Shown piece after piece: positions 1-40,050 of a stretch of 40,050 bases of DNA (position 1 is its first letter; the number at the start of each line of letters is the position of its first letter). The stretch lies in contig JAQAJI010000009.1 of assembly GCA_028278665.1 (NCBI GenBank), positions 1 to 40,050 on the forward strand, given 5' to 3'. Both the position numbers and the translations under genes were made by a program. The notes under the pieces are model-generated. The model had not been told where the DNA came from and made no database searches. It saw only the letters and a program-made list of their open reading frames with translations. This DNA comes from Candidatus Rariloculus versatilis. GTDB taxonomy: Bacteria; Pseudomonadota; Gammaproteobacteria; Steroidobacterales; Rariloculaceae.

Positions 1-1932
1 GAGCCTGACCGAGCCGTTCTGGTAGACGATGTTGGCCGAGCGGCCCGTCGAGACCGTGACATCCCAGAACTCATTGCCGCCCGGCAGTTCGCCCTCGAGC
101 CCCAGCGAGAAATTCATCGTCGTCGTGGTGTTCGTTGTCGAGCGCCCGGCGCCGATTGCCTCCCTGAGATAATCCGGCGAACGGTTCCCCCAAAGTATGC
201 GGCTGGGATCCGGCCGGCTCATGAAGAGGTTGTAGACCTCCGCCGAGGTCGGCCAGGCTTCCGACATCGTGCAGCCGGGCAGACCGTCGAGCCAGGGCCT
301 TGCCTGCGTCGGCTGCGCATCGCATTCGACACCGAAGCGGCCATCGATCGTGTATGCCGAGTGCGTCATGTCGCCGGCATCGGCGATGCCGTTTCCGTTC
401 ACATCGATCAGCGAATCCGGAATGTCGTAGATGCTGCGATCTGGCGAATTGCCCGGGAAGAGCGGCTGGTTGTTGCCGCGGTAGACCTCATTCCCGAACG
501 GGATCGCGGCAGCCCACTGGTTGATGTTGGCGGCCGTATTTCCGAGGCTCGACTCGGTCTGGGTGCGCGTGAACTGGGCCTGCGCCGTCACCCTGACGTT
601 ATCGGTAACTTCAAATTGACCGCTACCGAACGCCGATAGCCGCTCGAGCGGCGAGGACGACCAGCGGTAAAAATTGTTTTCCTTGATGGCTCCGCTCGGG
701 TGGCGAACGAACACCGGCAGGCCTTCATAGTTGCCCCAGTGATCGCCGCCCGACGTGGGGTCATTCGGGTCGTATACCGGACCATTGAAGCGGTAGCCGC
801 CCGGTGCGCGACTGGGGCTGTAATTCTGGGAACCGAAACCGTGGCCCGTGTAAATCGTGCCGTCGTCGTTGACGCGGAAATTCGTGCCGTTGACGTTGGG
901 TGAGATCGTGCCTGGCGGCAGCTCGTCGAAAATCTCGTCGACGCCGGTCGCCGTCCCCAACGGGGTCTGATCGACCCAGCCGTCTCTCGCGGCCATTGCT
1001 GCCCGGTTCTGCGCCGGCCAGTTGTTGCTATAACCGGGAGGAGGAGCAGGCGGGTTGGAGAAAGCCGCTTCGTTCCTCAGCCAGGGCGAGCTTCCCCAGA
1101 CGAACGTGCCACCCCCGACGTTCGGATTGGCAAAATCCGCGACGCGCCAGTCACGTTGCCACTCACGCTGCAGCGACCGGGTCGCACGCTCGACGCCAAG
1201 CATCACGTTGCCGCGATCGTTCGCAACGTTCGCGCCGATGAGGCCCGAGACCGTGACCTCCTGATTGCCGCCATGCTGCGTATCGCCGAAGCGAATGTCG
1301 ACACTGGCGCCCTCGAAATCGTCCTTGAGGATGAAGTTGACGACGCCGCCGACGGCGTCGGCGCCGTACACGGCCGAGGCGCCACCCGAGATCACCTCGA
1401 CGCGCGATATCGCGGACGCGGGAATCGAGTTGGTATCGATGATCATTGTCGGATCGACAGGCATGGCACGGCGGCCATTGATCAGAACGAGGTTCCGGTT
1501 CGGGCCGAGTCCGCGCAGGCTGACCGTCGATACGCCAACGGTGTTCGTGGCCGTCTGCTGCACATCAGTCGTCGTGAACTGGGTCACCGCCGGCACGAAC
1601 TGCGGCAGCCGGTTCAGAACCGTCTCGACACCGATTGACGACGTATTGTCGAAAAGCTGCTCGTCGACTGTCTGGATCGGTGCGTTCGCCGTGAAGTCCT
1701 GGCGACGGATGCGCGAGCCTGTGACCGTAACTTCCTCGAGCACGGCATCATCCTGAGCCGTAGCGGGAGTTACGGGCGTGACGGCTAGCGCCATGCCCAT
1801 GATCGCTCCGCCGGAGGCCGAGAGTATCGTCGGCCTCAATCCTGCCGATGACGGCCTCCGAAGCGCGTCGGAAATCCCCCTGGACAATGCGTGCAAGCGC
1901 GGACGGCGGCCCGCTCCGGTCGTTCTCTTCAT
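1..1932 (-). CDS. TonB-dependent outer-membrane receptor, N-terminal part (3' end outside window)
   Basis: Outer-membrane active-transport receptor energised by TonB-ExbBD. The frame is open from ATG at 1932 to base 1, giving 644 residues without a stop. A long basic N-terminus and hydrophobic stretch ends in ATAQDDA, a plausible signal cleavage site. The TonB-box-like LEEVTVTGSRI follows, then a plug domain with SLRGLGPNRNLVLINGRR, SRVEVISGGASAVYGADAVGG and VVNFILK. Later residues are rich in Asn, Gly and aromatics, with D-x-N-x-D-like stretches typical of receptor barrels and loops. The start follows GGGGGACACCTG. The plug is of the large-receptor type common in Gammaproteobacteria and Sphingomonads. 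The substrate cannot be told. No siderophore gene is adjacent, and the next gene upstream is an exported protein that also carries an EEVIVRG string. Confidence 0.93.
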   Translation of the reverse strand, partial: MKRTTGAGRRPRLHALSRGISDALRRPSSAGLRPTILSASGGAIMGMALAVTPVTPATAQDDAVLEEVTVTGSRIRRQDFTANAPIQTVDEQLFDNTSSIGVETVLNRLPQFVPAVTQFTTTDVQQTATNTVGVSTVSLRGLGPNRNLVLINGRRAMPVDPTMIIDTNSIPASAISRVEVISGGASAVYGADAVGGVVNFILKDDFEGASVDIRFGDTQHGGNQEVTVSGLIGANVANDRGNVMLGVERATRSLQREWQRDWRVADFANPNVGGGTFVWGSSPWLRNEAAFSNPPAPPPGYSNNWPAQNRAAMAARDGWVDQTPLGTATGVDEIFDELPPGTISPNVNGTNFRVNDDGTIYTGHGFGSQNYSPSRAPGGYRFNGPVYDPNDPTSGGDHWGNYEGLPVFVRHPSGAIKENNFYRWSSSPLERLSAFGSGQFEVTDNVRVTAQAQFTRTQTESSLGNTAANINQWAAAIPFGNEVYRGNNQPLFPGNSPDRSIYDIPDSLIDVNGNGIADAGDMTHSAYTIDGRFGVECDAQPTQARPWLDGLPGCTMSEAWPTSAEVYNLFMSRPDPSRILWGNRSPDYLREAIGAGRSTTNTTTTMNFSLGLEGELPGGNEFWDVTVSTGRSANIVYQNGSVRL

Positions 1933-2030
1933 CAGGTGTCCCCCGGTCCGGTCAGTATCGATCCCAATAACGCCGGCTGCGACACCTGAGATTGTCTGCA
2001 ATCCGGCGATACGATTGTTGTTCTGCCCCG

Positions 2031-2059
2031 AATATACACACTGCGCACGGTTGCGCCAA
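2031..2059 (-). promoter_or_regulatory. Candidate promoter of the TonB receptor gene
   Basis: On the minus strand TTGGCG (2059-2054) and TATATT (2036-2031) are separated by exactly 17 bases, a good sigma-70 arrangement. Transcription would begin near 2024, leaving a leader of about 90 bases before the ATG at 1932. No other good -35/-10 pair was seen in the 1933-2365 gap. Confidence 0.4.
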
Positions 2060-2186
2060 GCACTTGCAAAAGCCATGCAGGGAAAACTGGGGGATTATCG
2101 ATGTTGCAATTGTGCAACCACATTCAAGCCAGTGGACAAGGCTTGCCCGATGAAGCAGCGACGATGGTTTTCCGAGGCACGGCGCG

Positions 2187-2347
2187 AAATGCCCCGACAG
2201 CCGCACAGGTGGCTGGGAAATCGGTCCCGGTGAACTGTCGAGCGGCGCCGGCGGCCCGGCGGAAATGCCCCGCGAGCGCGAGCGCGCGGGCGATGGGCCG
2301 GTCTGACCGACCTGCAGATCGTTGCCGGCAAATGCCCCGCGAGCGCG
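2187..2347 (+). repeat. Three short direct repeats in the intergenic region
   Basis: The decamer AAATGCCCCG occurs at 2187-2196, 2263-2272 and 2330-2339. The last two copies extend to an 18-base identical unit, AAATGCCCCGCGAGCGCG (2263-2280 and 2330-2347), followed by loosely similar GC-rich sequence. The repeats lie between the TonB receptor promoter and the lipoprotein gene. No coding sequence is evident in this 430-base gap. The function is unknown; a regulator-binding array or an internal duplication are both possible. Confidence 0.5.
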
Positions 2348-2365
2348 TGGGCGAGGGTCGGCAGG

Positions 2366-2992
2366 CTATTCGGGCTCGTCCCCGACGGTCAGCAAATTCA
2401 GATGCCGCAGCGCCTCGAGAATCTCCTCGTCCTCGCGCGCCAGCCGCTCGATCTCCTCTCGCATGAGCTGGCGCTTGTAGTGCGCTTCGCCCCGGAATAT
2501 GCCAGTCGGCATCGAGAAGGCGGAACCCTGAAGCAAACGGACCGTCTCGTATGCAATGGCCTCTTCCGTCGCATGCCAGAAGTTGGGCTGGCAAAAGCGC
2601 GTGAGCATCCTCGAGCCCGTAAACGCGACCTCCTCGCAGTGAATGTCGAACTCGTCGTTGCTGTTGATCTCGTTGAAGCGATCGTAGACCGCCTCTTCGG
2701 CGAGTTCGATCTGGATTCGCAGCGCCCCCGGAGTCTGGCCGCGCACGATGACTTCCTCGGTCACACCGGCCGACTGTTGTGCCGTGATCGCCGCGAGGCT
2801 GTCGGCTTCGATTGACGGTTCCCGCGCCACCAACACGGGCGAATCGTCAGCTTCAATCGGCGCCACCGGGACGTCGATCTCGGTCAGAGTTCTCCCCTGC
2901 CCGGCGGCAAATCCGCTGACGAGGAACATGCTGCAAGAACAGGCGGCGAGCAGCGCCAGCCTCAAGGCAGCCGTCACGACCCGCACTGCCAT
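2366..2992 (-). CDS. Putative exported lipoprotein of unknown function
   Basis: A 208-residue protein. ATG at 2992 is chosen because GGAGG sits seven bases upstream; an in-frame ATG at 3010 lacks a good ribosome site. The N-terminus MAVRVVTAALRLALLAAC is a signal peptide ending in a lipobox-like LAAC. The mature part contains TEEVIVRGQ, which resembles the TonB-box region of receptors, then NEINSNDEFDIHCEEVAFTGSR, a Cys-containing segment ending RFCQPNFW, and an acidic coiled C-terminus. Proteins of this look are common as 'hypothetical exported' in marine Gammaproteobacteria; I know no function. It starts 28 bases after the GltD-like gene, so it could be the last gene of the nifJ operon, but its role may belong with the TonB receptor. 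It ends with TAG. Confidence 0.75.
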   Translation of the reverse strand: MAVRVVTAALRLALLAACSCSMFLVSGFAAGQGRTLTEIDVPVAPIEADDSPVLVAREPSIEADSLAAITAQQSAGVTEEVIVRGQTPGALRIQIELAEEAVYDRFNEINSNDEFDIHCEEVAFTGSRMLTRFCQPNFWHATEEAIAYETVRLLQGSAFSMPTGIFRGEAHYKRQLMREEIERLAREDEEILEALRHLNLLTVGDEPE

Positions 2993-3020
2993 CCCTGTGC
3001 CTCCAACCATGTCCGGCCCC

Positions 3021-4852
3021 TCAAGCCTTGACGCGCTTGCTCACATCGCAGGCACGCTCGACATTGCGCGTGACCTTCTGGATCGAGATGCACTCGACGG
3101 GGCAGACCTTCTCGCAACGGCCGCAGCGCGTGCACTCATCCTGGTCGATGTAGAGCAGGTTGTAGTGGTGCGGCGTTCGATCCGCCGCGTCCTCGTAGCC
3201 GACGATGCGGCCGTCGGCATCATACTCCAGATCGTCGACGCGAACGATACAGTTGTCGTGCGGCTTGACCTCCAGACACTTCTCGCAATAGATGCAGATG
3301 TCGTTGTCGATTTCGAACTTGAAGTGGCACAGATAGCAGCGCATCGTCTCGCGGTTGGCAAGCGCGGGCGTGTAACCGGTCTCGACCTCGGCCTTCAGTG
3401 AGCGTTCGACGAGCGGGATCGTCGGCATAGGCACGCGCGCGATGTCGTCCATCTCGGGCACCCGCCCGGTCTCGGTGGAGCCGCCAGTGATCCTCGCAAC
3501 GTCAAGCACGCGCGGCTCGCCCACGAGGAACTCATCGACGGCGCGCGCGCACTGCTTCGCGTGGCCGATCGCCTCGATCAGCGTCGATGCGCCGATCGAG
3601 TAGTCGCCGGCCAGAAAGAGGCCCGGCAGATCGGTCGCAACGGGCGATCCCGGCCTGATCCAGCCGTTATTATCGAGCACCTTCGGCGCGATGGCGTCAC
3701 CGAGCCACGCCGTGTCCTGCCACTGGCCCGTGGCGAGCAGGATCGTGTCGACACCGACTTCGAACTCGCTGCCTTCGATCGCGACGGGACGCCGGCGGCC
3801 GCTCGAATCGGGCGCGCCGAGCTCGTTGCGGATGAAGCGCATCTGCTCGATCGTTCCTTCGCCATTGCCGAGATACGCCGTCGGACCCACCATGAGCTCG
3901 AGCGGTATCTGCTCGTGAATGAGCTCGTCGATCTCATCCTTCGTGACCGACATCTCCTCGCGGGAGCGCCGGTAGTAGACGCTCGGCTCGGTACCCAGGC
4001 GCAACGCCGTGCGCGCGCAGTCCATGGCCGTGAAGCCGCCGCCGACCACGATCACGCGCCGGCCGAGTTCGGACTCCCCCGATTCGTTGGCTTCGAGCAG
4101 GAAGTCGAGTCCGTGGCGGATACCGCCGAGATCCTTGCCGGGCAGATCGATGATGTTCGGGTCAAGCGTTCCGGCCGCAATGACGACAGCGTCATACGAC
4201 TGCATGAGCTCTTCGATCGTCGTGTCGACACCGATGTCCTGCTTGCAGAGGATCTCGACGCCGAGGCGGCGGATCTGCTCGATCTCGTTGTCGATGATGT
4301 CGCGCGGCAGACGGAACTCGGGAATGCCCTGGTTCATCATGCCGCCCGGCAACGAGTACTTCTCGAACACGGTCGGCTTATGACCGTAGAGCGCAAGTTC
4401 GCGCGCGGCGGTCAGCCCCGCGCAACCGCCGCCGACGATGGCGACCGTCTTGCCCGTCTCCGGATACAGCGGATCGAGGACCACGAGCTTGCCGCTGCCG
4501 AGATCCGACGCTGCACGCTTGGAGAAGCAGATCGCGACGGGTTCGCCGAGCCCTTCGCGGCCGTGCCGGCAGACGTCCTCGCACGGCCGCGAACACACGC
4601 GGCCAAGCACGCCCGGAAAGACGTTGTCCACGAGGTTGATGAAATAGGCTTCGTCGTAATTGCCCTTGTGGATCTCGCCGAGGTAGTCGGGGATGCGCGT
4701 GTGCGCCGGACAGGCGGCCTGGCAGGGGATGTTCGTGTCGAGCCAGTCCATGTCCTTGGGCTGGTTCGCGTAGCCGTCCTCGCGCGACAGCGAGAAGTGC
4801 GGCAAGCGATGCGGGCCCGGTCGAATCTCGAGCGCGCGCGGTTTCGCGGCCA

Positions 4853-4853
<1 letters not shown>
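3021..4853 (-). CDS. GltD-like FAD/NADPH oxidoreductase with 4Fe-4S domains (NADPH:ferredoxin partner of PFOR)
   Basis: A 610-residue flavoprotein of the glutamate synthase small-chain/NfnB-like family that moves electrons between NAD(P)H and iron-sulphur carriers. In order: an N-terminal Cys-rich Fe-S domain (CQAAC near residue 43, then GRVCSRPCEDVCRHG); an FAD-binding VAIVGGGCAGLTAA near 135; a pyridine-nucleotide site VIVVGGGFTAMDCA near 265; an FAD-closing GLFLAGDYSIGAST near 410; then an unusual C-terminal extension with CYLCHFKFE and CIYCEKCLE; and a typical 4Fe-4S motif CTRCGRCEKVCPVEC near 580. Its ATG overlaps the nifJ stop (TGATG at 4855-4851), so the two are translationally coupled. 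It probably connects the pyruvate oxidoreductase to NADP(H). No glutamate synthase large subunit is nearby, so a role in glutamate synthesis is unlikely. Confidence 0.9.
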
Positions 4854-8587
<3,734 letters not shown>

Positions 8588-8652
8588 CTAGCAGCATACG
8601 TACCGAGCACAGGTTTCCTTACCAGCGCATCGCCCGCTCACAGCCACGAAAT

Positions 8653-8677
8653 TGTGCAGTACAAGCTGTGGTGCACA
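8653..8677. promoter_or_regulatory. Inverted repeat TGTGCA-N13-TGCACA between nifJ and gcvH
   Basis: Perfect 6-base arms TGTGCA (8653-8658) and TGCACA (8672-8677) separated by 13 bases, within the 346-base divergent gap between nifJ and gcvH. It could be an operator, but 6-base arms can arise by chance in a gap of this size. Confidence 0.2.
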
Positions 8678-8701
8678 CGAGGTGATGACCGAGCCCGGGA
8701 A

Positions 8702-8733
8702 CATATGCCAGTGACGCGAGGTCACACCATATG
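8702..8733. promoter_or_regulatory. Interrupted palindrome upstream of gcvH, possible operator
   Basis: CATATG (8702-8707) pairs with CATATG (8728-8733), and inside it GTGAC (8711-8715) pairs with GTCAC (8721-8725) around a five-base loop. It therefore forms a two-stage stem with a small internal loop. It lies about 40 bases upstream of the probable gcvH -10 box and in the shared regulatory region of two divergent operons. A glycine riboswitch was looked for in this gap and not seen. Confidence 0.35.
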
Positions 8734-8769
8734 CGGAGTGGTTCGGTATGGCTTGGCCCGCGCCGCCGA

Positions 8770-8778
8770 TGGTAAAGT
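8770..8778 (+). promoter_or_regulatory. Candidate extended -10 promoter of gcvH
   Basis: TGG followed by TAAAGT (8773-8778) forms an extended -10 element (TGn-TAnAnT) about 33 bases before the gcvH ATG. The only -35-like hexamer, TTGGCC (8753-8758), is too close at 14 bases, which is tolerable for an extended -10 promoter. The rest of the 8465-8810 gap holds the two inverted repeats and no gene. Confidence 0.35.
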
Positions 8779-8810
8779 GCCGCCTTCCGCAAAGCTCCCA
8801 TTGGCACGGC

Positions 8811-9188
8811 ATGACGGAACTTCGATACACGGACGATCACGAGTGGCTTCGTCACGAGGATGACGGCACGGTCACGATTGGAATCACGCAATATGCCCAG
8901 GAGCAGCTCGGCGATATCGTCTTCGTCGAACTGCCCGAAACGGGCGCTCGGGTTACCGAAGGCGACGAGGCCTGCGTGATCGAGTCGGTCAAGTCCGCAG
9001 CCGACATCAGGATGCCGCTGAGCGGCGAGGTCGTGGCCGTCAACGATGACCTTGCCGACTCGCCCGAGACCGTCAACGCGGACCCGCTGGGAGCCGGCTG
9101 GTTCATCAAGGTCCGGCCCGACGCGCCGTACGAACCCGAGGCGTTGCTCGATCAGACCGCATACGATGAGCTGATCGGCACGCTGTAA
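8811..9188 (+). CDS. gcvH: Glycine cleavage system H protein
   Basis: A 125-residue lipoyl carrier that shuttles the aminomethyl group between P, T and L proteins of the glycine cleavage complex. The start at ATG 8811 gives the family-typical MTELRYTDDHEWLR; the frame is open further upstream (to 8748) but those residues are not family-like. The lipoylation site is Lys61 in VIESVKSAADI, and GWFIKVRP near the C-terminus is typical. Length matches the family. It is the first gene of gcvH-gcvP-gcvT, with gcvP beginning 15 bases after its TAA. The ribosome binding site is weak. No lpd (L protein) is in the window, as is usual. Confidence 0.97.
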   Translation: MTELRYTDDHEWLRHEDDGTVTIGITQYAQEQLGDIVFVELPETGARVTEGDEACVIESVKSAADIRMPLSGEVVAVNDDLADSPETVNADPLGAGWFIKVRPDAPYEPEALLDQTAYDELIGTL

Positions 9189-9203
9189 ACCGCTGCAACG
9201 ACA

Positions 9204-12113
9204 TTGGCCACCGTGCCCTCGGCTACAGTCAACCCGGACACCGACCTTGAAGCGCTCGAGCAGCGAGACGACTTCGCAAGGCGGCACATCGGTCCCGATG
9301 CCGCCGAGACGCGGGCCATGCTGGACTCGCTCGGGCTCGAGACACTCGACGCGCTGATCGAGCGGGCCGTTCCCGCGAATATCCTGTCGCGACAACCGCT
9401 GCCGCTCGATTGCGCGGTCAGCGAGGTGGAAGCGATCGAGAAACTGCGCGGCATGGCCGCCGACAACGATGTCTTCAGGTCGTTCATCGGCATGGGTTAC
9501 TACGGGACACACACGCCCGCGGTGATTCTCAGGAACGTCCTTGAGGATCCGGCCTGGTATACCGCCTACACGCCCTATCAACCGGAGATTTCCCAGGGCC
9601 GTCTCGAGGCGCTGCTGAATTTTCAGACGATGGTCGCGGACCTGACCGCGCTCGAAATCGCCAATGCGTCGCTGCTCGACGAGGCGACGGCCGCAGCCGA
9701 AGCGATGACGTTCTGCCGGCGCGTGAGCAGGAACCCGGGATCGCGCTTCTTCGTCTCGCGCGATTGCCTGCCGCAGACCATCGAAGTCGTTCAAACGCGC
9801 GCCCAACCGCTTGGGTTCGAGGTCGTCGTCGGCGATGAACGCAGCGACTTCGACGGCGATGACTACTTCGGGCTGCTGCTTCAGTACCCGGCAACGGACG
9901 GCCACGTTCGCGATCACTCCGCGGCGATCGCCGCGGCTCACGAGCACGGCGCGCTCGCTGTCGTTGCCGCGGACCTGCTGAGCCTCACGCTGCTCACGCC
10001 GCCGGGCGAGCAAGGCGCGGATGTTGCCGTCGGTACGACCCAGCGATTCGGCGTACCGCTCGGCTTCGGCGGCCCGCACGCGGCCTACTTTGCGACGTGC
10101 GCGCAGCACAAGCGCGCTGTGCCGGGCCGCCTGGTCGGCGTTTCGGTCGATGCGAGCGGCCAGCCCGCCTATCGACTCGCTCTTCAGACCCGCGAGCAGC
10201 ACATCCGCCGCGAGAAGGCCACAAGCAATATCTGTACCGCTCAGGTCCTGCTCGCCGTCATCGCTGCGATGTATGCCAGTTATCACGGTCCGGAGGGATT
10301 GCGGACGATCGCCCGGCGCGTCCACCGGCTCACCGCGATCCTCGCGGAAGGCTTGCGCCGGATGGGCCTTGCAGTCGCGAACGAAACTGCCTTCGACACG
10401 CTGACCGTCGACGTGGCCGGCCGCGCCGACGCCGTGCATGCGGCCGCGCGAGCGGCCAGGATCAACCTGCGGGCAATCGATGCCGGCAGGGTCGGCGTTT
10501 CACTCGACGAGACCGTGACGCGCGCCGACGTCGAGGCCCTCCTTGGCGTGTTCTCGGCCGCCGGCGACCGGCCGCCCGAGTTCGATACTGTCGCGGCAAC
10601 CGCGCCGCAACTGCTGCCGGACGCTCTGTCCAGGCAATCCTCCTTTCTCACGCATTCCGTCTTCAACGATCATCATTCGGAAACTGCGATGCTGCGCTAC
10701 CTGGCAAGGCTGGCCGGCAGGGACCTTGCGCTTGATCGCGGCATGATTCCGCTGGGCTCGTGCACGATGAAGCTCAATGCGACGACGGAAATGGCGCCCA
10801 TCACCTGGAGCGAATTCGGGTCGCTGCACCCGTACGCGCCGCGCGAGCAGAGCGTGGGCTACCGGCGGCTGATGGCGGAACTCGAGCAGATGCTCTGCGC
10901 ATGCACGGGCTACGACGCGGTGTCGCTGCAGCCGAACGCCGGTTCCCAGGGTGAATACGCGGGCCTTGCCGCGATCCGTGCGTATCACGCGAGCCGCGGC
11001 GAGCCCGATCGCGACGTCTGCCTGATTCCCAGTTCCGCGCTCGGTACGAACCCGGCCAGCGCCCAACTCGCCGGTATGCGGGTCGTCGTCGTCGCCTGCG
11101 ACGAAGACGGCAATGTCGATGTTGCCGACGTCCGGTCCAAAGCAGCCGAGCACGCCGACCGGCTCGGCGCGATCATGATTACCTACCCGTCCACTCACGG
11201 CGTCTTCGAGCCCGCGATCCGCGAGGTCTGCGAAATCGTCCATCTGGCGGGCGGTCAGGTCTACATCGACGGCGCCAATCTCAACGCCATGGTCGGCTTG
11301 AGTTCGCTGGCCGAGATCGGCGGCGATGTCTCGCACATCAACCTGCACAAGACGTTCTGCATCCCGCACGGGGGCGGCGGACCCGGCATGGGGCCGATCG
11401 GTGTCAAGACGCATCTCAAGCCGTTCCTGCCCGGGCACGGCGTCACGGGCCTGGCCGGCACCGGCGCGGTCGCCGCGGCACCGTACGGCAGCGCGGGCAT
11501 CCTGCCGATCTCCTGGGCCTACATCAGGCTCATGGGCCGCGACGGGCTGCGCAAGGCCACGGAGATCGCGATCCTGAACGCGAACTACGTCGCGCATCGT
11601 CTCGCACCGCATTTTCCCGTGCTCTATACCGGCGAGAACGGCATGGTCGCTCACGAGTGCGTGCTGGATCTGCGGCCCGTCAAGGCGCAAACGGGCATAA
11701 CCGTCGAAGACGTGGCCAAGCGACTCATCGACTACGGCTTTCACGCCCCGACGATGTCGTTCCCGGTCGCGGGCACGCTCATGATCGAACCGACCGAGAG
11801 CGAATCCAGGCGCGAACTCGACCGGTTCTGCGAAGCGATGATTGCGATCCGCAAGGAAATCGACGCCATCGCCACTGGCGAGTTCGAGACGGACAACAAT
11901 CCGCTCGTGAATGCGCCGCACACGGCGCTCGACCTTGCGGCTGACTGGACGCACGGCTATACGCGCGAGCAGGCCGCGTTTCCCGTGGAAAGCCTGCGCG
12001 ATGCGAAGTACTGGCCGCCGGTCGGCCGCGTCGACAGCGCCTACGGCGACCGGAATCTCGTGTGCTCCTGTCCTGCGATGTCTGCCTACGAGTCGGATCC
12101 GGAGGCCGCATGA
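9204..12113 (+). CDS. gcvP: Glycine dehydrogenase (decarboxylating), P protein, single-chain form
   Basis: PLP enzyme that decarboxylates glycine and passes the aminomethyl group to lipoyl-GcvH. It has 969 residues, full length for the fused bacterial form that carries both halves (many organisms split it). The N-terminal half starts with [15 protein letters not shown] and contains [13 protein letters not shown] and [14 protein letters not shown]. The C-terminal half has the PLP lysine near residue 716 in [17 protein letters not shown] and the downstream [18 protein letters not shown]. The start is taken as TTG 9204; GTG 9213 is an alternative, and neither has a clear Shine-Dalgarno. The C-terminus DRNLVCSCP is typical. 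Ends with TGA. Confidence 0.96.
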
Positions 12114-12328
12114 GCGCAGCCCGGTTCGGCAGCGTCGTGCCCGTTCGGATTCGCCCTGGATACATGAATACGCCCAAGATTCTCGAATCGACGACCGGAG
12201 CGCGCGGTTCCGTTCGCTACCCAGGCAGCTTGTCCGCACTCTTGCAGACCTCGCTTCACGCGCTGCCGCATGGTTCGATTACCCGCTCCAGCGCCTTGCG
12301 CAGGTCCTTCTGACGCTCCCGAGGCTAC

Positions 12329-13453
12329 ATGTCCGAACTCTCGCAAACCCCGCTCCACGAGTTGCACGTCGCGCTTGGTGCAAGGATGGTGCCGTTTGCG
12401 GGCTACTCGATGCCGCTGCAGTATCGGACCGGCATCATCAAGGAACACACGCACGCGCGCACGAAGGCAGGCCTGTTCGACGTCTCGCACATGGGACAAT
12501 TGCGGCTTGGCGGCTCTGAAGCGGCCGCCGCACTCGAGACGCTGACGCCGGCCGACATCGTGGATCTGCCCGACGGCCGGCAGCGCTATGCGCTTCTGAC
12601 CAACGACGCAGGCGGCGTCGTCGACGACTGCATGGTCGCGAACCTCACCGGTGATCTCCTGGTCGTCGTCAACGCCGCGACCAGGTCGGCCGACATCGAT
12701 CATTTGCGCGAGCACATCGGCGGGCATTGCACGATCGAAGTGCTGGACCAGCGCGCGCTGCTCGCACTGCAGGGTCCGGCGTCCGCCGGCGTACTCGCGC
12801 GATATGCGCCGGAAACCGCGTCGCTTGGATTCATGAGTATCGCGGACGTGTCGCTCGCGGGCGGCGAATGCCGCGTGAGCCGCTCCGGCTACACCGGCGA
12901 GGACGGCTTCGAGATTTCGGTCGATGCGGCGCGGGCCGAGGCGCTGGCGCGCGAGTTGCTGAGTCACGATGAAGTCGAACCGATCGGTCTCGGCGCACGC
13001 GATTCGCTCAGGCTCGAAGCGGGTCTTTGCCTGTACGGTCAGGACCTGGATACGACCACGACGCCGGTCGAAGCGGGACTCTCGTGGACCGTTGCGAGGT
13101 CCCGTCGTGCCGGCGGCGCGCGACCGGGCGGCTATCCGGGCGCGGCCGTCGTCGAGCGGCAGCTCGCCGGGGGCGCGGCGCGGCGGCGCGTGGCGCTGCT
13201 GCCGCAGTCGCGTGTTCCGTTGCGGGCCGGCAGCGTGTTGCAGGGCCCGGACGGTTCGCACGCCGGCAGCGTGACGAGCGGCGGCTTCGGCCCCACGCTC
13301 GGCGCGCCGGTGGCCATGGGCTATGTCCAATCGCCGATCGCGCGACCGGGCAAGCTGCTGTCGGCCAGCGTCCGCGGCAACGCGATTCCCGTCGAAGTCG
13401 CGAGACTACCGGTAGTTCCGCATCGTTACGTTCGCGGCGGCGCGACCGGCTGA
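12329..13453 (+). CDS. gcvT: Aminomethyltransferase, T protein of glycine cleavage
   Basis: Transfers the methylene carbon from aminomethyl-GcvH to tetrahydrofolate and releases ammonia. It has 374 residues, typical length. ATG 12329 gives MSELSQTPLHELHVALGARMV; further landmarks are FAGYSMPLQY, GLFDVSHMGQ, LTNDAGGVVDDCMV, LALQGPAS and RSGYTGEDGFEIS, followed by the C-terminal barrel with TSGGFGPTLGAPVAMGYV. The substrate-binding Asp is in NDAGGVVDD. A 215-base spacer separates it from gcvP; no gene or clear promoter was seen there. A decayed second copy of this gene's last ~140 bases lies 3.1 kb downstream at 16437-16575. Confidence 0.96.
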   Translation: MSELSQTPLHELHVALGARMVPFAGYSMPLQYRTGIIKEHTHARTKAGLFDVSHMGQLRLGGSEAAAALETLTPADIVDLPDGRQRYALLTNDAGGVVDDCMVANLTGDLLVVVNAATRSADIDHLREHIGGHCTIEVLDQRALLALQGPASAGVLARYAPETASLGFMSIADVSLAGGECRVSRSGYTGEDGFEISVDAARAEALARELLSHDEVEPIGLGARDSLRLEAGLCLYGQDLDTTTTPVEAGLSWTVARSRRAGGARPGGYPGAAVVERQLAGGAARRRVALLPQSRVPLRAGSVLQGPDGSHAGSVTSGGFGPTLGAPVAMGYVQSPIARPGKLLSASVRGNAIPVEVARLPVVPHRYVRGGATG

Positions 13454-13717
13454 ACGCACGTCAGGTGGTGGGCCGATGCTTACATACAGAATCTCGAACT
13501 CTACAATCTCGAAGTGGAAACCGTGTCGTCGAATCACTTCGGCGTAATGACGCACCAGGTGATGCTGGATTTCCTCGCACCAGGCCGGTTGCGCGTACAG
13601 GAGCATTGCGTCGAACAGGCCAAAGCGGGTATTTACAGAACGGGTTGCCCGCCGTTTCTGCCGGAGGGCGACCTGATCGACGGAATGTCCGAGTTGTTTG
13701 AACCGGCCTTCGAATAG
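13454..13717 (+). pseudogene. Orphan C-terminal gene fragment, family not recognised
   Basis: Directly after the gcvT stop, and in the same frame, there are 87 codons without a stop. They read like a natural protein C-terminus: RWWADAYIQNLELYNLE, SSNHFGVMTHQVMLDFLAP and CPPFLPEGDLIDGMSELF, ending in TAG. There is no ATG; the first possible start is GTG 13514, without a ribosome site, which would cut into the conserved-looking part. It is most simply the tail of a gene whose front was lost when its DNA was joined to gcvT. A short functional protein from GTG 13514 cannot be excluded. I do not recognise the family. Confidence 0.45.
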
Positions 13718-13724
13718 AGCCAGC

Positions 13725-13730
13725 TACAAT
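13725..13730 (+). promoter_or_regulatory. Candidate -10 box TACAAT before the MBL operon
   Basis: TACAAT lies 39 bases before the GTG start at 13769 and is followed by CG. The same TA-N-AATCG form recurs before the amidase (19634) and DUF6152 (31825) genes. No -35 at normal spacing; the nearest TTGAAC (13698-13703) is 21 bases away. Weak on its own, but it suggests the three-gene operon has its own transcription start. Confidence 0.3.
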
Positions 13731-13768
13731 CGAAACTGGAAATCGCGCCTATCGTGTGGAGTCGGCAT

Positions 13769-14620
13769 GTGAAGAAAGTCTCAATTGTCATCATGGCCGG
13801 CGCCGCGCTCTGCGCTTTACCGGCCCCTGCGCAATTCAACCTGGCCGGGTCCTGGGCTCAACGCCAGCACGAAGACCGGGGCGAGCGCGGCGGAGGACCG
13901 CAGATCGGCGACTATACGGGCTTGCCGATCAACGATGCGGCCCGGCTGCGTGCCGACACCTGGAGTCCTGACCAGTGGACGGTCCCCGAGCATCAGTGCG
14001 AACCGCACCCGATCGACTATGCGCCGCTGGGTCCCGCCAGCATGCTCATCACCGCAGACCATGACCCGGTGTCCTACGACGTCATCGCCTGGCACCTGAC
14101 CTTTGCGTGGATGAATACGACCCAGACGATCTGGATGGACGGCCGCGAGCACCCGCCCGAACAGGCCCCGCGCACCTGGATGGGCCATTCGGTGGGCCGT
14201 TGGAAGGGCGACATTCTCGTCGTCGACATCTCCCACGTGAAGGAGGGCTGGATTCGCCGCAACGGAGTCCCGCGCAGCGATCTGGCGAAGATCACGCAGT
14301 ACTGGATCCTGCACGAGGACATCCTGCAACTGGTGACGGTTGTCGACGACCCGGTCTACCTGGAAGAGCCGTCGGTGCGCAGCGTCGCCTGGCAGGCACA
14401 CACCGGCTACCGGATGGGTCCGTACCCCTGTTCGGCGCGCGTGGAACTTGACCGACCGCGCGGCTATGTTCCGCACTACTTGCCCGGCGCCAATCCGCTG
14501 CTGCGCGATTTCTCGGAGGAGTCAGGCATACCCTGGGAAGCCACGCGCGGCGGCGCCGAGCAGATGTACCCGGAGTACCAGGAGGTACTTAAGCGCCTGC
14601 TCAGCGAGGATGCGCAGTGA
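13769..14620 (+). CDS. Secreted protein of the DGR-H/GDxLVVD family, function unknown
   Basis: A 283-residue exported protein. GTG 13769 is chosen since GGAG lies seven bases upstream and gives a clean signal peptide MKKVSIVIMAGAALCALPAPAQ. The mature part starts FNLAGSW and carries WMDGREHPP (near 129), GHSVGRWKGDILVVD (near 145) and VDDPVYLEEP, the signature shared with four other proteins in this window (15582, 30649, 32295, 34592). Family members are common next to PQQ dehydrogenases and TonB receptors in Proteobacteria and Acidobacteria but have no known activity. It is first in a three-gene operon; its TGA overlaps the GTG start of the MBL hydrolase (GTGA). Confidence 0.85.
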   Translation: MKKVSIVIMAGAALCALPAPAQFNLAGSWAQRQHEDRGERGGGPQIGDYTGLPINDAARLRADTWSPDQWTVPEHQCEPHPIDYAPLGPASMLITADHDPVSYDVIAWHLTFAWMNTTQTIWMDGREHPPEQAPRTWMGHSVGRWKGDILVVDISHVKEGWIRRNGVPRSDLAKITQYWILHEDILQLVTVVDDPVYLEEPSVRSVAWQAHTGYRMGPYPCSARVELDRPRGYVPHYLPGANPLLRDFSEESGIPWEATRGGAEQMYPEYQEVLKRLLSEDAQ

Positions 14621-15585
14621 ACTCGCGAGCGTATCGACGCTGGGCAGGCGCGCTGCCCCTGCTCGCCATCGCAGCCGCATCGCTCGCACAGGACGACAGC
14701 CGCGACGGCGAGGAGCCCCCGGCGCTGAGTGTCATCCCGGTGCAGGGCAACGTCTACCTCATTGCAGGGGCCGGCGGCAATATCGCGGTGCAGACCGGCG
14801 ACGACGGGGTGCTGGTGGTCGATACGGGTCTGCCGGAGAACGCCGAGCGAGTGCTCGCTGCAATCCGCACCCTCAGCGACAGGCCGATTCGCTTCGTTGT
14901 CAACACGCACGTGCATCCGGACCACACCGGTGGCAATGGAACGATCGGCGCTGCCGGTACCAACGAGGGTTTTCGGGACGCGCTCAGAAGCGAACCCGTA
15001 GTTCCGATTTACGCCCACGAGACGGTGCTGCACCGGCTCAGCGGCGCCATCGAAGACCCGATCGACCTGCCGGTCCGTTCCTGGCCGATCGATACCTACC
15101 ATGTCGACAAGTTCGACATGTACTTCAATGGCGAATCGATCCAGCTCCGCCATCAGCCCAACGCGCACACCGATGGCGACAGCATCGTCTGGTTCAGGCG
15201 CTCCGACGTCATCGCCACGGGCGATGTCTACCTGACCACGAGCTACCCGTTCATCGATGTCGCACGCGGCGGCAGCCTGCAGGGCATCATCGATGCGCTC
15301 AACGAGTTGCTCGATCTCATGATCCCGGACCGCAACGAAGAAGGTGGCACACTTGCGATTTCCGGCCACGGTGCGATCTCGGACGAATATGAGGTGGTCA
15401 ACTATCGCGACATGCTCACGATCATTCGCGACCGGATCGTGGCACTCATCGACATGGGAATGACGCCGGAGCAGGTCAAGGCCGCGCAACCCACGTTTGA
15501 CTACGACGGCCGCTACGGCATCGATTCGACGCTCTGGTCCACGGAGCGGTTTATCGAAACCATCTACGAGGAGTACGCCGAATGA
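14617..15585 (+). CDS. Secreted metallo-beta-lactamase-fold hydrolase
   Basis: A 322-residue zinc hydrolase with a signal peptide (residues 1-25, ending ASLAQ). The metal site is complete: THVHPDHTGG supplies His98, His100, Asp102 and His103, with His184 (PNAHTDGDS), Asp203 (ATGDVYL) and His251 (SGHG). The fold and order place it with periplasmic MBL proteins of broad type (lactamase-like, glyoxalase-II-like or quinoprotein-associated hydrolases); the substrate cannot be named. It lies between two secreted proteins of one family, with 4-base overlaps on both sides (GTGA at 14617-14620, ATGA at 15582-15585), so the three products are made in step and probably act together outside the cytoplasm. 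Confidence 0.92.
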   Translation: MNSRAYRRWAGALPLLAIAAASLAQDDSRDGEEPPALSVIPVQGNVYLIAGAGGNIAVQTGDDGVLVVDTGLPENAERVLAAIRTLSDRPIRFVVNTHVHPDHTGGNGTIGAAGTNEGFRDALRSEPVVPIYAHETVLHRLSGAIEDPIDLPVRSWPIDTYHVDKFDMYFNGESIQLRHQPNAHTDGDSIVWFRRSDVIATGDVYLTTSYPFIDVARGGSLQGIIDALNELLDLMIPDRNEEGGTLAISGHGAISDEYEVVNYRDMLTIIRDRIVALIDMGMTPEQVKAAQPTFDYDGRYGIDSTLWSTERFIETIYEEYAE

Positions 15586-16397
15586 ATCGAACCGGAGTTG
15601 CGTGTTCCGAACGCCTGGTCCGTCGCACGTCGGTCCTGCTCGCCGTGCTTTGTATCGCCTGCTCCGTAACTGCCGCACGCGCCCAGTTCGGCGGCGGCGC
15701 ACCGCCGCTTTCGGGCCGCGAAGGCGCCGCGCTTGACCTGACCGGCACCTGGGTTTCCGTAGTCGGCGAAGACTGGCGCCACCGCATGATGACGGCGCCG
15801 AAGGGAGACTACGAAAGCCTGCCGCTGACGGCGACCGCACGCGCACTGGCCGATGAATGGGACCCGCAGGCGGACATCGCCAATGGCGAAGAGTGCAAGG
15901 CTTATGGCGCGCCGGGCGTCACGCGCATGCCGGGACGCATGCGCATTTCCTGGGAGGATGACGAGACGCTGAAGCTGGAATTCGATGCCGGTCGGCAAAC
16001 GCGACTGCTGCATTTCGACGCGCCCGATGCGTCGGGCCCGCCGAGCAGCCAGGGACACTCGTTCGCCGAGTGGCAGAAACTCGCACAGAACCGAGGGTTT
16101 CGCGGCGGTACCGGCGGGACGGTCGCGCCGCAGCCGGGCGGACCCGGCTCGCTTGCCGTGAAGACGACCAGGCTGTCGCCGGGATACCTGCGCAAGAACG
16201 GGGTGCCCTACAGCGCCGATGCACTGCTCACCGAGTACTTCGATCGACTCGATCTGCCGCACGGTGAGCAGTGGCTGCTGCTTACGACGATCGTCGACGA
16301 TCCCGAGATGCTCACCGAACGGCTCGTCGTCAGTTCGCAGTTCAAGCGCGAACCGGACGACTCGAAGTGGAATCCGACGCCCTGCCGCGCGATTTGA
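15582..16397 (+). CDS. Secreted protein, divergent member of the DGR-H/GDxLVVD family
   Basis: A 271-residue exported protein, third gene of the MBL operon. Its ATG overlaps the hydrolase stop. The signal peptide runs to about residue 30 (TAARAQF). The mature chain has LTGTWVSVVGEDWRHRM, a central ISWEDDETLKLEFDAG, then LAVKTTRLSPGYLRKNGVPYS, LLTTIVDDPEML and a C-terminus KREPDDSKWNPTPC. The RKNGVP and VDDP elements match the first gene of the operon, but the GDxLVVD segment has diverged to GSLAVKT. A role in the same extracellular process is inferred from coupling only. Confidence 0.82.
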   Translation: MNRTGVACSERLVRRTSVLLAVLCIACSVTAARAQFGGGAPPLSGREGAALDLTGTWVSVVGEDWRHRMMTAPKGDYESLPLTATARALADEWDPQADIANGEECKAYGAPGVTRMPGRMRISWEDDETLKLEFDAGRQTRLLHFDAPDASGPPSSQGHSFAEWQKLAQNRGFRGGTGGTVAPQPGGPGSLAVKTTRLSPGYLRKNGVPYSADALLTEYFDRLDLPHGEQWLLLTTIVDDPEMLTERLVVSSQFKREPDDSKWNPTPCRAI

Positions 16398-16436
16398 ACG
16401 GCGCGGTCTGGCTGGTCGAGCGCTTGATCCGGCGCG

Positions 16437-16575
16437 ATGGGCTATCTCAAAGCGCCGCTCGCGCGAGCGGGCACGATGCCGTCGGCCAACCTCCGGAGCA
16501 ACTCGACACCGGTTGACGTCGCGAAACTACCGGTCGTGCCGCAGCGCTACGTTCGCGGCGGCGCAGACCGGCTGA
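16437..16575 (+). pseudogene. gcvT: Relic of the gcvT 3' end
   Basis: From ATG 16437 the sequence reads MGYLKAPLARAGTMPSA and later VAKLPVVPQRYVRGGA, matching the gcvT tail MGYVQSPIARPGKLLSA and VARLPVVPHRYVRGGA. DNA identity is roughly 80-90 percent by eye (39 of 44 over the stretch encoding the last conserved residues). One extra A near 16565 shifts the frame, yet the same GACCGGCTGA with the ancestral stop follows. Nothing upstream of the MGY codon is alignable. It is a non-functional remnant on the far side of the MBL operon from intact gcvT. Confidence 0.85.
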
Positions 16576-16656
16576 CGACGCGGCCGCTCTCCCCGATTCA
16601 GCCCGGCATCTCCGGGCAAAGGCAGGACCGATTCCGCCGAAGCGCGATTGCGAACG

Positions 16657-17301
16657 CTATTGCGGAAGGGCGAAGCAGTAGAACAGGCCGTCACCGCCGG
16701 TGCTGACCAGCGCGGCCTGGCTGCAACCCCTGGAATCGTGGGCCGATCCCCAGGCAGCGTAGTCGTGATGCCCGACTCTGGCCTTGTTGCCTTCCTCGTC
16801 GCTGCTGCTCGTCCAGTTGCTGCAGGTCATGTCATCGCCGGCCGGATACGCGGTGCCGTCGGGCTGCGAGCCGGTCAGGATGTCATGCCGGTTCGGCGAA
16901 GTGCCGCTGCCGGGAATCGCATTGCCGTTCTCGTCACGTCCGGTGTACCCGCTCATGCGGTGCATCATGCTGTGCAGCGCATCGACGTTCGGCGCGATCT
17001 GGTTGCCGTTGGCGTTGAACCAGGGGCCCGGGCCGATCCGGTCGCGTGCATTGACCGCGTCGTCTCCCTGCGTGCTGAGATACGCGCGCCACGTGAGGTG
17101 CCCCTGATCGACGCCTTCGGCCAGGCTCTGGCAGATGGCGTCGGCGCCTTCGAGACCGCCGAGGTCGCCGCCGTTGCCGGAACCGTTACTCGTGATGAAA
17201 AAGGACATAGGCCCCGTCGGCGGCTGGGTCAGCGCCGCGCCGGCACCGAGGAGTCCACAAACCGTCAGAGCCATCGTTATGGTGATCGTTTTCTTTTGCA
17301 T
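16657..17301 (-). CDS. Secreted endostatin/C-type-lectin-like protein (DUF1554-like)
   Basis: A 214-residue exported protein. ATG 17301 is preferred to an upstream in-frame start at 17385, because it begins a clear signal peptide (MQKKTITITMALTVCGLLGAG). The mature part has SFFITSNGSGNGGDLGGLEG, GADAICQSL, TWRAYLST, a central LTGSQPDGTAY, TCSNWTSS, HHDYAAWGSAH and a C-terminal GLFYCFALPQ. The pattern LGGxxGADAxCQ near the N-terminus and YCF at the end, with paired Cys, is that of the endostatin-like/DUF1554 secreted proteins. The ligand is unknown. It is convergent with the MBL operon. Ends with TAG. Confidence 0.8.
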   Translation of the reverse strand: MQKKTITITMALTVCGLLGAGAALTQPPTGPMSFFITSNGSGNGGDLGGLEGADAICQSLAEGVDQGHLTWRAYLSTQGDDAVNARDRIGPGPWFNANGNQIAPNVDALHSMMHRMSGYTGRDENGNAIPGSGTSPNRHDILTGSQPDGTAYPAGDDMTCSNWTSSSDEEGNKARVGHHDYAAWGSAHDSRGCSQAALVSTGGDGLFYCFALPQ

Positions 17302-17623
17302 GGTTATCGACCGAGTTGCCTGAATGAGTAATGGAATACTAGCAGTCCGCGGCGTGAGTCGCACTGCGCCTGATCGATGCTGCATCCGAACCTTCGGATT
17401 CGCCCTTTGCTCAACGATTCATGGCGTTGGTCCGCCGGGGCCGGGCGGTCCGTGGCAAAAGTTCCGCATCGCACCGAGACCGGCGAGGCGGTCTTCGGTC
17501 CCATGCAGTGGGACTGTTGCCACGGGCTGCTGGACCCTGACGGCAGAAACGGCTTCATCTGCGGCGTCACCTGCAGCTTGATCTGCAGCCGTGCCGAACC
17601 GTTCGTCCGGCAAGCCGGACGGC
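17302..17623. other. Intergenic region, nothing recognised
   Basis: 322 bases between two minus-strand genes. Open frames exist on both strands but none has a ribosome site or a family-like product. No hairpin followed by a T-run, tRNA or repeat was seen. It must carry the promoter of the endostatin-like gene, but no convincing -35/-10 pair stands out. Confidence 0.5.
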
Positions 17624-19327
17624 TCAGCGCGTACCGGGCTCCGTCACGATCTCGAGCACCGCCGGCCGGCCGGCCGCAGTCGCTTCGAATGCGGCTCGCA
17701 TCTGAGCCTCGAGTTCGGCCGGATCGCTGACCTTTGCCGCCCAGGCCCCCGCGGCTTCGGCCATTCCGGCGTAACTCGGCGACGGACCGAAACTCGTCAG
17801 CGGCATCGCCTCGGCCGCTGCCGCCGCGCCCTCGGGATAGCTCGCGAGCGTCGACTGCCGCACGGCATACCAGAGATTGTTGTTCGCGATCAACGTCACT
17901 GTCGGGATGTCGAGCGCGCGGGACACGAGCAGCGCCGGTGTCGGGTTGCCGAACATGTAGGAGCCGTCGCCGACCGCTGCAATCACCGTTCGTGACGGAT
18001 CGGCGAGCTTCGCGCCGAGGCTCATCCCGAGACCGGCGCCAAGGCCGCCCGCGGTGGTCTCACCGAAGAACACATCCCCGTCTTGAAGTTCCAGATGGTC
18101 GAACGGCAGACAAAGTTCATTGACGATGACGCTGCCCGGCGGCCGGACGGCGTTCAGGCATTCGGCCGCCCATGCGGCGTCGACAGGCGACTTCCGCCTT
18201 GCAGTTGCAATCCGCGCGGCGCGCTGCTCGGCTGCCCGGGCCTGGGCAGCCGCGACCACCTCCCGCCGCGCCGCGACAGCCTCAGCGTCGAATCGCTCCT
18301 CGGCGAGCGCCTCGGCCAGCAGCGGCAATGCAGCGAAACTTGCACCACAGATGATTTCCGTCGCCGCAAACTCCCGGTAGGGATACATGGTGTAGTTCGG
18401 GTCGCTCGCGAGGCTGAATACCCTGGCGTCCGGACGCGGCTTGAACTGCACCGGAACCCAGGGGACGGCCGAATCCACGGTCACGATCATGTCGGCGTCG
18501 GCGAGCCATTTAGCGCCCTGGGTGCGCAGGTTCATCGGGTGACCGGACGCGATGTTCACGGACGATGGCCAGGACTGCACGACGGGAATCGCGTAGCGCT
18601 CCGCGATCGTCTCGAGGGCTCGGCGGCCCCGCACATCGCTGCCGAGCGTCGAGGTGACGACCGCGGGCCGCGCGGCGCGGGCGAGCGCGCTGGCCAACCG
18701 CTCGATCGCGGCGGGATCGGGCATCGGCGGTGCGGCGGCCGGGCTCACCGCGCAAGGTTCGTTGGGATCGGCCGTCGCGAGCAACTCGCGCGGCAGCGCC
18801 AGGTATACCGGCCCGCGCGGCTCGCTCATCGCGATCGCTATTGCGCGGTCGACGAGCGCATCGACGTTCTGTCCGGCCCTGAGTTCGTAGTCCCATTTCG
18901 TGAACTCCCTGACAAGCCCACCCTGGTCGAAACTGTCCTGTCCCCAGTGGATCGGCACGTTGCGAGAGCCGATAAAGCCTTCCTGCGTCGCCGGCGTGTG
19001 GCCTGCCATCAGGATGACGGGCATGTAGCTGCGCCAGGCGTTCATGAGTCCGCATATCGCGTTCGCCGTGCCGACGGTAACGTGAACGAGAACGGCGGCG
19101 GGCTTGCCGCTGACGCCGTAGTAGCCCTGCGCCATGGCTATCGCGAGGTTCTCGTGAGCAACGACGTGAAACTCGGGCACGGGCTCGCCGCTCGTGCGCA
19201 TCTCGGCAAGGGCCTCGATAATCGGAACGTGGTCCGTGCCCGCATTGCAGAACACGTGCTCGATGCCCCGGCGATGCAGGGCGCGAATGAAGTTCCAGGC
19301 GGCGCTGATCTGTCGTTGCGTATCCAT
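17624..19327 (-). CDS. Thiamine-diphosphate-dependent enzyme (acetolactate synthase/decarboxylase superfamily)
   Basis: A 567-residue ThDP enzyme acting on 2-oxo acids. ATG 19327 starts the family-like MDTQRQISAAWNFIRALHRRG; the upstream in-frame start at 19414 adds basic, unconserved residues. The Pyr domain has the catalytic Glu59 in VVAHENLAIAMAQGYYG, the central domain DVRGRRALETIAERYAIPV, and the PP domain the Mg/ThDP motif GDGSYMFGNP...IANNNLWYAV near 452-480. Overall it resembles the acetolactate synthase large-subunit/benzoylformate decarboxylase group annotated only as 'thiamine pyrophosphate-requiring protein'. No small regulatory subunit (ilvN type) is adjacent, so branched-chain amino-acid synthesis is unlikely. 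Divergent from the amidase at 19656. Confidence 0.88.
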   Translation of the reverse strand: MDTQRQISAAWNFIRALHRRGIEHVFCNAGTDHVPIIEALAEMRTSGEPVPEFHVVAHENLAIAMAQGYYGVSGKPAAVLVHVTVGTANAICGLMNAWRSYMPVILMAGHTPATQEGFIGSRNVPIHWGQDSFDQGGLVREFTKWDYELRAGQNVDALVDRAIAIAMSEPRGPVYLALPRELLATADPNEPCAVSPAAAPPMPDPAAIERLASALARAARPAVVTSTLGSDVRGRRALETIAERYAIPVVQSWPSSVNIASGHPMNLRTQGAKWLADADMIVTVDSAVPWVPVQFKPRPDARVFSLASDPNYTMYPYREFAATEIICGASFAALPLLAEALAEERFDAEAVAARREVVAAAQARAAEQRAARIATARRKSPVDAAWAAECLNAVRPPGSVIVNELCLPFDHLELQDGDVFFGETTAGGLGAGLGMSLGAKLADPSRTVIAAVGDGSYMFGNPTPALLVSRALDIPTVTLIANNNLWYAVRQSTLASYPEGAAAAAEAMPLTSFGPSPSYAGMAEAAGAWAAKVSDPAELEAQMRAAFEATAAGRPAVLEIVTEPGTR

Positions 19328-19496
19328 AACGATTTCCGAAATGCCTCGGGACGGCCAGGCGCCGCGTCGTAGCCGTCGGTAACGACACATTGCAGGCGCG
19401 TCGATGCCGGACACGCGAATCCGCAGCTTGTCGTCGCTGCAAACGCGAATCTTCGCTTCGGCGAACTCCCGCCGCGCCAGCTTCGCAGAGGTCGAT

Positions 19497-19526
19497 ATTA
19501 CAGGCGCTGCCCCGCCGGCCGGTCAA
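19497..19526 (-). promoter_or_regulatory. Candidate promoter of the ThDP enzyme gene
   Basis: On the minus strand TTGACC (19526-19521) and TGTAAT (19502-19497) are 18 bases apart, each five of six to consensus. The leader would be about 160 bases. It faces away from the amidase promoter in the same 328-base divergent gap (19328-19655), which otherwise holds no gene. Confidence 0.4.
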
Positions 19527-19608
19527 GCCGAATTGAAACCGCCGACGTGGGCTGCGACGCAGAGTCCGCCACATGCGCGGCCCGTAGCCCCTCGCGCAAG
19601 GTCCGTGC

Positions 19609-19639
19609 TTACCGATCAAGCGCGGCTTTGCTTTAGAAT
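19609..19639 (+). promoter_or_regulatory. Candidate promoter of the amidase gene
   Basis: TAGAAT (19634-19639) followed by CG lies 17 bases before the ATG at 19656. TTACCG (19609-19614) is a weak -35 at 19-base spacing. The leader would be very short, but GGAG (19649-19652) still sits before the ATG. Confidence 0.3.
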
Positions 19640-19655
19640 CGCGGGTCGGAGAACC

Positions 19656-21137
19656 ATGACCGAGAACACGCCGACACGTCGAGATTTCGTTGCGGGCAGC
19701 CTGGCCGCAGGCGCGCTGCTTGCATCCGAGCGTGCGAGCGCGCAGCCCGCCGATCCTGTGGAACTGTCGATCGGCGAGGCGGCAGGCCTGATTCGCACGG
19801 CCGCGATTTCGCCGACCGAACTCGTCACGGCCTACCTCGACCGCATCGAGCGGCTCGACCCGGCGATCAATTCCTACATCACCGTGACGGCGGAACTTGC
19901 GCTCGAGCAGGCGCGTGCGCTCGAAGCCGAGCTTGACGCTGGGCGCAGCCGCGGCCCGCTGCACGGCGTTCCGATCGCGCTGAAGGACAACATGGACACG
20001 GCCGGCATCGCGACGACGGCCGCGAGCGAACTCTTCGCCGCCCGTGTCCCGACCGAAGACTCAGAGGTCTACCGGCGCCTGAAGGACGCCGGGGCCATCC
20101 TGCTCGGCAAACTCAACTTGCACGAATTCGCTTACGGCGGCACCTCTGCGATCACCCACTTCGGCCCCGTGCACAATCCATGGAACCTCGACTTTATCCC
20201 GGGCGGGTCGTCAGGCGGCTCGGCCGCCGCGGTCGCCGCACGGCTCTGCCCGGCTGCGCTCGGCACCGACACGCTCGCATCCATCCGTCAGCCCGCGGCA
20301 TTCTGCGGCGTGGTGGGACTGAAGGCGACGCACGGGCTTGCGAGCATCCGCGGCATCGTGCCAATCTCCGAGACCCTCGATCACGTCGGGCCGCTGTGCC
20401 GAACCGTCGAGGACGCCGCGCTGGTGTTGCAGGCGATCGCGGGCTACGACCCGCTCGACCCCGTGAGCATCCGCGCCGACATCCCGAACTATGCGAGCTC
20501 GCTCGATACCCCGACACGAACGCTTCGCATCGGTCTGCCGCGCGACCCCTACTGGCTCAGGCTCGATCCTGACATCGAGAGCGCGACGCGAGCGGCGCTC
20601 GACGTGATCGGCGGCCTGAGCGCCGGGATCCGCGACGTCACCCTGCCCGGCACGCCCGACTTCGGCGTGCTCCTCGCCGAGGCCTACGCCTGGCACGACG
20701 AATACCTCGACGTCGCCGAGAACCACGCGCGTTACGATCCCGCAACGCTCGAACGTATCGTCGCCGCGGGAAACTTTTCGGCCGCCGAGTACATCGACGC
20801 GCGCCGCGAACTCGCACTCGCCCGAAACGCCGTTGCCGCGGTATTCGACGAGGTCGATCTGCTCGTCACCCCGACGACTCCGTCGCTGCCGGAGAGAATC
20901 GTGGGCGCAGAAGGTCCCACGACGCCGACGGGCGCGGAGTCAACGGTCCGAAACACCGCGCCGTTCAACATCTACGGCATCCCGACGATCAACGTGCCGT
21001 GCGGCTTCAGCGGCTCGGGCCTGCCGATCGGACTGCAGATCAGCGGGCCGAGACTCGGCGAACCACAGGTGCTCGCGCTCGCGCACGCCTACCAACAAGA
21101 AACCGACTGGCACGAACGCGTCCCGCCGCTCGCTTGA
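19656..21137 (+). CDS. Tat-exported amidase (amidase signature family)
   Basis: A 493-residue hydrolase of amide bonds using a Ser-cisSer-Lys triad. ATG 19656 with GGAG upstream starts a twin-arginine signal (RRDFVAGSLAAGALLA), so it should be exported folded. Lys110 is in IALKDNMDTAG, cis-Ser185 in GGSSGGSAAAV, and the nucleophile position Ser209, 24 residues on, is in TDTLASIRQPAAF. The family normally reads TDTGGSIR there, so the two glycines beside the nucleophile have become Leu-Ala. GVVGLKATHG and LDHVGPLCRTVEDAAL are otherwise typical. The substrate is unknown; GatA is excluded by the export signal and lack of gatB/gatC. The plus-strand dehydrogenase pair follows 64 bases later. Confidence 0.92.
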   Translation: MTENTPTRRDFVAGSLAAGALLASERASAQPADPVELSIGEAAGLIRTAAISPTELVTAYLDRIERLDPAINSYITVTAELALEQARALEAELDAGRSRGPLHGVPIALKDNMDTAGIATTAASELFAARVPTEDSEVYRRLKDAGAILLGKLNLHEFAYGGTSAITHFGPVHNPWNLDFIPGGSSGGSAAAVAARLCPAALGTDTLASIRQPAAFCGVVGLKATHGLASIRGIVPISETLDHVGPLCRTVEDAALVLQAIAGYDPLDPVSIRADIPNYASSLDTPTRTLRIGLPRDPYWLRLDPDIESATRAALDVIGGLSAGIRDVTLPGTPDFGVLLAEAYAWHDEYLDVAENHARYDPATLERIVAAGNFSAAEYIDARRELALARNAVAAVFDEVDLLVTPTTPSLPERIVGAEGPTTPTGAESTVRNTAPFNIYGIPTINVPCGFSGSGLPIGLQISGPRLGEPQVLALAHAYQQETDWHERVPPLA

Positions 21138-21201
21138 CTGACCGCAACGCGTTTACTCCACCAGACAAAGTACCCTCAGGTAGCTACCCGGAGAACATAC
21201 G

Positions 21202-22980
21202 ATGATTCGTACCACACTCACCGACCCTGCGACCCGCGCCACGCTGACCATTGCGGCGCTCGCCTCGCTGCTAGGCAACCTGCTTTGCGTCCAGGCCACC
21301 GCACAGGAGAGCGAGTTCATCCCCGTCACGGACGAGATGGTGCAGAACCCGGACCCGGCCGACTGGCTGACCTGGCGGCGCACGCTCGATCACTGGGCCT
21401 ATAGTCCGCTTGAGCAGATCGACCGCGACAACGTCTCCGGGCTTCAGCTCGTATGGACGCGGCCGCTGTCGACGGGAATTCAGGAAGGCACTCCGCTCGT
21501 CTACGACGGCGTCATGTACTTCCCCGGTCCCGAGGACATCACGCAGGCACTGGACGCGGCGACCGGCGACCTGATCTGGGAGTATCGCAGGCCCTATCCC
21601 GACGACGTCAACGACTACATCCCCTTCCCGTCGATCAACCGCAACCTCGCGATCTTCGGGAACTACATTTTCGACAACGGCAATGACAACTACGCCTACG
21701 CGCTCGATGCGCGCACCGGCGAACTCGCCTGGGAAACGCAGATTCTCGACTACCGGCGCGGGGCGCAACACACCTCCGGGCCCATCATCGCGAATGGCAG
21801 GGTCGTATCGGGCCGCGGCTGCGAACCGGAGGGAGGACCCGAGGCCTGCGTGATCACGGCTTTCGATCCCGCGACGGGCGAGGAACTGTGGCGCACTCGA
21901 ACAATCCCGGCTCCGGGCGAACCCGGCGACGAAACCTGGGGCGATATCCCCTACGAGGAGCGCCGCCATGTCGGCACGTGGATGATCCCGAGCTTCGATC
22001 AGGAACTGAACCAGGTTTATATCGGTACCTAGGTCACGTCGCCGGCGCCAAAGTTCATGCTGGCGGGCAACGATGAGCAATACCTGTATCACAATTCGAC
22101 ACTGGCACTCGATGGCGATACCGGCGAGATCGTCTGGTATATGCAGCATGTCGTCGATCACTGGGACCTCGATCATCCGTTCGAGCGGCTGCTCATCGAT
22201 ACTGCCGTGACGCCCGACCCCGGTTCGGTCGAATGGATCAGCCCGCGCGTGCGCCCCGGCGAGACCCGCCGGGTCCTGACCGGCATTCCCGGCAAGACGG
22301 GTCTCGTCTACACGGTCGACCGCGAAACCGGCCAGTTCCTCTGGGCCCGGGAAACGGTCATGCAGAACGTGATCGCCGAGGTCAACACGGAATCGGGCGC
22401 GGGGGTCATCAACGAGGAAAACCTCTTCACGGGCGCCGATCAGGAGCGCTTCATTTGCCCGAGCCTCAACGGCGGCAAGAACTTCCCTTCCGGCGCCTAC
22501 AGCCCGCTGACCGGCCTGATGTACTTCCCGCTGCACAACACCTGCGCGGAGATGATTTCACTCGCCGAAGAACCGAGTCTCGACGAACTCTATGCGATCG
22601 ACTCGCGCATCGTGCTCCCGCCGGGTGTTGAGAACGCCGGAACCATCGAGGCCATTTCCGTGGAGACGGGCGAGACCGCCTGGAAGCTCGAGCAACGCGC
22701 CGGCGCGACGTCGCTCATGACGACCGGCAGCGGGCTTCTGTTCGGTGGCGACACGATGGGCATGTTCAAGGCGTACGATCAGGAGTCGGGCGAGGTGCTC
22801 TGGGAAGTCAGTCTCGGCTCGCACGTCACGGGCTATCCGGCGACGTATGCCGTCAACGGCCGGCAATACGTCGCGGTCAGCACGGGCGGCTCGCTGAATA
22901 CGCTCTCCATCGCGAACCTCGCACCCGAACGGCGCGCCGCTACGGCGAACAACCTGTACGTTTTCGCGTTACCGGAATGA
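21202..22980 (+). pseudogene. PQQ-dependent dehydrogenase, copy 1, interrupted by one in-frame TAG
   Basis: Periplasmic quinoprotein dehydrogenase (beta-propeller). ATG 21202 has GGAG eight bases upstream and a signal peptide ending ATAQES. The reading frame covers 593 codons, exactly as in copy 2 at 23351, with no indel, but codon 277 is TAG (22030-22032) where copy 2 has TCG (Ser): IGT-stop-VTSPAPKF. Tryptophan-docking repeats (LIWEYR, LAWETQ, LWRTRT, TAWKLE, VLWEVS), GCEPEGGPEACVITAFD and the catalytic-Asp region VDHWDLDHPFE are all kept, and differences from copy 2 look mostly silent or conservative. The stop is therefore young, read through, or a sequence error. An internal restart at 22057 would lack the signal peptide and half the propeller. 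Confidence 0.9.
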
Positions 22981-23225
22981 AAAGCTGAACTGGTGTCCGG
23001 TCATACCGCTGAAGTCACTCAAGCGCTACGCGGGCCAGGAGCCTGCGCCGCAGGATGTCGCGAAAGCGAAAAACCGATATCGCCGCCCCATCGTGCGATT
23101 GGTTTAGGCGAACACCGAGCCCTATTTGACGAAACCGATCGCGCGATGTGGCGGATGAGAGCGGATTTGCAGCCGTGAGTTCCTGCGGCACAGGCTCCCG
23201 GTCCGCGGGGCGAGCTGCGAACACG

Positions 23226-23310
23226 CTTGCCGCGCTTCCCGTCGCTTACGGCGATGGCCTGCCGAGGACGCTTTCGAACAATATTGACGTGCCGATCGGC
23301 GGCGCTCGAC
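23226..23310 (+). pseudogene. alr: Relic of an alanine racemase gene (C-terminal domain fragment)
   Basis: These bases read LAALPVAYGDGLPRTLSNN and then IDVPIGGAR, matching LLAVLLVGYGDGLSRGLSNN and LDVLIGGVR of the intact alr at 25223 (DNA identity about three quarters by eye, no gaps). The following 16 bases read LNELPP, echoing LNELPA that lies earlier in alr, so the relic may be rearranged. The preceding 22981-23225 shows only a faint match (VSSCGTG against VSYGHAY). The relic sits immediately before dehydrogenase copy 2, the place an alr would hold after copy 1 in a duplicated dehydrogenase-alr unit. Confidence 0.8.
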
Positions 23311-23350
23311 TCAACGAGCTACCGCCATGAACAAAACCGGAGAATCTGCG

Positions 23351-25129
23351 ATGACCCGTATGACACTCACTGCCCCTGTAGCACGCCTGCCGGCACTGGT
23401 CACAACCCTGGCGGCGGTGCTCGCCACGGCGCTTTGCATGCAGGTGACGGCTCAGGAGAGCGACTTCATCCCCGTCACCGACGAAATGGTGCAGAACCCG
23501 GACCCGGCCGACTGGCTGACCTGGCGGCGTACGCTCGATCACTGGGGCTATAGTCCGCTCGAACAGATCGACCGTGACAATGTCTCCCGGCTTCAGCTCG
23601 TGTGGACACGGCCGCTGAGCGCCGGTGTTCAGGAAGGCACACCGCTCGTGTACGACGGCGTCATGTATTTTCCGAGCCCGGATGACGTCACTCAGGCACT
23701 CGACGCCGCGACGGGCGATCTGATCTGGGAATACCGCAGGATCTACCCGGACGACATCAACGACTACATTCCCTATCCGTCGATCAACCGCAACCTCGCG
23801 ATTCTGGGGAACTACATTTTCGACAACGGCAATGACAACTACGCTTACGCGCTCGATGCCGAGACCGGCGAACTCGCCTGGGAAACGCAGATTCTCGACT
23901 ACAGGCGCGGCGCCCAGCACACCTCAGGACCCATCATCGCCAACGGCAAGGTCGTCTCGGGCCGCGGTTGCGAACCGGAGGGCGGGCCCGAAGCCTGCGT
24001 GATCACGGCATTCGATCCATTCACGGGCGAAGAGATCTGGCGTACTCGAACGATCCCGGCCCCGGGCGAACCCGGCGACGAAACCTGGGGCGACATCCCC
24101 TACGAGGAGCGCCGCCATGTCGGTACGTGGATGATCCCGAGCTTCGACCCGGAACTGAACCAGATTTACATCGGTACGTCGGTTACGTCCCCTGCTCCGA
24201 AGTTCATGCTGGCAGGCAACGATGAGCAGTACCTGTATCACAACTCGACGCTGGCGCTCGATGCCGATACCGGCGAGATCGTGTGGTACATGCAGCATCT
24301 CGTCGACCACTGGGATCTCGACCATCCGTTCGCGCGGCTACTGGTCGACACGGCCGTGACGCCCGACCCCGATTCGGTCGAGTGGATCAGTCCGCGCGTG
24401 CGCCCCGGCGAGGTCCGCAGGGTCGTGACGGGCGTACCCGGCAAGACCGGGCTCGTCTACACGATCGACCGCGAAACCGGCCAGTTCCTCTGGGCCCGGC
24501 AAACGGTCATGCAGAACGTGATCGCCGAGGTCAATACGGAGTCGGGTGCTGCACTGATCAATGAGGAGACGCTCTTCACGGCCGCCGGTCAGGAACGCCT
24601 GATCTGTCCGTCCCCCGCCGGCGGCAAGAATTTCCAGTCGGCCTCGTACAGCCCGCTGACCGGGGCGATCTACTACGCGTTGCACAATACCTGCTCCGAG
24701 ATGAGTTCGACGGCCGAGGAGCCAAGTCTTGACGACCTCTACGCGATCGCCTCGCGAGCCGTGTTACCGCCGGGCGAGGAGAACGTCGGCACGATCGAGG
24801 CGATTTCCGTCGAGACCGGAGAGACCGTCTGGAAGGTCGAGCAACGCGCGGGCGCGACGTCGCTCATGACGACGGCCACGGGTCTCCTGTTCGGCGGCGA
24901 CACCTGGGGCATGTTCCGGGCCTACGATCAGGAGACGGGCGAGGTGCTCTGGGAGGTCAGTCTCGGCTCTCACGTCACCGGCTATCCGGCGACGTATGCC
25001 GTCAACGGCCGGCAATACGTCGCGGTCAGCACGGGCGGCTCGCTGAATACGATGGGCCTGTCCAACCTCACGCCCGAACGCCGTGCAGGGACTGCCAACA
25101 ATCTCTACGTGTTTGCGCTGCCGGAGTGA
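23351..25129 (+). CDS. PQQ-dependent dehydrogenase, copy 2 (intact)
   Basis: A 592-residue periplasmic quinoprotein, presumably oxidising an alcohol or related substrate and passing electrons to a cytochrome. ATG 23351 (GGAG eight bases upstream) is preferred to ATG 23327, because it makes the gene the same length as copy 1. The signal peptide ends VTAQES. Propeller W-motifs recur (LIWEYR, LAWETQ, IWRTRT, VWYMQH, VWKVEQ, VLWEVS). The active-site Asp region is VDHWDLDHPFA. Where classical PQQ alcohol dehydrogenases have GTGN, whose Asn binds calcium, this protein has GTSVTSPAPKF, so metal binding may differ; copy 1 shares this. No c-type haem motif, so a separate acceptor is needed; none is adjacent. 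Confidence 0.93.
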   Translation: MTRMTLTAPVARLPALVTTLAAVLATALCMQVTAQESDFIPVTDEMVQNPDPADWLTWRRTLDHWGYSPLEQIDRDNVSRLQLVWTRPLSAGVQEGTPLVYDGVMYFPSPDDVTQALDAATGDLIWEYRRIYPDDINDYIPYPSINRNLAILGNYIFDNGNDNYAYALDAETGELAWETQILDYRRGAQHTSGPIIANGKVVSGRGCEPEGGPEACVITAFDPFTGEEIWRTRTIPAPGEPGDETWGDIPYEERRHVGTWMIPSFDPELNQIYIGTSVTSPAPKFMLAGNDEQYLYHNSTLALDADTGEIVWYMQHLVDHWDLDHPFARLLVDTAVTPDPDSVEWISPRVRPGEVRRVVTGVPGKTGLVYTIDRETGQFLWARQTVMQNVIAEVNTESGAALINEETLFTAAGQERLICPSPAGGKNFQSASYSPLTGAIYYALHNTCSEMSSTAEEPSLDDLYAIASRAVLPPGEENVGTIEAISVETGETVWKVEQRAGATSLMTTATGLLFGGDTWGMFRAYDQETGEVLWEVSLGSHVTGYPATYAVNGRQYVAVSTGGSLNTMGLSNLTPERRAGTANNLYVFALPE

Positions 25130-25222
25130 ACGCCCGCCTGAGCCGCTTTTGAACTTCCCGGCTGACGTCGTCACATCAAGCGCTGCTCGGCGGCGTAGCC
25201 GGCGCGGCGCGACCGCCGGGAA

Positions 25223-26416
25223 ATGGCGGCCTCATTGCATGGGACCGCCGTGACCGATCAAGCCAATGACCGGAACCGGCCGCAGCAGGTCGAGCGGCTC
25301 AACCGCATTTATCTTCACCTCGATCGCCTCGAGCACAACATGCGCGTGCTCGAGCGATGCGTCGAGGGTCGGCCACTGTGGCCATGCGTCAAGGCCAATG
25401 CCTACGGACACGGCGCGGTACCCATCGCGCGACGTCTTCTCACTCTCGGCCACAACCGGCTCGCGGTTGCCGATGTGGCCGAAGCGGCAGCGCTCACCGA
25501 GTCCGGGATCGATGCGACGTTCATGGTGCTTGCGCCCGCGTTGCCGGAGCACGCCGAAGCGCTCGTCACGCTCGGCTGCGAACCAGTCGTCTGCACGCTC
25601 GAGATGCTGCGTGCGCTCTCAGGCGCCGCGCATGCGCTCGGCCGAACCGTCCCGGTACATGTCAAGGTCGACACCGGGATGGGGCGCATCGGCATTCGGC
25701 CCGACGGGGTCGGAGAGTTCCTTGAAGCCTGCGCCGGCCACCCCGGCGTGATCATTCGCGGCATCATGAGCCACTTCGCTCGTGCCGACGAAGCTGACAA
25801 AGCCTTTTCGCATGCACAAACGGAGGTGTTCAGGGGCGCCGTCGAACAAGCGCGCGCGTTCGGCATCGAGTACGCCCACATGGCGAACAGTGCAGCGATC
25901 TTCGACGTCCCCGAAGCGCATTTCGACGCTGCCAGACCTGGCGTATCGATCTACGGACTCGCGCCGTCGGCGACCATCGCCAATCCGCAAGTGCAGGAAC
26001 TTGAGCCCGTACTCGAATGGAAGACCCGGATCGCCTTTCTCAACGAGCTGCCCGCCGGTGCAGGCGTAAGTTACGGACATGCCTACCGCACGGCACGTCC
26101 TTCGCTGCTTGCTGTGCTCCTTGTCGGCTACGGCGACGGTCTGAGCAGGGGGCTATCGAACAATCTCGATGTGCTGATCGGCGGCGTTCGCTGCCCGCAG
26201 GTCGGCCGCATCACGATGGACTCGACGCTCGTCGACGTCACGGCGCTGCGCGGTCGCGTCAACACGGGCGACGAGGCCGTTCTGATCGGCCGACAGGGCG
26301 ATGAACGGGTAACCGTGGACGAACTGGCCGACCGACTTGGGACGATCAACTACGAAGTCGTGACCGGGATCCAGACGCGCGTTCCACGCATCGCGGTTCA
26401 AGGCCCAGAGCACTGA
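25223..26416 (+). CDS. alr: Alanine racemase
   Basis: PLP enzyme interconverting L- and D-alanine for peptidoglycan. Up to 397 residues from ATG 25223; GTG 25250 (VTDQANDRN) is an alternative start and would be closer to the normal length. PLP Lys57 is in PCVKANAYGHG, the second catalytic residue Tyr284 in AGVSYGHAY, and VDTGMGRIGIR, MSHFARAD, RPGVSIYGL and GRITMDSTLVDVT are all typical. It is 93 bases downstream of dehydrogenase copy 2 with no terminator seen between. Its pairing with a PQQ dehydrogenase is repeated, in decayed form, just upstream. Confidence 0.95.
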   Translation: MAASLHGTAVTDQANDRNRPQQVERLNRIYLHLDRLEHNMRVLERCVEGRPLWPCVKANAYGHGAVPIARRLLTLGHNRLAVADVAEAAALTESGIDATFMVLAPALPEHAEALVTLGCEPVVCTLEMLRALSGAAHALGRTVPVHVKVDTGMGRIGIRPDGVGEFLEACAGHPGVIIRGIMSHFARADEADKAFSHAQTEVFRGAVEQARAFGIEYAHMANSAAIFDVPEAHFDAARPGVSIYGLAPSATIANPQVQELEPVLEWKTRIAFLNELPAGAGVSYGHAYRTARPSLLAVLLVGYGDGLSRGLSNNLDVLIGGVRCPQVGRITMDSTLVDVTALRGRVNTGDEAVLIGRQGDERVTVDELADRLGTINYEVVTGIQTRVPRIAVQGPEH

Positions 26417-26541
26417 AGGACTCGCCCGAAATGCCGTCCAAGCGCGTAGGTTTGAGACAAACTGCCCGGAATTCCAACTCGCGTATAGCGGCGGCAGCGG
26501 TAAGTATCCAGTGCGGTGGCGGCATCTCATCGAGTACGCTA

Positions 26542-26575
26542 TCGCGTTGGCTACATGCAAACGTAGCCATCGCGA
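26542..26575. promoter_or_regulatory. Strong inverted repeat before the ATPase module, likely operator or leader hairpin
   Basis: TCGCGTTGGCTAC (26542-26554) and GTAGCCATCGCGA (26563-26575) pair over 12 of 13 positions around the loop ATGCAAAC. It ends three bases before the GGGGAG ribosome site (26578-26583) of the ATPase gene. As DNA it is a good dimeric-repressor site; as RNA it would be a stable hairpin right next to the Shine-Dalgarno. No T-run follows, so it is not an ordinary terminator. Confidence 0.6.
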
Positions 26576-26588
26576 ACGGGGAGCGACA

Positions 26589-29054
26589 ATGCAAGTCGAA
26601 GAGCATCTGACCGCCATACAGTCGACTATGGACAGGGGCCAGCGTCAGGCGCCGGCTCGGGATTTGATGGATCTAATCGACCAGATGGGGCGCACGGAAT
26701 TGAACGTTTGGCGTCCGGACATCGAGCGGGTCATCGGTCAGTTTCACAAAAAGCTCCGCAATCAACTAACGGAGAGCCTGAACGAGCGCCTGTCGGGCCG
26801 CGCAAGCGCGGAGCAAGCCGACGCCGAATCCCACAAGATCGTCGACGCGCCAGCTCCCGAACCAACACAGTTCGTTCCGATCGACCCAACGCTGCTTGCG
26901 GACTTTCAGGCCGAGCTCGCCGTCCTGCAGGAGCGCCACATATTTCAATGGTCAACGTTCTATCGAGATTGCTTCGACGACTTCTTCAACCGCGTGCTGG
27001 ACGACATGGTCGTCGATCCCGCTCAGGATTCGACGTCGCCAATCGCCGAACTGCTTGCGGCTCATACGCAAGCCGTCTTTTCCCAAGGTTATGAATTCCA
27101 GTCCTCCCAGCATGGACATGACCACGCGGTCAGGAAATCTCTGAGCGGCTTGACGAGGTTCCTTGAACTGCAACTAGACTTCTATACCGCGCGCTCATCC
27201 AGCACTGACGACTACCGCTCGGCTGCCGGCTTGCGCTCGCTATTTTCCGCTGCTGTGTGCGGTATTCTCGAAGGATATGCTGCTCTGCAGTTTGGCGGGC
27301 AGAGCGGGCGGGAGATTCTTCCAAGATTTCAACGGCAGTGGATGCACTATGTCGCCTTCCTCAAGCCGGAACACGCACAACGCATAGTCGCTAGCATCGA
27401 ATCAGGCCCGTTACAACAGTCGTTGCAAACGTCGGTCCTTCCGATGCTGCGTGGTCTGGACACGTTCTTTCGCAACGACACCCGTGACTTCTGGCCAATG
27501 CCGGTGCTGGGCCAGTATTCGTGGAATCAAAGACGGCTCGATATCAGTTTCCGCCCGCCGCGAAACGCTGCAGTCCAGCGATTGATCCAGATCAGCACGT
27601 TTCTGGACGAGAGCTTCGTCAGGATCGAGGATCTAGAAGAAGCCCTTGGGCGGCAGGCTGTGCTGCTTCTAGCGCCGTTAAAGCCCGACGTACAACGCGT
27701 CGTCAGCGAACGCGAGCGGCTCAAGTCCATCGTTGTCGCTGTCGAACGCATCGGCGGCGGCGAAGAGAGAGATACGCACGCAAGCCTGGAGGCTACTGCG
27801 AACAAGGTCTACCGCATCCTCGACGAAGCGTTCTACCAATTGCGCAGCAAGTTACGCGCCAACGCGCCGATAACCTACAACTTCGCCCGCGAATTCCCGC
27901 TGCATCACCCTGAGCAGGCTTCATTCTTCCACGTGACACGGTCGAGCGTGCGTGACCTGCTTCGAACCTTCGAGCGCCGCAACGGCGTCAGGCTGTGGTG
28001 CAGCATACGGCGCAGCGGCAAGACCATGGCCTGCATGGACATGGGCACGACCACCGCTGAGTCGAGAATCATTCCGCAAACGTGCGGAGTACCTACGAAC
28101 AACGCGGCCGAGTTGGATGCACGGATCTTCTACGACCAATTGCGCAGCGCGATCGATTCGGGCCGCATGGTTCCGAGGACCTTCATCGCCGACTGCGTAT
28201 CTCAGTGCGCTCAGACAGACATCAATGACAAGCGGATTGTGCTCGTCATCGACGAATACGAAACGCTGTTTGGCTTGCTGGAGAGTGCGGTAGGAGAGAA
28301 CACCGCTGTTCGATACCGAGCGGTACAACCGATTCTCGATCAGCTTGTCGAGTTTTCACGGCAGAATCTACTCGTGTTTCTCGGCCAACAGCCCGATGCG
28401 CACTTTATCATGATGGACCAGAATCAACTGGCGCCGTACGTCACTCAGGATGCGTTCCCTCTATTCGAGCATGTGCAGGGCGCGGCCGCCGGCGAATTCG
28501 CGGCTTTGGTTGACAAGATTCTCTCCCGACGCATCGAGTGTTCGGCCGGGTTTCTCGACTTGCTGCACAATGAAACCGCAGGCCACCCGTACTTGACGGC
28601 CAACGTGTTGGTCGAATTCGTTGAGTGGTTGATCGAAGAAAAACGTCCGCAGCGCGATCTGACAGTTCGAGACGGCGACTTCCACGCGTTTTCGAGAGCC
28701 AGGCTAACTCCGAACAGAATGTTGCTGAGCGGTGAATACGAGTTCTTTCGAAGCGCTGCGGAAGCGGCCCTCTCGCGACAATGTCTCGATCAGATTCCCT
28801 GGCTTTATTTCGTCTATTGGATGGTTCGTTTGCTGGCGAAGGAGAACACCGCCGAACTGCGCGTTACTCTGGACGAATACAAGCATCTAGTAGAGCGCAT
28901 CCCCACCCCAGATGGGGCACCCCGCATGGACCGCTCGGAGATTCTTCGTACCGCATCGCACAGCAATTTTCTTGCTTATGACGAGCACCACGTTAGCGTC
29001 AAGGTCCGAACTCTCGGCCGCGTCGCGGCCGCGGTGCAACCGGCCTTGGCGTGA
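26589..29054 (+). CDS. Large ATPase of unrecognised family with atypical P-loop; module gene 1
   Basis: 821 residues from ATG 26589 (GGGGAG five bases upstream; an in-frame ATG at 26511 precedes the inverted repeat and lacks a site). Residues 1-450 are mostly helical with no domain I know. An ATPase core follows: a P-loop-like LWCSIRRSGKTMA with Lys478, in which the first glycine of GxxxxGKT is Ser, then Walker B RIVLVIDEYETLFG with Asp555-Glu556, and LLVFLGQQPDAHFIM in the sensor position. The RRSGKT and DEYE forms recall ORC/STAND-like NTPases, as found in many defence proteins. The C-terminal ~200 residues are helical, possibly winged-helix. Codon use is less GC-biased than in neighbouring genes, suggesting acquisition. 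A partner gene follows 39 bases later. Confidence 0.8.
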   Translation: MQVEEHLTAIQSTMDRGQRQAPARDLMDLIDQMGRTELNVWRPDIERVIGQFHKKLRNQLTESLNERLSGRASAEQADAESHKIVDAPAPEPTQFVPIDPTLLADFQAELAVLQERHIFQWSTFYRDCFDDFFNRVLDDMVVDPAQDSTSPIAELLAAHTQAVFSQGYEFQSSQHGHDHAVRKSLSGLTRFLELQLDFYTARSSSTDDYRSAAGLRSLFSAAVCGILEGYAALQFGGQSGREILPRFQRQWMHYVAFLKPEHAQRIVASIESGPLQQSLQTSVLPMLRGLDTFFRNDTRDFWPMPVLGQYSWNQRRLDISFRPPRNAAVQRLIQISTFLDESFVRIEDLEEALGRQAVLLLAPLKPDVQRVVSERERLKSIVVAVERIGGGEERDTHASLEATANKVYRILDEAFYQLRSKLRANAPITYNFAREFPLHHPEQASFFHVTRSSVRDLLRTFERRNGVRLWCSIRRSGKTMACMDMGTTTAESRIIPQTCGVPTNNAAELDARIFYDQLRSAIDSGRMVPRTFIADCVSQCAQTDINDKRIVLVIDEYETLFGLLESAVGENTAVRYRAVQPILDQLVEFSRQNLLVFLGQQPDAHFIMMDQNQLAPYVTQDAFPLFEHVQGAAAGEFAALVDKILSRRIECSAGFLDLLHNETAGHPYLTANVLVEFVEWLIEEKRPQRDLTVRDGDFHAFSRARLTPNRMLLSGEYEFFRSAAEAALSRQCLDQIPWLYFVYWMVRLLAKENTAELRVTLDEYKHLVERIPTPDGAPRMDRSEILRTASHSNFLAYDEHHVSVKVRTLGRVAAAVQPALA

Positions 29055-29093
29055 ATCGCTAGTGATCCTTATTAAGCCCGCCGGCTCGCTGCC

Positions 29094-30110
29094 ATGAATC
29101 CGCTGCAGCTCATCAATGAGATTCGCCGCCGTCGCGAACGCGACGATACTGCGAGTGCGTTAAATGTCTGCTGGTTGGCCTTGTCCGGAGACCGGGACCA
29201 ATTCGCGGAAGCGCTGCTGGGTACCCGCGAAGATTCTCCGATCGTTCCGTGGATACTTCGCGTATCTGGACTTTTTCGCGATACCAATGAAGTCATGAAC
29301 GACATCGCCCATGTACTTAGAGAAAGTCGCGCGCGGCTCAGCGGAGGCGTTGATGTCATCGTATTGAGCCGAACCGAGCTTGAGTTGATTAGCACGTCGT
29401 CGCCTATTCTGCTTCCCGAGTGGTTTCCGGTTACGCCCGGGCGTACCGTGACTGCGCAAGTCCACGACCTTACATGGGGCGTTAACGTCTCGATGGCCGA
29501 TGAGATTCTGGAGTTGGACGATCTGCGAGGTATCCTGCACAGCCTTGACGTGGCGCTGATCGCTCGGTGGCGTCAGTGCCATGGAGCGGACCACCGGCGA
29601 AGTCAAGCCATATGGGATCAAATTCGCCGGAACTCCGATCAAGATATTGTTTCCGCGATGGACGATATCCAAGCCACACTGAGCAACGTCCAAAATTCGT
29701 CAAATTACAGACCCAGTACGAGGCAAAACAGGACGCTGATCGAGCGGCTTTGGTTCCTTGCAAACAAAACCTCACCCGACAAGCTACCCAGAAGGGCAAA
29801 TGCACTGGCAGTCGCTCTGTGCGCTGAAGAACTGCTGTTCCCAAGCGACGGCCAACCCCTGCAATCCCTGCTCGCCGTGCTTGCCCGACCGGGCAACCCA
29901 ATTTCGGACCCGGGCGCCCTGTGGTGCTATCAGTTGATCGTGACGCTGAGAAATGCCTGCCAGATGGTTACCGCAGCAGCCCATGCAGACGAGTACCCAC
30001 CGTATCCACGTGCGCTCCTGAAGACGGTGTCGCTCGATTTGCGGTTATTTCTCCATGCCGCCACCGGTGCTCTTTACATAGCCAATGGTTCAAGTGGTAG
30101 AACACCGTAG
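29094..30110 (+). CDS. Unrecognised 338-residue partner of the ATPase; module gene 2
   Basis: No signal peptide, membrane segment or catalytic motif that I can identify. The N-terminal ~170 residues hold MNPLQLINEIRRRRERDD, ILLPEWFPVTPGRTVTAQ, VHDLTWGVNVS and LDDLRGILHSLDVALIARW, a mixed alpha/beta stretch. The rest is helical and Arg-rich (RPSTRQNRTLIERLWFLANK; LLKTVSLDLRLFLHAATGAL). It starts 39 bases after the ATPase stop, on the same strand, with equally atypical codon use, and no promoter or inverted repeat lies between, so the two are probably one transcript. No ribosome site is clear; ATG 29094 is the first start. Ends with TAG. Whether it is an effector, adaptor or sensor cannot be told. 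Confidence 0.75.
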   Translation: MNPLQLINEIRRRRERDDTASALNVCWLALSGDRDQFAEALLGTREDSPIVPWILRVSGLFRDTNEVMNDIAHVLRESRARLSGGVDVIVLSRTELELISTSSPILLPEWFPVTPGRTVTAQVHDLTWGVNVSMADEILELDDLRGILHSLDVALIARWRQCHGADHRRSQAIWDQIRRNSDQDIVSAMDDIQATLSNVQNSSNYRPSTRQNRTLIERLWFLANKTSPDKLPRRANALAVALCAEELLFPSDGQPLQSLLAVLARPGNPISDPGALWCYQLIVTLRNACQMVTAAAHADEYPPYPRALLKTVSLDLRLFLHAATGALYIANGSSGRTP

Positions 30111-30175
30111 GATTCCAAGTCCGCCGGCGGATCACGAGCTGGGCCGCGGCAAGCGACTCCGGCGGCAAATTGCCT

Positions 30176-30197
30176 TACAATTCCGGCGGCCGGAATT
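30176..30197 (+). promoter_or_regulatory. -10 box overlapped by a perfect palindrome, before the small secreted protein
   Basis: TACAAT (30176-30181) is a good -10 hexamer. It is overlapped by the perfect inverted repeat AATTCCGG-CGG-CCGGAATT (30179-30197, eight-base arms), just before AAGGAG (30202-30207) and the ATG at 30216. No clear -35 at 17-18 bases. A protein bound to the palindrome would block the start of transcription. Confidence 0.45.
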
Positions 30198-30215
30198 TCT
30201 CAAGGAGTATCAGAA

Positions 30216-30617
30216 ATGCGGATATCGACGTGGAGCCTCGCCTGTGCGCTGCTCGTACTCGGCGCTGTCGGGGCTGCGAGCGCGCAAGAGGGCCATCCGC
30301 TCAAGGGCTCATGGATCGGCACCTGGGAGTCGAACGAAACTCACGGGGAATTTGTTCTCGTCGTGCTCGACTGGGACGGCGAGCGGGTCTCGGGCATCAT
30401 CAATCCTGGCACGGACAACATCGAGATCGCCGAGGCAACGCTCGATCCGGCCGAGTGGACCATCCGCATCGAAGCCGACGCGGCGGATCGCGACGGCAAC
30501 GCGGTTCATTACATGATCGAGGGCACGATCGAGGATCTCGAGCTGCCAAACCGCTATATCACCGGAACCTGGCAGCATGATGGCGGCGGCGGTGCGTTCG
30601 AGATTCGCAGGCAGTAG
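30216..30617 (+). CDS. Small secreted protein of unknown function
   Basis: 133 residues from ATG 30216 with AAGGAG eight bases upstream. A signal peptide of about 23 residues ends ASAQEG. The mature protein starts LKGSWIGTWESN and alternates short hydrophobic strands (FVLVVLDWDGERVSGIINPG; RYITGTWQHDGGGGAFEI), suggesting a small beta-barrel, lipocalin-like but without a diagnostic motif. It precedes the fused DUF6152-type gene by 31 bases and is probably co-transcribed with it. Ends with TAG. Confidence 0.8.
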   Translation: MRISTWSLACALLVLGAVGAASAQEGHPLKGSWIGTWESNETHGEFVLVVLDWDGERVSGIINPGTDNIEIAEATLDPAEWTIRIEADAADRDGNAVHYMIEGTIEDLELPNRYITGTWQHDGGGGAFEIRRQ

Positions 30618-30648
30618 CCGGCATGGCGCGCAGAGGCAGGAGCTGCCC

Positions 30649-31782
30649 ATGACAACAGCAGACGTGAATTCGCGTTCGACGGCAGCGATGCTCGCGACGG
30701 CCCTGGTCGCGTTCGCCCCGGCGGCGGCCTTCGCGCACCACCCGATTCACGGCAAGTTCGACCCCGCTGCGGATCTGACGCTGACCGGAGTCGTGACGTA
30801 TGTCGACTGGCGCAATCCCCACGCGCACGTCTTCATGAACGTGGGCCAGGGAGACGAAACGCTGAACTGGGCGGTTGAACTGGAGAGTCCGATCGATCTC
30901 GAGGCGAACGGCTGGACGCAGGCCACGGTGCTGCCCGGCGACGCGATCACCGTAGCCGGCATCGTCGCGCGCGACGGCACGCGCCAGATCTGGGGCGAGA
31001 CGGTCGTTCGCAGCGACAGCGGCAGCCAGGTCTTTGAAGTGTCGCTCGAAGCGCCTCCGCCGCCGCTCGCGCCGCGGCCGGCGCCTCGCTGGCCCGACGG
31101 ACGACCGGCACTCGGCGGAACGGCCGACGCCATCGACGGCTACTGGAGCTTCCCGAGTGCGACGGCGCTCGTCGAGGACGGCGTCGACGTCGCGATGAAC
31201 TCGAGCGGCCTGCTCGAGAATCCCGATGACGCGGGAAGCGTCGCCCCGATGCAGCCCTGGGCGCTGGCACTGTACCGCCACCGCCAGGACCGTTCGCTCC
31301 GGGACGACCCGATGTACCTCAACTGCAAGCCGCCCGGGGGTCCGCGCCAGTACATGTCCCATCACGGGTTTCAGCTCATCGAGGACCGTGAGCGCGAGCG
31401 GGTCTTCGTGCTGCTTGGAAGCGGCAACCGCAACTACCGGGTCATCTACCTCGACGGGCGCGAGCATGTCGGTCAGGTCGGCGGCGACGACGACAATCCG
31501 CTCTATTACGGGCGCTCTGTCGGAAACTGGGAAGGCGATACGCTCGTCGTCGACACGCGCGGATTCAACGAGGATTTCTGGTTTACGAGCGGCGGCCTTC
31601 CTCATACGAGCCAACTCAGGCTCATCGAGCGGTTCACGCGAACGAATCTCGAGACGCTTGAGTACGCAGTGACTATCGAGGACCCGGGTGCCTACACGCG
31701 ATCGTGGACGAGTAGCTGGACGCTGCGCTGGGTCGGCGGCGAAGACCTGCCGTTTCATCTTTGTCAGCACAACAGGCCTTGA
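30649..31782 (+). CDS. Secreted two-domain protein: DUF6152-like domain fused to GDTLVVD-family domain
   Basis: 377 residues from ATG 30649 (GGAG six bases upstream; the upstream ATG 30577 lies inside the previous gene). The signal peptide ends AAAFAHH. Domain 1 (about 27-135) has HHPIHGKFDPAADLTLTG, VVTYVDWRNPHAHVFMNV and ITVAGIVARDGTRQIWGE, like the DUF6152 proteins; the conserved His pair starts the mature chain. A Pro-rich linker (APPPPLAPRPAPRWP) follows. Domain 2 has YLDGREHVG, GRSVGNWEGDTLVVDTRG, FNEDFWFTSGGLPHTSQL and VTIEDPGAYTRSW. The same two domains occur as separate genes immediately downstream. Biochemical role unknown. Confidence 0.85.
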   Translation: MTTADVNSRSTAAMLATALVAFAPAAAFAHHPIHGKFDPAADLTLTGVVTYVDWRNPHAHVFMNVGQGDETLNWAVELESPIDLEANGWTQATVLPGDAITVAGIVARDGTRQIWGETVVRSDSGSQVFEVSLEAPPPPLAPRPAPRWPDGRPALGGTADAIDGYWSFPSATALVEDGVDVAMNSSGLLENPDDAGSVAPMQPWALALYRHRQDRSLRDDPMYLNCKPPGGPRQYMSHHGFQLIEDRERERVFVLLGSGNRNYRVIYLDGREHVGQVGGDDDNPLYYGRSVGNWEGDTLVVDTRGFNEDFWFTSGGLPHTSQLRLIERFTRTNLETLEYAVTIEDPGAYTRSWTSSWTLRWVGGEDLPFHLCQHNRP

Positions 31783-31801
31783 GTAACACGCGAGGGCGAC
31801 A

Positions 31802-31830
31802 CTGCCAGCGCAACGATGTTGAAGTAGAAT
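31802..31830 (+). promoter_or_regulatory. Candidate promoter of the DUF6152 gene
   Basis: CTGCCA (31802-31807) and TAGAAT (31825-31830) are exactly 17 bases apart. The -10 box is followed by CG as before the amidase and MBL operons. It begins about 20 bases after the fused gene ends, so the split pair may be transcribed separately. Confidence 0.45.
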
Positions 31831-31876
31831 CGAGGGGAAACGCCTCGGCCTGGAGGCAACTATTTGGAGCCGTGAA

Positions 31877-32293
31877 ATGAAAGTACATGTTCTTGCTGGA
31901 GTGGTCGCAGCCGGCACGCTGCTGGCGGGAGCGCAGAGCATTGCGCATCATTCGTTCTCTGCGGAGTTCGACAGCAACAAGCCGATTTCCCTGACCGGCA
32001 TCGTCACCAACATCGAATGGACCAACCCGCACGTCTGGTTCTACATCAACGTTCGGGACGAGGAATCAGGCGAAGTCGTGAACTGGGGCGCGGAAATGGG
32101 CCCGCCGCACGGGCTGCAACGCCGGGGCTGGCGCCGCAATTCGCTGCAGATCGGCGAGGAAGTCTCGGTTGACGGTTTCCTTGCACGCAACGGCAGCAAC
32201 CGTCTCAACGCGAGATCGGTGACGCTGACCGCGACGGGCGGGCGGCCGGGCGAGACGCTCGACGCGAATTCCAGTCGCCAGGGCGACGAATGA
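31877..32293 (+). CDS. DUF6152 family secreted protein
   Basis: 138 residues from ATG 31877 (GGAG seven bases upstream). The signal peptide ends AQSIAHH. The mature part begins HHSFSAEFDSNKPISLTG, then IVTNIEWTNPHVWFYINV, VNWGAEMGPPHGL and SVDGFLARNGSNRLNARS, which is the DUF6152 pattern as I know it. A beta-rich small domain whose N-terminal His-His could bind metal, but no function is established. One base separates its TGA from the next ATG (TGAGATG), so the two are tightly coupled; together they mirror the fused protein at 30649. Confidence 0.88.
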   Translation: MKVHVLAGVVAAGTLLAGAQSIAHHSFSAEFDSNKPISLTGIVTNIEWTNPHVWFYINVRDEESGEVVNWGAEMGPPHGLQRRGWRRNSLQIGEEVSVDGFLARNGSNRLNARSVTLTATGGRPGETLDANSSRQGDE

Positions 32294-32294
32294 G

Positions 32295-33107
32295 ATGCGC
32301 GGACGTAACCGCCTGATTATGATCGTCGCCGCGGCACTGCTCGCGACGGCGCTGCCGAGCGAGTGGGCGGACGCACAGCGCCGCCAACGCGATCCGGACG
32401 CACCGCCGCCCGGTCCCGTGCCGCGTACGGCTGACGACAAGGTCATGCTGACCGGAGGCCCGGGGGACGAGACAGGGGTGTGGGAGCCAATGTTCGGGAT
32501 TTTCGACCCGATCGCGCCGGCCGACGAAGTCCCGTTCCAGCCCTGGGCGCGCGCACTGTATGACGCGCGCCAGATCCACGAGCTCGAGCCGCACGCGCGG
32601 TGCAAGGCGTCGGGCATCTCGCGGCAGTTTCTGACGCCTTACGGGGTGGAGATCCTCGAACTGCCGGAACTCAAGCGTCTGTATATCTTCGACATCGGCG
32701 GGCCGCATACCTTCCGCACCGTTTACATGGACGGGCGCACGCATCCGAAGAACCCGACGCCGACGAACTACGGCCACGCGATCGGCTGGTGGGAAGGCGA
32801 TACGCTCGTCATCGACAGCGTCGGGTTCAATGAGGACTTCTGGTTCGAACGCCGCGGCCTGCCGCACACGGAACAACTGCACACGATCGAGCGCCTGACG
32901 CGCGTTGACGCATCGACGATCGAGTACCGCGTCACCATCGATGATCCCGGAGCCTACACTGCACCATGGACGGGCGGATTCGACCTCAATTGGGAACAAG
33001 GCACGGAACTTTTCGAGTACATCTGCCAGGAAGCCAACTACGCGCACGAACTCATGGTGGGCAGCGAAGCATCGTCCGTCGACCGAAGCAGCCCGATCGT
33101 TCCCTGA
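32295..33107 (+). CDS. Secreted GDTLVVD-family protein
   Basis: 270 residues from ATG 32295. Signal peptide about 1-25 (ending WADAQ). Mature landmarks: VYMDGRTHPKNPTP, NYGHAIGWWEGDTLVIDSVG, FNEDFWFERRGLPHTEQL, HTIERLTRVD and VTIDDPGAYTAPW, closest in this window to domain 2 of the fused protein at 30649. The N-terminal part PGDETGVWEPMFGIFDP and YDARQIHELEPHARCKA shows a single Cys typical of the family. Coupled to the DUF6152 gene upstream; the P450 gene follows after 51 bases. Confidence 0.87.
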   Translation: MRGRNRLIMIVAAALLATALPSEWADAQRRQRDPDAPPPGPVPRTADDKVMLTGGPGDETGVWEPMFGIFDPIAPADEVPFQPWARALYDARQIHELEPHARCKASGISRQFLTPYGVEILELPELKRLYIFDIGGPHTFRTVYMDGRTHPKNPTPTNYGHAIGWWEGDTLVIDSVGFNEDFWFERRGLPHTEQLHTIERLTRVDASTIEYRVTIDDPGAYTAPWTGGFDLNWEQGTELFEYICQEANYAHELMVGSEASSVDRSSPIVP

Positions 33108-33158
33108 CCGTCTGCGTCTGGAAGATTACCCGACCGTTCGCGGCCCTGAGCGAAGCTG

Positions 33159-34415
33159 ATGGCTTTTGACGAGGTCATCCGAGGCGCACTCGCGGGCGTC
33201 GCGAGCGCGGGTGAACGTCTGCGCAGCGGTGTCAGCTACAACCCGCTGTCCGCCGCAACTGTCCAGGACCCCTACCCGGTCTATGCGGCGTTGCGAGCAC
33301 GCTCGCCAGTACACCGCAGTCGAGTGATGAATGCGTGGCTCCTGACCCGGCACGCCGACATCGACGCCATCCTTCGCGACCACCGGCGCTTTGGGAACGA
33401 TCCGCGCAAGGGCACGCTGAGCAGGCAGCAGAGTTCGCGGCTACCGCCCGCTGAAGAGTTCTCGATGCTCCTGCTCGACCCGCCCGATCACACCCGGCTG
33501 CGCTCGCTGGTGAACAAGGCCTTCACGCCGCGGGCCGTCAACGCGCTCGAACCGCGCATTCGCAGCATCCTGGCGTCGCTGCTGGACGAGATTGACGACC
33601 TTGCCGGCTTCAACCTCATCGATGCGATTGCCCGGCCGCTGCCGATCATCGTGATTGCCGAGATGCTCGGCGTTCCTCCGCGGGATCGGGAACTCTTCAA
33701 GCGCTGGTCGATCGAACGCGCCCGGCTGCTCGAACCGACGATAAGCCGGCGCGAACGCGATTCGGCATTCGGTACTCTGGAGGCGTTCGACGACTACTTC
33801 CGCTCGGTCATCAAGGCGCGGCGTGCAGAACCGCGCGACGATCTGGTAAGCGCGCTGGTCCAGGCGCACGACGAACACGACAGCCTGAACGAGCGCGAGA
33901 CGCTCAACATGCTGCGGCTGATTCTCATCGCGGGCAACGAAACCACCACGAACCTGATCGGCAACGGCATCCTGGCGCTGCTTCGCCACCCGGACGAACT
34001 CGAGCGGCTACGCGCGGCGCCTGAACTCATACCGTCGGCCGTCGAGGAACTGCTGCGCTTCGATTCGCCTGTACAGCTCGACACCCGGCGCGTGCTCACC
34101 GACTGCGAGGTCAATGGCGTTGCGCTCGGCGAACGCGACAACATGATTCTTGCACTTGGCGCGGCCAACCGTGACCCGGAAGCGTTCGAGAACCCGGACC
34201 GGCTCGATGTGGGGCGCGGCATCCGCTCGCACCTGTCGTTCGGGCGCGGCATCCATCACTGTCTTGGCGCCCCCCTGGCGCGGCTCGAAGGACGAATCGT
34301 GCTGGAGATGCTGCTCGAGCGCTACCGCGAAATCCGCCTGCTCACGGACAGACCAAGGTTTCGCAAGGCGGTCGTGCTTCGCGGCCTGAGTTCGCTACCG
34401 GTCAGATTCGCCTGA
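33159..34415 (+). CDS. Cytochrome P450
   Basis: A 418-residue soluble bacterial P450 monooxygenase. ATG 33159. The I-helix oxygen-binding motif is AGNETTTN near 258, the K-helix ExxR is in VEELLRFDSPVQ, and the haem-binding loop FGRGIHHCLGAPLAR has Cys368. The early LLLDPPDHTRLRSLVNKAFTPRAV is typical of class I bacterial P450s such as the CYP107-like group. No ferredoxin or ferredoxin reductase gene is next to it, so electrons must come from partners elsewhere. It lies just after the DUF6152/GDTLVVD genes and could share their transcript. The substrate is unknown. Confidence 0.94.
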   Translation: MAFDEVIRGALAGVASAGERLRSGVSYNPLSAATVQDPYPVYAALRARSPVHRSRVMNAWLLTRHADIDAILRDHRRFGNDPRKGTLSRQQSSRLPPAEEFSMLLLDPPDHTRLRSLVNKAFTPRAVNALEPRIRSILASLLDEIDDLAGFNLIDAIARPLPIIVIAEMLGVPPRDRELFKRWSIERARLLEPTISRRERDSAFGTLEAFDDYFRSVIKARRAEPRDDLVSALVQAHDEHDSLNERETLNMLRLILIAGNETTTNLIGNGILALLRHPDELERLRAAPELIPSAVEELLRFDSPVQLDTRRVLTDCEVNGVALGERDNMILALGAANRDPEAFENPDRLDVGRGIRSHLSFGRGIHHCLGAPLARLEGRIVLEMLLERYREIRLLTDRPRFRKAVVLRGLSSLPVRFA

Positions 34416-34458
34416 GGCTGTGATCGGAGCGAAGCGCTCGGTAGCGTGGTGCCGGGCA

Positions 34459-34472
34459 GCGAATGGATTCGC
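34459..34472. other. Small palindrome in the convergent gap after the P450 gene
   Basis: GCGAAT-GG-ATTCGC is a perfect six-base-arm inverted repeat in the 176-base gap between the convergent P450 and secreted-protein genes. GAGCG-AAG-CGCTC lies just before it. Neither is followed by a T-run, so a role in ending transcription is only possible. Confidence 0.2.
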
Positions 34473-34591
34473 GAACCCGGAAATCCGGCCGGTATGAACC
34501 AACTACCCTGCCGAGTTAACGCAATGCGGTGGCCGGACCGGCCACACGCGCGCCTGAATCGCGGCAGCGCGGCCGGCCTGCCCGCCTTTGC

Positions 34592-35704
34592 CTACTGATG
34601 CACGTAGTCTTCGTCGAACCAGAAGTCCGGGTCCGTCAGCGGGGGCTTTTCACCGGGCGAGTACTGACTGACGACTCCGTCGTCGGTAACGAACCACTGT
34701 GAACCTTCGACGCAATCCCACTGATGCGGCCAGACGCGCTCCTTCGCCTCGGCCGAGCGGTCGTCTTCCTTGTAGTAGGCGACGACGGTGTGCCAGGGCT
34801 CGACGAAGGTCGGGTCGTACATCGTGATTTCGATTTCGATGCGCTCGGTCGGAATGTACTCGGCGCCGAACGTTTCTGGTTCGATCTCAACGCCTTCGGC
34901 CATCGGATCGACCTTGCGCCAGCGTTCAATGGTTTGCATCTGGCTCGTCTGGCGCGGCATGTTGCGCTGCAGGATGCCTTCCTTGATCCCCTTGGTCCAG
35001 ATCGTGAGAACATCCTCGTCCCAGAAGCCGATCGAATAGCCCAGCCATTCATTCGTCAGCCATTCCTCGGACGGATGCGAGCGTCCGTCCGTAAATACGC
35101 GCCTGAACTGATTGACCATCTCGCTGCCGAGCACCGTCTTGTCGGGCGCCAGGAAATTCTCCCGGTAGCCGTACTCGGTGAACCAGCGCGGGAAGTTGGG
35201 CGGCAGGCAGAACGAGAGCGGGTCGATGGCGTGGTCCTCTCTCCACATCTGGAAGTCGCGCTCGAAGACCTCGCGCGCTTCCGGAGTCAGCCGCACGGCC
35301 ATGCCCTCGGGCGTCGAATGCCGGCCGACGATCGCGATCTCACCCGTGGAATTCTCCGTGCCCCAGTGCCCGCTCCAGTCCGGCAGGCTCGCCATGGTGT
35401 GCTCGGACGGACCGCCGCGGCTCTCGGCATCCTCGAGCAGCGCGTTGTAGTGCTCTTCGGCCGATGCGTAGCCGCAAGGCCCGCCGGGCAACTCGAAGGA
35501 CCCCCAGACGGTCGTGAACTCAAACCGCGCCGACACGCTCTGTGAGGTACCGAGCTCGGGAAATTGCTCCGCAAGCGGCACGCACTCCGCAGCAGCATCG
35601 CCGCTCTGAGCCCATGCGGCCTCACCTGCCGAAAAAAGGATCGCAACTCCCGCGAGAAACATCCCTGCCACGGTCGCCAGACCGCCAAGATATTTGTTGA
35701 TCAT
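34592..35704 (-). CDS. Secreted protein, long divergent member of the GDTLVVD family
   Basis: 370 residues from ATG 35704. The signal peptide runs to about residue 33 (GEAAWAQS). The middle contains FTDGRSHPSEEW, LGYSIGFWDEDVLTIWTKG and MQTIERWRKVDP, aligning with DGRxHP, GxSxGxWxGDxLVVD and TIERxxRxD of the other members, but GD is ED and VVD is IWT. It is about 100 residues longer, with an N-terminal part holding CVPLAEQFPELG and a C-terminal QWDCVEGSQWFVTDDGV. Transcribed alone on the minus strand. Ends with TAG. Function unknown. Confidence 0.82.
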   Translation of the reverse strand: MINKYLGGLATVAGMFLAGVAILFSAGEAAWAQSGDAAAECVPLAEQFPELGTSQSVSARFEFTTVWGSFELPGGPCGYASAEEHYNALLEDAESRGGPSEHTMASLPDWSGHWGTENSTGEIAIVGRHSTPEGMAVRLTPEAREVFERDFQMWREDHAIDPLSFCLPPNFPRWFTEYGYRENFLAPDKTVLGSEMVNQFRRVFTDGRSHPSEEWLTNEWLGYSIGFWDEDVLTIWTKGIKEGILQRNMPRQTSQMQTIERWRKVDPMAEGVEIEPETFGAEYIPTERIEIEITMYDPTFVEPWHTVVAYYKEDDRSAEAKERVWPHQWDCVEGSQWFVTDDGVVSQYSPGEKPPLTDPDFWFDEDYVHQ

Positions 35705-35751
35705 TGCTCTACCACTCCACCATCAATCCGTCGCTATCGAACAGGTCATAG

Positions 35752-35760
35752 ATCATAGCA
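35752..35760 (-). promoter_or_regulatory. Candidate extended -10 promoter of the 34592-35704 gene
   Basis: On the minus strand TGC followed by TATGAT (35757-35752) is an extended -10 element about 48 bases before the ATG. No -35 at the expected distance. The rest of the 176-base gap before the MFS gene stop shows nothing else. Confidence 0.35.
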
Positions 35761-35880
35761 AAAGGTCGTTGCGCCGCCGTACTCGTCCTGCACCGCACCG
35801 CAGCATCATGCTGCGAGGCATCGCAAGTTCCTGCCAGGGCCGCACGGCCGGGGGCGCCGTGCAAGCCAATGGCAAAACTA

Positions 35881-37116
35881 TCAGGCGGCTTGTGCCGCGA
35901 CCTTGCCCGGCGCGGTCTCCTTGAGGAACAGGCACACGAAAATGCCGACCGCAACGCCGGCAATCGCAACATAGGACACATTCGGCAGACCATAGTTGTT
36001 CGCAACGAAACCGGCGATAACAGGCGCCACTCCGCCACCGAAGATCTCTCCGGCGCCTACGACGAGACCGATGGCCGACGAGATCAGGCCGACCGGAGCG
36101 GACTCGGTCGCGATGGGACCCGTGATCAGCGCGATGTTGCCCAGGCAGAAAAATGAGACGGCAAACAACGCAACAAACAGCGGCAACATGACGGCTCCGG
36201 TCGCGAAGAACCAGTACGCCGTTATGGTCGCGCCCACGAAGCCCAGGATCGCGAGCGGCTTGCGGCCGAACCTGTCAGACAAACCGGGCCAGCCGAACTG
36301 GCCGAAAAATCCTCCGAATCCGAGCGCCGAGGTCACGAGGCCCATTTGCGTGGGCGTCAATTCCAGCACGTTGATCAGATATACCGGCACCATGGCGCTC
36401 AGCACGAAGATGCAGGCCATGGCACAGAGCAGCGCGAGCATGCAAACGAGAATGTTTCGCGACTTGACGACCTCAAGCCAGCTACCGCCCGCCTGCGTCG
36501 CTCCGATGAGCTCACCGGCCTGCGTGTCCTTCGGCTCTCGCAATGTGAAGTACAACAGCGCGCCAATGATGAATCCGGGAATCGCAACCACCCAAAACAC
36601 CCCACGCCAGGACATGTAATTGAGCAACTGGGTCGCGATGATCGGCCCGAGCGCCAAGCCCAGCAGCGGAAAACCGCTTTGCTGCAAGCCCTGATTGAAG
36701 CCCCTGCGTTTTGGTTTCGAAGCGGCCGCGACCGCCGTGAAGCTCGTCGGGCAATAGCTGCCCTCCATCGCGCCCATGAAGGAGCGAATCACGATCAGTG
36801 CCGTGAGACCCTGGACCATGCCGGACAGGCCTGACATGAGCGAGAACAATATGATCGCCGGGATCAGGACCTTTCGATGGCCGATCTTGTCCGACAGGCG
36901 GCCGGAAAAGATTGCAAAAATTCCCCAGAGTATCCCGAGGGCGCCCGCGAGCGTCCCGATGTCACCCTCCCCAAGGCCGAGATCCTGAGCGATGAACGGG
37001 AATAACGGCGCGATGATCCACCGGTCGAGGCCGACAAGGCCAAAGCCGATACCGAGCAACGCGACCACTTTCCATTCATAGTCCGTGTCCCACTTGCCGT
37101 TGGTAGTCTGATTCAT
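35881..37116 (-). CDS. MFS transporter
   Basis: A 411-residue inner-membrane secondary transporter with 12 predicted hydrophobic segments. ATG 37116 has a strong GGGAGGA site. Landmarks: GLVGLDRWIIAPLFPFIAQD in the first segments, the loop 2-3 motif GRLSDKIGHRKVLI, loop 8-9 GLSDRFGRKPLAILG, and a cytoplasmic mid-loop with LREPKDTQAGE. This is the common organic-anion/sugar-acid type of major facilitator protein. The substrate is not identifiable; neighbouring oxidative enzymes make an organic acid plausible. Divergent from the Fur-controlled PepSY gene, though the 316-base gap leaves room for independent promoters. Confidence 0.92.
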   Translation of the reverse strand: MNQTTNGKWDTDYEWKVVALLGIGFGLVGLDRWIIAPLFPFIAQDLGLGEGDIGTLAGALGILWGIFAIFSGRLSDKIGHRKVLIPAIILFSLMSGLSGMVQGLTALIVIRSFMGAMEGSYCPTSFTAVAAASKPKRRGFNQGLQQSGFPLLGLALGPIIATQLLNYMSWRGVFWVVAIPGFIIGALLYFTLREPKDTQAGELIGATQAGGSWLEVVKSRNILVCMLALLCAMACIFVLSAMVPVYLINVLELTPTQMGLVTSALGFGGFFGQFGWPGLSDRFGRKPLAILGFVGATITAYWFFATGAVMLPLFVALFAVSFFCLGNIALITGPIATESAPVGLISSAIGLVVGAGEIFGGGVAPVIAGFVANNYGLPNVSYVAIAGVAVGIFVCLFLKETAPGKVAAQAA

Positions 37117-37357
37117 GCGTTCCTCCCTAGCCGGCTATCGAAACCGGGCGATTGTTATGGTTGGTTCTGCCGGTGCTGAAACATAGCGTTAAACGTGGTG
37201 GATTGCCATAGCCGCACGCCGTTGGATCGGGCCGGATTTCAATGCCGGCATGGGTCGAGTTCAACTGTATTGCCGGGTCCGGCGATATTTCCCGAAAAAT
37301 CTCTCACGCAACAAGACGTCTGATCCCGGATCCTGCAAACGACACTCACTCTCTTTT

Positions 37358-37382
37358 GCGAATGAGAATGATTTGCATTCGC
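37358..37382. promoter_or_regulatory. Fur box
   Basis: TGAGAATGATTTGCA (37363-37377) matches the 7-1-7 Fur consensus TGATAATnATTATCA at 11 of 14 defined positions. It is embedded in a larger palindrome whose outer arms GCGAATG (37358-37364) and CATTCGC (37376-37382) pair perfectly. It lies upstream of the PepSY gene and overlaps its likely -35 box, the usual position for iron-dependent repression. Confidence 0.8.
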
Positions 37383-37400
37383 TTCGGTTTCTGTTACGCT
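37373..37400 (+). promoter_or_regulatory. Candidate promoter of the PepSY gene, overlapping the Fur box
   Basis: TTGCAT (37373-37378) and TACGCT (37395-37400) are 16 bases apart; the -35 lies inside the Fur palindrome. Transcription would start near 37407, giving a leader of about 25 bases before GTG 37433. Confidence 0.45.
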
Positions 37401-37432
37401 TCGCTCCACCTCGGCGAAGGCGTACAAGGGAC

Positions 37433-38638
37433 GTGCTGCGCAAGACTCTATTCTGGACTCACCTCGTCTGCGGCGTGTTGACGGGCCTCGTAGTCATCAT
37501 GATGTCGGCAACGGGCGTCGTACAGACATACGAACGGCAGATGCTGGCATGGGCCGACCGCGCGCAGTTTGCCGACCCCGCGCCCGGGCAGGCGCCGCTT
37601 CCGGTTGCCGAACTGCTTGAAGCCGCAGGCCGTCAGGATCCGGAGTTCGAAGCAAGCTCATTCAGCCTTTCGAACGATCCTCGGGCGCCCGCGACGCTCA
37701 GCGCCGGCCGCTCGAGTTCGCTTCGTGTCGACCGCTATAGCGGCGAGGTCCTGGAACCCGCCGCTCCCGGCCTGCAGAGCTTCTTCAGCGCGATGACGGG
37801 CTGGCACCGCTGGTTCGATGCAAGCCGTGAGAACCGGGCCATCCCGCGTGCCATCACGGGCATCAGCAATCTGGTGTTCCTCTTTCTGATATTCAGCGGG
37901 CTCTATCTCTGGCTGCCGCCAACGTTCAGGTGGATCCGTTTCAGGACAAGGCTGCTGTTCAACAACAAGGCGGATACCGCCAAGGCGCGGGACTACAACT
38001 GGCATCACGTCATCGGTTTCTGGTCGGCGATTCCGCTCGCGGTCGTTGTCGCCACAGCGGTCGTGTTCTCTTACGGCTGGGCCAACGATCTCGTGTACCG
38101 GGTTTTCGGCGAGAACCCGCCCGGCGGAGCCGCTCCGGCCGCCGCACGCGTAGCGGAACCCGCTGCCGCCTCCTCCATTTCCTACAATGCGGATGCCACG
38201 AATTCTTTCCCGCTGAGTCTCGACGAACTCTTCGATCGTGCTTCAACGCAACTGCCGGACTGGCAAACGATCACGCTGACACTCCCGGACGCCGATTCGG
38301 CGACGGCGCAGTTCCGTATCGACCAGGGCAACGGCGGCCAGCCGCAGAAGCGGCACGATGTGACACTCGATATCCATACCGGGCAGGTCACGCTTCTACA
38401 GCCGTTCGACAGCCAGTCCCCTGGCAGGCAGGCACGCCTGTGGATTCGCTTCCTGCACACGGGCGAAGCGCTCGGTATCGTCGGCCAGACAGTCGCGGGC
38501 CTGGTCTCGCTGACAAGCCTGGTCATGGTCTGGACCGGGTTTGCGCTCGCCTGGCGGCGGCTGGTCACACCGCTGTTCCGGCGACGCCGGCCGGATCCGG
38601 CACCGCGAACGGTGGTTGCCGACACCGCGAAACTCTGA
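37433..38638 (+). CDS. PepSY-domain inner-membrane protein, iron-regulated (PiuB-like)
   Basis: 401 residues from GTG 37433, chosen because VLRKTLFWTHLVCGVLTGLVV is the standard start of this family, whereas earlier in-frame starts (to 37250) would read through the Fur box and promoter. Four membrane segments: about 10-32, one near 140-160 (LVFLFLIFSGLYLWLPP), one near 200-220 (IPLAVVVATAVVFSYGWAN) and one near 350-370. Conserved features are GWHRWFD, WHHVIGFWSAIPL and a C-terminal WIRFLHTGEALG. PepSY-associated membrane proteins are linked to iron acquisition, probably ferric-siderophore reduction, and often pair with TonB receptors. The Fur box supports this. Confidence 0.9.
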   Translation: MLRKTLFWTHLVCGVLTGLVVIMMSATGVVQTYERQMLAWADRAQFADPAPGQAPLPVAELLEAAGRQDPEFEASSFSLSNDPRAPATLSAGRSSSLRVDRYSGEVLEPAAPGLQSFFSAMTGWHRWFDASRENRAIPRAITGISNLVFLFLIFSGLYLWLPPTFRWIRFRTRLLFNNKADTAKARDYNWHHVIGFWSAIPLAVVVATAVVFSYGWANDLVYRVFGENPPGGAAPAAARVAEPAAASSISYNADATNSFPLSLDELFDRASTQLPDWQTITLTLPDADSATAQFRIDQGNGGQPQKRHDVTLDIHTGQVTLLQPFDSQSPGRQARLWIRFLHTGEALGIVGQTVAGLVSLTSLVMVWTGFALAWRRLVTPLFRRRRPDPAPRTVVADTAKL

Positions 38639-38754
38639 CGCCGTCCTGCTGAAGCGCCGGCGCAACGGGCACCGCCCTAACTGGACCCCTGCGCCGCAGG
38701 CTTACATGGAACAGGTTCATTGCGCGTCAGCGCAGCAAGCCCGCTGCGAAATTC

Positions 38755-39699
38755 CTACGGCTGCGTCGTCGACTCCAGGTAGCGGAAAAACTCCGACTCC
38801 GCCCTGATCATCAGGGTCGTGTTCTCGCCGAGCGAGTCATAGCTCTCGAGCGTCCGTGAGAAGTTGTAGAACTCCGGATCCGCGCCGTAAGCCTCGCCGT
38901 AGACGCGCGTGGCCTCGGCGTCGGCTTCGCCGATGATCTCCTGCGCGCGGCGCTCGGCTTCCGAAGTTATCCTGCGCAATTCGCGCTCCATGTCGCCGAG
39001 AATCTCCTGACTTCGGCCCTGACCTTCAGACCTGAAGCGTGCGGCGATGCTCTGCCGTTCGGAGATCATGCGGCTTTCGACCTGCTCGCGCACGGAATCG
39101 ATGTAGTTGATCCGCTTGATCCTGACGTCGACGAGTTCGATGCCGAGTTCGGGCATGAGCCGGGATGCCGATACCAGCATCTCCTGCTCGAGTTGCTCGC
39201 GCCCCTTCGTCGGCCGCTCGAGATTCGCTGCGCCGAGCGCGCTGAGTTCCTCCTCGTCGAGTTCTTCGACGTCGACCTGCCAGTCGGCCGAACGGACGAT
39301 TTCCTCGAGTTCCGTACCCGACACGATGTCTCGCGCGACCGAGTCGAGGATGTCATCGAGCCGCGTTCGGGCGCCGAGTTCATCGCGAACCGAGCGCAGG
39401 AACTGCAGCGGGTCTTCGATACGCCAGCGCGCCGTCGTATCGACGATGATGAACTCGCGTCCGAGCGTCGGAATCTGGCTCACGGCGCCGTCCCAGGCGA
39501 GCAGCCGCCGGTCGAAGCGGCGGACCTCCTGGATGAACGGCAAGCGCCAGTGGAGCCCGGGTTCCGTGATGACATCGCCGATCGGCTCGCCGAACTGGAC
39601 GATGATGCCCTGCTCGGCCTGATCGATCACGAACGCGGCGTTGTACGCGACGAAAACCGCGACCAGGAGGCCGGCGACGGGAAGTGTCAGCTTGTTCAT
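38755..39699 (-). CDS. hflC: HflC, SPFH-domain regulator of FtsH protease
   Basis: 314 residues from ATG 39699, whose ATGA overlaps the hflK stop. A single N-terminal membrane segment (MNKLTLPVAGLLVAVFVAYN) anchors a periplasmic SPFH/prohibitin domain: EQGIIVQFGEPIGDVITEPGL, LHWRLPFIQEV, RRLLAWDG and FIIVDTTARWRIEDPLQFL. A charged coiled coil follows (SEGQGRSQEILGDMERELRR) with AEAEAxR-type repeats (IIGEADAEATRVYGEAYGADPEFY). With HflK it forms the large membrane cage around FtsH. Ends with TAG; the 116-base gap to the convergent PepSY gene shows no clear terminator. Confidence 0.95.
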   Translation of the reverse strand: MNKLTLPVAGLLVAVFVAYNAAFVIDQAEQGIIVQFGEPIGDVITEPGLHWRLPFIQEVRRFDRRLLAWDGAVSQIPTLGREFIIVDTTARWRIEDPLQFLRSVRDELGARTRLDDILDSVARDIVSGTELEEIVRSADWQVDVEELDEEELSALGAANLERPTKGREQLEQEMLVSASRLMPELGIELVDVRIKRINYIDSVREQVESRMISERQSIAARFRSEGQGRSQEILGDMERELRRITSEAERRAQEIIGEADAEATRVYGEAYGADPEFYNFSRTLESYDSLGENTTLMIRAESEFFRYLESTTQP

Positions 39700-40050
39700 C
39701 GGTTTGCCTCCAGGTTCTGTGCACGAGGCTGCGTGTCGGGCAGATTGAGCAATGGCAGCGGCGAAATCTGGTCATCCTGCACGACGAGCACCCGGCCGAT
39801 CCTCGGCAGCGCTTCGTTGAGCGTCTCGAGGTAGAGACGCGATCGCGTGACGTCGGGAACGTTGCGGTACTCGGCCAGGACCGAGGTGAAGCGCGCGGTC
39901 TCGCCGAAAGCCCGGTTGACGCGCTCCGTGGCGTAACCTTCGGCCTCGGAGATGGTCCGGTTGGCCGTGCCCCGCGCGCGCGGGAGCGCCTGGTTGGCCT
40001 GCATCGTGGCCTCGTTGATCATGCGCTCGAGCTCCTGGCGCGCTTCGTTA
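39696..40050 (-). CDS. hflK: HflK, C-terminal part (5' end outside window)
   Basis: The last 117 codons before the TGA (39698-39696) are in the window, reading in from base 40050. NEARQELERMINEATMQANQ, the Arg-Gly-rich turn PRARGTANRTISEAEGYATE, FTSVLAEYRNVPDVTRSRLY and LETLNEALPRIGRVLVV are the standard HflK C-terminal coiled coil and tail. Four-base overlap with hflC, the usual hflKC arrangement. Partner of HflC in the FtsH-associated complex. Confidence 0.94.
   Translation of the reverse strand, partial: NEARQELERMINEATMQANQALPRARGTANRTISEAEGYATERVNRAFGETARFTSVLAEYRNVPDVTRSRLYLETLNEALPRIGRVLVVQDDQISPLPLLNLPDTQPRAQNLEANR

What the first reader, a model, noticed from the sequence alone, without database searches (positions are those of the whole stretch)
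21202..26416. Decayed tandem duplication of a PQQ dehydrogenase-alanine racemase unit
Dehydrogenase copy 1 and copy 2 are both 1,779 bases with no indel. Copy 2 is followed by intact alr; copy 1 carries a TAG and is followed by an ~85-base fragment that aligns without gaps to codons of the alr C-terminal domain (VAYGDGLPRTLSNN). The order DH-alr(relic)-DH-alr points to duplication of a two-gene unit and loss of the first one. It also implies that the dehydrogenase and the racemase travelled together.
Basis: partly seen in the sequence, partly recalled or inferred. Interest (0 to 1): 0.6.

Follow-up and report, generated by a model that had tools for sequence, protein, structure and literature searches.

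The report
Old tandem gene duplication, truncated racemase
A dehydrogenase gene and most of the neighbouring alanine racemase gene were copied in tandem before three related species split, leaving two dehydrogenases and a small racemase scrap that has since been largely deleted and interrupted by a short mobile hairpin repeat; this is ordinary genome evolution.

Summary
DH1 (21202-22980) and DH2 (23351-25129) are both 1,779 bases, align without a gap and are 84.4% identical. An 84-base racemase scrap (23225-23308, 76% to alr codons ~295-322) lies between them, and DH1 has one in-frame TAG. Two same-genus genomes also carry DH1-DH2-alr. DH1s group together and DH2s group together, so the duplication predates the three species. 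Sequence after the DH1 stop resembles the DH2-alr spacer, and one relative keeps the scrap's last ~30 bases at the same place. (1) The copy probably ended inside alr, so no second intact racemase need ever have existed. (2) DH1 is not decayed: it is intact in both relatives, and outside its first 60 codons it shows no relaxation here, so the TAG is very recent or an assembly error. (3) 'Travelled together' is not supported: DH next to alr was found only in this genus. (4) Half of the gap is a 167-bp hairpin repeat (23035-23201) with at least 41 places in this genome, REP-like ends, and no copy at this site in either relative; no RAYT transposase was found. Ordinary overall; the repeat family is the livelier part.

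The parts
21202..22980 (+). DH1, upstream copy of the PQQ-type (beta-propeller) dehydrogenase; in-frame TAG at 22030-22032
   Evidence: orthologues intact in G001 and G002
22981..23034 (+). spacer after DH1, resembling the DH2-alr spacer
   Evidence: alignment reached by 1 of 1000 shuffles against the own DH2-alr spacer; orthologous to the G001 and G002 spacers
23035..23201 (.). 167-bp palindromic interspersed repeat with REP-like inverted ends
   Evidence: at least 41 places in own genome; 66+70 end matches, control 0; hairpin z -8.0; absent from the matching site in G001 and G002
23202..23224 (+). short stretch between repeat and relic, similar to part of the G001 DH1-DH2 spacer (origin in spacer or in alr not settled)
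23225..23308 (+). alr relic: alr codons about 295-322
   Evidence: last ~30 bases also present in the G002 spacer
23309..23337 (+). inferred duplication joint between alr codon ~322 and the DH ribosome-binding site
   Evidence: homology of the DH1 and DH2 units starts at 21188/23337; same junction in G002
23351..25129 (+). DH2, downstream intact copy (ORF opens at 23327)
25130..25249 (+). DH2-alr spacer (alr read from the GTG at 25250, the start seen in G001 and G002)
25223..26416 (+). alr, intact alanine racemase, the only one found in the genome (ATG at 25223; GTG at 25250 is the start shared with relatives)
   Evidence: TIGR00492 303 bits against cut-off 168

Best explanation
Before the three known species of this genus split, a segment of roughly 2.8 kb was duplicated in tandem. 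It ran from the dehydrogenase ribosome-binding site through the dehydrogenase and the spacer into alr at about codon 322. The product is DH1-spacer-alr(truncated)-joint-DH2-spacer-alr(complete). Only the downstream alr was ever whole; the upstream piece was dead from birth and has been eroded by deletions, completely in G001, to ~30 bases in G002 and to ~84 bases here. Both dehydrogenases stayed under purifying selection and diverged. In this lineage a 167-bp mobile hairpin repeat then entered the spacer after DH1, and DH1 acquired one very recent TAG (or carries an assembly error). Shown: sister copies, their age, the relic, the shared relic/DH2 junction, spacer similarity, the repeat and its absence at this site in relatives. 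Inferred: the breakpoint inside alr, and the order of the later events.
For: DH1 clade 90/89, DH2 clade 100/96, both together 100/100, with outgroup paralogue G002:C5. Paralogue dS 0.41-0.55 against orthologue dS 0.29-0.40. DH1-DH2-alr in the same order and orientation in both same-genus genomes. Relic score 249 against shuffle maximum 179 of 500. Spacer similarity: 1 of 1000 shuffles reaches it for G0 DH1sp/G0 DH2sp and for G1 DH1sp/G0 DH2sp. The relic's 3' end runs directly into the DH2 leader in both G000 and G002. No alr sequence 3' of codon ~322 lies in the gap, since only 28 bases separate the relic from the start of DH homology. The relic is equally far from the G000 and G002 alr (both 76% over 84 bases), as expected for an origin at or before the split.
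Against: No genome with a single-copy DH-alr state was found, so the pre-duplication arrangement is not seen. G001 has no recognisable relic. Spacer similarity is significant in only some pairings: of nine, two are reached by 1 of 1000 shuffles, three by 12-30, and four by 172-702. The gapped alignment can be drawn out a further ~15 bases past codon 322 at low identity, so the exact end of the relic is soft. The breakpoint inside alr cannot be told from a full copy followed by an old deletion.
Confidence: 0.7

Rival explanations
1. The whole DH-alr pair was duplicated and the first alr was intact at first; later deletions removed its start and its end.
For: Same relic, sister dehydrogenases and spacer similarity.
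Against: Needs an extra deletion that ended exactly at the DH2 leader before the G000-G002 split; no clear trace of alr codons 323-397 or of sequence downstream of alr lies in the gap.
Confidence: 0.2
2. Only the dehydrogenase was duplicated; the alr piece was copied into the gap later by an unrelated event.
For: G001 has no relic; the relic is only 84 bases.
Against: The relic lies in the predicted place and orientation and joins the DH2 leader in two species; the spacer after DH1 resembles the DH2-alr spacer; the relic is not closer to the G000 alr than to the G002 alr.
Confidence: 0.08
3. The scrap is a remnant of a different racemase with no dehydrogenase neighbour.
For: None positive; seven native-type racemase loci of other family or order genomes were tried as candidates.
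Against: Scores to those seven loci (91-167) lie within their own shuffle ranges (maxima 126-181); genus alr scores are 219-260. Of the four loci of the same alr type outside the genus, L086 and L087 exceed their shuffle maxima slightly (154 against 138, 184 against 170) and G014 and L088 do not.
Confidence: 0.02

Closest known systems
Tandem segmental duplication with a breakpoint inside a gene (general knowledge, recalled)
   Same: Two direct copies, one full and one truncated flanking gene, a unique joint
   Different: Old (predates three species), with the joint region eroded and interrupted by a repeat
PQQ-dependent alcohol/sorbose-type dehydrogenases (PDB 4cvb, 7wmd, 4mh1, 9m2c by sequence)
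   Same: Match over about 550-570 residues, E 2.1e-120 or better
   Different: Below the TIGR03075 cut-off (334 against 480 bits); no PqqC, and no PqqE over the cut-off, found in the genus genomes
REPINs (paired inverted REP sequences; PMC3116915, passages seen) and REPs of the GTAGGAGC type (PMC2817692, passages seen)
   Same: Inverted REP-like ends with a small internal palindrome, hairpin, many copies, single-REP remnants at some orthologous sites
   Different: Mostly 167 bp here (72-bp forms in relatives); CCAG/CTAG head; no Y1 transposase (PF01797) found in the three genus genomes

Membership tests
Tandem duplication of a DH-alr unit | the two dehydrogenases are each other's sisters | tested here: met
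   DH1+DH2 100/100 in a 19-row tree
Tandem duplication of a DH-alr unit | homology between units continues past the DH stop into the spacer and alr | tested here: met
   spacer reached by 1/1000 shuffles in two of nine pairings; relic 249 against shuffle maximum 179
Tandem duplication of a DH-alr unit | a relative with the single-copy state (supporting, not strictly required) | tested here: inconclusive
   both same-genus genomes have the tandem pair; no other genome searched has DH next to this alr
Alanine racemase (TIGR00492) | score above curated cut-off over both domains | tested here: met
   303 bits, cut-off 168; PF01168 and PF00842
PQQ-dependent alcohol dehydrogenase | PF01011 beta-propeller above cut-off | tested here: met
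   199.7 bits, cut-off 26.7
PQQ-dependent alcohol dehydrogenase | TIGR03075 subfamily cut-off | tested here: not met
   334 bits, cut-off 480
PQQ-dependent alcohol dehydrogenase | binds PQQ / catalytic residues | not tested
   no residue-level or biochemical test made
REPIN | two inverted REP sequences forming a hairpin | tested here: met
   (z -8.0)
REPIN | many dispersed copies | tested here: met
   41 places; 136 end matches, control 0
REPIN | RAYT (Y1 transposase) in the genome | tested here: not met
   none in G000, G001, G002 (drafts, 92-97% complete); E. coli control rings
REPIN | mobile: filled and unfilled orthologous sites | tested here: met
   (this locus); 5 of 9 joined flanks span an unfilled or partly filled site in a relative
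REPIN | copies lie outside genes | not tested
   gene positions around the copies were not determined
MITE | target-site duplication | tested here: inconclusive
   none seen by eye in 20 bounded copies or at unfilled sites; a short one is not excluded
MITE | longer autonomous partner with the same ends | tested here: inconclusive
   no end pair 1-3 kb apart noticed in the listed places, but the list for G000 was cut

The most novel reading that the evidence does not exclude
The inserted repeat belongs to a family of mobile hairpin elements (about 72, 167 and 182 bp) with REP-like ends that spreads in this genus without a RAYT transposase, by a helper not yet recognised.
Probability: 0.3. Interest if true: 0.5.

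Novelty: new member of a known kind. Interest (0 to 1): 0.22.

Why it matters
As a duplication it is a clean small case: two paralogues kept, a truncated neighbour eroded to different lengths in three species, and a joint still readable in two of them. It warns against reading a gene scrap as proof that two genes travelled together. The 167-bp repeat matters slightly more, because REPIN-like populations are held to depend on a RAYT, and none was found here.

Tried and rejected
Considered and rejected: that the scrap comes from another racemase; that DH1 has long been a pseudogene (outside the first 60 codons, 20 nonsynonymous and 60 synonymous changes on the G000 branch, against 15/57 in G001 and 11/37 in G002); that the whole DH1-DH2 gap is racemase decay. 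The neutral stop-codon simulation is weak evidence: 118 random changes gave 3.7 stops on average, and one or none in 10% of trials. The spacer tests against G002 were negative in four of five pairings and weak in the fifth (12 of 1000). The Rfam hit to MIR918 (48.6 bits, gathering 268) is taken as a chance match to a long hairpin. Families for the two ORFs downstream of alr gave nothing convincing. A paper search for the MAG names gave 0 papers; two further searches gave listings in which I saw nothing on this locus; no other search for this locus or repeat in print was made.

Rows dropped or limited: the tree used 19 rows that I chose, 6 of the genus locus and 13 near paralogues out of the many matches; one of these (L074, G009) has three X from stops or N, and G0_DH1 has one X at its TAG. 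One search aligned 39 sequences, 38 fetched regions plus the window; one of the 41 places, at a contig end, was not fetched, and one fetched region holds two places. One search scored only 40 of 146 candidates, so 41 places is a lower bound.

Full report
What was checked. The window is contig C112 of a 2.9 Mb draft genome (122 contigs, 92% complete). Two genomes of the same genus are held as G001 and G002. DH1 (21202-22980) and DH2 (23351-25129) are both 1,779 bases and codon-align with no internal gap at 84.4% nt. DH1 has one in-frame TAG at codon 277. The racemase scrap at 23225-23308 matches 26107-26190 at 76% with E 1.3e-9, is in register, and scores 249 against a maximum of 179 in 500 shuffles.

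Age and relationship. Both same-genus genomes carry DH1, DH2 and alr in the same order and orientation, with DH1 and DH2 71-92 bases apart. In a 19-row tree the three DH1 group together (90/89), the three DH2 group together (100/96), and the two groups are sisters (100/100); the next relative is a paralogue elsewhere in G002. Paralogue dS is 0.41-0.55 and orthologue dS 0.29-0.40. In windows of 150 bases the G001 copies are unusually alike over alignment positions 150-900 (0.93-0.95), which suggests some gene conversion. The duplication therefore predates these species.

What was duplicated. The sequence after the DH1 stop resembles the DH2-alr spacer. Of nine pairings of the three species' spacers, two are reached by 1 of 1000 shuffles, three by 12-30 of 1000, and four are not significant (172-702 of 1000). 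Homology of the two units starts at 21188 and 23337, at the ribosome-binding site of the dehydrogenase. The relic ends at alr codon ~322, about 28 bases before that point. In G002 the DH1-DH2 gap keeps the last ~30 bases of this relic region joined to the DH2 leader in the same way (26 of the 28 bases beginning CGATCGGCGGCG are identical, by my count on the alignment). The junction is therefore older than the G000-G002 split. The simplest reading is a tandem duplication whose right end lay inside alr: the upstream racemase was truncated at birth, and only the downstream one was ever complete. This last step is inferred. G001 has lost the relic, but its spacer is the one most like the DH2-alr spacer of G000.

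State of DH1. DH1 is open in G001 and G002. On the G000 branch, outside the first 60 alignment codons, there are 20 nonsynonymous and 60 synonymous derived changes, against 15/57 in G001 and 11/37 in G002. Including the first 60 codons the counts are 46/72, 16/59 and 12/45, so the leader region of the G000 copy has changed a good deal. After the TAG they are 14/36, 8/29 and 7/20. The TAG is therefore very recent, or an error of the assembly; 'decayed' and 'loss' overstate it.

Do dehydrogenase and racemase travel together? Of 125 loci tested, 113 have a racemase match, 19 have a dehydrogenase match, and 7 have both; all 7 come from the three genus genomes, some as duplicate loci. The four nearest racemases outside the genus (G014 62%; L086, L087 and L088 58-60%) have no dehydrogenase in the flank available (upstream 641, 1782, 2342 and 804-807 bases); in the genus the two genes are about 93-119 bases apart. 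In 296 genomes of the order only four have a racemase of this type at E 1e-60 (G000, G001, G002, G014). Family members otherwise have a type 26-36% identical to it, and G000, G001 and G002 have no other racemase match. The alr therefore looks acquired in the genus, and its place behind the dehydrogenase is local to it.

The rest of the gap. A 167-bp palindromic repeat lies at 23035-23201. It occurs in at least 41 places in this genome at 72-89% identity apart from itself. Its 22-base end pattern gives 66 forward and 70 reverse matches in G000, 43 in G001 and 25 in G002, with backward-read controls of 0, 0 and 1. Seven of 39 genomes match the repeat at E 0.001 or better (G000, G001, G002, G016, G019, G020, G032). 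Of 20 copies with both ends recognised among the 39 sequences, 13 are exactly 167 bases. In the listing I count ten end pairs 72 bases long in G001 and two in G002, besides longer ones of about 167 and 182. The DNA folds as one hairpin (-53.9 kcal/mol, z -8.0). The ends read CYAGGAGC-CTGC-GCC-GYAG-GAA, like the GTAGGAGC-type REP sequences listed for Xanthomonas and Pseudomonas in PMC2817692 (passages seen). At this locus G001 and G002 lack the repeat. Of nine other copies whose flanks I joined and searched, five have a match across the junction in at least one relative: three without the repeat, and two (L187, L193) where G002 keeps a single or partial REP end while G001 has none; the other four did not match across the junction. 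So the repeat is mobile or was so recently. REPINs are proposed to be moved by RAYT transposases (PMC3116915, passages seen). No Y1 transposase was found in G000, G001 or G002, while the same search rings in E. coli. These are drafts, so absence is not proved.

Verdict. The interest lies in the repeat family and is modest.

Noticed in passing
window 23035-23201: Copy of a 167-bp hairpin repeat family with REP-like ends; at least 41 places in this genome, 72-bp and ~182-bp forms in relatives, no RAYT found.
   Followed up: partly
G000, G001, G002 genomes: These genomes give 26-30 matches each to the PQQ dehydrogenase query, but no PqqC match and no PqqE match over the curated cut-off was found in any of the three; of the 20 genomes searched only G005 and G028 have both over the cut-off. 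The enzymes may rely on outside PQQ or on no PQQ.
   Followed up: partly
window 26417-30152: A ~3.7-kb stretch of lower GC (0.58 against 0.63-0.68) directly downstream of alr, absent from G001 and G002, with two ORFs (26589-29054, 29094-30110) that match no Pfam, PADLOC or PHROGs family convincingly.
   Followed up: partly
window 25223-26416: This alr is the only racemase found in the three genus genomes and is of another type (58-62% to four loci outside the genus, 37-46% to Chloroflexota, Bacillota and others) than that of most family members (26-36%); likely an acquired replacement.
   Followed up: partly
L193 (G000:C1 near 8558-8724): A copy of the repeat whose central part is inverted relative to the consensus.
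   Followed up: no

Follow-up and report, generated by a model that had tools for sequence, protein, structure and literature searches.

The locus described here encodes, next to each other, a fused and a split version of the same pair of predicted secreted domains, namely DUF6152 (D) and a second domain that contains a GDTLVVD motif (G). By their phylogenetic distribution, these genes form an ancient cassette, and the cassette belongs to a family of D-G paralogs that can number from tens to more than 100 in one genome. The conserved histidines of D and the predicted folds suggest that a metal-binding D with an N-terminal His and a ligand-specific G barrel function as one module that was diversified by duplication, a general reading that, in our estimation, has an even chance of being correct. 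All positions refer to the window, that is, the whole stretch of 40,050 nucleotides of Candidatus Rariloculus versatilis DNA that was analyzed.

Fused and split D-G genes

The features of the cassette are as follows.
30216 to 30617, + strand: H, predicted secreted protein of 133 aa that opens the conserved H-F-D-G cassette, without a Pfam or NCBIfam match above the cut-off; homologs beside F, D or G genes elsewhere
30649 to 31782, + strand: F, fused D-G protein of 377 aa; from the predicted mature start HHPIHG (30736), after the signal peptide, it runs through an OB-fold D domain and a linker to a calycin-like G domain (folds predicted)
30736 to 30741, + strand: His-His at the predicted mature N-terminus of F, preceded by ...AAAFA
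31877 to 32293, + strand: D, stand-alone DUF6152 protein of 138 aa, predicted mature start HHSFSAEFD; PF19649 match of 99.8 bits; 79% identical ortholog in L127
31946 to 31951, + strand: His-His at the predicted mature N-terminus of the split D, preceded by ...QSIA
32295 to 33107, + strand: G, stand-alone predicted barrel protein of 270 aa with a GxW motif, two invariant Cys and an invariant Asp-Pro

The frame of F is open from 30577, with an ATG at 30649, an AGGAG upstream of this position and the stop at 31782. At the curated Pfam cut-off of 27 bits, both F (73.0 bits) and the split D are members of PF19649 (DUF6152). The second domain has no Pfam or NCBIfam match above the cut-off, and the fused protein retrieved no match when its sequence was searched against the PDB. 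Between the fused and split forms, the D domains are 31% identical over 94 aa (E = 4e-17) and the G domains 44% identical over 183 aa (E = 4e-51), so the homology of the two forms, as judged from these alignments, is well past chance. Thus, the open reading frames, the PF19649 scores and the D and G alignments bear out the original prediction of a fused gene beside separate genes for the same two domains. The predicted coupling of the split genes by one base is exact: the TGA of D (32291-32293) is followed by a single G nucleotide and then by the ATG of G at 32295. The predicted span, 30649-33107, consists of real genes but leaves out the first gene of the conserved unit, H.

The H-F-D-G cassette and its age

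Homologs of H with 42-64% identity adjoin the genes for F, D or G in L127, L128, L129, L130, L132, L135 and others; one copy of H is present among the loci of the window's genome that were examined. The order F-D-G is conserved in eight named genomes beyond the window, five from Gammaproteobacteria (L127, L128, L129, L130 and L135) and three from Acidobacteriota (L132, L139 and L140). Gene trees were built separately for D and G from clean alignment sets (A6 and A7); mixed alignments of D, G and fused proteins were set aside because MAFFT placed fragments on the wrong domain. Both are quick trees on few columns, and therefore weak forks were not used. In the D tree, the split D proteins of the cassette make up a single clade (SH-aLRT 84), apart from the fused D domains, which group together elsewhere; both phyla are represented within each group. 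In the G tree, the fused and split G of the cassette are two sister clades inside a starred group of 19 rows, with the exception of the G that follows the L132 cassette, which is placed elsewhere. Across all paralogs, the fused or split state switched several times, with at least three to four switches on the starred branches of the G tree.

These trees bear on the proposal that a D-G gene was duplicated locally and recently, with subsequent fission or fusion. The duplication itself stands, given the sister relationship of fused and split G in the tree, but its recent and local character is contradicted by the trees: both forms are adjacent in nine genomes of two phyla and fall in separate cross-phylum clades, which argues for an ancient event. 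Furthermore, the best orthologs in another genome are 79% (split D) and 77% (G) identical, compared with the 31% and 44% between the two local forms. We consider a recent local origin very improbable and, on the strength of the trees and the conserved gene order, regard the cassette in the window as an ancient duplicate of the D-G module that has been kept in both fused and split form. One fused ortholog of the cassette (L130:6079-7431) starts with QPAIIAKFD in place of the N-terminal His-His and represents a natural test case.

Expansion and pairing of D and G

The genome from which the window comes (2.9 Mb, 92% complete, 122 contigs) contains 76 DUF6152 matches and 79-98 G matches, where the latter number depends on which query is used and on how split hits are counted. 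Among the 76 D domains, 22 are fused to G and 37 have a G on the same strand no more than 250 bp away, for a total of 59 paired; under the same rule, 17 D and 32 G are unpaired, partly because of contig ends or divergent arrangement. The additional members in the window are as follows.
13754 to 14620, + strand: G paralog, first gene of a conserved G-metallo-beta-lactamase-G cassette
15582 to 16397, + strand: G paralog, last gene of the G-metallo-beta-lactamase-G cassette
34592 to 35704, - strand: diverged G-domain protein of 370 aa, outside the conserved cassette (99.6 bits)

The second cassette (13754-16397), with its order of G, metallo-beta-lactamase and G, is shared with L188 and L139 (Acidobacteriota). 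Elsewhere in the genome, two G copies appear broken (G000:C47:8400-9340, which is L086:4898-5838, and G000:C19:5680-6231), one being split across two frames and the other containing an in-frame stop.

Both domains are present in all 22 genomes of the same taxonomic family that were searched, with 4 to at least 95 copies of D and 3 to at least 142 copies of G, and D is absent from all 17 searched genomes from other families of the same order. Across the 22 family genomes, the number of D rises with that of G (Spearman 0.95, with some counts being lower bounds, which affects the ranks). In a class-wide draw of 229 genomes, the genome under study aside, five had one low-scoring D and one had a G. 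The scan of the collection for D used a narrowed alignment in place of the broad one, which was too diverse. Among the 18 named genomes reached through the loci, most of the metagenome-assembled genomes (MAGs) of Acidobacteriota contain D in the tens and roughly 90 G or more. Exactly one D and one G are found in each of three isolates, Caulobacter sp. CCUG 60055 and Granulicella sp. L60, where the two genes are divergent neighbors, and Occallatibacter savannae, where one ORF call lies between them. Since the matches come from many genomes, isolates included, an assembly artifact is unlikely. One MAG, titled Bordetella parapertussis (L159, L196 and L205), has 46 D and 88 G; such numbers otherwise occur in Acidobacteriota and the family under study, and the name of this MAG is doubtful.

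The status of D and G as paired domains, as originally proposed, is thus upheld by the fused or nearby G of 59 D domains in a single genome and by the three single-copy isolates in which D and G are close, and the proposed secretion of both domains agrees with the signal-peptide rule. The evolutionary distances of D and G within pairs correlate as well, which joint duplication would also produce.

Predicted folds of the two domains

AlphaFold2 models, for which the input alignments consisted of related sequences with loci taken from whole genomes left out, were obtained for the fused protein (pLDDT 85.7, pTM 0.84) and for G alone (pLDDT 87.8, pTM 0.83). The pTM of the fused model is, by itself, no proof of a D-G interface. 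In the model, D has strands at 8-24, 31-38 and 41-48, a helix at 52-57 and strands at 70-78 and 84-92, that is, the five-stranded barrel with a helix between strands 3 and 4 that defines the OB-fold, and its best structural match is PriB (4apv; Z 10.3, rmsd 2.1, 80 aligned residues). The OB-fold matches of D include lysyl-tRNA synthetase and SSB, and these functions were set aside as reflecting a shared fold only.

The model of G most closely resembles, by VIA-align, fatty-acid-binding proteins, CRBPs and NanoLuc (Z 8.0-8.7), with FABP5 as the best match (Z 8.7, rmsd 3.0, 116 aligned residues); a Foldseek search with this model yielded no match with E < 1e-3 (best E 0.015). G also contains the GxW motif at the first strand that is typical of calycins, with G and W each conserved in 180 of 190 sequences (95%). 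Accordingly, G is a candidate calycin-like up-and-down beta-barrel, an assignment at the fold level that is based on the predicted topology, the Z score of about 8.7 and the GxW motif. Beyond this motif, D163 (200/200), G106 (200/200), C49 (198/199), C190 (196/196) and one Glu (96%) stand out among 200 G sequences.

The predicted mature N-terminus and conserved residues of D

All 74 complete D proteins of the genome under study have a His-His pair at the predicted signal-peptide site, with Ala at position -1 in 67 of them and Ala, Val or Leu at position -3 in 61. For the named D, among which nearly all have the pair, the count is partly circular given that one search pattern contained HH, and the unbiased subsets were therefore counted apart: HH is present in 25 of the 26 D found only in flanks, outside the search pattern, in all 14 D that come from elsewhere in the family and in all five remote D from other Gammaproteobacteria. 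Under a crude signal-peptide rule, HH is located at the candidate cleavage site in 59 of 65 D of the genome under study and in 89 of 102 relatives, compared with 0 of 144 G-only proteins and 2 of 556 other ORFs. A third His (H29, in an NPH motif) is conserved in 178 of 180 D sequences, along with E50 (94%) and W47 (93%). In the D sequences, conserved histidines thus occupy positions 1, 2 and 29, and cleavage probably occurs exactly before HH. Two hallmarks of the histidine brace can be recognized in D, a His at mature position 1 (as placed by the sequence rule) and a second conserved His, with both His2 and His29 near-invariant.

Because a free N-terminal His naturally chelates transition metals, we read the mature His-His of D as a likely metal grip. 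In the mechanism that we propose, D and G would each form half of a single module, periplasmic or secreted, produced either as one fused chain or from two coupled genes. The signal peptide of D would be cut directly before the His-His pair, exposing a free amino group and His1 which, together with His2 and/or His29, could hold a transition-metal ion by histidine-brace-like chelation. The G barrel, presumably closed by a disulfide, would hold a small ligand, with sequence variation among the paralogs setting the specificity. With such a variable pocket, duplication would yield many specificities, and a set of tens to more than 100 copies in one genome could devote each copy to a different ligand.

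The fused ortholog in L130 that lacks HH counts against a metal site in D. It is compatible with an alternative in which HH serves structure or export in place of metal binding, and in which the D-G pair binds hydrophobic compounds without a metal. Calycins, for their part, have mainly lipids and other small hydrophobic molecules as ligands. We regard this alternative as quite unlikely: despite the divergence of the family, three His are near-invariant, of which two sit precisely where the mature chain is predicted to begin, the HH start is not a feature of G-only or other secreted proteins, and remote lone D proteins retain HH, some of them in metal-transport surroundings.

Gene neighborhoods and candidate functions

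If D binds a metal, as we favor, the D-G module may function in metal-chelate capture or in ligand oxidation, and the gene neighborhoods bear on both of these candidate functions. Remote lone D genes adjoin those for a FecCD-type ABC permease and ATPase in two genomes of one genus, and others are located near a gene for a DUF411 protein, DUF411 being a copper-associated family. A DUF6644 or similar 4-helix membrane protein is encoded after several remote lone D genes and after those of Caulobacter and Granulicella, and in Caulobacter, D also adjoins a TonB receptor. The single DUF6644 gene of the genome under study (C5:4883) directly follows an unpaired D at C5:4532. This outlying D (L062; G000:C5:4532-5353), which has an AHHGW start and no G partner, resembles the lone D of other Gammaproteobacteria. 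The expanded copies of the genome under study have mixed neighbors, with no single pathway and no clear metal theme; the recurrent ones are PQQ-dehydrogenase, cytochrome c, SnoaL, tannase and amidase, and some outer-membrane receptors are also present. The window itself encodes a P450 and PQQ enzymes, including a PQQ dehydrogenase that seemingly occupies two consecutive ORFs at 21202-22980 (profile positions 1-247, and then a part ending at 595), suggestive of a frameshift or a decayed gene.

The surroundings of the lone D genes, the FecCD-type transporter and DUF411 as well as DUF6644 and the TonB receptor of Caulobacter, are consistent with metal scavenging, whereby D would catch a metal ion or complex, G would bind an organic chelator, and the chelates would be handed to TonB receptors and inner-membrane permeases. 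However, scores of copies are well above the apparent need of metal nutrition, the genome under study has only one DUF6644 gene, and TonB receptors are not prominent among the neighbors there. Although two N-terminal-His families have been called metal anglerases (PMC12537917), we deem such a role rather unlikely.

Alternatively, D-G could be an enzyme in which the metal center of D, copper as in histidine-brace oxygenases, oxidizes a small molecule held by G, such that the paralogs would comprise a catabolic arsenal. The recurrent redox and hydrolytic neighbors point in this direction, as do the P450 and PQQ enzymes of the window and the conservation in G of one Asp (invariant) and one Glu (near-invariant) while the barrels otherwise vary, which is more than pure binding needs. 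Conversely, the neighbors are mixed, the conserved acids are possibly structural, D is found without G too, and we know of no oxidase that combines an OB-fold with a calycin-like barrel. An enzymatic role thus appears fairly improbable as well.

Relationship to known systems and implications

Neither DUF6152, PF19649 and DUF6644, nor the D-G pairing, the N-terminal HH and the expansion of DUF6152, were found to be mentioned or described in the literature searched. G shares with the calycins (lipocalins, fatty-acid-binding proteins and avidins) the predicted up-and-down barrel and the GxW at the first strand, and differs from them in having no sequence-family match and in its invariant disulfide Cys, Glu and Asp-Pro. 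Very large lineage-specific sets of periplasmic paralogs are also known in Bordetella and Cupriavidus, namely the Bug solute-binding proteins, which have the fold of type II periplasmic binding proteins. D-G resembles the Bugs as a very large lineage-specific set of periplasmic binding-type paralogs but has a different fold; Bugs are single-domain proteins without an N-terminal His-His. The Bugs themselves are a large family for which functions are mostly unassigned (PMC11452294).

The logic of an N-terminal His has been used to find the metalloproteins DUF4198, DUF6702, Ang-1 and Ang-2, in a study with no mention of DUF6152 in its main text (PMC12537917), and N-terminal-His metal binding also fits YcnI/DUF1775 (PMC8424229). 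Like these proteins, CopC and LPMOs, D is a secreted protein (by the signal-peptide rule), has His1 after the predicted removal of the signal peptide and contains a further conserved His. It does not belong to DUF4198 or DUF6702, PF19649 being the sole Pfam family above the cut-off. Unlike the beta-sandwich or cupredoxin-type N-terminal-His proteins, D has a predicted OB-fold and a double His with a putative metal site, is fused or coupled to a barrel and occurs in tens to more than 100 copies per genome. We tentatively propose, at clearly less than an even chance, that D-G is a new class of periplasmic metalloprotein system, in which an N-terminal His-His metal site on an OB-fold works together with a ligand barrel that can be exchanged. 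With tens to more than 100 variants in a genome, such systems would constitute a combinatorial set for metal-dependent capture or oxidation of small molecules in whole bacterial lineages.

In a whole bacterial family and in many Acidobacteriota, a few percent of the genes belong to the D-G pair, for which the literature searched offers no function. The invariant predicted mature His-His turns two vaguely defined DUFs into a concrete and cheap question of metal binding, and the single-pair isolates Caulobacter sp. CCUG 60055, Granulicella sp. L60 and Occallatibacter savannae open the way to genetics. If D does bind metal, the OB-fold would be added to the folds known for N-terminal-histidine sites.
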